Part shown: in pieces, positions 1 through 40,826 of the stretch
Layout of the letters: every line of letters starts with the position of its first letter
Numbering within the stretch: position 1 is the first letter of the stretch
Assembly (NCBI RefSeq): GCF_021028995.1
Contig: NZ_JAJJZG010000023.1
Coordinates: 1-40,826 of the forward strand
Length of the DNA stretch: 40,826 nt
Direction: 5' to 3'
Origin: Halobacterium sp. KA-4
Lineage (GTDB): Archaea > Halobacteriota > Halobacteria > Halobacteriales > Halobacteriaceae
Made by a program: the position numbers and the translations under genes
Notes under the pieces: model-generated
The model's input: only the letters and a program-made list of their open reading frames with translations
The model's database searches: none
Told to the model about the DNA's origin: nothing

Positions 1-2
1 TG

Positions 3-119
3 CTGGCGACGTGGCGCCAGCAGGGACGCAATCCATACGAAGAGCTTCGTCGAGTCGTCAGCAACAATGATATGATCTCACGGGCTCACACTGTGCCGAC
101 TGTCGAGACCTCGGGGTAA
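3..119 (+). pseudogene. C-terminal tail of a protein, possibly an IS66-type transposase
   Basis: An open frame enters from the left edge and stops at a TAA at 117-119, giving 38 residues that include TWRQQGRNPYEELRRV. The Trp-Arg-x-Gln-Gly-x-x-Pro-Tyr-Glu-Glu-Leu pattern resembles the extreme C terminus of IS66-like transposases, but this is recalled and unverified. The first 22 bases form an 8-bp inverted repeat (TGCTGGCG / CGCCAGCA, 6-nt loop), probably by chance within the coding sequence. No start is in the window, so whether the gene is intact cannot be judged. Confidence 0.3.
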
Positions 120-133
120 ACACGTACCGAAAA

Positions 134-141
134 CGTATACG
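134..141. promoter_or_regulatory. CGTATACG octamer site, copy 1
   Basis: A palindromic octamer CGTATACG sits just downstream of the small gene of the ParA pair. The same octamer recurs at 1397-1404, 4435-4442 and 5167-5174, and I saw it nowhere else in the window. It is probably part of a partition or operator site, inferred only from repetition and position next to parA. Confidence 0.45.
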
Positions 142-146
142 GGTGG

Positions 147-536
147 TTAGAACTGTTCAGACGCGTGACGGCCGTACGCGTCTCGCGCTGTCTCAAGTAA
201 GTCCGGAGCTGCCTCCTGGAGTCCGAGACGAACAGCGAGTCGCAGGACTTCGCTACGGTCTATCGCATCAGGTGCCGCTTCACGGTCAAGTGCTTCCTGC
301 AGGTCCGTCCCAACCTCCTCGAGTTCTCCTGTCTCCTCGAGGGCACGGACGAGCGCGGTGAGGCGGGCGTCACGGACGGAGAGTGTCTTCGATGTTTCGC
401 CGGCTTCGACGGCGGCCAGCAGCGTGACCATCGCGTCTTCGAGGTCCGTCGACTCGTCGCTTGGTGTGGCTTCTTGAGCGCGGGTGCCGACGTCGGTTTG
501 CTGGCGCAACTGCTCGAGTTCGTCGTCGTCGGTCAT
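147..536 (-). CDS. Small acidic ParA-partner protein
   Basis: This 129-aa acidic protein overlaps the end of parA by 4 nt (ATGA), so the two are translationally coupled. It has an N-terminal Glu/Gln/Asp-rich stretch and then predicted amphipathic helices, with repeated Ala-Leu-Glu segments and the phrase SEVLRLAVRLGLQEAAPDLLETARDAYG. There is no membrane segment or obvious catalytic motif. A small gene directly after parA usually encodes the centromere-binding or adaptor partner of the ATPase, and I infer that role here. I do not recognise the family itself. Alternatives are a helical regulator of unknown target. Confidence 0.75.
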   Translation of the reverse strand: MTDDDELEQLRQQTDVGTRAQEATPSDESTDLEDAMVTLLAAVEAGETSKTLSVRDARLTALVRALEETGELEEVGTDLQEALDREAAPDAIDRSEVLRLAVRLGLQEAAPDLLETARDAYGRHASEQF

Positions 537-1381
537 TGGTTCCCACCCAGTCGTTCGACGAGGGTCTCTGCGTTGGCCTGGTACGCCTCGATGGCTCGCT
601 TGGCTGTCTTTGACGGACGCTCCAGCGTGAAGAGCGTCCCGCCGTTCATCTGGGCGTTCTGCACGTCTTGCGAGCTGGGGACTTGCGTCGGGGCGAGCGC
701 CTTCGGATACTCTTCCTCGAACTCTTCGAGGTACGCTTGCCCTGCTTTCGTTCGTTCATCGACCTCGTTCAGTAATACCATCACGAGTTCGATGTCGACG
801 TCTTGTTCCTCGCGGATGGTTTTCAGGTCTCGACGTAGTTGCGCGGCCTGTCCGGCTTCGAATGGTCCCGGGCGGACTGGTGCAACGACGTGTTTTGCGG
901 CCCAGAGGCCGTTGTATGCGATGTTCGATGTGGAGCCGGGGAGGTCGAGGAGGATGACGTCGTAGTCATCTTCGACGTAGCCGGTGAGGAACTCGTCGAG
1001 GCGGCTGTATCGTTCAGCGGCCTCGTCGATGTTTCCGAGTGTAGCGTCGAGGCCATCGAGGCTTTCGTGTGCGGGGATGAGGTCGGGACCTTCACCGGTC
1101 GGGATGATGAGATCGTCGACGGCCGTGGGGAGTTTCTCGGAGATGGTCTCCCATTCGTCCTGGAAAACTGTGGTGATGTTTGGCCAGCGGTCGTCGTCGG
1201 CTTGGACGTCCTCCCAGAGGCCGAAGTGTTTCGCGAGGTCGCCTTGTTTGCCGGCGAGGTCGAGGAGGAGGACATCGTAGCCGTGGCGGTCGAGAGCGAC
1301 GCCCAGATGGGCGGTTGCGGTGGTCTTTCCGACGCCGCCCTTGTCCAAGAATGTAGCTGCTCTTAGCGCTGACCCTGGCAT
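533..1381 (-). CDS. parA: ParA family partition ATPase
   Basis: This 282-aa protein is a deviant-Walker ATPase of the ParA/MinD/Soj group. The Walker A motif DKGGVGKTT lies at residues 13-21 with the signature lysine, a switch-like segment LLLDLAGKQGDLAKHFG follows around residue 40, and Walker B is DVILLDLPG near residue 145. Length is normal for small plasmid ParA proteins without an N-terminal HTH. ParA proteins bind DNA nonspecifically when ATP-bound and move replicon copies with a centromere-binding partner, here presumably the gene overlapping its stop codon. Lacking its own HTH, it is probably autoregulated through the partner or the palindrome 10-29 nt upstream of its start. It is the best evidence that the left end derives from a low-copy replicon. 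Confidence 0.93.
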   Translation of the reverse strand: MPGSALRAATFLDKGGVGKTTATAHLGVALDRHGYDVLLLDLAGKQGDLAKHFGLWEDVQADDDRWPNITTVFQDEWETISEKLPTAVDDLIIPTGEGPDLIPAHESLDGLDATLGNIDEAAERYSRLDEFLTGYVEDDYDVILLDLPGSTSNIAYNGLWAAKHVVAPVRPGPFEAGQAAQLRRDLKTIREEQDVDIELVMVLLNEVDERTKAGQAYLEEFEEEYPKALAPTQVPSSQDVQNAQMNGGTLFTLERPSKTAKRAIEAYQANAETLVERLGGNQ

Positions 1382-1390
1382 ATACGCTTG

Positions 1391-1410
1391 CGTATTCGTA
1401 TACGGATACG
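1391..1410. promoter_or_regulatory. Near-perfect palindrome upstream of parA (operator/centromere candidate)
   Basis: The 20 bases CGTATTCGTA/TACGGATACG form an inverted repeat with a single mismatched pair, 10-29 nt upstream of the parA ATG. A nearly identical perfect palindrome lies at 4429-4448. Its position suits an autoregulatory operator, or a centromere-like site bound by the ParA partner. Binding is inferred. Confidence 0.6.
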
Positions 1411-1581
1411 TAAAGGTTCGTCAGACATAGTGTGTGCCCCAAACTCACGGCGAATGCCCCCTGTGACTGAGTCGACGAGGAATTAAACCGAGGCCCGTGG
1501 ACTTCACTGTCTGCTTGCTCGTTGGTGGTTACACTTCAGCAAGTGCCCTCCTCGACTAACGAGCTTTGTGAGGTGCTGGGG

Positions 1582-2796
1582 TTATGGCCCTGGATTAGCG
1601 ACTCTACAGTCCGGACAGGAATCCATTGAGTGCCACGTATCGCCGCGATGGCAGTGGTGAGAGCAGCGCCGGGGATTCCCCTCCAAGTGCAGTAAACCCC
1701 ATTCCGGGTCTGGGAAATCCCCGAATACGATATACCGTCTTTGCCGCCGTTTCACTAACAGGTTCACTGGACACCTCTGGCACTCCAACAGCTCGCCATC
1801 GTCACGACCATGCCATCGATTATAACCCCACGTGTGGAACGTTGAGCCGCCGCGACACGGCTCAAACGAGCCATGCCGAAGCGCGTCCTCGAAAAGCGTC
1901 AGGCCCGAATATCGCCCCTCACCGTCAACCCAATCCTCGAACGAGATACCGTCCTGGGGAACCGGGACGTAGCTCTCTCGGAGCGTCTCAACATCAAATT
2001 CGGGCGCAAGAACGCCTTCGTAGTCATAGATATACCGCGTAAGCTCATTATCGTACTGTCGGCGGGCGTCACAGTACGCACAAGCCTCATACTCTCTACC
2101 TTGGGGATGCACGTAGGAAGAGACCCGGAACCAGGCGTGCGTATCGTAGTCCTGGTAGTACCAGCAACCACGGTTCGTTTGTTCCCAATCGAAGGTCGAG
2201 CGGCCTGAGGGGTCGAACTCACGGGCGTTGTGATCACGAACCGCGTAGCCAGCAGCGTCTTGATCACGGAACTTCTCGTCGACAACCCTGTAGTCCAGGT
2301 GGTTCTCCCCGAACTCGTCGGCATCCAGCCAGGCGACCGAGTACCCCTTTGAGAGATAGTCATGGGTCGTCCCCTCCACGTCCTTCGTGTGGTGCTTGTA
2401 CTGGATCTCGAGAATCACGCCTCGGCCAAAGATGGGGTTCTCGCCGGTGAAATCGAGGATCGCGTCTGCCCGACGACGATCCGGTGACGTTGGTGTTCGC
2501 CCCACATCAAGCGAGACTTCGGGCTGGCAGCGAGCGTACTGTCCGTCAAATGCGTCAATCAGGGCATCGACAGCGAGTGCGACACAACGGGCATGCGTCT
2601 CGGACTCCCCCAAGACGCCGTTCTGAGCCAGACAGCCATCACTTGTCGAATTTGGTGGATGGTAGAAGTGTTGCGAACGTTCCGGGCCACCGCGCTGGTA
2701 GAGAGAAGCCCCGCAGTCCAAGCATTCGACTGTCTCCCCGTTAGGGACCATCGCTGGGACTACTATACTGTCCTCGTAGCGCGCTCGAAACGGCAC
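1582..2796 (-). CDS. CoiA-like nuclease with zinc-binding motifs
   Basis: This 404-aa protein resembles the competence-protein CoiA family. The N terminus has a zinc-finger-like CLDC at residues 25-28, then HFYHPP and a cysteine at 55, the layout of the CoiA N-terminal domain. The nuclease core follows with RRADAILDF (Asp111) and GVILEIQYKHH (Glu130-x-Gln132), a PD-(D/E)XK variant in which Gln replaces the usual Lys, then YLSKGYSVAWLDADE. The C-terminal half carries more Cys pairs (CAYC, CQRC, CSHHCH, CPDC), suggesting further zinc sites. CoiA-like proteins process or recombine incoming DNA, and in archaeal plasmids their role is unknown. The start chosen is the ATG at 2796; no partner gene is adjacent in the same orientation. 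Confidence 0.75.
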   Translation of the reverse strand: MPFRARYEDSIVVPAMVPNGETVECLDCGASLYQRGGPERSQHFYHPPNSTSDGCLAQNGVLGESETHARCVALAVDALIDAFDGQYARCQPEVSLDVGRTPTSPDRRRADAILDFTGENPIFGRGVILEIQYKHHTKDVEGTTHDYLSKGYSVAWLDADEFGENHLDYRVVDEKFRDQDAAGYAVRDHNAREFDPSGRSTFDWEQTNRGCWYYQDYDTHAWFRVSSYVHPQGREYEACAYCDARRQYDNELTRYIYDYEGVLAPEFDVETLRESYVPVPQDGISFEDWVDGEGRYSGLTLFEDALRHGSFEPCRGGSTFHTWGYNRWHGRDDGELLECQRCPVNLLVKRRQRRYIVFGDFPDPEWGLLHLEGNPRRCSHHCHRGDTWHSMDSCPDCRVANPGP

Positions 2797-2982
2797 TATG
2801 TATCGGGTTTAGCTCAACCCAATTGAAAACTCCGGGAAGTTGATACTGGACGTGAACGCTTGGGTATCCCCGCCAAATTAAGTTTTCTTCAGGGAAATCC
2901 CGCCGGTTACAGTACGTCAAGATGTTACCGTCTGCTTCTGACGAGACCCCCTTGATGGAATCGTCGGCTCACTGCGTGAGAC

Positions 2983-3435
2983 TCAGCAGTCTTCTGGTGG
3001 AACGAGGATAGAATTCGGGGGGAGCGAGTAGACTGCGTATATTTCTTTGAGGTCAAGTGCCTTCGCTACCATCGAACGATGGAGACCATCTGACGTGACG
3101 TAATATTTATCCTCGATTTTCTGAAGACGAGGCGGAGCTGGGACCTCTCTCCTGAATTCACCGTTATGGAACCGCGCCAGATGTGTTTGGATTCTTCCGT
3201 GGTTAAACCGGTTGACGTTCGTTTTAGTGGTCCCTGCAATCTTCGACGGATCGATGAATTCGGTTTGCTCGGGGTAGGGAACGATATCTGACTCAGGATT
3301 GACGTCCGGAATCAGATGGCGAGACGTCCATTCGTCAAGAAACTCAGAGGGGGACGTAATCTTACCTTCTCCAACCTGCTTATGCAACTTTTGAGCCAGC
3401 TCACGTTGACCGTCAGTCAACGAATAGGTCTCCAT
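2983..3435 (-). CDS. ParB/sulfiredoxin-fold domain protein
   Basis: This 150-aa protein has an N-terminal helical segment, then FIDPSKIAGTTKTN and RLQKIEDKYYVTSDGLHRSMVAKALDLKEIYAVY. The pattern DGLHRSMVAKALDL-x-x-I-x-AVY matches the ParB/Srx box II (D/G-G-x-R-R-x-x-A-x-x-x-G-x-x-x-I-x-V) of ParB-like nuclease-fold domains, some of which bind or hydrolyse CTP. No HTH DNA-binding domain follows, so it is not a full chromosome-type ParB. It is a single transcription unit more AT-rich than parA, and so possibly of separate origin. It could be a nuclease, a CTP switch or a regulator. The domain call is moderately firm and the function is unknown. Confidence 0.65.
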   Translation of the reverse strand: METYSLTDGQRELAQKLHKQVGEGKITSPSEFLDEWTSRHLIPDVNPESDIVPYPEQTEFIDPSKIAGTTKTNVNRFNHGRIQTHLARFHNGEFRREVPAPPRLQKIEDKYYVTSDGLHRSMVAKALDLKEIYAVYSLPPNSILVPPEDC

Positions 3436-3619
3436 CGGGGCCTGCTACAGGTCTGAAACCCGTAAAGTGGTTGGGACTGCAATTAGAATTCCGGAGATTA
3501 GCTGATTTTACTTCGGCTTAGTCCGGTACGACTCTGGTCTTTGATTTTCAAGCTATTATCCGGGGCTCATGGTCCGCTGTTCGTATTAGATTATTTGTTG
3601 GGTCGTGCTTGGATTGGGT

Positions 3620-3844
3620 ATGGCAGTAGAACCTGAGGAGTTGGATACGATGCTGCGCGTCCTCCATAAGGGGCACCGAGAGCTGCGAGATCTTGGCGGC
3701 GACCAGCCCGGTGTTAGTTTCGGGAAGCGGCCGATGCGTGACCTCGGCTTGCTGGACGAAGATGGGGTCGCGACGGACCACGAGGTGCTCGTAACTATGT
3801 ACCGCAACGGTCGGACTGTCCTTGATTTCCAACTCGACGCCTGA
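3620..3844 (+). CDS. Small AbrB-like (swapped-hairpin) protein
   Basis: From the ATG at 3620 this is a 74-aa protein. An upstream in-frame start at 3605 is less likely because the added residues (MLGLG) do not fit the family. The segment GVSFGKRPMRDLGLLDEDGVATDHEVLVTMYRNGRTVLDFQL has the Lys-x-x-x-x-x-Leu-Gly-Leu-x-x-Glu-Asp-Gly turn typical of archaeal AbrB/SpoVT-like DNA-binding domains. Such proteins are often antitoxins or transition regulators. The next gene also shows AbrB-like patterns, and the two lie in tandem about 90 nt apart. A role as a small regulator is inferred from the fold resemblance alone. Confidence 0.6.
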   Translation: MAVEPEELDTMLRVLHKGHRELRDLGGDQPGVSFGKRPMRDLGLLDEDGVATDHEVLVTMYRNGRTVLDFQLDA

Positions 3845-3910
3845 ACTGTGGTTCTTCGTCGTCTGTCTGTTCGGTGATGGGTGGAGTCGTATTCTCCGTG
3901 GCGGTTATGG

Positions 3911-3929
3911 GTTAGCAGTGCCTGCTAAC
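3911..3929. promoter_or_regulatory. Perfect inverted repeat just before a start codon
   Basis: GTTAGCAG and CTGCTAAC form a perfect 8-bp inverted repeat with a 3-nt spacer (TGC), ending 3 nt before the ATG at 3933. The location suits an operator for autoregulation by the AbrB-like products, or a 5' mRNA hairpin limiting initiation. I infer an operator; no binding evidence exists. Confidence 0.55.
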
Positions 3930-3932
3930 TAT

Positions 3933-4376
3933 ATGGCGAACTCGATAAAGCGGCCTGCTGATGGGTTGGCACTCCAGATTACGCGACCAGCCAGACAAGC
4001 CGGCCTCGTCGAGGAAGACAGTGAAGGGACCGCCACGTATCTCGCAACGGTTCGCGTTCACGCCGTCGACGGTCTACTGATTATCGTCGACGTTGACGAG
4101 CTCACTGACGAGGAGGAGGCGGACATCGTCGCGACCGCGATCCAAGATACGGGGTCGGTGTACACGTCGGTCGAGGTGTCTGTCGGGATTTCGGGGAATG
4201 GGTACCAAGTGCAGGTGTCGAATGCGCCGGATGCAGGGCTCCGAGAGGGGGATACGCCGTCCGTGACGATTGCACCGGGTGTGATTTTGCTTGGGAACGA
4301 GCAAGCTGGTAATGGGTCGCCGCAGCGGTTGGCTGCGGATCTCGCGACGATTCGACGAGACCAACTGCCGAGATAA
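3933..4376 (+). CDS. AbrB-like two-part protein
   Basis: This 147-aa protein starts at the ATG at 3933; a longer frame from 3822 would read through the upstream inverted repeat and overlap the previous gene. The N-terminal part DGLALQITRPARQAGLVEEDSEG resembles the strand-turn-strand of AbrB/SpoVT domains. A middle strand-rich stretch (LLIIVDVDELTDEEEADIVATAI) follows, then a second possible AbrB-like half, VEVSVGISGNGYQVQVSNAPDAGLREGDTPSVTIAPGVILLG. It may be an autoregulated transcription factor acting at the adjacent palindrome. Partner and target are unknown, and the fold call rests on pattern resemblance. Confidence 0.6.
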   Translation: MANSIKRPADGLALQITRPARQAGLVEEDSEGTATYLATVRVHAVDGLLIIVDVDELTDEEEADIVATAIQDTGSVYTSVEVSVGISGNGYQVQVSNAPDAGLREGDTPSVTIAPGVILLGNEQAGNGSPQRLAADLATIRRDQLPR

Positions 4377-4428
4377 GTTCTGGCTTGGGAGTGGTAGTAT
4401 GACGCGCCTGCTTCTCCATATGCGCTTA

Positions 4429-4448
4429 CGTATCCGTATACGGATACG
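4429..4448. promoter_or_regulatory. Perfect 20-bp palindrome (partition/operator site, copy 3)
   Basis: CGTATCCGTA/TACGGATACG is a perfect 20-bp palindrome containing the octamer CGTATACG at its centre. It matches the parA-upstream site at 19 of 20 bases, and the similarity extends into flanking GCTTA and AAA on either side. It lies between the AbrB-like gene and the gene starting at 4535, so it could be an operator for that gene, a centromere site, or both. Confidence 0.65.
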
Positions 4449-4534
4449 CAAACGCCTTTGAATGAACTCGGTTTCCTTGGCGTCTGACTATCGAGTGCCC
4501 CTGATACTTTTCGTGCTACCCTATTTTCGTTCAG

Positions 4535-5071
4535 ATGATGACCGCGTCTCCGAATCGGAGTCATCGAATCCGGGACGAGGTAGACGAAGTCTACACGTTC
4601 CCGATCAAGCACGACCACCTTGGGTACGATATCGAGAATGCAACCGTCCTGGTTAACCGACGTGAGGACGGCACAGCGACGGTTCTCCTGACTGACCCAC
4701 CGGGGAGACAGGGGTATTATCTGAATTATTCTGACCCGCCGGAGGAACCGGCGCGCGAGGCGCTCCACCAACTGGCGGAGGACCTGGTCGAACGCGCGGA
4801 GACACTACTCGAAGAGTACGACCCACAGCTGAGCCGCTGGAAGGCAAATAGCGGGAATCGCTCGCTGCGAGATATTTATGTGCAAGTCGACGTCGACGAG
4901 ATTGAGGATGTGATTCTGAAGATGTACCAGCTTCTCGTTGAGTTCAAACCACGATACCTCGAGCATCTTGAGGAGTACGAGCCGGCGGAAGTCGTCTCCC
5001 CAACGAATACCCTCCACGAGAAGGTCGACGACATCACTGGCGGTGTCCACCCAGGCACCCTGCAGGAGTAA
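4535..5071 (+). CDS. Conserved-looking hypothetical acidic protein
   Basis: This 178-aa acidic protein is not recognised. An N-terminal strand-rich part (VYTFPIKHDHLGYDIENATVLVNRREDGTATVLLT) is followed by two helical segments: EPAREALHQLAEDLVERAETLLEEYDPQL, and VDVDEIEDVILKMYQLLVEFKPRYLEHLEEYEP. There are no cysteine pairs, signal peptide or membrane segments. It is flanked by CGTATACG sites at 4435 and 5167, so it may belong to the partition or copy-control cluster at the left end. Starts at 4535 or at the next codon (ATG-ATG) are equivalent. Base composition and acidity fit a real haloarchaeal gene. Confidence 0.65.
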   Translation: MMTASPNRSHRIRDEVDEVYTFPIKHDHLGYDIENATVLVNRREDGTATVLLTDPPGRQGYYLNYSDPPEEPAREALHQLAEDLVERAETLLEEYDPQLSRWKANSGNRSLRDIYVQVDVDEIEDVILKMYQLLVEFKPRYLEHLEEYEPAEVVSPTNTLHEKVDDITGGVHPGTLQE

Positions 5072-5165
5072 CACCGACAACGGTTAGAAGACAACTCTAA
5101 CATTCTTCGTCCTACCACCTGAATACCGATGATTGGAATTTACGGCCTGAAAACGCTAACACAGA

Positions 5166-5199
5166 GCGTATACGAAAACACATCCGAATACGTATGCGC
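5166..5199. promoter_or_regulatory. CGTATACG site with split palindrome, copy 4
   Basis: GCGTATACG at 5166-5174 and CGTATGCGC at 5191-5199 form an inverted repeat matching at 8 of 9 positions across a 16-nt spacer. The left arm contains the CGTATACG octamer shared with three other sites in the first 5.2 kb. It lies in the intergenic region between a plus-strand gene and a minus-strand gene that end towards each other, so a promoter role is unlikely and a structural, centromere-like role is more plausible. Confidence 0.45.
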
Positions 5200-5254
5200 A
5201 AAGTCTGACGAAACCGCTAATCTGCCACACATTGGGGGAGATCTATTAACTGAT

Positions 5255-6112
5255 TTAAACGGGTACACGCATCCACGCACTATCAATACGATGACGCCGC
5301 TTCTGGAATTCAGTAAAGAATTCGCTGAAGACATCTTCTAATCTGCTGGCAATCGCAGGTGTCTGTTGCCGCGTTCTATGTGGTTCCAAAACCATTGCTG
5401 CAAAGGCATCCGCAGCGTACTCGGAGTTCTTCTTTCGATAGTTCTTCACTCCGGGCGTCTCCCGATCCGTGATTTCACCACGGATTCGGACTGACAGAGT
5501 GCGTGCTTCATTATACTGTGTCTGAGTTTCAAAGAGGCACTCGTCTCCGATCTCCGTTTCCGAGTAAAAGTGTCTGTGTAACTTGATGTGGTTATCTGCG
5601 TGATGCCCGATTTCGTGGGCGAGCGTGGCTGCAAACCTCCACCCAGGAAAATCAGCGGTGTCGGTCCCGATCTCAATCGTTGTTGGCTCGGTCCAATAGC
5701 GGCCGCGAACGGCCGGATCCTCGAATGACACATCACGCGTAAACTCGGATAAGCTAAACACGGACCGAGCGACCTCAAGAGCTGCTTCGGCCCGCTTTCG
5801 GCGAATCACTCTCGGGACCGTATCCACGCCCGGGAAGTCGTAGGAGGACATATTCTGAACCCACTGGTCAAGGTTTCGGGTAATCGGGTCTACTCGAAGC
5901 TCATCTGCTCGAAGAGCAACCGGCTGCCGTTCCTGATGGAGCCGCTGCGCTTCCTTGAACTTCTGTGGCTCCGAACCAGTCGGTGGCACTCGCAGCGTAA
6001 ACGGCGACTCTATTGACCCGAGTCGTTCAAACCCGTCATCCAATGCCTCAATGAGATCATCCTCAAATTTGTCGGATGTTGACTCACGGAGATCGTCCTC
6101 TCGCACGTTCAA
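5255..6112 (-). CDS. HEXXH zinc metallopeptidase (ImmA/IrrE-like by context)
   Basis: This 285-aa protein has the zincin motif HEIGH at residues 166-170 (two zinc His and the catalytic Glu), preceded by WRFAATLA and followed about 60 residues later by NSEYAADAFAAMVLEP, which offers the third ligand in a Glu-containing helix. The N terminus is helical and Arg-rich without a signal peptide, suggesting a cytoplasmic enzyme. It lies 39 nt downstream of a sigma-region-4-like regulator in the same direction. In ImmR/ImmA-type pairs a cytoplasmic protease cleaves a mobile-element repressor, and that may be the job here. Only the protease motif is seen; the pairing is inference. Confidence 0.75.
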   Translation of the reverse strand: MNVREDDLRESTSDKFEDDLIEALDDGFERLGSIESPFTLRVPPTGSEPQKFKEAQRLHQERQPVALRADELRVDPITRNLDQWVQNMSSYDFPGVDTVPRVIRRKRAEAALEVARSVFSLSEFTRDVSFEDPAVRGRYWTEPTTIEIGTDTADFPGWRFAATLAHEIGHHADNHIKLHRHFYSETEIGDECLFETQTQYNEARTLSVRIRGEITDRETPGVKNYRKKNSEYAADAFAAMVLEPHRTRQQTPAIASRLEDVFSEFFTEFQKRRHRIDSAWMRVPV

Positions 6113-6151
6113 TACGCGGTGTTCACGACACCCGTCAAAAACCCCAGCGGT

Positions 6152-6715
6152 TCAGTAGTCGTCTTGGAGTGCCGTGAGGTTCTGCGTCAGTAATGCAGCC
6201 CGTTCGACTTTTTCTCGGCCTGCTCGGAGTTGTGTATCGACTGTACTGGGGGTTGACCCCAAGATAGTTGCCGTATTTTGGCGAGAGATGTCGAGGAAAT
6301 CGCGGAGGATGTATGCTTGGGCTTGACCTTTTGGCATCGCTTCTGCGTCAGCCAGTCGCTTCGCGATGAGCAGTCCAAACGCCTGGTCTGAGAGCGTGTA
6401 TTCGACGTTGTGGGCCGTTGCAGTGTCGACGAACTGTTCGATGTGCTCGTCAAGCTCTTCAGCGTCTGGGGCTTCGAGGAACGAGTCTTCGGTGAACTTC
6501 TCACCGTGGACGCTGCCCAGCATTACCGATTTCCGGAGGGGGCTGTAGTAGGCGCTCTTGGCAGCGTATTCTCCGATGTAGATGAGTCGGGGGGCAGGTT
6601 CGTCGTCATCATCCCGGTCGCGTTGCTCGGCTGGCTGAATGATAGGGGGATTGCCGTGGTCTTTGGTATGAGGGACCGATGGGATGATATCGGCCGGGGA
6701 TGATTTGACGCTCAT
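6152..6715 (-). CDS. Sigma-70 region-4-like HTH regulator
   Basis: From the ATG at 6715 (MSVKSSPADI) this is a 187-aa protein; an open frame extends upstream to 6796, but those codons are Cys/Trp-rich and cross a palindrome. After a disordered acidic N terminus (EQRDRDDDDEPAPRL) comes a helical centre. The C-terminal segment GQAQAYILRDFLDISRQNTATILGSTPSTVDTQLRAGREKVERA looks like a sigma-70 region-4-type helix-turn-helix, with a recognition helix around STPSTVDTQLRAGREKV. Archaea lack bacterial sigma factors, so this is probably a DNA-binding regulator. It probably shares an operon with the HEXXH protease downstream and may control itself through the palindrome at 6726-6747. Confidence 0.7.
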   Translation of the reverse strand: MSVKSSPADIIPSVPHTKDHGNPPIIQPAEQRDRDDDDEPAPRLIYIGEYAAKSAYYSPLRKSVMLGSVHGEKFTEDSFLEAPDAEELDEHIEQFVDTATAHNVEYTLSDQAFGLLIAKRLADAEAMPKGQAQAYILRDFLDISRQNTATILGSTPSTVDTQLRAGREKVERAALLTQNLTALQDDY

Positions 6716-6725
6716 TGAACCTCTG

Positions 6726-6747
6726 GTTACTACTATACAGTAGCAAC
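6726..6747. promoter_or_regulatory. Imperfect 22-bp palindrome upstream of HTH regulator
   Basis: GTTACTACTAT and ACAGTAGCAAC form a dyad matching in 9 of 11 pairs, 11-32 nt upstream of the regulator ATG at 6715. A TATA-like core (ACTATAC) lies at its centre, so a protein bound here would block the promoter. This is an operator candidate for autoregulation by the HTH protein. Confidence 0.5.
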
Positions 6748-6991
6748 ACAAATAGATTCGTGTTCTACTCCCCCCAGACCACAAGCAAGAAACCAACCCC
6801 CAGAGCGTGTCATAGAAGAGTTCTCATGATTTGCTGAATCAGCTCTAACGGATTTGGTTCTCCGGTTTTGCGCTGACCGCTGCAATACTAAACCATCAAC
6901 TAGCGTTTCTCTTGACGCACCAAAACTGACTCAACTCGCATTCGAATATTAGATTCTGAAGGACATTGCGAGTTCAGTAGAGACAGATATC

Positions 6992-7153
6992 ATGGAGGTC
7001 TTCCGGCGGACCTCTGATGATGTGTTGACGACCGTACAGCTAGCTGACGCTACAGACCGCCCCAAATCTAGCATCAGCCGCGCTCTATTACGTTTAGTTG
7101 AAAAGAACAAACTTCACCGAGTCCAGGCTGGTGTCTACCAACAGGTGGAGTAG
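6992..7153 (+). CDS. Small winged-helix fragment or mini-regulator
   Basis: An ATG at 6992 opens a 53-aa frame whose sequence DVLTTVQLADATDRPKSSISRALLRLVEKNKLHRVQAGVYQQVE has the helix-turn-helix-wing layout of MarR/IclR/TrmB-type DNA-binding domains. It ends at a TAG, after which the same frame continues with coding-like sequence (RSKYIHKYLNDYNAKQTNLLLKIEQYS). It may therefore be a nonsense-broken gene rather than a natural mini-protein. The frame is open a further 13 codons upstream, but without an ATG. No neighbour shares its direction. Confidence 0.4.
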   Translation: MEVFRRTSDDVLTTVQLADATDRPKSSISRALLRLVEKNKLHRVQAGVYQQVE

Positions 7154-7240
7154 AGGAGCAAGTACATCCACAAATACCTCAACGACTACAACGCCAAGCA
7201 AACTAACCTCCTCCTGAAGATCGAGCAATATTCCCTCCAT

Positions 7241-7263
7241 TCTCTCCCCCTATGGGGGAGAGA
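7241..7263. terminator. Strong perfect hairpin
   Basis: TCTCTCCCCC and GGGGGAGAGA form a perfect 10-bp stem around a TAT loop. No T-run follows, so it is not a classic intrinsic terminator, and archaeal termination usually relies on T-tracts. It could be an mRNA-end hairpin for the small plus-strand frame upstream, or a remnant of a mobile-element end. Confidence 0.4.
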
Positions 7264-7356
7264 ACACAGGCAACATCTTCTCACCATGGAGAACCCAGAA
7301 CACATGACTACTCTAGCTAGTTAACTATCTGCTGGTAGATCGCTTCTGTGCGGCGA

Positions 7357-7378
7357 TTTCGCCCAGAACTAGGCGAAA
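7357..7378. repeat. Short hairpin downstream of truncated gene
   Basis: TTTCGCC and GGCGAAA form a perfect 7-bp stem with an 8-nt loop, 25 nt beyond the stop codon of the minus-strand gene that ends at 7403. It may act as an RNA 3'-end structure for that gene. There is nothing else to support a role. Confidence 0.3.
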
Positions 7379-7402
7379 GAGACCGTTGGTGGTTGTAGTC
7401 TT

Positions 7403-7683
7403 CTAATCTGCTACCCGAGCAACCGCCTCACTAGACGAAGCGGTTTCTTCACTGCTGTTAGACCTCTCGTCTGTCAGAGGCGAACAGCTCTTCACCGCAT
7501 CTGCTGCTTCGTCTGCAGCATCTTCTACTTGGTCCAAGAGACCGCCACCATTGTCCTCTTCCGATGAATTCCCCTCAGAGGCTACACACTGTGTGGCGTT
7601 ATTGAGGCCGCCGGTTGCATCTTCGACACCGTCCACGATAACCCCTGTCCCGTTTTCGATGTCACTGACAGTAATGTCTGTGA
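7403..7683 (-). pseudogene. Acidic gene truncated at its 5' end by an IS element
   Basis: The minus-strand frame runs without a stop from the left IS end at 7684 to a TAG at 7403. It reads LTDITVSDIENGTGVIVDGVEDATGGLNN and then a low-complexity Ser/Glu/Asp-rich tail. An internal GTG at 7636 gives a 77-aa frame, but coding-like sequence continues upstream of it into the IS boundary, so the original N terminus is missing. The family is not recognised. The Ser/acidic tail suggests a disordered or surface-exposed haloarchaeal protein. The missing N-terminal part is not found on the other side of the IS. Confidence 0.55.
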
Positions 7684-8428
7684 GGCACTGTCTAGTTTAG
7701 CACCTCGTCAGCTGGCGTTCGATCATCGAGCGATTGATGCGGTCTGAGGCGGTTGTAGTAATGCGCAAATAATGCAAGCCATTGGCGAACGCTCTGCCGA
7801 CTGCCCACCCACGAGTTGTGGAAACGGTCGAGGCGCATTTTGAGCGTGTGAAACCATTTTTCGATGAGGTTTCGGTCGGTATAGTCAACCCGACCGTTCA
7901 ATCCTAATCGAGCAAGGGCAGTCCGGTAGCCGAACTGATCGACGAGAAACGTCGTATCTGAAAGATCATGTTTCTCCGCCAGTCCAGACAGGAACGCAGC
8001 CGCCGGATCGGTGCCGTGGCGTCCGAACAATGCCACGTCAAGAATGAGTTTCGTGTCGAGGTCTATTGCAGCGTACAACCAAGACCACTCGCCGTTAATT
8101 TTGACAGCGGTTTCGTCAACCGCGACCCGCGACGGCTTCGCCGTCGGCGGGTCTGGAACGCTGTCAGCTAGCCGATGTACCCATTGCCAAACTGCTTGAT
8201 GAGAGCGTTCAACGCCTAATTCCGCGAGAATCGTTGTTGTTTCTCTGAGCGAACAACCGGTCGCGTGAAGCCGGACAGCGAACGCCCTGACGGGCGTCGC
8301 CGTCCGTTCACGCTCCCAAGTTTCTTCTAAATCCGCCGCAAAGCACTCGCTGAGCAGGTCTGCGAGCATTATCCCAAACAAACTCAACGACCTGCTCACT
8401 TCTCAAACTGGCTTAACTAGACAGTGCC
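7684..8428 (-). mobile_element. IS6-family insertion sequence (halo type)
   Basis: The element is 745 bp, bounded by 14-bp perfect terminal inverted repeats GGCACTGTCTAGTT (7684-7697) and its complement (8415-8428), and carries one transposase gene on the minus strand. Size, single orf and transposase fit halo IS6-family elements. The eight bases on either side differ (GTCTGTGA versus CTCCTGTC), so there is no target duplication. The flanks are two different truncated genes, as expected when IS6-type replicative transposition or recombination between copies deletes the DNA between. Confidence 0.88.
7692..8369 (-). CDS. IS6-family DDE transposase
   Basis: From the ATG at 8369 this is a 225-aa transposase; an in-frame GTG at 8399 would add 10 residues (MSRSLSLFGI). 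The N-terminal HTH region (TGCSLRETTTILAELGVERSHQAVWQWVHRL) is followed by an RNase-H-fold DDE core. The catalytic residues are Asp in SRVAVDETAVKINGEWSWLYAAIDLDTK, Asp in TTFLVDQFGYRTAL and Glu in NLIEKWFHTLKMR, ending HYYNRLRPHQSLDDRTPADEV. All key residues are present and the frame is unbroken, so it is probably active. It catalyses replicative transposition, which forms cointegrates and adjacent deletions. Confidence 0.93.
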   Translation of the reverse strand: MLADLLSECFAADLEETWERERTATPVRAFAVRLHATGCSLRETTTILAELGVERSHQAVWQWVHRLADSVPDPPTAKPSRVAVDETAVKINGEWSWLYAAIDLDTKLILDVALFGRHGTDPAAAFLSGLAEKHDLSDTTFLVDQFGYRTALARLGLNGRVDYTDRNLIEKWFHTLKMRLDRFHNSWVGSRQSVRQWLALFAHYYNRLRPHQSLDDRTPADEVLN

Positions 8429-8688
8429 CTCCTGTCGAACGTGTCTACAGCAACACGCTTGAAAAAGAGGTGTGGGGAAACGTCTGCCAGCACTGCGAGG
8501 CATACCAAGGGAACCACTACATGGAACAAGAGGCGGTTGAGGTCGACCCGCCGTTCGTGGAGTGCCCGAATTGTGGCGAGGAGCATGAGTGGCGGCCAGA
8601 CGAGGGATTTGGCGCTGCTTTTGGCCAGGGCTGGGTCTCCTGTCCGGAGTACGGCGACGTGCCTGTCGGCGATCCACGCAAAAAGTGA
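8429..8688 (+). pseudogene. Zinc-ribbon protein truncated at its 5' end by the IS
   Basis: A plus-strand frame leaves the right IS end in phase and runs to a TGA at 8686-8688. The sequence includes VWGNVCQHCEAYQG, PPFVECPNCGEEHEWRPDEGFGAAFGQGWVSCPEYGD, so two CxxC pairs could bind one zinc, plus a lone Cys. A GTG at 8470 could start a 72-aa version, but coding-like residues (PPVERVYSNTLEKE) precede it. The original N terminus was probably lost when the IS arrived. It ends shortly before the structured-RNA candidate and may once have belonged with the downstream zinc-finger gene. Confidence 0.5.
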
Positions 8689-8773
8689 CCGAGAGATGTC
8701 CGACACAGCTTTTTATGCCCGGGGTGGCAAAGGCTACGCAACCAAGGTAGGCTAACCGCACGACGTGCCTAGT

Positions 8774-8869
8774 CGTCGGGGATGCCTCTGGCCGGTGAAA
8801 TAATTGGTTTCACCGCCGAGGATGGCTAGTCCCCGACGGCAAGAGAACCCTATCAACCATCTGGTTCTC
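8774..8869 (+). ncRNA. Candidate structured RNA upstream of the 1133-aa gene
   Basis: Two nested or adjacent stems are seen. The outer stem pairs 8774-8782 with 8830-8838 (CGTCGGGGA/TCCCCGACG, 9 bp). Inside it 8785-8788 can pair with 8818-8821, and 8794-8800 pairs with 8808-8814 (GGTGAAA/TTTCACC, 7 bp, 7-nt loop). A separate hairpin pairs 8843-8849 with 8863-8869 (GAGAACC/GGTTCTC). No convincing gene covers it. It could be a small RNA, or a 5' leader element of the gene starting at 9023. Strand is assumed from the downstream gene; no known Rfam family was recognised. Confidence 0.45.
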
Positions 8870-9022
8870 GCGGGCCCATGACCTAATAGCTTTCGCCCTT
8901 AGCCGTGGCTCCGTGGCTCTCTTGGCCGAGAGTCACCAGCGGCTGTCCTCGAACGCGAACGGTCTCGGGTACGACGACTAACTCGGGAGTCGTCAGCACG
9001 CAACTTCCCGGACAGACGCCCT

Positions 9023-12000
9023 ATGTCCGGACACCACACCATCTGGCTCGTCGGCTGCTCGACCTGCGACGAGCTCTGGCTCACCCCCGTCGGCCGCGAC
9101 ACCACGGACTGCCCACGCTGCGGGACCACCTACAGGACCCGTACGCTCCGAAAGTTCGCCGAGGACACGGACCGCGACGCACTCATCGAGAAGCGCACCC
9201 AGATCCTCTCGAGCCGGAGCGACCCACGTGCTCGCGAGCAGTACCGCGCCACCGTCGACGACGCCCTCGCCGACTACGACTCGCTCGAGGACGCCGCCCG
9301 GTCGTCACTCATCGACGAAGAGGCAATCCTCCGCCATATCGGCGCCGACGATGCCGCCGATCTCCTCTACACCAACGAGGAATCGACGACGCCCACACCC
9401 TCCTCGCGCTCGGACGCGGAGGAACCCGATTCCGAGCACGCGAACCCCACCTTCGACCCGCTTGGAACTCCACTCCCCGTGGCCGCAACCCCCGGTATTT
9501 CGCGTATCCCGCCAGATCAGGATGGCCAGACGGATCTCTCGACGACGGTCGTCCACCGTGGGTTGCAGCCCCAGATGCGGCGCTGGATTCCCACCCTCCT
9601 GGAGGAACTTCTCCCGACACTCACGGCTGCCGTTGCTCAGTGGACAGTCGACCAGGACGGCGTCGACCTTGAGGCCGCCAGCACAGAAGCGATTGCGACG
9701 GCGCTGCTCGACCAGCTTGAGATCGACCCAGGGACCGTTGAGATCGATGGTGACCGCCAGGCGCCGGTCGAAGTGCGTGCGTGGGTCCGTGACCTCGTGG
9801 CGTTCACCGTCCGTGCCGTCGAGGAAGACGTCACTGTTGACGACGCCCCAGGATCGCTGACGCGGATCGGGACCGGCCGTGGATTGCTCAACGCAGGCCG
9901 TGCAGCGCTCCGAGCTGGCCCGGTCGCACTGCTCGATGCTCTTGAGGTGACGCCACAGGTCGCTGCGACGCTCAACGAAGGCGAATGGGTTGGCACACGC
10001 AGCGAGACACGCGCCCGCTCTCTCGGCGCGCTGGACAGCCTCTCGGACGCGCTAGACATCCAGTTGGTGTTCTCGACACCACGCATGGAATCCATTCTCG
10101 TCGACGAGCACGCTGACTGGACGAGCCGGCATCTCAATCTTACCGAGGACGCAGATACCTCCCACCCGTCTGGAACCAACACAGACAGCGATGAGGACGC
10201 GGCACTCGCGAGTCAGGCGTGGGACATCATCCGTGACCGCGAGTGGTCGGGCACCGGCTACACGCGCATCCTCGGCAATCTCTCGGCCGCTGGCGCAACC
10301 CGCGGCGACCTTGCGGCCGACGACGACGTCGGCCTCTCCGAGGGCAGCATCTACGCGTACGTCCAGGAGCTTGTGGACGCCGGCTTCGTCACCATTGACG
10401 GCACCACCACCCCGAGTAAGGTTGTCCTAACGGAGCTTGGCGCCTCTCTCGCCGGTTATGTCGATTCTTCGGGTGCTGTCCAGTCTCCCGTTCAGGCGAG
10501 TCTTACTCAGTCCCCCAACCGCGATACAAGAGAGTGTATTCCCCAAAACCGGCACGACCGGCCCGGGGACGGCCTGGCCGCCGTCGGCCCCCGCACCACC
10601 GCCGCCGAGGCGTTCCTCGCGGATACCGGCGACGCTGAGGAGGACGGCTATACGCGGTTCCTCGGCCGGTACAGCGGCGGTGAAGCCCCACGCGAGATCG
10701 AACCCGCGACGCTCCACCATCAGCTGCAGTCCGCTCGCCGCACTGAGGGCGTAACCGTCGTAGAGGATGCGAACCTCCGGGAATTCGACGATGGCCGTGT
10801 CTCGTACCTGTCCGGCGGGCCGTCGTTCGACGATGATGTCGCAGTGGTTCTGGAGTGGGGGAATCCCCTGGCGACGTTGGCACGTCTCGTTGATTCCTTA
10901 CTCGGCAGTCGGGCGTGGAGTAAGATTCTCCGCCGCAGCCGGCTAGGGAGTGAACTCGAGAATCTGTGGGGCGGCGCCGATGCGTTCGACGCGGCGCTCG
11001 CGGATGTCGCGAAGTTCGCGGCCCAGATGGGATGGATGAGCAGCGGCGAGGAGAACAACTACCACAGCTACCGTGACCGTTTGGAGGGCGTTCGGTGTTC
11101 GCTACTCGAGGAGGTCGGGAAGTTCGATGAGCTCGATTACGACCAGCGCTCGGCACTGGTCTCGAAGCTCATCGGGTTGTTCACGACGGCGACGGCGCTG
11201 TACGACGCGGCCGGCTACGACCTCACCGTCCACCTCCGGGTGCCGGACGCGACGCAGTTACGTCGCGACGACGGCCGATACGGCCGCTTCCTCGGGTTCT
11301 TCCGGAGTGTCGTGGCGAAACAGGGCGTCTACCGTGGCCCCGAGGGCGTTCACTCCATCTATCGGATGCAGCGCGAGCGCCGCGAGGAGAAGCTGAAGAG
11401 CCGGCTGGGCTACGAGATTGATCCCGGAGACCCGCGGGCGGACCTGACGTGCTCGTGGGTGGTCGCCGTCGACGACGCCAGCGACGATGTCGTTGATGAC
11501 GTCGAGGCCGCCCTCACCGCCGAAGACGACCGGGTTCGGGACCGCATTCAGGACGGCACCGAGGACGCCGCCGTCATGGACGTTCCTGTCCGGAGGGGGA
11601 ACTCGGTGGCGGCAACCCGGGAGATCGTGGAGGGGTTCGCGATAAAGAAGGGCTTCGGCGCCGGTGCACGCCAAGACCTCGACCGGCTCGCGAACGTGGT
11701 CCACGCCGCACTCGGGACCTCCACTCGGGGGCCGTCGCCGTTTGACGTCGCGGCGGCGATGCAGGCCCTCGAGTCCCGGGACCGCGTCGGCGACGAGCTC
11801 TCGGTCAGCGCGCTTGCGACTGGCGTCGCGACGCTCCCGGCGAATCGCTTGCTGCCGTCGCTGTTCGAGGGCGAGCGGCCGAAACTTGCGATGCAGAAGA
11901 TGGTGAAGCTGCTGCTGGCGAGCGACACCCCGGTCTCACGCCAGGAGCTTGTCGACGTCTCATCGGAGAATTCGGTCGACCGGTACCTGCAGCGGTTGCG

Positions 12001-12424
12001 GGCGTTGGATATCGTCGAGCGTGTCGGGCGGGGTGAGTACCGTGCGTACTTGGAGCCGTGGTGGACACCAGCCAGCGATACCGACGAGCCGTACAACGAG
12101 GACCACGAAAGCACCATCGAGGAGGTTTCACTCGGCACGGTGCGGTGGCGAGACGTCCTGTATGGCGCTGCGGATCGGTTGGACCCGGACCTGCCAGAAG
12201 ACGTTGACGCCGTGAACGTCCACGACCCGGTGTTCTGGACGGACACGGACTTCGAGCGTGTCATCGAGGCAGTTCCGGGGATCGCGCAGTACGAACATTT
12301 CCTGCGGGTGTACTTCGAGGATGTCGAAGAGGACGACGAGGAGGTGGTGGCGAGAATCGGGTCACCACCACCCGGCGCGTCACCCGGACAGCAGACGCTT
12401 ATGGGAGCGCTGGCTGGCGATTAG
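9023..12424 (+). CDS. Large zinc-finger/winged-helix protein, DUF5817-like N terminus
   Basis: This 1133-aa protein begins with a zinc ribbon, WLVGCSTCDELWL...DTTDCPRCGTTYRTRTLRKFAED (Cys12, 15, 30, 33), resembling the haloarchaeal DUF5817 domain as I recall it. A disordered acidic linker follows. A helical domain and a first winged-helix region (about residues 392-466, AGATRGDLAADDDVGLSEGSIYAYVQELVDAGFVTI) come next. The centre is an ordered helical block with SGEENNYHSYRDRLEGVRCSLLEEV and a strand-rich part near TVHLRVPDATQLRR. A second winged helix lies near 956-1013 (LLASDTPVSRQELVDVSSENSVDRYLQRLRALDIV). No ATPase or nuclease motif is obvious. It is probably a DNA-binding protein of plasmids or viruses. 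Direct repeats and the type IIG RM gene follow it in the same direction. Confidence 0.8.
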   Translation: MSGHHTIWLVGCSTCDELWLTPVGRDTTDCPRCGTTYRTRTLRKFAEDTDRDALIEKRTQILSSRSDPRAREQYRATVDDALADYDSLEDAARSSLIDEEAILRHIGADDAADLLYTNEESTTPTPSSRSDAEEPDSEHANPTFDPLGTPLPVAATPGISRIPPDQDGQTDLSTTVVHRGLQPQMRRWIPTLLEELLPTLTAAVAQWTVDQDGVDLEAASTEAIATALLDQLEIDPGTVEIDGDRQAPVEVRAWVRDLVAFTVRAVEEDVTVDDAPGSLTRIGTGRGLLNAGRAALRAGPVALLDALEVTPQVAATLNEGEWVGTRSETRARSLGALDSLSDALDIQLVFSTPRMESILVDEHADWTSRHLNLTEDADTSHPSGTNTDSDEDAALASQAWDIIRDREWSGTGYTRILGNLSAAGATRGDLAADDDVGLSEGSIYAYVQELVDAGFVTIDGTTTPSKVVLTELGASLAGYVDSSGAVQSPVQASLTQSPNRDTRECIPQNRHDRPGDGLAAVGPRTTAAEAFLADTGDAEEDGYTRFLGRYSGGEAPREIEPATLHHQLQSARRTEGVTVVEDANLREFDDGRVSYLSGGPSFDDDVAVVLEWGNPLATLARLVDSLLGSRAWSKILRRSRLGSELENLWGGADAFDAALADVAKFAAQMGWMSSGEENNYHSYRDRLEGVRCSLLEEVGKFDELDYDQRSALVSKLIGLFTTATALYDAAGYDLTVHLRVPDATQLRRDDGRYGRFLGFFRSVVAKQGVYRGPEGVHSIYRMQRERREEKLKSRLGYEIDPGDPRADLTCSWVVAVDDASDDVVDDVEAALTAEDDRVRDRIQDGTEDAAVMDVPVRRGNSVAATREIVEGFAIKKGFGAGARQDLDRLANVVHAALGTSTRGPSPFDVAAAMQALESRDRVGDELSVSALATGVATLPANRLLPSLFEGERPKLAMQKMVKLLLASDTPVSRQELVDVSSENSVDRYLQRLRALDIVERVGRGEYRAYLEPWWTPASDTDEPYNEDHESTIEEVSLGTVRWRDVLYGAADRLDPDLPEDVDAVNVHDPVFWTDTDFERVIEAVPGIAQYEHFLRVYFEDVEEDDEEVVARIGSPPPGASPGQQTLMGALAGD

Positions 12425-12482
12425 CTGGTTGGGGGACGTGAGTAAGACGCAGTACGAATCTGGTTGGGGGATGCGAGTAAGA
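12425..12482 (+). repeat. Two 23-bp direct repeats between the 1133-aa gene and the RM gene
   Basis: Copies at 12425-12447 and 12460-12482 share 21 of 23 bases (CTGGTTGGGGGA...GAGTAAGA), with a 35-bp period. They fall directly after the stop codon of the upstream gene and 48 nt before the RM start. They may be binding sites in the RM promoter region, or a slippage duplication. The G5 run is shared by both. Confidence 0.5.
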
Positions 12483-12529
12483 GGCACAGGGATGCAACCT
12501 TTTTGACGCCCGACTGTTTCGAGACGGAT

Positions 12530-15500
12530 ATGTCTGATACGTCTGCGATTCTCGATGCCCTCCACGGAATCGCATCACGCCTCGGTGCGGATATGAGCGA
12601 GAAAGACGTGGAGAACGCGTTCCTCAACGAGAACTTCTATACGCTCCTCGGCTACGATGGTGCGGGCTACGACCTCCGAAGTGAATGGACACTCCCCGAC
12701 GACCGACGCCCTGACTACGTCACTCTCGACAACAACGAGTCCGTCACCGTAGTCTACGAGTTCAAGACCACCGACCGCGACCTCGACCCTCACGAAGACC
12801 AACTATTCCACTACGTCGACCAGCTCAAAGCCGACTACGGCGTCCTCACCAACGGTGACGAACTCCGCCTCTACAGCCGTGACGGCCATTCCCGGATGAA
12901 ACGTGTCTTCCTCGAAGACGCGACGAATAGTGATGCCGCCGACCTCGAAGCGGCACTCCAGAAACCTGAGTGGGACATTACCGATCCGGAAAGTGTCACG
13001 GCATTCCTCGACCGCCTTGATGAAGTGGAACTCGACGGCGAACTCGGACAGGAACACTTCTTCGAGACATTCCGCTTGGAGGAGAACAGTCCGTTTGCCG
13101 ACCTCGTGACAGCGATGATGGACTTGCTCGTGGAACTCCGCGACGAGCAGGAGGCGAAGTTCGTGGAAGGCGCGTACGATTTCTGGGAGGCCAGCTACGC
13201 CAGCGAACCCGACGAGACACCCGACTCGTGGGAACCCTTCATCGACGGCCAGCAGTCCCTCCGCGACTTCATGTTCTGCTTGGAATCCGGCCACGCACTC
13301 CTCGCCCGGCTCCTCTTGGCGAAGGCCACAGATGACCACGACTTCTTCCCCAACAAGACGGGGCTCCGCCGATACTTCGATGAACTTGGTGGATTCAGTG
13401 GTTCCATCGAGCTGGACGCCTACCCGATTGCGGCGAACGGGATGATCGAGGATATGCGCAACCACCTCGTTCAGAGCCTTTTCGAGGACGATATTTTCAT
13501 CTGGTGGACGGACGGCTATGGCAAAGAAACCGCCAGCCAGCACAAGAATCCGTACAGTCGGTTCGAGTCTGTCGCGAAAGAGGGGAGTGATGTGAGCCGT
13601 GTCAGCCCGGCGACCCGCGAACGGTTCAGTCGCGCCATCGCGCACGTCTCCTTTGCCGTGCTGAAGTTCGACTTCGCGGAGGTTCAGGGCGACCCGTTGG
13701 GCGACCTCTACCAGCGATACTTCGACCCGGAGACAAGGAAGGCCCTCGGGGAGTTCTACACGCCACAGCCGGTCATCGACTACATCATGGATGGCGTCGA
13801 TTACGATGTTGGCGTCTCTCAGGAGCGTATCATCGACCCATCCTGTGGTTCCGGTACGTTCCTCGTGGAAGCCGTCAACCGCTACCTCGACGACGTCCGC
13901 CGGTACAACGACGACCCGGATTGGTCGGAACACCTCACCGAACTGTGTACGACACCCCACATCGTCGGGCTGGACATCCATCCGTTCGCGGTGTTGATGG
14001 CACAGATTCGCTTCATGGTCGCCATCCTCCCCGAGTACAAGCAGGCGAAACAGGAGGACGAGGACTTCACGATTCGCCGGCTCCCGATCTTCCGAACAGA
14101 CTCCTTGCGGAATGAGCGGGAACTAACGGGTATCGACCTCGGGGATGAGGGCCAGACGCAGATGACGTTAGACTCGATCACGGAGGACAACCAAGACGTG
14201 AAGATTCCCGTACCCCTCCCCATCGAAGTCGATGAGGACGAGGTGGCCGATTCAGAATTGGAGGACGGCTTCCTCGTTCAGCGGGTGCGGATGCCGAAGT
14301 ACGACACGGCCAAGGTGAACGCTGGCGTGCGGAACTTCGGGGAGTATTATGCGGCGTTACAGGGCGTTCTGGACGTGGTGAAGTTCCACATGCAGGAAGG
14401 CTGGTGGGAGTACGGCGGCGGCCTCGAAGAAGGTATCCACCGCTACACGACCCGTGAATACGATGGGGTCGAGGACTTCTTCGAGCCGTACGTTAACGAC
14501 GTTCTCGCGACGGTGCGTTACCTGCGGGAAGAACACGGCGACGGACGACTGTTCAAGATGTTCGAGGACAGCGTTCTCGCGCTCGTCGTCAAGAACTATA
14601 TGGACTACCAGTACGTCGTCGGGAACCCGCCCTACGTTCGCATCCAGAACCTTCCCGACCAGCAGAAATCAGTTCTCGATGAACTGTACGAGTCCACGAC
14701 GGGCAACTACGACCTCTACTGTCCGTTCTACGAGCGAGGGCTTGACTGGCTGGAAGAAGGGACGGGGAAACTCGGCTATATCACGCCGAATCAGTTCATG
14801 GTGACTGACTACGGGGATGGCCTTCGTCGTGTACTCCGCAGAGAAGCGGCTCTCGATGAGGTGTACGACTTCCGGGATTCCGGCGTGTTCAAGGACGCAA
14901 CGAACTACCCCGCCATCGTAATTGCGGAAGACGAGCCGGACGAAGAGGCCCGAGAGGAGAACCAGATTCGATGCGTGCGTGTGAAAGCAAACGTCGATGA
15001 GGACACCGGGCGAGCGTTAGACGAGGAAATCGTCGCCGCCGTGCGCGACCACCGTAACGAACCCGGATACTCTGACGAGTTCATCGACGTGTTCGACTTC
15101 CCACAAGGGGAACTTGGCGACGGCTACTGGTCGATGATGCCGCCGGAAGAGTTGGAGGTATTCCGGAAACTCGAAACTAATGCAGAATACCGAATTGAGG
15201 AGATAACCGACTCTGTTTCCCACGGTACTCAGACAAGCGCGAATACGGTGTATGTCGTCGATGTTCTGGATGCTGGCCGGATAGAATCAGAGGATGAAGG
15301 GGATGTTGTAACGATTGTTCCGTCAGGAGAATCGAAGGAGTACAAGATCGAGACGGATTTACTTCGCCCGTGGCTGAGCGGGAGAGACGTTGAACGATGG
15401 CGTGCAGATTGGTCTGGACAGCACGTTGTACTCCCTTACCGTATTGAAGAAGGCCCGGCGGGGGATTTGACCGCTGAATTGTATCCAGAGGAGGAGATGA

Positions 15501-16411
15501 AAGAGGAGTTCCCCCACGCGTGGGACTTCTTCAAGGCTCACGAAGAAAAACTCCGAGGTCGAGAGGGGGGACGATGGGCTGAAAGCGACGAGTGGTGGGA
15601 GTTTGGACGCCCACAGAATTTGGAGAAGTTCGAGATTCCCAAAATCATCTTCGCTCATCTGAGTAGCGAAGCTACGTTCATGCTGGATGAGGTGGGAACG
15701 TGGTACTACAAGACTGCGTACTCTGCGTTACTCTCTGAGGACTACCTTCCGTTGACCGAAGTGGTGGCCTGTCAGTTGAACTCGAAGGCCCTCGATTTCT
15801 ACTTCAAACACATCACGACTGTCAAAGCAGGAGGGTACTACGAATATCGCTCACAGTACATCGAGAAACTCCCTTGCGTGACAACAGAAGAAAACGAGGC
15901 GTTCGATGTACTCAGAGATAACGCCGGACAGATTACGGATACCATCGACCTGAATAGTCGAACTGCTCGTTTCCCGGAAGCCTACCTCGGGGACTTCGAC
16001 GGCGATCTCGGGTACATCGACTACGAGTGGCAGACCCGACGGTATCCGGTGAACGCCGACATCCAAGAGAAGACGGATGGCCGTTTCGCTGTGACGGCTG
16101 GCCGCTCCGACGAGATTACCGACCCGTTGATGGACAGGGGCGACCGCGAGGAGCAGAAACTTCGAGCGCAGTACGTTCTCGCCGCCGTTGACGGTCGGAG
16201 TATGAAGAAGGGGGAGGAGCAGATGATTCCGATTCCCCAGTCTCGCGAGGGGGTGGAAGAACTCATTAAGGCGTTGGAATCCGACCGGCAGACAGTCGAG
16301 GAAACTAGTATCGAAGACCTCGAAGCGGAGATCGACCAAACGGTGTACGAGATGTTCGACCTAACCGACGAAGAGCGGGAGGTTATCGAGGACTATCTCG
16401 AAGTGTTCTAA
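12530..16411 (+). CDS. Type IIG-like restriction-modification enzyme
   Basis: This 1293-aa single-chain enzyme starts at the ATG at 12530; a longer frame from 12464 adds unlikely residues. The N-terminal nuclease is PD-(D/E)XK: RRPDYVTL (Asp62) then VVYEFKTTD (Glu77-x-Lys79), followed by YGVLTNGDELRLYS, as in HsdR-N/type IIG nucleases. A helical connector leads to an adenine-methyltransferase core with motif I DPSCGSGTF (Asp436) and motif IV NPPY (699-702), preceded by the LGEFYTPQPVIDYIMD element. The C-terminal third (PWLSGRDVERW...KIIFAHLSSEATFMLDE...YRSQYIEKLP) looks like a TaqI-type target-recognition domain. It should methylate and cleave one DNA sequence, protecting host DNA and restricting phage or plasmid DNA. 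The frame and all key motifs are intact. Its stop abuts the convergent gene. Confidence 0.93.
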   Translation: MSDTSAILDALHGIASRLGADMSEKDVENAFLNENFYTLLGYDGAGYDLRSEWTLPDDRRPDYVTLDNNESVTVVYEFKTTDRDLDPHEDQLFHYVDQLKADYGVLTNGDELRLYSRDGHSRMKRVFLEDATNSDAADLEAALQKPEWDITDPESVTAFLDRLDEVELDGELGQEHFFETFRLEENSPFADLVTAMMDLLVELRDEQEAKFVEGAYDFWEASYASEPDETPDSWEPFIDGQQSLRDFMFCLESGHALLARLLLAKATDDHDFFPNKTGLRRYFDELGGFSGSIELDAYPIAANGMIEDMRNHLVQSLFEDDIFIWWTDGYGKETASQHKNPYSRFESVAKEGSDVSRVSPATRERFSRAIAHVSFAVLKFDFAEVQGDPLGDLYQRYFDPETRKALGEFYTPQPVIDYIMDGVDYDVGVSQERIIDPSCGSGTFLVEAVNRYLDDVRRYNDDPDWSEHLTELCTTPHIVGLDIHPFAVLMAQIRFMVAILPEYKQAKQEDEDFTIRRLPIFRTDSLRNERELTGIDLGDEGQTQMTLDSITEDNQDVKIPVPLPIEVDEDEVADSELEDGFLVQRVRMPKYDTAKVNAGVRNFGEYYAALQGVLDVVKFHMQEGWWEYGGGLEEGIHRYTTREYDGVEDFFEPYVNDVLATVRYLREEHGDGRLFKMFEDSVLALVVKNYMDYQYVVGNPPYVRIQNLPDQQKSVLDELYESTTGNYDLYCPFYERGLDWLEEGTGKLGYITPNQFMVTDYGDGLRRVLRREAALDEVYDFRDSGVFKDATNYPAIVIAEDEPDEEAREENQIRCVRVKANVDEDTGRALDEEIVAAVRDHRNEPGYSDEFIDVFDFPQGELGDGYWSMMPPEELEVFRKLETNAEYRIEEITDSVSHGTQTSANTVYVVDVLDAGRIESEDEGDVVTIVPSGESKEYKIETDLLRPWLSGRDVERWRADWSGQHVVLPYRIEEGPAGDLTAELYPEEEMKEEFPHAWDFFKAHEEKLRGREGGRWAESDEWWEFGRPQNLEKFEIPKIIFAHLSSEATFMLDEVGTWYYKTAYSALLSEDYLPLTEVVACQLNSKALDFYFKHITTVKAGGYYEYRSQYIEKLPCVTTEENEAFDVLRDNAGQITDTIDLNSRTARFPEAYLGDFDGDLGYIDYEWQTRRYPVNADIQEKTDGRFAVTAGRSDEITDPLMDRGDREEQKLRAQYVLAAVDGRSMKKGEEQMIPIPQSREGVEELIKALESDRQTVEETSIEDLEAEIDQTVYEMFDLTDEEREVIEDYLEVF

Positions 16412-16870
16412 TTACCTGAGTACGCTGTTTTCCGCGTAATCCGGATATTTGGAATAGACTAGGTCGATCAGTTCGGGAAGCGGTATATCGCCGTACTCCT
16501 TGATGATTCTCTCGGCTTCTTGGACAATACGCTCAAATTCATTCTCAGAGACTTGCTCTTCAAAGAACTCCTGCCCATCTGATTCGAGCTGATATTCGTA
16601 CTTTACAATATCATCTTCCTCGTCCAATTCCTCTTTCGAGTCTTCGATTAACCCTCGCTCGATGTGGCTATCCAGGTCGTCGTAGAGGGTACTTGAGAAC
16701 GGCCCATAATCGTAGGGTTCGAATCGATAGGTGTCTGTTGGGTCGAGGCCGTTCAAGTTCCCCTCCATCTGCATCAGGAAGATGAGCTTTTGGAATCGGG
16801 TTCGCCCATCAATCTGATGTTCCTCATCAGCGTACAACAACGCGAGTGGGAGCATCTTTCTGGTGTTCAT
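16412..16870 (-). CDS. SocA/YwgA-like helical protein
   Basis: This 152-aa protein contains LPLALLYADEEHQIDGRTRFQKLIFLMQMEGNLNG and YRFEPYDYGPFSSTLYDDLDSHIERGLIED. That Gly-Arg-Thr-x-x-x-Lys-Leu...F-x-x-x-x-YGPFS-x-x-Leu-x-x-x-Leu pattern is typical of the SocA/Panacea (DUF4065) and YwgA group, winged-helix-like proteins often found as antitoxins or with phage defence genes. It overlaps the upstream TrmB gene by 4 nt (ATGA), so the two are co-translated. Its stop lies back to back with the RM gene stop (TAATTA). A role in controlling the RM gene or an associated toxin is inferred from location. Confidence 0.7.
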   Translation of the reverse strand: MNTRKMLPLALLYADEEHQIDGRTRFQKLIFLMQMEGNLNGLDPTDTYRFEPYDYGPFSSTLYDDLDSHIERGLIEDSKEELDEEDDIVKYEYQLESDGQEFFEEQVSENEFERIVQEAERIIKEYGDIPLPELIDLVYSKYPDYAENSVLR

Positions 16871-17604
16871 GTTTGGGCCTCTACTTCTTCTTGCGCGTGT
16901 GCTTGAAAGTCATTCACTATAATACTTGCAACGTCTGAGTCTTCAAATGAGAGCGTTGCGTCCTGAGTGCCGATATTCAGGAGGACGCGCTCCTCGTCTA
17001 TGACATAGTACGAAGACCGATTGTGGTCGTCGGCAACGTTCGTGGTAGCACCTGACTTCTCTAATCTGTCTAACGTCTCTGAGGAGTGGGGGGTGCCGAT
17101 AATTCTAACATCGATATTGTTCTCCAGGGCTTTCTCGATTGCTTCGATCACATCACGGGTAGCCCACGCTAATCGGGTGTCGAATCCGACGATGGATTCG
17201 TCGGCCTCCTTGATGAGGTTGCAAAGCTCGGTATTCATCCCATCTTGTCCGGAGAGTACCCACGCAGAGTCCTCGGCGTCAGGCCCCCGTTCGATTTGTA
17301 CTTCCCACGCTTCTTCGAGACTTTCGAGAATCTCGTCCGATTCAGATTCAAATCGTTCCCGCTCTTTTTCGATGACGTGACGCGGGTTCTGAGCGATGTA
17401 CCGCTTCGGATTTTCGCCTCTAACCTTGACGTACCCTTGCTCGTGAAGGCTGTTTAGCGGCTGGTACACCTTTGCGGGTTGCGCGTCAATACGAGCCGCT
17501 ACTTGACTCGCTTTCATTTCTCCAAACTTCACGAGAGCATGGTAACAAGCTGATTCATACTTTCCCCATCCGAGTCGACTCAACTCATCGCCCAGTTGTT
17601 CCAT
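16867..17604 (-). CDS. TrmB-family transcriptional regulator with PLD-like sensor
   Basis: This 245-aa protein has an N-terminal TrmB winged helix: LSRLGWGKYESACYHALVKFGEMKASQVAARIDAQPAKVYQPLNSLHEQGYVKV, then RYIAQNPRHVIEKERERFE. A coiled-coil linker leads to a C-terminal PLD-like domain (ELCNLIKEADESIVGFDTRLAWATRDVIEAIEKALENNIDVRIIG), without the catalytic HKD. Such regulators commonly bind a ligand and repress transcription. It lies divergently from the operon beginning at 17743. The 138-nt gap holds two palindromes that are good operator candidates, so it probably controls both its own unit and that operon. The start is the first ATG of the frame, with a coupled gene downstream. Confidence 0.85.
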   Translation of the reverse strand: MEQLGDELSRLGWGKYESACYHALVKFGEMKASQVAARIDAQPAKVYQPLNSLHEQGYVKVRGENPKRYIAQNPRHVIEKERERFESESDEILESLEEAWEVQIERGPDAEDSAWVLSGQDGMNTELCNLIKEADESIVGFDTRLAWATRDVIEAIEKALENNIDVRIIGTPHSSETLDRLEKSGATTNVADDHNRSSYYVIDEERVLLNIGTQDATLSFEDSDVASIIVNDFQAHAQEEVEAQT

Positions 17605-17643
17605 CCTACTACTAATCTCACAAAGCCGGACAACATCAATTCT

Positions 17644-17688
17644 GTGGTGGCCTACACCACTACTCAGAAGTAGTTGATAGCTACTTCT
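17644..17688. promoter_or_regulatory. Two palindromes in the TrmB divergent promoter
   Basis: GTGGTG/CACCAC (17644-17660, 5-nt spacer) and AGAAGTAG/CTACTTCT (17666-17688, 7-nt spacer) are both perfect inverted repeats. They lie between the TrmB start at 17604 and the gene start at 17743, next to a TATA-like TTCTATATC at about 17685-17693. They are likely operators for the TrmB-type regulator. No footprint exists, so this is inference. Confidence 0.6.
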
Positions 17689-17742
17689 ATATCTGGAATA
17701 TCAGGAAAAATACTAAGTCAAACCCTCACATACCCCAAGGTG

Positions 17743-18078
17743 ATGGAACGAGTGCATTCGTGGAACACCGCTTTCCACATGGCTCAGCAGGAGTACGGCG
17801 AGAAAGTCAAGATCTCGAAGCGGGCCGTCGGTGGCGTCCCTTCACGGTTCACGGGATCTCCTATGTCACTCCACATGGGGGCGAATAAGGTGTACCGTGA
17901 TCAGCAGGCCACGGATAGCTTCCAGATTCGAGAGTACGACGACTACTACACGGTACAGATGGACAAGCACAACCCGGATGACGGAAACGCCGTCAAGCAC
18001 GCGATGACCGACGCTCTGCCCTACACGCTTACGGCGGTCGGCATCGGTGCGATGGTCTTCGGTGGTGGCGGAGGGTAA
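17743..18078 (+). CDS. Small protein with C-terminal hydrophobic tail
   Basis: From the ATG at 17743 this is a 111-aa protein, with AAGGTG just upstream as a ribosome-binding site; the frame also opens at a TTG at 17674, inside the palindrome. The N-terminal part (WNTAFHMAQQEYGEKVKISKRAVGGVPSRFTGSPMSLHMGANKVYRD) is basic. The middle is strand-like (SFQIREYDDYYTVQMDKHNPD), and the C terminus is one hydrophobic stretch ending in a Gly run (YTLTAVGIGAMVFGGGGG). It could be membrane-tethered. The family is not recognised. It is the first gene of a plus-strand operon and lies 6 nt from the next gene. Confidence 0.65.
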   Translation: MERVHSWNTAFHMAQQEYGEKVKISKRAVGGVPSRFTGSPMSLHMGANKVYRDQQATDSFQIREYDDYYTVQMDKHNPDDGNAVKHAMTDALPYTLTAVGIGAMVFGGGGG

Positions 18079-18084
18079 AATCGA

Positions 18085-18387
18085 ATGTCGCTTCCCGTCG
18101 CCTATCTCGGTGCGATTGTTGGATTCGTTGTCGGCGTTCTGTTTAACGCTCGGCTGTTCGGGCAGACGTCGAGGGCGGGCTACCACGGTCGGAGTGGGCA
18201 ATTCAGAACAAAATCGGATGCCATGTTCGGAAAAGCAGCGTCTATCGCCTTCACTACCGTAGCCGGGTTCTTCGCTGGCCCGATGCTCTACGGGTTCTTC
18301 GCCACTAATCCACTCGCGGGTGCCGTTGGCGTTCTCGTCCTACTGTACGTTGGGCTACACAAAGAAGTTGATGCGTGGAACCCGTGA
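18085..18387 (+). CDS. Small multi-spanning membrane protein
   Basis: This 100-aa protein has about three hydrophobic segments: VAYLGAIVGFVVGVLFNARLF, IAFTTVAGFFAGPMLYGFFA and PLAGAVGVLVLLYVGLH. A basic loop (RAGYHGRSGQFRTKSD) lies between the first two. It is not recognised. It begins 6 nt after the previous gene and is likely co-translated with it. A small membrane protein beside a nuclease gene is a common layout in anti-phage modules where a membrane effector is controlled by a cytoplasmic sensor, but no evidence fixes that role here. Confidence 0.65.
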   Translation: MSLPVAYLGAIVGFVVGVLFNARLFGQTSRAGYHGRSGQFRTKSDAMFGKAASIAFTTVAGFFAGPMLYGFFATNPLAGAVGVLVLLYVGLHKEVDAWNP

Positions 18388-18420
18388 ATGGTACTCGAAT
18401 CCACAGGCATCAGGAATCGT

Positions 18421-18428
18421 TATATAAT
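18421..18428 (+). promoter_or_regulatory. TATA-box candidate for the 479-aa gene
   Basis: TATATAAT stands about 70 nt before the ATG at 18496 in the 108-nt gap after the membrane protein. A ribosome-binding site AGGAGGT lies directly before the start, so this gene has a leader and perhaps its own promoter besides readthrough from the two small genes. Confidence 0.45.
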
Positions 18429-18495
18429 CAGAAGGACTTTTGTGTGTCTTCCCGTACCAACAACTGCCTCTCAAGAAAAACAATAGGAGGTCATT

Positions 18496-19935
18496 ATGAG
18501 TGATAGCAATTCCTTCAAGACGACGAGCAACGGCGAGACTACCGTTCAGATCGGCAATCACACGGGAATCGAAACCCCGTTCTTTGCCCCTGAGGTCAAG
18601 AACTGGCATTACGATCTCCACGTAACCCTCGACTATCGAGAAGCACTCGACGATTACAATCCGATTTTAGTGCCGGCTTGGGACTGGCCTCGTCTCCGGG
18701 AGAAGAATGCAATCCTCCAGAGAACGGGCGAGGATGGAGAGACGCCGATCGGGGAGAACGAGGTGGAAAAACTGGAAGAGAATCATCCCCTGATTCATTT
18801 CTTCCCGCCAGAGCTTTTCGCCTTTCGCGGGAAAACAAACATACTGCGAACGTACTTGTTGAAGCACGACAAGGAGGCAAAGTCCGAGTTTAAGACTGCG
18901 TTCCAAGAGGGTAAAATCGAAACTGCTCTTGACTACCTCCCTAAGTTCACTCGGCCTTTCATCCGGTCGAATTTCAACCCGATACTACGAGACTTTGGCG
19001 TCGCAAAGGGCGCGGTCTCGGATACTGGAGAAGACCCCGGTGAAATCTGGAAGAATCTTCCGGAGTTGCACTATGACGGGTTCTTTAGCCAAATAGCAGA
19101 TGAAGCGATGGGTCTTCCAAGTTCCGTTGTCATCCCTCCTGTACCCCTCATTAGGCGGTATGATAGTGATCTGATTTCAGCGGTCTGTAAAGCGAACTCC
19201 AAAATGTCGGAGTTTGCTCGAACGGATGGAGAACCGCGTTCTTTCTTCCATCTGTACTTGCACTATTCCGCCTTCTCAGACGGAAGTGGCAATGAAGAAG
19301 ATACGGCCTCAAAAGCGCTGAAAATACTTCGAAGTGAAGTTGAGAGGGGAGATTATGCTGGAATTGCGCTTACGGTTTACAAAGGAGAGGAAGTGTTCGA
19401 GAGCAGCACGGCCCCCCGCGTTGGGACGTTCTTCCGAAACCTCAGTTCTTTCGCGGAAGAACAGAGCCTTCCCCTAATCTGCCCGCGTTCGGAGTGGCTT
19501 GGACTCTGGGCAACTGATACCGGGGTAGATGGGTTTAGTTCGCTCTATAACGGGAATTGGGTCTACCGTTCCGGTGCGGGTGTTGATAATGTTGACCAAT
19601 ATGGGTACACGATGGTTCCCTCCGAGTCCCGTTCTCTCAAACTCCAATCAAGTGACGGGACAGATATTGAAGACCATATCTCGAACGGCGGCCTTTCAGG
19701 ATTGGACGAACTTCCTGATGTGCCTCCGAAGCCACCCGCAGATTACGAACCGGAAAACGAGCTTCAAGCTAAGTATGGGTCGTCCTTCTACTATCGTCGG
19801 AACTTCGGGAAACCCCAGAAGTTGAATCACGTATGGGAAGCCCGCCAAGTACGATCTGCCGGGGATTCCTCGCCAGCTCGCGACCACTTAGATGACTCGA
19901 AGAACGAATACGTGGAGTTTGAGGATAACTCCTGA
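18496..19935 (+). CDS. Unrecognised 479-aa protein with possible barrel fold
   Basis: The start is preceded by AGGAGGT. Strand-like hydrophobic runs alternate with helices through the chain: GIETPFFAPEV, NPILVPAWDW, HPLIHFFPPELFAF, SSVVIPPVPLI, SFFHLYLHYSAF, YAGIALTVYKG, LPLICPRSEWLGLWATDTGVDGFSSLYNGNW. That alternation suggests a TIM-type barrel. The opening GIETPFFAPEV faintly resembles the start of tRNA-guanine transglycosylases (IETPxFxP), the fold also used by DpdA DNA-modifying enzymes, but the zinc Cys/His set is not seen. The C terminus is acidic and disordered. The gene precedes a PD-(D/E)XK nuclease and follows two small genes in the TrmB-controlled operon. Function is unknown; DNA modification or sensing is one inference. 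Confidence 0.7.
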   Translation: MSDSNSFKTTSNGETTVQIGNHTGIETPFFAPEVKNWHYDLHVTLDYREALDDYNPILVPAWDWPRLREKNAILQRTGEDGETPIGENEVEKLEENHPLIHFFPPELFAFRGKTNILRTYLLKHDKEAKSEFKTAFQEGKIETALDYLPKFTRPFIRSNFNPILRDFGVAKGAVSDTGEDPGEIWKNLPELHYDGFFSQIADEAMGLPSSVVIPPVPLIRRYDSDLISAVCKANSKMSEFARTDGEPRSFFHLYLHYSAFSDGSGNEEDTASKALKILRSEVERGDYAGIALTVYKGEEVFESSTAPRVGTFFRNLSSFAEEQSLPLICPRSEWLGLWATDTGVDGFSSLYNGNWVYRSGAGVDNVDQYGYTMVPSESRSLKLQSSDGTDIEDHISNGGLSGLDELPDVPPKPPADYEPENELQAKYGSSFYYRRNFGKPQKLNHVWEARQVRSAGDSSPARDHLDDSKNEYVEFEDNS

Positions 19936-20017
19936 TTAGTCATCCAGAAGCAAGTCAAATCTTAGCGGAATCAGATTCTCCGTATCTTTATCCGGTTGCC
20001 AGAAAAAGCAACTCGAA

Positions 20018-21082
20018 ATGACGCTTCGTGAGGAGTTATCTGAATATGCGGAACGCTCTGCGGGCCTGATCGATGACTCCCCGCAGATGGACGAGGAGAA
20101 CACCAAGCGGAAGATCATCGAACCGCTGATCGAGCTACTCAGGTGGAATATTCTCTCGTCAGACGTCGAGCTTGAGTATTCTGTCCAGATGGGGTCGGGG
20201 ACGAAGAAGGTCGATTACGCGCTCAAACGGGAAGGGACGCCAGTTGTCTTCGTGGAGGCAAAGGGATGTGATACGCCCCTCGACCAAAGCCACGAGAATC
20301 AGCTGAAAAGCTATATGCGTCAGGTCGGGGTCGATTGGGGCCTCCTTACGAATGGACGGAAATTCGGGATATTCCGCCGTGACGTATCCAGCAACCGGCC
20401 TAACGAAATCTCTCTCGCGGAGTTCTCCATCGAGGATGTGCCAAACAACGAAGACCCTCTAAAGGCACTCTCGCAGGAGTATATCGACTCGGGGGAGTCA
20501 CGACAGATTGCCAAAAAGATTGAAGCGGTACAGAACGCAGTCGCTTCACTTCGGGAGAACAAGGAAACCCTCGCAGAAGATGTGACGGGAGAGGTTACGG
20601 CGGTCGCTGGTAATGCTGTGTCACAGCAAGTTGAGGATGAAGCGAAAGCCTTCGTCGATGATCTGGTCGAGACGCTGGAAGAACAGGCCCACCGGACGGC
20701 AGTTGTTCAAGACCCCCCGAGAGGTGACGGATCAGAGGATGGGGAGTATGTGATTCGGCTCACCCGAAACGGGAGAGACGCCTTTCGAGTGGCTGAGGAC
20801 GTCCAATCCGAGGCAGTTGGATCACTCGTAAACTACCTCATAGGAGAGGAGGGGCTTCTTGACGAGATCGATATACCCTACATTCCCGGTACAGGACAGG
20901 GAAGTCGAGCGCTTCTCAACGACGAACCCACGCATCCGAACGGTTCGGAAATGCGGGGACAACAGAGAGTGTCGGGTGGCTACTACTTACTCACGAACCT
21001 AAGTTCTGAAGACAAGAAACGATACGTATCAGAACTTCCGGAGAAGGTGGATCTGGAGATAGAGTTCTCCGACAATTGGTGA
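20018..21082 (+). CDS. HsdR-N-like PD-(D/E)XK nuclease domain protein
   Basis: This 354-aa protein carries a type I restriction HsdR N-terminal-like nuclease: NTKRKIIEPLIELLRWN, then KKVDYALKREGTPVVFVEAKG with Asp66, Glu80 and Lys82. QLKSYMRQVGVDWGLLTNGRKFGIFR follows, matching the same region of the RM enzyme at 12530. A coiled-coil segment (about 160-235) leads to a C-terminal strand-rich domain (EYVIRLTRNGRDAFRVAEDVQSEAVGSLVNYLIG, then SGGYYLLTNLSSEDK). There is no helicase or methylase. It lies 82 nt after the 479-aa gene and closes the operon. It is probably a DNA-cutting effector whose target may be set by the neighbours. Confidence 0.83.
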   Translation: MTLREELSEYAERSAGLIDDSPQMDEENTKRKIIEPLIELLRWNILSSDVELEYSVQMGSGTKKVDYALKREGTPVVFVEAKGCDTPLDQSHENQLKSYMRQVGVDWGLLTNGRKFGIFRRDVSSNRPNEISLAEFSIEDVPNNEDPLKALSQEYIDSGESRQIAKKIEAVQNAVASLRENKETLAEDVTGEVTAVAGNAVSQQVEDEAKAFVDDLVETLEEQAHRTAVVQDPPRGDGSEDGEYVIRLTRNGRDAFRVAEDVQSEAVGSLVNYLIGEEGLLDEIDIPYIPGTGQGSRALLNDEPTHPNGSEMRGQQRVSGGYYLLTNLSSEDKKRYVSELPEKVDLEIEFSDNW

Positions 21083-21402
21083 TTTGAGTCAGTTCTTCGA
21101 CCGCCACAGTATCCGAGAGGGAAAACTTCCCTCCAGAAGCGCAACAGCCCGGTTGATATCCCACGGGGACGCTACATCGAGGGGTGACCTGTTGGAAAAT
21201 TTCGCCCCTCGACTGTGGTCCGGAGTCCCGCATCGCAGCTCGTCCACACCGGAGAGATGAACTTCCAGCTATTGATACCGCCCCAATCGTCAACGCCCAA
21301 CAGGCCGATGGGATACCCTTCCGCTAGGCCACGTAGGGCTCTGGTCGCTCACGGCGTTCCTCCTTACACTTGACCGTTTTGTACATGGGAATCTCCCCGT
21401 AG
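21083..21402. other. Gap with no confident gene
   Basis: About 320 nt without a supportable gene. The open frames here are short, in conflicting phases, and none shows motifs. The region carries the decayed left side of the fragment starting at 21403, so it is probably degenerate coding DNA. Confidence 0.4.
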
Positions 21403-21870
21403 TTGAGCGCGGCCTGTCGAAGTTCCTACCGCTCGGAGACGGTGAGGTGGTCCTGCGGCTTCTGCCTGTTCCCGATGGAGAACAAGCGGTCAAGTTCCTA
21501 CTCGTCTTCACCGTACTCGCTGTGCCGCCACCTAGACCATGTCAAAAATCGGTCAAACCTCCGCGTCGGCGAGCCGTCCATCGAGCGCGAATCCCCGAAC
21601 ACCGTTGAGATACGGCTGACGGCGCGCTATAAGCCCGACGACGAGGACGACCATGAGACAGACCAGTTGGGGTACACGAAGACGGAGCCGCTGACGGCGC
21701 TGCGTATCACGGACCTCACGGAGACCGAGGCCGACCTCATCAAGGCGTTCGTTCCGGTCGCCGTCGACGACGTCCGCGAGGGCCTGGAGAGCTACACCGA
21801 AACGGTCGAGCACGCCGAGGAGCTGGAGGCGAAGATCGAGCGCACAGACGGCCTCATCGAGGAGACGTAG
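21403..21870 (+). pseudogene. Decayed C-terminal end of a restriction-modification-like protein
   Basis: Only the last roughly 105 residues read as a real protein: VGEPSIERESPNTVEIRLTARYKPDDEDDHETDQLGYTKTEPLTALRITDLTETEADLIKAFVPVAVDDVREG, then an acidic helix. The upstream part of the frame (Cys, Ser and Arg-rich) is out of phase with a neighbouring coding-like frame (KFLPLGDGEVVLRLLPVPDGEQAVKFLLVFT), suggesting frameshifts. I recall similar C termini (ARYKPD...GYTETEPLPAL) in haloarchaeal Eco57I-like methylases, unverified. It lies at the edge of the defence-like island and has no matching N-terminal part in the window. Confidence 0.45.
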
Positions 21871-22260
21871 CCTCTGTGTCGTCGCTATTCGCCGTCGCTA
21901 GCCGGGGACCATCTTTGTGATTTCTACAGGCGGTTCACGTTACGCTCTTCACCTGGACTGCGTGAGGACCGTAGTCCAAGCTCCTGAATTGAGTTTGCTC
22001 CTGTTGAGCCCACACTATTCTGGGATTCGTGCTCACGAGAACACTGACATGGACCTCAACTTGTGGAAGCCCACGTATTGGTCGCCCGAACACCCGAATC
22101 GTGGCTGCCGTCGTGTGAACGGGATACCGCGGCTCGTGTGCATATTCGGGAAACAGATTCTCGTCGCGTGTGACCCCGTGGGTTCACGCGGAAACTCGTT
22201 TCCTCGGGATTCGATGAATCGCTAAGTACAGAGAAATAACCATCTACGCTAGGCTGTGAC
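21871..22260. other. Gap with no confident gene
   Basis: About 390 nt separate the RM-like remnant from the permease remnant. A 102-codon frame at 21917-22225 has an atypical composition and no motif. A short dyad CGCGTG/CACGCG occurs at 22165-22190. I see no RNA gene or clear regulatory site. Confidence 0.4.
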
Positions 22261-22776
22261 CTACTCGAAAGCCAAGTAGAAGGTCGAAGCCAGCGTCACG
22301 CGCGAGTTGAAGGGTGTTGGTGAAACGTTCAGCGATGTTCCGATAGCTGTTGGCGTCTTCCGGGAGGAGTTCACGCAGGACCGCGAGACAATACCACCGG
22401 TGATGCTCCAGACAGTGACCTCAATTCCGAAGAGGCCGATAAGCAGGAGGATAGCGATCTCATTGACGAGTGGGGATGCAAGCCGGAACGAGAACGCGAG
22501 TCCAAGCGGTACTCCTGCTTGCAACAACCCGGCGAGAATGGGGGCAGTCGAACACGAGCAGAACGGCGTGACAGCACCTAGGCTAGCGGCAGCAACATTA
22601 CCGGTCCACCTCATCGTGGTCGCGGAGCTTGCGCTTGACTTTCTCCGATGGGAGGTATTCCTGAGCAAGGCCTACGAGGAGGGAGGCCCCGATGAACAAC
22701 GGGATGAGAATAACGGCGAGGTGGAGGAAATAGTCCAGGAATCAAAGAGTGCCTCGACAAGACCTGGTGAAAGCAT
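22261..22776 (-). pseudogene. CSCS-type permease (ArsP/YraQ-like) with frameshifts
   Basis: Reading on the minus strand from the ATG at 22776, the pieces line up as [14 protein letters not shown], then in another frame [45 protein letters not shown], then in a third frame [39 protein letters not shown] and [31 protein letters not shown]. The CSCS motif and layout match permeases of the ArsP/YraQ (DUF318) group, which move metalloid or organic cargo. Two single-base-type shifts break it, and the C-terminal half is replaced by unrelated sequence. In the second phase it reads [22 protein letters not shown], so another gene fragment seems fused there. It is not functional as read. Confidence 0.7.
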
Positions 22777-22777
22777 C

Positions 22778-22921
22778 TTAGGGGTCCTCTTGGACAGCTT
22801 GTGAGAGGTCAAGTAGTTCGAAAACCGCGGTATCGACGATACGGTAGTAGCTCCACTTGCCTTTCTTGCGGGACTTGACCATCTCTGCCCCTTTCAGCTT
22901 CCGGAGGTGGTACCCTGCTCT
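22778..22921 (-). pseudogene. C-terminal fragment of an ArsR-type regulator
   Basis: A minus-strand frame from about 22921 to a TAA at 22778 reads AGYHLRKLKGAEMVKSRKKGKWSYYRIVDTAVFELLDLSQAVQEDP. Y-H-L-R-x-L-x-x-A-x-x-V-x-x-R-x-x-G-x-x-x-Y-Y-R is the winged-helix C-terminal half of ArsR-family metal sensors. The N-terminal half is absent: a stop and the ABC gene end lie directly upstream. It precedes the broken permease by one base, so together they are a decayed metal-response operon cut by the ABC cluster. Confidence 0.65.
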
Positions 22922-22924
22922 TGT

Positions 22925-23932
22925 TCAGCCTATAACTCGAATACGATCTGTATCCATCGATAGTGAAATCTCGTCCCCGGGCTGAGCGACAAATCGATCC
23001 ACATCGAAGATTATTTTTCCGCCGTCCGGGAGCAGCCCGAAGGTTCGGACCTTCTCACCGAGATAAAACTGGTTCGTGATTTTCGCTCGTAATGAACCGC
23101 TTCCGGGGGAGATGTGTTCGGGACGGACGATGACAGCGACGTCACCGCATTCTGCACACTCAAACGGAACCTCTGCAAACCCGAAATCGAGGATACCGTT
23201 TCTTGCTGTGGCATCGAGTATGTTCGAGGTGCCGAGGAAGTCAGCAACGAACTCGTTCGCTGGTGATTCATACAGTTCGGTCGGCGTGCCAACCTGCTCG
23301 ATTTGCCCGTCGTTGAGGACGGCGATTCGGTCGCACATCACCATCGCTTCCTCTTGATCGTGCGTTACGTGAATCGCCGTCATATCCAACTCATCAAACA
23401 GGGCAACCATCTCGGTTTGGAGGCGCCGCTTGAGTGTGGCATCGAGTCCGGTCATCGGCTCATCAAGAAGGAGTACCCGCGGTTCGATTGCGAGGGCGCG
23501 ACCAAGCGCGACTCGCTGTTTCTGCCCGCCTGAAAGGTTTTGGGGGTCTCGATCCGCGAGTTCAGATATATCTAGCAGTTCGAGGATATCCTGCGCGTCG
23601 CCTCGACGTTGCTCTGTTTCGACGCCGCGCATCCGTGGTCCGAACGCCACGTTCTCGATGACACTCATGTTGTTGAACAGGGCAATTGACTGGAACACGA
23701 GGCCCACGTCACGGACTTGCGGTGGGATATCAACGACGGAACTGTCATCGAAGATGACATCGCCGTGATCCGGCGTTTCAAAGCCCGCGATCATACGGAG
23801 CATCGTCGATTTTCCGCATCCCGATGGGCCAATCAAGCCGAACGTTTCGCCTTCATGAATAGTGAGGGAAACGGAATCTACTGCCTCGGTTTCACCGTAG
23901 CGTTTCGTGAGTTCTTCGAGTTGAATATTCAT
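22925..23932 (-). CDS. ABC transporter ATP-binding protein
   Basis: This 335-aa ATPase has Walker A GPSGCGKST at 35-43, Q-loop, the signature NLSGGQKQRVALGRALA near 135-150 and Walker B VLLLDEPMTGLD about 20 residues later, then the H-loop (HVTHDQEEAM). The tail of roughly 100 residues (DVAVIVRPEHISPGSGSLRAKITNQFYLGEKVRTFGLLPDG) is a TOBE-type regulatory domain as in PotA/FbpC/ThiQ-type importers. The spacing of 111 nt to the permease genes upstream, all on the minus strand, fits one operon. It powers uptake through the two permeases. Cargo cannot be read from it; the downstream HAD and MPE enzymes favour a phosphate ester or phosphonate. Confidence 0.93.
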   Translation of the reverse strand: MNIQLEELTKRYGETEAVDSVSLTIHEGETFGLIGPSGCGKSTMLRMIAGFETPDHGDVIFDDSSVVDIPPQVRDVGLVFQSIALFNNMSVIENVAFGPRMRGVETEQRRGDAQDILELLDISELADRDPQNLSGGQKQRVALGRALAIEPRVLLLDEPMTGLDATLKRRLQTEMVALFDELDMTAIHVTHDQEEAMVMCDRIAVLNDGQIEQVGTPTELYESPANEFVADFLGTSNILDATARNGILDFGFAEVPFECAECGDVAVIVRPEHISPGSGSLRAKITNQFYLGEKVRTFGLLPDGGKIIFDVDRFVAQPGDEISLSMDTDRIRVIG

Positions 23933-24043
23933 TGTTGTGAATGTTTATTGGACATCTGTTAGCTATCGGTTCGAATCCTCGGCCGAATAGGCCCATCTCG
24001 AGAGTAAATTGTGCAGGCAGGCTGCTTCGGGGCCGTATACATA

Positions 24044-24877
24044 TTATACGTTTCCGACGTTTATCATACCTTGATTGCTGACATATTGTATCAACCAAAG
24101 TGAGATGACGATGATCGCGACGAAAACGGCTGATAACGCGCTTGCCTGGCCGACAGCTGAGGTCGTGAATCCACCGAACATTTCGATTGGGAGCGTCTTA
24201 TCGGTCGGATTGTAGACGAAGAGCGTGATATTGAACTCCCCCATCGAAAGAGCGAACGTGAGAATCGCGCCGCTGAGAATTCCGTTGTAGACGTTCGGGA
24301 CGACGACAAAGAGGAACCTCTGTGGCCAACTGGCACCTAGGCTCTGGGCAGTTTCCTCGAGCGTTCTGTAATCGATTGACTGGAGGGCCGACGTGGTCGT
24401 CTGTATCATAAACGGGACAGTGAAAATGACGTGGGCGATCAACAACAGATAAATCGTTCCCGAGATGTCGACCCCAAACTTGGGAACACCCCATGTTCGA
24501 ACGAGAGCGATACCGAGGACGAGCCCCGGGATCGCCATCGGAAGTATCGACACTTCACGTAACCGATCCGAGAGCGCGAAATCGTAGCGGTCGAGTGTGT
24601 ATGCCGCGGGAACACCCAAGAGAATATCGATAACGGTTGTCGCGATCGCCAACTGGAAGCTGAGGATCAGCGGATCCAACCCCGAAGAGAACACCTCCCG
24701 GTAATATTTCGTCGTGAATGAGTTAAGGAGGTTACCCGAAAGCGATCCGACGAATGAGTACAGAACAATCACCAAGATCGGTAGCAAAACAAACAGAACG
24801 GTAAGTGCGATCACAGTGTAGAAGAACAGCGATACTAAACGGTCAGGAACTGTTCCGCTGAAATGAGCCTCACTCAT
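24044..24877 (-). CDS. ABC transporter permease (second)
   Basis: This 277-aa protein has about six membrane segments, starting LVSLFFYTVIALTVLFVLLPILVIVLYSFVG and ending SALSAVFVAIIVISLWLIQYVSNQ. The EAA-like loop appears as EETAQSLGASWPQRFLFVVVPNVYNGILSGAILTFALSMGEF, the contact site for the ATPase. It overlaps the upstream permease by 8 nt (24870-24877), so they are coupled and likely form a heterodimer. Resemblance is to spermidine/putrescine- or phosphonate-type permeases. No unusual features are seen. Confidence 0.9.
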   Translation of the reverse strand: MSEAHFSGTVPDRLVSLFFYTVIALTVLFVLLPILVIVLYSFVGSLSGNLLNSFTTKYYREVFSSGLDPLILSFQLAIATTVIDILLGVPAAYTLDRYDFALSDRLREVSILPMAIPGLVLGIALVRTWGVPKFGVDISGTIYLLLIAHVIFTVPFMIQTTTSALQSIDYRTLEETAQSLGASWPQRFLFVVVPNVYNGILSGAILTFALSMGEFNITLFVYNPTDKTLPIEMFGGFTTSAVGQASALSAVFVAIIVISLWLIQYVSNQGMINVGNV

Positions 24878-25754
24878 AGATGCTACCTCCGAACACGTAC
24901 CCGTAGCTCATGATGACGCCGAGGGTGATGACCGTCAGTACGATTGCCATCGCCGATGCTAAATTGTAATCACCGAACCCCAAGACCACCGAGTAAATCT
25001 GTAACGGGAGGACAGAAACTTTCCCGGCTGCAAGGAGGAGAGCAGTCCCGAATGCGACCATATTGATGCTGAATGCGAGCACGACCCCGCTTGCGATGCC
25101 CGGCATGATCTCAGGGAGTACCACATATCGGAACGTCTGAAGCCGGTTTGCGCCGAGGTTGTACGCGGTTTCTTCGAGTTCTGGGTTTATATTTTCGAGC
25201 GATGAGAGCAACGTCATCGTGACACGAGGGAGCGTAAAATACGTATACCCGAGGAGTAACCCCCAGTACCCTAGGGCGAACGCGAATGCACCGGAACGAG
25301 CCCCGGTGATCGCGCTGCCGAGCAGGCTGAATACTCCCTGTCGTCCGACAAGAACGATTATCCCCCACGCGATGAGGATTCCCGGCAGGCTCGTCGGGAA
25401 GTTGATAATCGAGATGACAATCCGTTTTCCGCGAAACTCGTTTTTCGCCAGAAAGTACGCAACGATAAGCCCGAGTACAGTCGTGATGACGGTGACGGTA
25501 ACTGCTATCTGTAGGCTGGTCAAAATGGAATTTCGATATGCCGACTCGGTGAAGACCGTCACGTAGTTGCTCCACGGTGTCTCCCCTTGGAGGCTCAACT
25601 GGACGACCGTCGCGATCGGCAGCCCCAAGAACAGCAGATATAACGCGGCCAGGGGGAGCGAGAGCGCGAACGGCAGCGCCAATTCGAGCGATCGCAGTCG
25701 CTGCCGAAGCCGTGGGGACTCGACTGTTTCGGTACCGACAGATTGGCCGGGCAT
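24870..25754 (-). CDS. ABC transporter permease (first)
   Basis: This 294-aa protein begins with a soluble stretch and then LALPFALSLPLAALYLLFLGLPIATVVQL; about six membrane segments follow. The EAA-like motif is EETAYNLGANRLQTFRYVVLPEIMPGIASGVVLAFSINMVAFG. It lies 7 nt downstream of the binding-protein gene stop and overlaps the next permease. Both permeases are separate chains rather than one FbpB-type fusion. It forms the membrane channel with the next permease. Confidence 0.9.
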   Translation of the reverse strand: MPGQSVGTETVESPRLRQRLRSLELALPFALSLPLAALYLLFLGLPIATVVQLSLQGETPWSNYVTVFTESAYRNSILTSLQIAVTVTVITTVLGLIVAYFLAKNEFRGKRIVISIINFPTSLPGILIAWGIIVLVGRQGVFSLLGSAITGARSGAFAFALGYWGLLLGYTYFTLPRVTMTLLSSLENINPELEETAYNLGANRLQTFRYVVLPEIMPGIASGVVLAFSINMVAFGTALLLAAGKVSVLPLQIYSVVLGFGDYNLASAMAIVLTVITLGVIMSYGYVFGGSIYE

Positions 25755-25761
25755 AGCCCGC

Positions 25762-26847
25762 TCAGGCTACCTCGCTGACGTATCGCTCGCGGGCGCTTTC
25801 CTGTACCTCCACGAGGCGCTGGTAGTCGATCGCCTCCGAAGACTCATACGCCGAATCCGGGAGACGTTGCTCGACGATCTCGTCGGGGTATTCAATGGGA
25901 CGGGACGGATTGACGAAAGCCTCGGCGAAGATCGTTTGCCCCGCATCGCTCAGGTGGTGATCGATAAGGCGTTTTCCGGCTTCCGGGCGGGGGGCGTCGT
26001 TTACTAACCCGATCACGTACGGCACCTGAATCGAGACCTCCTCCGGGATAACGATCTCGACTTGGTCGGGATCCATGTCCGATTGGTACTTCGCCTGATA
26101 CATGTTGAAATCGTAGGCGATGTAAATCGGGAACTGTCCCTGGAGGAAGCTCGTCTGGAGCCCCTGATTAGGGACCCCAGCGATATTCCCCATCTCGTGA
26201 AGTTCGTTGAGGTACTCGATTCCGGGATCGTAATCGTCCAGTGAGCCGCCCATCGCGAGGTTCATATTGGTGAAGGCGACAAACCCGTTGAACGCCGAAC
26301 TCGGGTTATAAAACGAGATCGTGTCGTTGTACGCCTCATCGAGTAGATCCTCAAACCCGGACGGGACCGAGTCGACCAATTCGGTGTTGACGGCCATCGC
26401 AATCGTCCCGAAGTAGGCTGTCGTCCATCGGTTTTGATCGTCAACCAGCCCGTCGGAAACCTCCTCGACGTTGGCAGGTGCGTAGGATTGGAGTAGCTCT
26501 TCGTTTGCCGCTTTTAGACCGTCGGTAGTTCCTAGATGTGCGACATCGTGGTTCGGATTGTTCGCTTCGTTTCGGAGCGCGTTCAGCGACTGGCCGCTGT
26601 TTTTCGTTCCCTCGGGCCACTCAATATCCGGGTACTTTTCCATGAACCGCTCCCGGAGCTGTCCGTAGTTAGCCCAGCCGTCCAGCGGCCCGGTGATTAT
26701 GACCTCATCAGCAACGTCATCACCCCCCTCGCTACTTCCGCCCGAGCTGCACCCAGCGAGTGCTGCCGCACTCGCACCCCCCATCGAGGTAATAAATTTC
26801 CGCCGCGATACGAAATTCCAGGGACGAGTGAGTTCGTCTCCCATCAC
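25762..26847 (-). CDS. Lipoprotein substrate-binding protein of ABC importer
   Basis: This 361-aa protein has a Tat signal with SRRKF at about residue 14-18, a hydrophobic core and a lipobox LAGC with Cys33, so it is exported folded and lipid-anchored, typical of haloarchaea. The body, with DEVIITGPLDGWANYGQLRERFMEKYPDIEW at its start and a central FGTIAMAVNTELVD, resembles bacterial solute-binding proteins of the type that feeds iron, spermidine or phosphonate ABC importers. It opens the operon with the two permeases and ATPase. The divergent HAD gene starts 139 nt away. An adjacent-enzyme argument suggests a phosphorylated solute, but the pocket residues were not assessed. Confidence 0.9.
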   Translation of the reverse strand: MMGDELTRPWNFVSRRKFITSMGGASAAALAGCSSGGSSEGGDDVADEVIITGPLDGWANYGQLRERFMEKYPDIEWPEGTKNSGQSLNALRNEANNPNHDVAHLGTTDGLKAANEELLQSYAPANVEEVSDGLVDDQNRWTTAYFGTIAMAVNTELVDSVPSGFEDLLDEAYNDTISFYNPSSAFNGFVAFTNMNLAMGGSLDDYDPGIEYLNELHEMGNIAGVPNQGLQTSFLQGQFPIYIAYDFNMYQAKYQSDMDPDQVEIVIPEEVSIQVPYVIGLVNDAPRPEAGKRLIDHHLSDAGQTIFAEAFVNPSRPIEYPDEIVEQRLPDSAYESSEAIDYQRLVEVQESARERYVSEVA

Positions 26848-26867
26848 TTGAATCGACAGCGGCCTAT

Positions 26868-26895
26868 ATGTAGAGATTTTATAATATATCTACAT
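26868..26895. promoter_or_regulatory. Inverted repeat over a TATA region in the ABC/HAD divergent promoter
   Basis: ATGTAGA (26868-26874) and TCTACAT (26889-26895) form a perfect 7-bp inverted repeat around an AT-rich core containing TTTATAATATA. It lies 21-48 nt upstream of the binding-protein start (26847), suggesting operator and TATA box overlap. A second TATA-like stretch TATATTATAA lies at 26956-26965 for the plus-strand HAD gene. Confidence 0.55.
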
Positions 26896-26955
26896 TGTGC
26901 TGGGGAATGTCATATATCTCTCAGAACGGTTCGTGGTATATGTGCCCGAATATAG

Positions 26956-26965
26956 TATATTATAA
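26956..26965 (+). promoter_or_regulatory. TATA box of the HAD phosphatase gene
   Basis: TATATTATAA is centred about 26 nt before the ATG at 26987, the typical distance from a haloarchaeal TATA box to a transcription start. The mRNA is thus likely leaderless, and no ribosome-binding site is seen at the start. Confidence 0.55.
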
Positions 26966-26986
26966 CCCTAATCCCAGCGAATATTA

Positions 26987-27670
26987 ATGGCGACTGGACT
27001 ACCGTTTGACGTGATGGATGCGCTGATCTTTGATATGGACGGTGTCTTGGTTGATTCCGTGGGTTATTGGAACGACGTTAGGGCAAGAGTGATCACCGAA
27101 GCGCTTGGGGTCAACGAGGTCGATGTCTCCAACCTCGTCGGCCTGAACGCCCACGACGAATACGCGTATCTCGCCGAACGGAACGACGTAGAACTGTTGA
27201 AGGAAACGTATGTCTCCCTGCTCGAGGAACACGCAGAGGAGATCTACCGCGAACGGGTTTCTCTCTTCGACGACTACGAGCAAGTACTCACCAACGCGAT
27301 CGAGAAAGACGTACGTCTCGGCCTCGTTTCCGCCTCAAATCGGCGGTGGGTAGAGATGGTCGTAGACCGGTTCGATCTCGGCGAGTACTTCGATATTGTC
27401 GTCGCAGGCGATGACGTACCGGGTCCAAGCAAGCCTGAACCAGCGATATATAATCACACTCTCACCCAGCTCGGCGCGACCGCCGACACGTGTATCGCCA
27501 TTGAGGATTCTGAACACGGGGTCACCGCCGCAACTCGGGCTGGGCTGTACTGTCTTGGATACGCACACCATCGCGGACAACCGCTCCGACACGCGGACGA
27601 GACGGTCGGCACGGAACAGGCCCTATATGAGCGTCTGATCGAACTCTGCACCTCGGACTCAATACCGTAA
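26987..27670 (+). CDS. HAD-family phosphatase (beta-PGM-like)
   Basis: This 227-aa enzyme has all four HAD motifs: I DMDGVLVDS (nucleophile Asp16, acid/base Asp18), II VSAS, III Lys in PSKPEPAIY, IV IEDSEHG. The helical cap between I and II fits beta-phosphoglucomutase/phosphatase-type HADs. It probably removes phosphate from a small metabolite or rearranges a phospho-sugar. It lies divergently from the ABC importer and convergent with the metallophosphoesterase (3-nt gap), suggesting catabolism of an imported organophosphate. The ATG at 26987 fits the upstream TATA box. Confidence 0.9.
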   Translation: MATGLPFDVMDALIFDMDGVLVDSVGYWNDVRARVITEALGVNEVDVSNLVGLNAHDEYAYLAERNDVELLKETYVSLLEEHAEEIYRERVSLFDDYEQVLTNAIEKDVRLGLVSASNRRWVEMVVDRFDLGEYFDIVVAGDDVPGPSKPEPAIYNHTLTQLGATADTCIAIEDSEHGVTAATRAGLYCLGYAHHRGQPLRHADETVGTEQALYERLIELCTSDSIP

Positions 27671-27673
27671 TAC

Positions 27674-28636
27674 TCACTCCGTGCGGATCGGGTACGTCGC
27701 CGTTGCAGCGCGCAATAAGTATTCACGATTGTCAGCGCGTGCGAACCGCCAAGCCTCTTTGAGCCCCGCTCTGTCGGCGATTGGTACGAACTCAATCTTT
27801 GTTCCGTCTGTCCCGATGTGAACGAGGGCATACCCCTGTGGGAACGAACACGTCGCTGGGACGATGATTTCATAGATTCCAGAGGTGTGCGCTACCGTCG
27901 GATAATGTGCGTGACCACTCAACAGTATTTTAACGCCACCCTCGTTAAGGACGTTGGCCACCGCTTCGGCGTTACCTAGTTGATAGATATCGGGACTGTC
28001 GGGACTGATCTCACGCAGGCGGTCCGTGAGATTATGATGGCTCGCGACAATCGGACACTTAACGCGCGCAAGGACGTTCTTAATCCACGAGATCTGATTT
28101 GCCGGAATAGATCCACCATGTGTGCGATCCGAAGACTTGTCAGTCGCCGTCACGGAATCGAGACCAACGAGATCGATATTATCGACATCATACACGAACG
28201 GGGCGAGTTCGCAATCATATCCGGAATCGAACCGAGCAATCGGCGGTGTTGCGTGCGCATTTCCCCTCGAGGCCGGTACATCGTGGTTTCCCGGGATAGC
28301 TACAACGGGGAACCGAAGCGTATCCAGCAGTTCCCGTGCGTGCCGAAATTCGGATGCAGTCCCGTCTTTCGTGAGATCACCGGCGATGAGAACGCCAGCA
28401 ACGTTCCGGTGATTGATATCAACGATAGCGTCTTTGAGGTGTTTTTTACTTCGATGATATACTTTCCACGTTCCGTCATCAGACGAGGTTAGATGTGAAT
28501 CCGCGATAACGGCGAGAGTCGTCGGATCGTCAGTCCTCGGTCGCGAGAGGTGAGCAACGAATAACGGATCGTTAGGAGAGGCACCTGGTTCTACTGCCCA
28601 TCGAAATGCTGACTCCGGGAGGCTAATGTCAGGCAT
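27674..28636 (-). CDS. Calcineurin-like metallophosphoesterase
   Basis: From the ATG at 28636 this is a 320-aa enzyme; a TTG at 28693 in the same frame is less likely because it lies within a TATA-like CTATATAA at 28681. Motifs in order are D-x-H in VIADSHL (Asp46, His48), GDLTKDG near 83, GNHD near 115, ASHHN, and SGHAH close to the C-terminal third. These bind two metals and cleave phosphoesters or phosphodiesters, as in cyclic-nucleotide and glycerophosphodiester phosphodiesterases. No signal peptide is seen, so it acts inside the cell. Its neighbours are the HAD gene and the importer. Confidence 0.9.
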   Translation of the reverse strand: MPDISLPESAFRWAVEPGASPNDPLFVAHLSRPRTDDPTTLAVIADSHLTSSDDGTWKVYHRSKKHLKDAIVDINHRNVAGVLIAGDLTKDGTASEFRHARELLDTLRFPVVAIPGNHDVPASRGNAHATPPIARFDSGYDCELAPFVYDVDNIDLVGLDSVTATDKSSDRTHGGSIPANQISWIKNVLARVKCPIVASHHNLTDRLREISPDSPDIYQLGNAEAVANVLNEGGVKILLSGHAHYPTVAHTSGIYEIIVPATCSFPQGYALVHIGTDGTKIEFVPIADRAGLKEAWRFARADNREYLLRAATATYPIRTE

Positions 28637-28693
28637 TAACCTCAGATGAGAGAGGGGGGCCTTCAGCGGTACTAATTGATCTATATAACCCAA

Positions 28694-29097
28694 TGAAGTA
28701 GAAATACCTACCTTAGCCGTAGTACGATCGTGGATGGATTCCCAGATACCGGCTTAATCCCACTAGTAAAATAAGTGGAATTTTGCTTCGCTACCGCTAA
28801 AACAGCTTGAACAAGTCATAAGCCGGCAACAATCACGTTCACCCAGTCCATAGCTATCAGGCCGGGAGCGGAGAGAATTAACTTTTGGGAATAGATACGC
28901 ATCCCTACCCCATTATTATTTCACTAGAACTAGCAGGGAATTTATGCGTCAAGGTGGGTTTCTGCTGCGCTGTGGGGAGTGTTTTGGATTGGTGGCCTTA
29001 GCCACACCTGTCACAACCAACCGGCCAATTGAGTCCTTCTGGTGGTTTCTGGTAATCGCTAGTTATATGGCTGATACGGTGATGCTTATGAGTTCAA
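28694..29097. other. Intergenic region with a hairpin and TATA-like sites
   Basis: About 400 nt without a good gene. A dyad at 28756-28782 (AATCCCACT/AGTGGAATT, 8 of 9 paired) is followed by TTTT and could end a plus-strand transcript, although no gene is seen for it. A TATA-like AGTTATATGG at 29061-29070 stands in front of the gene starting at 29098. The 71-codon frame at 28944 has no supporting features. Confidence 0.4.
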
Positions 29098-29985
29098 ATG
29101 GTTCGGTTTGGCCCTCGCCACGAAGCCCTCGTCAACGCGTGGGCTGTGACCGGCAGTAACGCCCCAGCCGGAGACCACTACGACTTCACCGCGCCTACGC
29201 GGTCCAGGCAACTCCAAGACCGCGCGACGAAATTTATCGACACTCCGTCCGCGGAAACATTCGAGGGCGTCTGGTCGCCGGATATCCTTCGGAACGCAAT
29301 CTACGGCGGGGCTGACGCAATTCTAGACAACTGGCGCGGCTCTATTGACGAGCTTGCCAGTCTCATCGAATCGATGCAGACAGCCACAGCCTACGACGAC
29401 GCCTGGGAACGCCACGTCCCAGCGTTTGCCGAACACGGCCTCTGGGAGCTGTATGGCCGACTCAACCCATCAGACCGTCCAATCATCAATAACTGGGTCG
29501 GGAGCGCATTCACTACATTCGGTCTCGGAAACCCACAGACGTACACCGCGAGCGCTGACAATTTTGCCACCGTCCGAGACTGCTACACGGACACCGTCGG
29601 CCACGTCACGGCAAACACGGCCTATGAAGTCCCGCTCTCGGAAGAACTCGAACAGTTCCTCTACCTAACAGAGACACTCGACCAACCCACCCTCCGAACA
29701 GCGTTCGACATGGACACCCCCACGGATGATGCCTTCGCCGGCTGGGACGCCATGGCCGCACACGGCGATGAGATCGAACTGTCCGGTCTCCGGCCAGTGC
29801 TTGACGCGTTCAACACCGCCGCAGACAACGACGCCTACGACACCGAGAACCCCCGCGACCACTGGGGCGCAAACCACTGGGAAACCTGGAAAGACGACTA
29901 CCGAACATACCTCGAAACCACCGTCTTCGCCGAATACGACCCAACGGCACTCACCGCCGAACTATTCCCCGTATGTGGGGGTTAA
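29098..29985 (+). CDS. Hypothetical acidic protein, perhaps a truncated McrB-like N terminus
   Basis: This 295-aa acidic protein reads MVRFGPRHEALVNAWAVTGSNAPAGDHYDFTAP, then WGELYGR-like helices (PAFAEHGLWELYGRLNPSDRPIINNWVGSAF) and a stretch of Asp/Thr-rich helices ending abruptly as FPVCGG. I do not recognise a firm family. From memory it resembles the N-terminal region of haloarchaeal McrB-type restriction proteins, whose AAA+ GTPase part would follow, but no GTPase motif is present here. It may therefore be a truncated gene, or a stand-alone protein of unknown role. The TATA-like site 28 nt upstream supports expression from the ATG at 29098. Confidence 0.55.
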   Translation: MVRFGPRHEALVNAWAVTGSNAPAGDHYDFTAPTRSRQLQDRATKFIDTPSAETFEGVWSPDILRNAIYGGADAILDNWRGSIDELASLIESMQTATAYDDAWERHVPAFAEHGLWELYGRLNPSDRPIINNWVGSAFTTFGLGNPQTYTASADNFATVRDCYTDTVGHVTANTAYEVPLSEELEQFLYLTETLDQPTLRTAFDMDTPTDDAFAGWDAMAAHGDEIELSGLRPVLDAFNTAADNDAYDTENPRDHWGANHWETWKDDYRTYLETTVFAEYDPTALTAELFPVCGG

Positions 29986-30178
29986 AATGGCCCTTCCTAC
30001 GAGGGTTGTCTTGGATATACATCCGATGACCAGCATCAAGGCGGTCACGGTTACATCCGCAGAGACGAATGGTTTAGGTGAGATATATAGGATACCGATC
30101 TAGGAAATCCTAGTCTAGAGCGCGTCTATTGCTACATTAGTGGGTTTTAATGTTCTCTCTGTATGTTTGGGTGTATGA
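29986..30178. other. Short non-coding stretch with a palindrome
   Basis: About 190 nt without a gene. The only structure is CTAGGA/TCCTAG at 30100-30113 with a 2-nt centre. Nothing else is seen. Confidence 0.35.
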
Positions 30179-30490
30179 GTTCAGCGCATCACCGACGACA
30201 TCCTCCTGAACGCCGCCGAGGATGCCCGGGCCCAGATTAAGCAGAAGAGCATCGATCCACTCACGCCACATCAGCGCGTCGTCTACGACATCGTGCGCGA
30301 GCACGGCCCGGTCGGGCCGAGCAAGATCCACGAGAGCTATTCCGAGGACGTCGATGACCCTCAAACGAAACGGACCGTCCGGACGTACCTCTCGAAGATG
30401 GAGCAGTACAACCTCCTCAAAGCGGAAGGGACGAGTCGAGATCGAGAGTATTCACTCGTCGATTCGGTAGCTGCATCGCCAATGCAGTAA
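30179..30490 (+). pseudogene. C-terminal winged-helix remnant of an Orc1/Cdc6-type protein
   Basis: An open frame from just after a TGA at 30176-30178 to TAA at 30488-30490 has no ATG start and reads ITDDILLNAAEDARAQIKQKSIDPLTPHQRVVYDIVREHGPVGPSKIHESYSEDVDDPQTKRTVRTYLSKMEQYNLLKAEGTSRDREYSLV. The LTPHQ-x-VYDIV...DDP-x-T-KRTVR-x-YL-x-KM-x-x-YNL pattern is the C-terminal winged helix of haloarchaeal Orc1/Cdc6 proteins. The AAA+ domain is missing. A GTG at 30293 could start a 65-aa version. It lies about 350 nt upstream of the first origin repeat, so it is likely the remains of a second initiator replaced by the intact one. Confidence 0.55.
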
Positions 30491-30544
30491 CGACGAGGAA
30501 CTCGACAGCTACCCCGAACTGAATTCACCGAGTCCGGACTGCTC

Positions 30545-30892
30545 GTGGTCCAGCGGTTCGATGACCCGCGGATTGTCGTTTCCGGGATTGTTGACCCGCG
30601 TCGAAATCTCGTAGGCGTCGACGACGAGAAGGCGTCACAAGAGCGTGTCGCCCTTGCTCACGAAGATATGAACCAGTATGATTCATCGTATTATGAGGTG
30701 GAACTGGTCCGAGCTGTCGAGAGTATCATTTCATTTCTGGAATGGGGTCGGTCGGATACTCGACGAAGGCTGGCTAAGACACGAACGACTAAGATCACCT
30801 CATTCTACCCCTGTAGTTACAACAAGATACGAGTGGAACCACACACCCCCCTCGTTCGGAATGAGATGATACCCTCCATACCGCCTGATTAG
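30545..30892 (+). CDS. Possible remnant gene running into the origin
   Basis: A 115-codon GTG-started frame; the reading phase is open back to the TAA of the Orc remnant. RFDDPRIVVSGIVDPRRNLVGVDDEKASQERVALAHEDMNQYDSSYYEVELVRAVESIISFLEWG looks protein-like. The tail (TPLVRNEMIPSIPP) is a translation of the first origin repeat, so the gene is either truncated by the origin or not a gene. The family is not recognised. Confidence 0.3.
   Translation: MVQRFDDPRIVVSGIVDPRRNLVGVDDEKASQERVALAHEDMNQYDSSYYEVELVRAVESIISFLEWGRSDTRRRLAKTRTTKITSFYPCSYNKIRVEPHTPLVRNEMIPSIPPD
30844..30868 (-). repeat. ORB-like origin box 1
   Basis: On the minus strand it reads TCTCATTCCGAACGAGGGGGG followed by TGTGT. It is the near-mirror of box 2 at 31214, so the two point outward around an AT-rich segment. 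The G-run at one end is the hallmark of archaeal Orc1/Cdc6 recognition boxes. Confidence 0.65.
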
Positions 30893-31213
30893 AAGGCGAA
30901 TTTCCACCCGATAAGAAGGTTGCAGTAATGGATTAATCGGATATACGCCCTCGACGTATGGTTTACTATTTCAATTCAAGAGATAGAAGAGCTATACTTC
31001 CAGTGTTAGGCGTATTCACGAATACTTCTGACTAGTGCTGTATTCTACTTAGTGAGATTTTAGTCTAACTAGGTAATAAAGCTAGGGTTGTAACTAGGCG
31101 GTTAATCCTTGAAAGCCTACGCTGTCTTACGATTTGGAGAGAATGACTCGTCCTAGTTAAGGACCGCCTAGTTGGTTGTTAGAAGATCGCGCCCATACGG
31201 TCAGTCTTACGGG
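30869..31213. other. Probable replication origin core (AT-rich unwinding segment)
   Basis: Between the two opposed ORB-like boxes lie about 340 AT-rich bases rich in short dyads. One is an 11-bp perfect inverted repeat AACTAGGCGGT (31092-31102) / ACCGCCTAGTT (31163-31173) with a 60-nt spacer. No gene is seen. This matches haloarchaeal origin layout: inverted ORBs, an AT-rich unwinding element, and an initiator gene next door. Function is inferred. Confidence 0.6.
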
Positions 31214-31240
31214 ATCTCATTCCGAATCAGGGGGGTGTGT
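31214..31240 (+). repeat. ORB-like origin box 2
   Basis: Reads ATCTCATTCCGAATCAGGGG and continues GGTGTGT. It shares the same consensus as box 1 but on the plus strand, differing at only two positions of the core (TCA versus CGA). Confidence 0.65.
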
Positions 31241-31294
31241 CCTTCCAACTCCAATCTACATCTATCCTGATTAAGCCCATTAGTTCGGTGTATA

Positions 31295-31314
31295 GCTCAC
31301 TCCGAATCAGGGGG
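31295..31314 (+). repeat. ORB-like origin box 3
   Basis: Reads GCTCACTCCGAATCAGGGGG. One mismatch to the box 2 core. Confidence 0.6.
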
Positions 31315-31360
31315 CCTCTACAGCATTCCCAATCCTTGGCTGATGGACCAACTCGTACTA

Positions 31361-31381
31361 CCTCATTCCGAACGAGGGGGT
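31361..31381 (+). repeat. ORB-like origin box 4
   Basis: Reads CCTCATTCCGAACGAGGGGG then T. Core identical to box 1. Confidence 0.6.
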
Positions 31382-31547
31382 TGATCTGAACCCGCTGATC
31401 ATTTGAGCTGCTGGCAATCCTCTCGTTCTATAGTAATCTCCAGAAGTGTCTACTCACATCTCTCACCATATCCTCAAGAACCGACTAAGCTCGCCTATCT
31501 ACGATGGCTGCCACTACAAAGACTTCCAGATACTACTATAGGAAATA

Positions 31548-31565
31548 GCTCACTCTGAATCGGGT
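31548..31565 (+). repeat. Degenerate ORB-like origin box 5
   Basis: Reads GCTCACTCTGAATCGGGT; the G-run is short. Upstream of orc1/cdc6 and spaced within the array. Weak copy. Confidence 0.4.
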
Positions 31566-31626
31566 ACCATCGGGTATGGTGGTGTCACCTATCGACTTTC
31601 CGCTGTTTAGTCCCGATATCCAACAA

Positions 31627-31648
31627 ATCTCATTCCGAACGAGGGGAG
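31627..31648 (+). repeat. ORB-like origin box 6
   Basis: Reads ATCTCATTCCGAACGAGGGG then AG, 36 nt before the orc1/cdc6 ATG. Its location allows autoregulation of the initiator as well as origin binding. Confidence 0.6.
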
Positions 31649-31683
31649 TAACGACTAAGTAGGTTCCTTCCCAGGATGAATCT

Positions 31684-33078
31684 ATGACAGACAATGAAGA
31701 ACCAGGTGGTGGAGGTGATTCGTCTATCACGGACCAGCAGCTGGATGATTTCGATACAAACAGAGAGAGCCGTTCTACTTCTGAAATCTCGTCGGCCTCG
31801 GAGGAAATCCAACGACAAGACTCGGACGATCCGGCAAATGACCCGTTGTTCGTTCGGGAGGGCGATGAAGACGGTTCTTCAACTCATATCTGGGCAGATC
31901 GAGATTTACTCTCAATTGGAACCGTTCCTGGCCCTGATCGCATCGTCGGTCGTGACACGGAAATCCAATCGGTAGCTGGAGAAATCCGACACCTCATTCA
32001 CGGATCACAACCAAACCACGTCGTCATCTATGGCGAAACCGGGACTGGAAAATCACTTGTCAGCCGTCACGTGTCCGACCGTCTCGTTGATACTGCCACG
32101 GCACGTAACGTTCCTGCTGCTAGCGTCTACGTTGAGTGCAAGAAGAATAATACCGAAACACGAGTGGCCCGAACAATCGCTCGTGCGCTAAGCGACAAAT
32201 CTGATTCTGATATAGATATCCCTCGTATCGGTTTAGGTTCCGCCGAGTACTACGATTACGCCTACGACATTATCGACGAGTACTACGATGGGCTCATTGT
32301 CATCCTTGACGAGATCGACATGGTTGATAACGCTGAGGGGCTCCTCCATGAACTCTCGCGGGCTCGAGAAGCTGGTCACACCGATGCATATATCGGGATC
32401 ATTGCTATCAGCAACGATATCGATTTCGGACAAAAACTCAACGCACGCGTTCAGAGTTCGATGCGGACGACGGACTTCGTCTTTGAACCATACCAAAGCG
32501 ATCAAATCGAGCAGATCCTGGAATATCGACGAGACGCGTTCCATGATGGTGTCGTTCAAGACGGCGTCATAACCGAGACTGCCGACCGGTCGGCGGATGA
32601 ACACGGTGATGCGAGAAAGGCAGTTGACGTCCTACGGATTGCTGGTGACATCGCTGACGACGCCGGTGCCGAGGTCGTTAGTCCAGAACATGTCGACAAA
32701 GCAGTCAAGCGTGCAGAGGTTAATCGAGTCAAGGAAACGATCGAGAGTACCTCACCACAGTCTAAACTCGTTCTCTACACTCTCGGCCGCTTGACTGGCT
32801 CGAATAATCGCCGCTTCCGCACCTCTGGTATCTACAGTCAATACGAGACGACCTGTGGTGACGTCGGTGTTGATCCTCTCTCATATGATCGAGTGAGCCA
32901 GATTCTCAGCACGTTCGCGCTAATGGGGATCTCTGAGTCTCACCAGATCGGTGGTGGACACAAGCAGGGTGTCTATCTGGAACACCAGCTTATCAAGGAC
33001 AAAGATGTAGTGATGAAGGCAGTTGTAGAGAGCGATGAACGGCTTTCAGAACTTCACAACGGAACCTACGAGATTTAA
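31684..33078 (+). CDS. orc1/cdc6: Orc1/Cdc6-type replication initiator
   Basis: This 464-aa AAA+ protein has a long acidic disordered N terminus (about 60 residues, with GGGGDSS and SEISSASEEI). The fold begins near GPDRIVGRDTEIQSV. Walker A GETGTGKS is at 117-124 and Walker B VILDEID near 206-212, with sensor 1 IIAISNDIDF, sensor 2 GDARKAVDVLRIAGDIA and the C-terminal winged helix (TSGIYSQYETTCGDVGVDPLSYDRVSQILSTFALMGISE). These initiators bind ORB repeats and load the MCM helicase. At least six ORB-like boxes precede it and two follow, so it is likely the cognate initiator for this origin. The start is the ATG at 31684, 36 nt after box 6. Confidence 0.95.
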   Translation: MTDNEEPGGGGDSSITDQQLDDFDTNRESRSTSEISSASEEIQRQDSDDPANDPLFVREGDEDGSSTHIWADRDLLSIGTVPGPDRIVGRDTEIQSVAGEIRHLIHGSQPNHVVIYGETGTGKSLVSRHVSDRLVDTATARNVPAASVYVECKKNNTETRVARTIARALSDKSDSDIDIPRIGLGSAEYYDYAYDIIDEYYDGLIVILDEIDMVDNAEGLLHELSRAREAGHTDAYIGIIAISNDIDFGQKLNARVQSSMRTTDFVFEPYQSDQIEQILEYRRDAFHDGVVQDGVITETADRSADEHGDARKAVDVLRIAGDIADDAGAEVVSPEHVDKAVKRAEVNRVKETIESTSPQSKLVLYTLGRLTGSNNRRFRTSGIYSQYETTCGDVGVDPLSYDRVSQILSTFALMGISESHQIGGGHKQGVYLEHQLIKDKDVVMKAVVESDERLSELHNGTYEI

Positions 33079-33122
33079 TCCAGCATTATGAGGTTCGTTC
33101 CACATATAACCCTTCTACTGAA

Positions 33123-33143
33123 GCTCATTCCAAATTAGGGGTG
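33123..33143 (+). repeat. ORB-like origin box 7
   Basis: Reads GCTCATTCCAAATTAGGGGT; more divergent (CAAATTA in place of CGAATCA). Downstream of orc1/cdc6. Confidence 0.5.
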
Positions 33144-33167
33144 TCAAATCTTCTGAGAAGCGAATAA

Positions 33168-33190
33168 GCTCACTTCGAATCAGGGGGGCT
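33168..33190 (+). repeat. ORB-like origin box 8
   Basis: Reads GCTCACTTCGAATCAGGGGGG then CT. Downstream of orc1/cdc6, 24 nt from box 7. Confidence 0.55.
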
Positions 33191-33212
33191 GTTCACGAGA
33201 GAACCAGACTAG

Positions 33213-33524
33213 CTAACCGTCTGGACTGACCGGTCCTTTATACTTTGAGCGCACCTTCTCGCCTTCCCGCCACTGCCAGTAGTAGTAGCGGTTGTCGTTG
33301 ATCTCCTTGATCGTGATCGTCGCCTTTGTCGGGACATCATCGGGTTGCTCGTCAACCTCGTCTTCCTCCTCCGCTTCGGCAAGGCGGGCCTCGCGCTTGC
33401 GATGCTCGGCGAGCTCCTCGGCATAGCAGGCAACGTCTCGGAGCAGTTCGGGCGAGTAACCGTCGAGTGTGTCGACGACATCCGTGGGGAGGTCCGCTGG
33501 GGGCGTCGGTGGCTCGTAGGACAT
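33213..33524 (-). CDS. Small acidic/charged protein next to the origin
   Basis: From the ATG at 33524 (MSYEPPTPP) this is a 103-aa protein; a longer frame from 33563 adds 13 residues. It has a proline-rich start, a helical charged middle (ELLRDVACYAEELAEHRKREARLAEAEEEDEVDEQPDDV) and a strand-rich C terminus (KATITIKEINDNRYYYWQWREGEKVRSKYKGP). That C-terminal Tyr/Trp pattern, YYYWQWREG, recalls small haloarchaeal proteins whose function is unknown to me. The gene points towards the origin and is flanked by a large inverted repeat. Confidence 0.65.
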   Translation of the reverse strand: MSYEPPTPPADLPTDVVDTLDGYSPELLRDVACYAEELAEHRKREARLAEAEEEDEVDEQPDDVPTKATITIKEINDNRYYYWQWREGEKVRSKYKGPVSPDG

Positions 33525-33584
33525 GGGCCGATCTGTATTAACCAACATAGAGGCAAGAAGCATGGTTTTGTTGGTTAAACCGTA

Positions 33585-33724
33585 CGCTCTTATGTAGAAA
33601 CACGGAAAGAGGCCGTCTACGTGTAGTGGCTTTACGCTGCGCGACTTAGTTAGCGTTCAAACCGCCAGAAAATAGCAGAATTAGTTCCGGTTAAATCGTC
33701 TTTCCACAGCTCTACATAAGAGCG
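33585..33724. repeat. Long inverted repeat upstream of the small gene
   Basis: CGCTCTTATGTAGA at 33585-33598 and its exact complement at 33711-33724 form a 14-bp perfect pair around a 112-nt spacer. The similarity extends outwards (GTTAAACCGTA versus complemented GTTTACGGTT). The spacer holds no gene. It could be a MITE-like element, a protein-binding dyad near the promoter of the small gene, or an origin-flanking structure. Confidence 0.5.
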
Positions 33725-33923
33725 AACCGTAAACCAACCACTCACAACGTTCCTCCAGCAGCGGTAACACTACTCGAAACTCTCCATCAAGGAGTTTCGC
33801 CTGATGTTACAGCCCTTCGAATATCCTCGAACTCTGGACGAATCTACGAGTTCAAGGGGAGACGCCCATCAGGTCGTGGGACCTGCCCCCTGTTTGATCT
33901 CGTGATCAACTCGTTGGAGGTGC
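33725..33923. other. Intergenic region
   Basis: About 200 nt without a supportable gene between the inverted repeat and the minus-strand gene ending at 33924. I see nothing in it. Confidence 0.3.
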
Positions 33924-34616
33924 TTACCTGAACCATGGAATAGACTCCCATCTATGAGGTTGTGATTCCCCAGCCAAGTAGTAAAAAGCGGCGGGACTAG
34001 GATCTTCATTCTGATTATCTTCTTTGTTATCAAGACGGGAAGATAGTAATGCTCCCACACCGGTTTTGTCTGACTCACCGCGATCTTTGGTGAATGCCCA
34101 CGCAGAGCGAGTGGCTTCCTGAGTTGCAGCAAATTCGCGTTGTGGAAGGAATCCCCGATCAGCTGCTTCTTGCCGATCCTCCGAAAATTCCACAAAATGT
34201 TCTCTGTTTCTATCCCCACTAAATAGATGTCCATTTAGACTCTGTTCTGTCGCAACAAGAACCGCTGATGGGACTCTATCGATATTCTCTTGTTTATACT
34301 TGGGAGGATCGGTTACCATTCGTTCCCAGATGTTGACAGCCTTGCAAAAGGCTTCGCGTATGCTTTCACTATTTCCTTCGCCGTGAACCACACATACTGC
34401 ATAGAGTTCTTTCGCGCTATTAATCAGCATATCCGGCTCAGGTTTCCCTACTGGAGTAAATGAAGGGTATCGGTTCGTATCTAGCCTCCAGAAAATGTCA
34501 ACTTGACTACTAGAGGCCCAGCGGCTAATATCTGCCATAACCCTCTCTTTGCCCTCCAGCTCATCAAGTCCGTCAATGAAATTGGTTAGGTCTTTTTCTC
34601 CATACATATTGGACAA
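33924..34616 (-). CDS. Hypothetical protein, possible nuclease-like fold
   Basis: This 230-aa protein is not recognised. The segment VDIFWRLDTNRYPSFTPVGKPEPDMLINSAKELYAVCVVHGEGNSESIREAFCKAVNIWERM has a strand-PDxL-strand-helix layout suggesting a degraded PD-(D/E)XK-type core, but the second acid and lysine are not in place (CVV where E-x-K is expected). The rest is helical, with a Gln/Glu-rich middle. It is divergent from the partition remnant at 34791, and the AT-rich 170-nt gap suggests promoters for both. Confidence 0.55.
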   Translation of the reverse strand: MSNMYGEKDLTNFIDGLDELEGKERVMADISRWASSSQVDIFWRLDTNRYPSFTPVGKPEPDMLINSAKELYAVCVVHGEGNSESIREAFCKAVNIWERMVTDPPKYKQENIDRVPSAVLVATEQSLNGHLFSGDRNREHFVEFSEDRQEAADRGFLPQREFAATQEATRSAWAFTKDRGESDKTGVGALLSSRLDNKEDNQNEDPSPAAFYYLAGESQPHRWESIPWFR

Positions 34617-34790
34617 TTGTATATAGACAAGTTAAAACTTGCCCAACATATAATTAGACAACAACGTTTGGTTTGAAGTACTCAACTTAGTAGTTAGTTT
34701 GAAAAACAGTCTTCATTTAAGCATCAATAAACTGGTAAACGGTTGGTCGAAGGATTAAACTATCTCAGGGATCTATGATCTCTAAGATAC

Positions 34791-35024
34791 ATGGAATTAG
34801 AGATTACGACACCCCACTGCTTGCAGCATGACTTCGATTTAAAAACATACCTTACAGATACGATGCGCGTTCATCAACAACTTGGATTAGCTTTCAAAGA
34901 AGACTATGACTTTATCCTTGTGAACTACCCGCATTCAGTGAGGAATCTAATAGACAACGCGCGCTTAATGTTCCGGAAAGATAGTTCTTCAGATACTGTA
35001 GTGAATTTGGAGGGTGTGCTATGA
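34791..35024 (+). CDS. Truncated ParA-like remnant
   Basis: This 77-aa frame has DFDLKTYLTDTMRVHQQLGLAFKEDYDFILVNYPHSVRNLIDNARLMF. The part YDFILVNYPHSVRNLIDNA matches the Walker B region of ParA ATPases (YDxILxDxPPSLGxLTxNA), with Asp and the prolines changed. Walker A is absent, so it cannot work as ParA. Its stop overlaps the next start by 4 nt (ATGA), the arrangement expected of parA and its partner. It is most likely a parA reduced by internal deletion but kept in frame to preserve coupling. The short length alternatively allows an unrelated small protein. Confidence 0.5.
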   Translation: MELEITTPHCLQHDFDLKTYLTDTMRVHQQLGLAFKEDYDFILVNYPHSVRNLIDNARLMFRKDSSSDTVVNLEGVL

Positions 35025-35413
35025 CAGATCGTGATGAGCGCTCAGATCTTTTCAATAAATTCTCATCTGGAACCTCTGTCGTGTCACAAAGCACAGATGA
35101 GAGTGGTGAGGGACAGACGGATAACACGTCTAGCGGAGACGATGCTGGAGATCAGAATAATAACGAAGATCAGAACAGTAATGTAGAGGAATTGGATCCC
35201 ACGATTCCTGAAGAACCCATTAAGGACCGGAAGAGTGTTTTAATGTATCTACCAGATGATGTTTGGCGCGAACTCGACATCCGGTATGATGAACTAAATG
35301 CAAAACACAAGCGCCAGCATGACGAAGGACTTGAGAAGAATCGGGATTACTATCCAGCGGTGATACAAGCAGGATTAACCGGCAAAGACCTAGAAGACAT
35401 TTTAGATGTCTAA
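35021..35413 (+). CDS. ParB-like or adaptor partner of a partition system
   Basis: This 130-aa protein has a long Ser/Asn/Asp/Gln-rich disordered N terminus and a C-terminal segment DRKSVLMYLPDDVWRELDIRYDELNAKHKRQHDEGLEKNRDYYPAVIQAGL. The strand RKSVLMYL followed by PDDVWRELDIRYDELN looks like a ribbon-helix-helix-type motif. I recall small proteins with this end next to parA in haloarchaeal plasmids, unverified. It overlaps the remnant upstream by ATGA. It may bind centromere sites, but its own ATPase gene appears broken. Confidence 0.65.
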   Translation: MTDRDERSDLFNKFSSGTSVVSQSTDESGEGQTDNTSSGDDAGDQNNNEDQNSNVEELDPTIPEEPIKDRKSVLMYLPDDVWRELDIRYDELNAKHKRQHDEGLEKNRDYYPAVIQAGLTGKDLEDILDV

Positions 35414-36142
35414 AAGACCCATTATCGTCAAATGAAGTGTAACGGTAGCAGTCTGCTTTATCGAACGAAATCTATGACACATATATTACTAAAAGTCCGC
35501 AATTTGATCTTGGAAACTCCGTAATCTGTTTTTTGGAACTCTGTAAAGCGTCTGAGCAACTGCGAAAACCCTCGAAATTCCACGTAAAGTGTATACGGAC
35601 ATATCTATGGGCCATATCGTTGATAGCAGGCTGATACTCGTCGAAATCGATGGATTAGCCTACTCCGTAAAATCCAGAGTAAGTAATATATTAGAATAGA
35701 ACACAGGTTTGAACGTCCACGAGAAACTCCGAGCGGAGCGTATGATGAAATTATGATAGAATCTGGAATGGCCGGTTACTGGCCCAGGCCCCAGCATAGG
35801 GTCGATGAGGAATGGTCACCGATTGTTGGGGGTCTCTAGTTCGCGACGAATCCACTCGGGATGTTTCCGTTTGGATCGGTCCGCCGGCTTTAGTTTTCTT
35901 AGACATCTTAAATCTCTTTGATATCCGGGAGTTAATGTCGAACGGACGTCTGCTGATAATCGCATGTCGCTCATGCGTAGCACATTGTTGATGTAGAGCT
36001 ATCTTGCGATTGTGCTACAGACCGAACTAGATACGAACTAGGTCGCTAAGCAGTCTAACGGTCAGTTTCTATCCTCGAACCCTTTGGGGGAACTGTATCA
36101 ACAATCTCCTACGGAAGAGCGTCGGCGAAAGATAACTCAAAG
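35414..36142. other. Long intergenic region with short repeated motifs
   Basis: About 730 nt without a confident gene, following the par-like genes. The motif ACTCCGTAA recurs with variation at 35516-35524 (AAACTCCGTAAT), 35538-35546 (ACTCTGTAAA) and 35662-35670 (ACTCCGTAAA). These could be centromere-like sites, but the copies are few and divergent. No RNA gene is seen. Confidence 0.35.
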
Positions 36143-36157
36143 TCCCCCAACGGGGGA
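36143..36157. repeat. Perfect hairpin before the tnpB remnant
   Basis: TCCCCC/GGGGGA with an AAC loop is a perfect dyad, similar in style to the one at 7241-7263. It lies 2 nt before the start of the remnant frame. It might be a mobile-element RNA structure. Confidence 0.35.
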
Positions 36158-36158
36158 T

Positions 36159-36254
36159 ATGAGTAACGGCTGGTTGGTACAGCCCGGTGTCTCCCTGTTC
36201 GATCGCGAGAGCGGCCGGTTCACACCGAGAGAGCAGGAAGTCTGCAAACCCTAA
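36159..36254 (+). pseudogene. Possible tnpB C-terminal remnant
   Basis: A 31-codon frame from the ATG at 36159 to TAA at 36252-36254 reads NGWLVQPGVSLFDRESGRFTPREQEVCKP. The sequence after the stop has the two hairpins and end typical of haloarchaeal IS200/IS605 elements. It is thus inferred to be the tail of an RNA-guided-nuclease-type TnpB, although the residues alone do not prove it. Confidence 0.4.
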
Positions 36255-36303
36255 GACCCCAACGCTTGGGATTCCTCCAGCTTCAGGCGGAGGAGGATGT
36301 CAA
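36255..36303 (+). mobile_element. Right end of an IS200/IS605-type element
   Basis: Two hairpins follow: CCCAA/TTGGG at 36258-36270 and a larger CCTCC..GGAGG at 36274-36293 with mismatches. The sequence then ends GGATGTCAA. This pattern matches the right end (and omega-RNA end) of haloarchaeal IS200/IS605 elements, as recalled. Mismatches in the second hairpin suggest decay. The last bases are shared with the 3' end of the minus-strand gene at 36283. Confidence 0.5.
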
Positions 36304-37332
36304 CCGTAGTTTAGCGCCGGCATTTAGTTCCTCGAGCGTAATGCTTGTCGTCCGATAATCCGGCATAAGAAGCTCGATCTCATTGGTATTCGTATTCCAG
36401 ATGGTGACGGGGCGCCGTATGGATTCGTCATGACGACTTTCGTAGATTCCCGTAATAGTTTGAATATGATCCATTCCCGGACACGCGAGTTGTGGGTTTT
36501 CTCGACTCTGCTTGAGGTACCGATTCAGTGTCTTAATGGCGTAATTCTCTGGATTGCTTAGCGGGGCGTTATCAATATCACAGGGAAGATACTCGTCATC
36601 TACCCAATTGGATATATTAGTTTCGGAGAGGTGGTTGATGATTTTAGTGGCTACCTTTCTATTTTCGAATATCCAAGTTGAATTTCCGGATCGTTCCGCG
36701 AACATCGCGTACTTTTTGACGTACATCTCCTTATTGTTGTGATTGGAGATGACTTCAATCTCTGAATCCATCATTGTGTCATGAAGAGAAGGATGTATCG
36801 GGCCTTTTCCGTGGACGTCTGCTCGTGGATGTCCGGTCTGTCCCGGGTAGAGCGCCCACTGATATCCCGCTGCATTAAGCCACGATAACGCTTGTTCAAC
36901 AGCAGTACGATGAGGTAATGATTCAAGCGGATCCCCAATATGGCCCTTATTCATGTTAAATGCGGAATGCGGAACGACAATTTGTTCAAGATAGTCAGCA
37001 AAGAATCCAGCACTCAATTTAAGGAAAGTGTCTGTTGGTGCCCAAGTGACGTTGCGTCTGAGGATTGTCTTCTCAGTAACCGCACCGCCCTGCAAGAGAA
37101 ATTCGAGTTCAGGCTTGAATATTGTCTCCCATTCTTTGTCGGAGCAGTCGAGTAACGCCTGAAGCGTCGGTGGTTTGGAGGTACTGATGTGGTAGAGGTT
37201 TGAGCCGTGTTGGATTCCGACACCGTTGTACCAGAGCGTGATTGCCCAGATGGTTATCAGGCGTTCTTCCGTAATCGAATCAGACTTCTCGACTAACGAC
37301 AGAACACTTTCTGGGACTTCTATTTTCCCCAT
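36283..37332 (-). CDS. Unknown 349-aa protein with an IS-derived end
   Basis: The protein is not recognised. An N-terminal helical part (ESVLSLVEKSDSITEERLITIWAITLWYNGVGIQHG) is followed by a region with HPRADVHGKGPIHPSLHDTMMDSEIEVISNHNNKEMYVKKYAMFAE. Those acidic/charged strands could be a PD-(D/E)XK-like core (Asp...Glu-x-x-x), and TWIFENRKVATKIINHL is an ensuing strand-helix. The last residues LTSSSA are encoded by the IS200/IS605 right end, so the original C terminus is replaced. The gene may be functional or damaged by the insertion. Confidence 0.6.
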   Translation of the reverse strand: MGKIEVPESVLSLVEKSDSITEERLITIWAITLWYNGVGIQHGSNLYHISTSKPPTLQALLDCSDKEWETIFKPELEFLLQGGAVTEKTILRRNVTWAPTDTFLKLSAGFFADYLEQIVVPHSAFNMNKGHIGDPLESLPHRTAVEQALSWLNAAGYQWALYPGQTGHPRADVHGKGPIHPSLHDTMMDSEIEVISNHNNKEMYVKKYAMFAERSGNSTWIFENRKVATKIINHLSETNISNWVDDEYLPCDIDNAPLSNPENYAIKTLNRYLKQSRENPQLACPGMDHIQTITGIYESRHDESIRRPVTIWNTNTNEIELLMPDYRTTSITLEELNAGAKLRLTSSSA

Positions 37333-38180
37333 ATTTATCCTTCAAAACTAGAATACAAGTATTTTGTGTGTATGTGGTCTATTATCCAATACTACCATAT
37401 TTTTAGAACCACTTTTTAAGCACCTTACCAAGTATTTCCAATTTTCGTTGAAACGACCTGGTAAGGTTGAGTGCCTCACTATTGGCAGTCTCTACCTACT
37501 TTCGGGCGTGGATTCTGTAGTTGGTCGGCTTTGCACGCGCGTGGAGGACGTATCAATCGGTCAAACAGCAGTAAGGGGTCATCTACTGGCATATCTCTCG
37601 AATAAGCGGAATGAGAAGGAGATGATTACAAGAGCGAATCCCGTGTTTCGTCTTCAATTGATACACGACCCCACAACCACGACGAATGAACGCCACCAGC
37701 ACAGTCGATGGTTCTCCGTACGACTTCGGGGGCGATGCACGGCGCAGTCCGCACAGAAGAATGCCGAGCCCGTACTCCAGCAGCCACCATCCAGTGTTCG
37801 ACACGATGCGGCTGGCGTGTACTAGTCGCGAGCGATAAGATCGAACCCGCCGAATCTGAGCTGGCAGTTGCACCGCCAGTTCTGGCAGTACACCGTTCCC
37901 ACAACGCTCCCGTACGCACGAGAACCGAACACAGTAACGACTCTTCAACGACGACGGACGTGAGAAACCTCAACGACACCCCGATTCCACAACCTGCACA
38001 CAACGAACGACAATCGCCCACGAACACGCCCACGACCGAATGCGAGTTCTCGCCAGTCCATCTCCAGAGCTCACCCGGCACTATCTCTGGCTGTCTCGCT
38101 CGTAACTATCGGCAACCAACCCCCACCGCAATCGCCGAATCTACCAGATTCAATATGGTTTCCGTGGTGTTTTCGAGGGC
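37333..38180. other. Long region with no confident gene
   Basis: About 850 nt. Several frames over 100 codons exist on both strands (for example 37364-37825 plus and 37626-38081 minus), but they overlap one another, have neutral or basic Cys/Arg-rich composition unlike the acidic proteins elsewhere, and have no motif. It may be degraded DNA. It leads into the repeat array. Confidence 0.4.
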
Positions 38181-38650
38181 TAATTACAAGACGGGAGTAC
38201 GATTCAACCATGCAACACTGAACGGCATAATGACAGGATGGCGGTCGAATTCAGGGTGGTTATATTGACACACAAATCGACGCAGATCTAGACATGCAAA
38301 ATCACGTAATGACAGGATGGCAGTGCAATTAGGGGGGGTGAGTACTGAAACCAATAAATACAGGATGGCGTCCGAATTCATGGGGGTGACACTGAACGCT
38401 ATGGCACCTCCGCGACCAGCAACTACCATCGTATAATCACCAGATAGCGGTCGGACTCGGGGGGCTGACACTGAATACTGTAATGACAATACGGCGCCCG
38501 ATTTCATGGGGGTGGCACTGACACCCTGAATTACGCGAAAATCCACTGTCATTACAGGACGGCAGTGGAATTCCGGGCATCCATACGTACTTATATATTC
38601 TATCCGATAACTCGCATAATGACAGGACGGCGGCGCCATTACAGGGGGAT
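38181..38650 (+). repeat. Array of about eight G-tailed direct repeats (origin-like)
   Basis: Copies start near 38181 (weak), 38228, 38307, 38355, 38433, 38481, 38549 and 38617. The consensus is about 33 bp: TAATGACAGGATGGCGGTC, then GAATTCATGGGGGTG, and several copies continue with ACACTGA. Spacing alternates near 47-48 and 68-79 bp. The second half TCCGAATTCATGGGGGTG resembles the ORB box TCCGAATCAGGGGGGTG at 31 kb. This suggests another Orc-bound origin or satellite of the same initiator. No initiator gene adjoins it in this window. Confidence 0.6.
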
Positions 38651-38779
38651 TGTCATGAAATTACCACCCCCGAAATCGAGTACACACGTTCAGCCACGCA
38701 ACGAGAGGTCTTTAGAGGTGCTATACGCTAATCTCTGCTTGTGTAACATGTTCAGCGGAATTCACACAATTAGGGTTCA

Positions 38780-40090
38780 AGGGGGTGAAGTTTGAGGTGG
38801 GAGTCGGATATCGGATGAGTCAGGCGGAGCCGGGGGATGGGCGTAGCGAGTGGGGGAGATGGGTGCGTGGCGAGGGAGTGGACTCCCAGATTGTTGACAG
38901 TGGGGAACCCTGGGTGATGCGATTGGTTATGGAGGTGGAGTTGGGGATCGGGATTGGTGGTGGAGTTGACGATTCGTTATAGTGGTGGGGTTGGATTGAG
39001 ATTGGTGGAGTTGGACGTTGGTTACTGGCGAGGATGAAGGAGGTGGATTGGCGAAGGTGGAGTGGGGGTGTTAGCGGCGGGGTGTGTCTTGGCGACGCAG
39101 GTTCGAGGATTTGACTGACGGTGGGCGATAGACGATGGGCGACTGACGATTGGCGATGGACGGTAGGCGATGAGCGACTGATGGTGGACGGTGGGCGATA
39201 GACGATTGGCGAGGTGGATTGGGAGCGACTGCTTGGCGAGTGACGTGGTCGGTAGTCGAGTAGCGAGTAGCGAGTGGCAATGGTGGAGGGGTGGCTTGGA
39301 GTAGTGGCGGCGGAGCGACGACGACGTGGTCGGCAAGCCAAGGAGAGGAGACTGTGGATGGGACGACGAGTTGGCGGGTGGAGTGGAAGCAAGGGGGTTG
39401 GGGGAAGGGCGAGAAGCAAGACGGGAAGCGAGGTGTCGGCGGGGTGGAAAGCGAGACGAGATGCGAGATGCGAGGTGGGGGTGAGGGGAGGGCGGTGGGC
39501 GGAGAGTGACAGAATTGGTGGAGCGGCAAGTGGTGGGGCGGCAGCGACAACGACAGCGATGGGTTCGGGGCGGGCGCCACTGGAGATGGAGACGGCGGCG
39601 ATACACTAGGCGTGGGGCGACAGCGAGAGTGCGAGAATGAGAGGTGGGTGTTGAGGGTGACGGCAGCGATGACAGCGACAGTGAGAGTGGGAGCGAGAGT
39701 GAGGGTGAGAGTGAGAGTGAGAGCGAGGGGTGGGGCCGTCGACGATCAGGCACAGGTACGAATACGAGATCCAGGGGGAGGGGGGATGGGAGTGTGACAG
39801 GAACGGTGGTGTCGATAGCAAGTGCCAGCTGGAGACCATACATAGGAGCGGGAAGCAACGACAACACAACATAGGCTGCGAACGAAGGGAACTGGAGACC
39901 AGACCGAACAGGGACGAACAGGAAGGGAGGGGAGGATTGGGCAGCGGGAGAATAGGAAGCGGGAGGGGCGAACAGAGAGGACGGTGGGTGGAGGAAGAAC
40001 AGGGAAGGAGGGTGGTGGGTTGGGCGAGGAAGGAGAAGGTCGAACAAGGAGCAGGTGGAGCGAACAGGACGACGTCAAGCGAGAGAGGTT
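38780..40090. repeat. Extreme G/purine-biased low-complexity block
   Basis: Counting the 60 bases at 39361-39420 gives 33 G, 15 A, 6 C and 6 T; at 39901-39960 it gives 28 G, 21 A, 8 C and 3 T. Degenerate short repeats occur, for example GGCGATGGACG-like units around 39110-39240 and GAGAGTGAGAGT runs around 39680-39740. The long minus-strand open frames (up to 341 codons, Ser/Pro/Leu-rich) come from the bias and are not credible genes. Possible roles are structural or replication-linked. Confidence 0.6.
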
Positions 40091-40123
40091 GAGTGAGCGA
40101 GAGGAGTAGGGGTGGGTGTGCAA

Positions 40124-40323
40124 GCAGACGTCCAACGCAAGGCGCGGGGAGCGAAAGAGCGCGGGGGCATTGGTGGATGGAGAAAGAAGGGAGTGGGCGG
40201 GAGATGAATTCTCGATGGGTTGCCGCCGGCGGTTCAACCGGGGCGGAGCCAGGAAGCTCGTCGGGGCGGAGCCAGGTGTCAGCGCGGCGGCGGGGAGTAG
40301 CCGGGGTCGGCAGACGTCCAACG
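40124..40323. repeat. Short direct repeats beside the transposase
   Basis: GCAGACGTCCAACG occurs at 40124-40137 and 40310-40323, and CGGGGCGGAGCCAGG at 40239-40253 and 40262-40276. They are in a G-rich stretch between the biased block and the IS, possibly remnants of tandem duplications. Confidence 0.4.
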
Positions 40324-40407
40324 AGAATGGGATCAGTCTTGGAGCGAAACAGGGGAGCAGAGCTCGACGCAGCCAGCGGGATTGTCAACCCGAGCATCCG
40401 TCTTTAG

Positions 40408-40824
40408 TTAAGCCTCACACCTCGGTTGTGTAGTGGTAGCGAGCGTCTCTTGTAAGATTGGTCGTTGCTTGTGGATCTTTTGAGCGTCTTCGATCAGCCG
40501 GTCGAGCAGCGGCGGTGGTGAATAGCCGAGGAACTCACCGAGTTCGTGGAGAATGAGCTGGGCGTGCGACCGGAAGGTCGCCGCCCAGCGCTCTGTCGGA
40601 AACACAAGCTCATCATCCGCCTGCTCAGTGACTAGATCCAACAGATCGCGGCTTACAAGCAGCGACAGCAGCGCTGCGTACAATAAGATCCTCACCACAT
40701 GTTCGTCACTCGTGTCGAACTCGTCCAATTCGTACTGCGTCTTCAGCTCCCGGAACAGCAACTCAACTTCCCACCGACAGCGGTAGATCTCCGCTAAATC
40801 CGCCGGAAAGAACTCCTTCCTCGC
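40408..40824 (-). CDS. IS4-family transposase, C-terminal part
   Basis: The frame enters from the right edge and ends with a TAA at 40408-40410. It contains AEIYRCRWEVELLFRELKTQYELDEFDTSDEHVVRILLYAALLSLLVSRDLL. The Tyr-x2-Arg-x3-Glu-x6-Lys pattern is the YREK box of IS4-family transposases (ISH8-like in haloarchaea), which includes the catalytic Glu. The tail is helical. The N-terminal part lies outside the window, so its intactness is unknown, and the element's left inverted repeat was not identified. Confidence 0.85.
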   Translation of the reverse strand, partial: ARKEFFPADLAEIYRCRWEVELLFRELKTQYELDEFDTSDEHVVRILLYAALLSLLVSRDLLDLVTEQADDELVFPTERWAATFRSHAQLILHELGEFLGYSPPPLLDRLIEDAQKIHKQRPILQETLATTTQPRCEA

Positions 40825-40826
40825 TA

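Follow-up and report, generated by a model that had tools for sequence, protein, structure and literature searches.

The strand-asymmetric region near the end of the analyzed contig probably belongs to a long non-coding RNA gene of haloarchaeal plasmids and integrated elements, with a predicted length of about 1.56 kb here and 0.57–1.6 kb in the family. The whole stretch of DNA that was analyzed (40,826 nt, in the following called the window) lies on contig C15 of a haloarchaeal draft genome of 3.34 Mb in 55 contigs. An initial annotation had described 1.3 kb of extreme strand asymmetry at 38780–40090. It had overlooked the conserved, folded domains at both ends, the array of eight upstream sites at fixed positions and the gene neighborhood; taken together, these favor an RNA gene.

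Composition and extent of the element

The segment at 38780–40090 contains 629 G, 177 C, 305 A and 200 T, corresponding to a GC skew of +0.56 and a purine content of 0.71, and its most skewed 60-mer holds 35 G against 3 C. Stretches of the same length elsewhere in the window (n = 748) have a mean skew of 0.010 (sd 0.057, range −0.114 to +0.143), so the asymmetry is indeed extreme. Among 4164 stretches of equal length from other haloarchaeal loci, which overlap and are partly redundant, the 25 with the highest skew all came from members of the same RNA-like family. The degenerate tandem units mentioned in the initial annotation were seen as weak runs of 14/28-nt and 6/18/24-nt units, restricted to short patches. 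G-quadruplexes had also been suggested; with three strict G4 motifs against 2.2 ± 1.3 expected from dinucleotide shuffles there is no excess of them.

The proposed R-loops fared better. The energy of the sense RNA:DNA hybrid minus that of the DNA duplex is −0.23 kcal/mol/bp in the segment, −0.05 ± 0.03 kcal/mol/bp elsewhere in the window and −0.16 to −0.26 kcal/mol/bp in nine other family members. Relative to duplex DNA, the sense hybrid with the template is thus favored by about 0.18 kcal/mol/bp over the rest of the window. The R-loop idea survives since a purine-rich transcript would pair unusually stably with its template; this potential is real and conserved, though largely due to composition.

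The true unit is wider than first noted. The array starts at 38181, and the RNA-like unit extends from 38758 to about 40318, which agrees with the earlier statement that the segment directly follows a repeat array. Homology to a paralogue on contig C5 of the same genome reaches 40394, and insertion sequence (IS) begins at 40395 (Table 1). In p117 of Halorubrum BOL3-1 an IS4-family transposase region matches the IS at 94%, and an identical stretch of 26 bp recurs close to the ends of contigs C13, C25, C26 and C37 of the genome to which the window belongs. The IS parts the RNA of the window from whatever came after; at this place the C5 paralogue has a ribbon-helix-helix (RHH) gene. The window copy consists of array and RNA without protein genes, the full locus being located on C5, and could be a stranded copy. 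The A/C-rich segment preceding the array aligns poorly in other genera and matches the G-rich interior over some short stretches in inverted orientation.

Table 1. Features of the element and its surroundings, numbered by position in the window.
Feature	Position	Strand	Evidence or remark
A/C-rich segment before array	37662–38204	+	BLAST: common to C5 paralogues (91%, 78%) and Halobacterium plasmids
Array, eight direct units	38181–38660	+	Consensus TAATtACaAGACGG..., G-run often at end
Promoter/operator-like region	38688–38757	+	GTTCAGC direct repeats at 38688 and 38750 around dyad; function putative
5' structured domain of predicted RNA	38758–38917	+	R1 covariance-model match of 140 bits; covariation
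5'-domain helix 1	38772–38778 with 38905–38911	+	
5'-domain helix 3	38799–38804 with 38882–38887	+	
5'-domain hairpin	38805–38807/38811–38813	+	
GGCGGAGCC motif in 5' domain	38823–38831	+	
Interior: purine/G-rich, weakly repetitive, non-coding	38918–40215	+	Other members likewise skewed and purine-rich
3' structured domain	40216–40318	+	Length and sequence conserved
3' closing helix	TTGCCG 40220–40225 with CGGCAG 40308–40313	+	
3' inner pairing	GGC 40228–40230 with GCC 40300–40302	+	
Two GGCGGAGCC motifs in 3' domain	40242–40250, 40265–40273	+	
GGCGGGGAGTAGCC in 3' domain	40289–40302	+	
IS4-family insertion sequence	40395–40826	−	Adjoins element, runs to contig end

Distribution of the family

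Two further copies are located in tandem on contig C5. Homologues on related plasmids do exist: BLAST revealed them in Halobacterium, Haloarcula, Halorubrum and Halopiger, and the element is unannotated in all of these plasmids. The 5' block was turned into a covariance model (R1), which matched in 25 of 391 haloarchaeal genomes, representing 10 of 86 genera. One genome (G335) was added by locus scan, bringing the family to 26 of the 391; locus scans also added plasmid pHS2 of Halobacterium salinarum R1 (80 bits with the model) and Haloferax larsenii. The predicted RNA occupies about 77474–76150 of the pHS2 record, on the minus strand, and about 14356–15319 of NZ_CP089470.1 in Halobacterium noricense JCM 15102. 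Independent homologues in many genera share the same ends, which argues against an assembly artefact. The view of the region as an expanding satellite is contradicted by these conserved ends, which are unique sequence, and by the confinement of repeats to short patches.

In the aligned copies a 5' block of about 160 nt is common to all and a 3' block of about 100 nt is present in most, while the interior drifts and stays purine-rich. As a rule the 3' motif lies 0.93–1.2 kb from the 5' start. This distance reaches 1.46–1.57 kb in three members (the window copy, its sister on C5 and one more), and two distant members (L078, L079) have about 0.53–0.55 kb. The 3' motif gave no match in members L011, L013, L061, L076, L077 and L086. 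Loci L075–L079 are distant, shorter versions which have kept the ATPase and RHH neighbors described below and could help to define a minimal RNA. Array and RNA are repeated in tandem on a single replicon in L063 (two copies), L014 (1130 and 8208) and L075 (rc 5460, 6912), and some copies lie in contigs of 2.2–4.5 Mb. Tandem copies in one replicon and the patchy distribution argue that the element is not essential to its hosts.

On viral contigs the 5' motif gave no match, and no relatives of the neighboring ATPase or nuclease were found there. A 3'-motif match on one viral contig (L107) is due to chance, as the sequence is not purine-rich and has no R1 match; a Thermoplasmatales MAG (L022), matched by chance by a 19-base pattern, was dropped as well. 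When the window was scanned with Rfam 15 at E up to 10, the only matches were two weak ones to snoRNA models, both in the IS region. Eight homologous loci gave no match, and no family's gathering threshold was reached.

Predicted conserved folding of the ends

We compared the window copy with its 88% identical C5 paralogue. Of 20 indels, 15 are not multiples of three, and substitutions are spread evenly over the three codon phases (63/73/61). Since both disregard the reading frame, the segment is not a protein gene on either strand. The initial statement that there is no credible gene therefore holds for proteins. Annotated inside one of the Halorubrum ezzemoulense RNA copies (L014:8601–9581) is a 'methyl-accepting chemotaxis protein' (WP_276425006.1), most probably the product of a spurious gene call. 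In H. salinarum R1 the copy contains two small hypothetical proteins (L103:14214–14450 and 14844–14981).

The 5' domain is predicted to be closed by a long-range helix that covaries. In its fold a helix AGGGUUC/GAACCCU surrounds GGUAGU/ACUACC and a small hairpin. The second helix covaries, reading GGGAGU/ACUCCC in the window and GAUAGU/ACUAUC in Halorubrum, and the window itself shows a compensatory U-A to G-C change in this domain. A sequence-only MAFFT alignment (A5) contained four pairs changed on both sides, a number reached in 3 of 500 shuffles. With a model-fitted alignment including distant members nine two-sided pairs were found, which was reached in none of 500 shuffles; these shuffle controls ignore phylogeny. 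Sliding the helix partners against each other on the model-fitted alignment abolished pairing. Within the close family helix 1 shows no variation over much of its length, so the covariation rests on few pairs and on distant members. Non-Watson-Crick exceptions comprise 19 G-U versus 5 A-C, and the far commoner G-U suggests an RNA read from the plus strand.

In the closing helix of the 3' domain (UUGCCG/CGGCAG) every change keeps pairing via G-U; two-sided covariation was looked for in this domain and none was found. Motifs of the type GGCGGAGCC/GGCGGGGCC are repeated in this domain, and one of them is shared with the 5' domain. In the interior, alifold z-scores for the Halorubrum group indicated no conserved structure beyond shuffles. 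Compensatory changes above controls, the general test for a structured RNA, thus point to a fold in the 5' domain only.

Organization of the upstream array

The eight units of the window start at 38181, 38228, 38307, 38355, 38434, 38481, 38549 and 38617, with spacings of 47/79/48/79/47/68/68 bp. They are located at about −577, −530, −451, −403, −324, −277, −209 and −141 from the RNA start, and all have the same orientation. Near-identical unit positions were observed in most of the 36 loci scanned. At the scan threshold of two mismatches, which leaves some units of many loci undetected, 4–9 units per locus were counted as a rule, two in one locus and none in two (L069, L071).

Spacings fall into the classes 47/48, 67–69 and 79/80 bp, and 89/90 bp in distant members, all near (n+0.5) × 10.5 bp. 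Over 195 spacings the mean phase is about one half, with R = 0.81. In the distant members 89/90 replaces 79/80, so that the two subfamily-variable intervals differ by one helical turn. Helical phasing of the array is suggestive rather than proven, since there are just four independent spacing classes. Between array and RNA lies a dyad of the type TTTAGAG-N3-CTCTAAA, which reads TTTAGAG-N3-CTATACG in the window (38711–38727) and TTTAGAGACTCTCTAAA in the best member. In almost every locus it is placed at −46 to −48 relative to the RNA start, and in the alignments two direct repeats flank it.

Gene neighborhood and alternative explanations

The common gene order on the RNA strand is ATPase gene, small acidic protein, RNA, RHH-like protein, DUF7344 HTH protein, 230-aa protein and nuclease-like protein. 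The ATPase (about 1200 aa) was found in 15 loci, the small acidic protein in 12, the RHH-like protein in 16, and the DUF7344 HTH, 230-aa and nuclease-like proteins in 13–14 loci. The last of these is a putative PD-(D/E)XK nuclease, assigned by eye. It keeps a G..WLEYQL...E.DVVA...QCK pattern, and the assignment rests on this pattern, since single-sequence AlphaFold modeling gave a pLDDT of 40. TRAM-domain (putative RNA-binding) genes occur within several kb of RNA copies on several plasmids, at L011 (3134–3574), L014 (10742–11179) and L015 (3034–3465). PADLOC returned no convincing defense-system match. Two large adjacent genes of the window at 9023–16411, encoding a 1133-aa DUF5817-domain protein and a 1315-aa Eco57I/TaqI_C-type methylase with an HSDR_N-like domain, form a possible restriction or defense locus. 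The window also carries Orc1/Cdc6 and ParA-like genes (31684–33078 and 533–1381, respectively), and the contig is probably a piece of a plasmid or megaplasmid.

In eight of the loci analyzed an orc1/cdc6 gene is present within about 9 kb. This proximity would fit an R-loop replication origin or copy-number element resembling ColE1 RNA II, in which the purine-rich body pairs with its template and opens the DNA while the eight sites serve as iterons for an initiator. The orientation of the skew, with G on the non-template strand, is conserved and suits this idea, as do a sense-hybrid stability far outside that of the rest of the window and eight phased, iteron-like sites, some with G-runs; haloarchaeal ORBs likewise end in G-strings (PMC3528665, PMC3936714). 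However, the units are direct instead of inverted and do not adjoin orc/cdc6, the orc1/cdc6 gene of the window lying 5.7 kb upstream of the unit. Replicons with two copies (C5, L014, L075) and copies in the contigs of megabase size also speak against it, and the genes closely associated with the element are those of the ATPase and the RHH protein, not that of an initiator. We therefore consider an origin unlikely.

In complete loci the RHH gene directly follows the RNA on the same strand. It occurs in 14 of 391 genomes, all of which are RNA-positive when G335 is counted (hypergeometric P 5e-19, phylogeny ignored). Profile scores of the protein are below cut-off (RHH_1 E 0.04–0.05, RHH_5 E 0.0013), and its alignment (A11) shows the typical RHH pattern. 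RHH and nuclease profiles gave no match against PDB sequences. The element might also be part of the RHH mRNA, as a structured 5' leader of great length which regulates the RHH gene, with no free RNA being formed: in 16 loci the RHH start lies shortly downstream of the 3' end of the RNA, and the gene is found only together with the RNA. Several RNA-positive loci in which no RHH gene was found (e.g. L009, L011) do not fit, and a leader of 0.6–1.6 kb would to our knowledge be extraordinary for haloarchaea. This makes a leader quite unlikely.

Members of the ATPase family are present in 204 genomes. The close subfamily (≥65% identity, full length) is restricted to 12 genomes, and all 12 are RNA-positive; fragments also occur in three genomes without R1 match (G068, G008, G166). 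The scanned loci of 11 more distant homologues contained no R1 match, and more distant homologues had no strongly purine-rich tract downstream. The ATPase has the Walker motifs TGSGKT and IIEESA, its similarity to HerA (DUF87) is weak and runs through distant homologues, and its profile gave no match against the PDB. With an RHH gene on one side and the gene of a VirD4/HerA-like ATPase on the other, the element has surroundings that recall those of oriT in some conjugative plasmids. The element could thus act as an origin of DNA transfer or packaging where the RHH protein binds the phased sites, the T4CP-like ATPase is recruited and the folds act in single-stranded DNA. That MOB-suite typed all 144 plasmids with an ATPase homologue as non-mobilizable would leave room for such a system. 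Single changes in the helices, however, prefer G-U wobbles, which are more typical of RNA, the dyad sits at a promoter-like distance, and family scans covering part of the neighboring proteins recognized no relaxase. On balance an oriT-like origin is very unlikely. The weak tandem repeats and length differences could also be those of a sequence without function of its own, whether low-complexity or satellite DNA driven by composition or the remains of a gene; this is hardly credible given that ends, covariation, array geometry and gene order are conserved across many genera.

Proposed function

Returning to the long non-coding RNA, we expect a discrete plus-sense transcript which would start near 38750, within about 30 nt of GAATTCACACAATTAGGG, and end near CGGCAGA (40314). 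The phased sites may assemble a nucleoprotein complex that controls the RNA. Its folded ends with the repeated GGCGGAGCC motif could be docking sites for proteins, and the purine-rich middle might stay single-stranded or form an R-loop on its own template. RNA, RHH protein and HerA/VirD4-like ATPase would then jointly move or maintain the DNA of the element; this joint role is inferred from gene neighborhood only. Our tentative, if plausible, proposal is a new RNA-containing DNA-handling system of haloarchaeal mobile elements: the phased eight-site array would drive a purine-rich RNA of kilobase length, and this RNA, folded at its ends, would cooperate with the HerA/VirD4-like pump and the RHH protein, perhaps via an R-loop, in transfer or maintenance of the element.

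Long structured RNAs of archaea are little explored, and the family is absent from Rfam. In plasmids of tractable haloarchaea such as H. salinarum R1 its members are not annotated, and some are covered by spurious gene calls. If it is transcribed, the family would be a class of RNAs at the kilobase scale with an unusual plan, folded at the ends and drifting in the purine-rich middle, and tied to a fixed eight-site array and a DNA-pump ATPase. It would also offer an inroad into the upkeep and spread of haloarchaeal plasmids without recognized relaxases, and into the question whether archaea use R-loops on purpose.

Comparison with known systems

ColE1 RNA II is plasmid-borne and has a folded 5' part and a G-rich, hybrid-forming part. 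The haloarchaeal RNA is likewise plasmid-borne, with a folded 5' part and a G-rich part predicted to form a hybrid, but is sometimes present in two copies per replicon and mostly resides on large replicons, of which at least one, pHS2, carries orc1/cdc6 genes with predicted origins (PMC3528665, Table 1). In some conjugative plasmids T4CP and RHH accessory genes flank oriT, similar to the RHH and T4CP-like ATPase genes around the non-coding, site-rich region described here; in contrast, the haloarchaeal loci have no recognized relaxase, and their base-pair pattern favors RNA. The pRNA of phi29 is the RNA part of a DNA-packaging motor, and by analogy the haloarchaeal RNA may be a partner of a DNA pump of the HerA/FtsK class. 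It is however far longer, no sequence relation was found and no capsid genes were recognized.

The array shares repeated sites, some with a terminal G-run, with haloarchaeal orc/cdc6 origins. In known haloarchaeal origins inverted ORBs flank an AT-rich element next to orc/cdc6 (PMC3528665, PMC3936714), whereas the array has eight direct units with fixed half-turn spacing and no adjacent orc/cdc6. As the RNA is not ROOL by the Rfam test and the array lacks inverted ORBs and an adjacent orc/cdc6 gene, the family and its predicted architecture appear new; the part of the literature that was searched contained no description of the element.

Large mobile-element RNAs such as ROOL seem to be the nearest analogues. 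ROOL, GOLLD and OLE, large ornate RNAs of bacteria, are long non-coding RNAs, too, and ROOL and GOLLD occur on mobile elements like the predicted haloarchaeal RNA. The latter differs from them in being archaeal, in lacking an Rfam match and in its gene neighbors, and in its predicted architecture of two structured ends, an unstructured purine-rich middle and a fixed upstream array of eight sites. Deletion of an lncRNA of the Lactobacillus salivarius megaplasmid, counted among ROOL as cited by a Nature 2025 paper, lowered the megaplasmid copy number (PMC5643018, PMC12286853).
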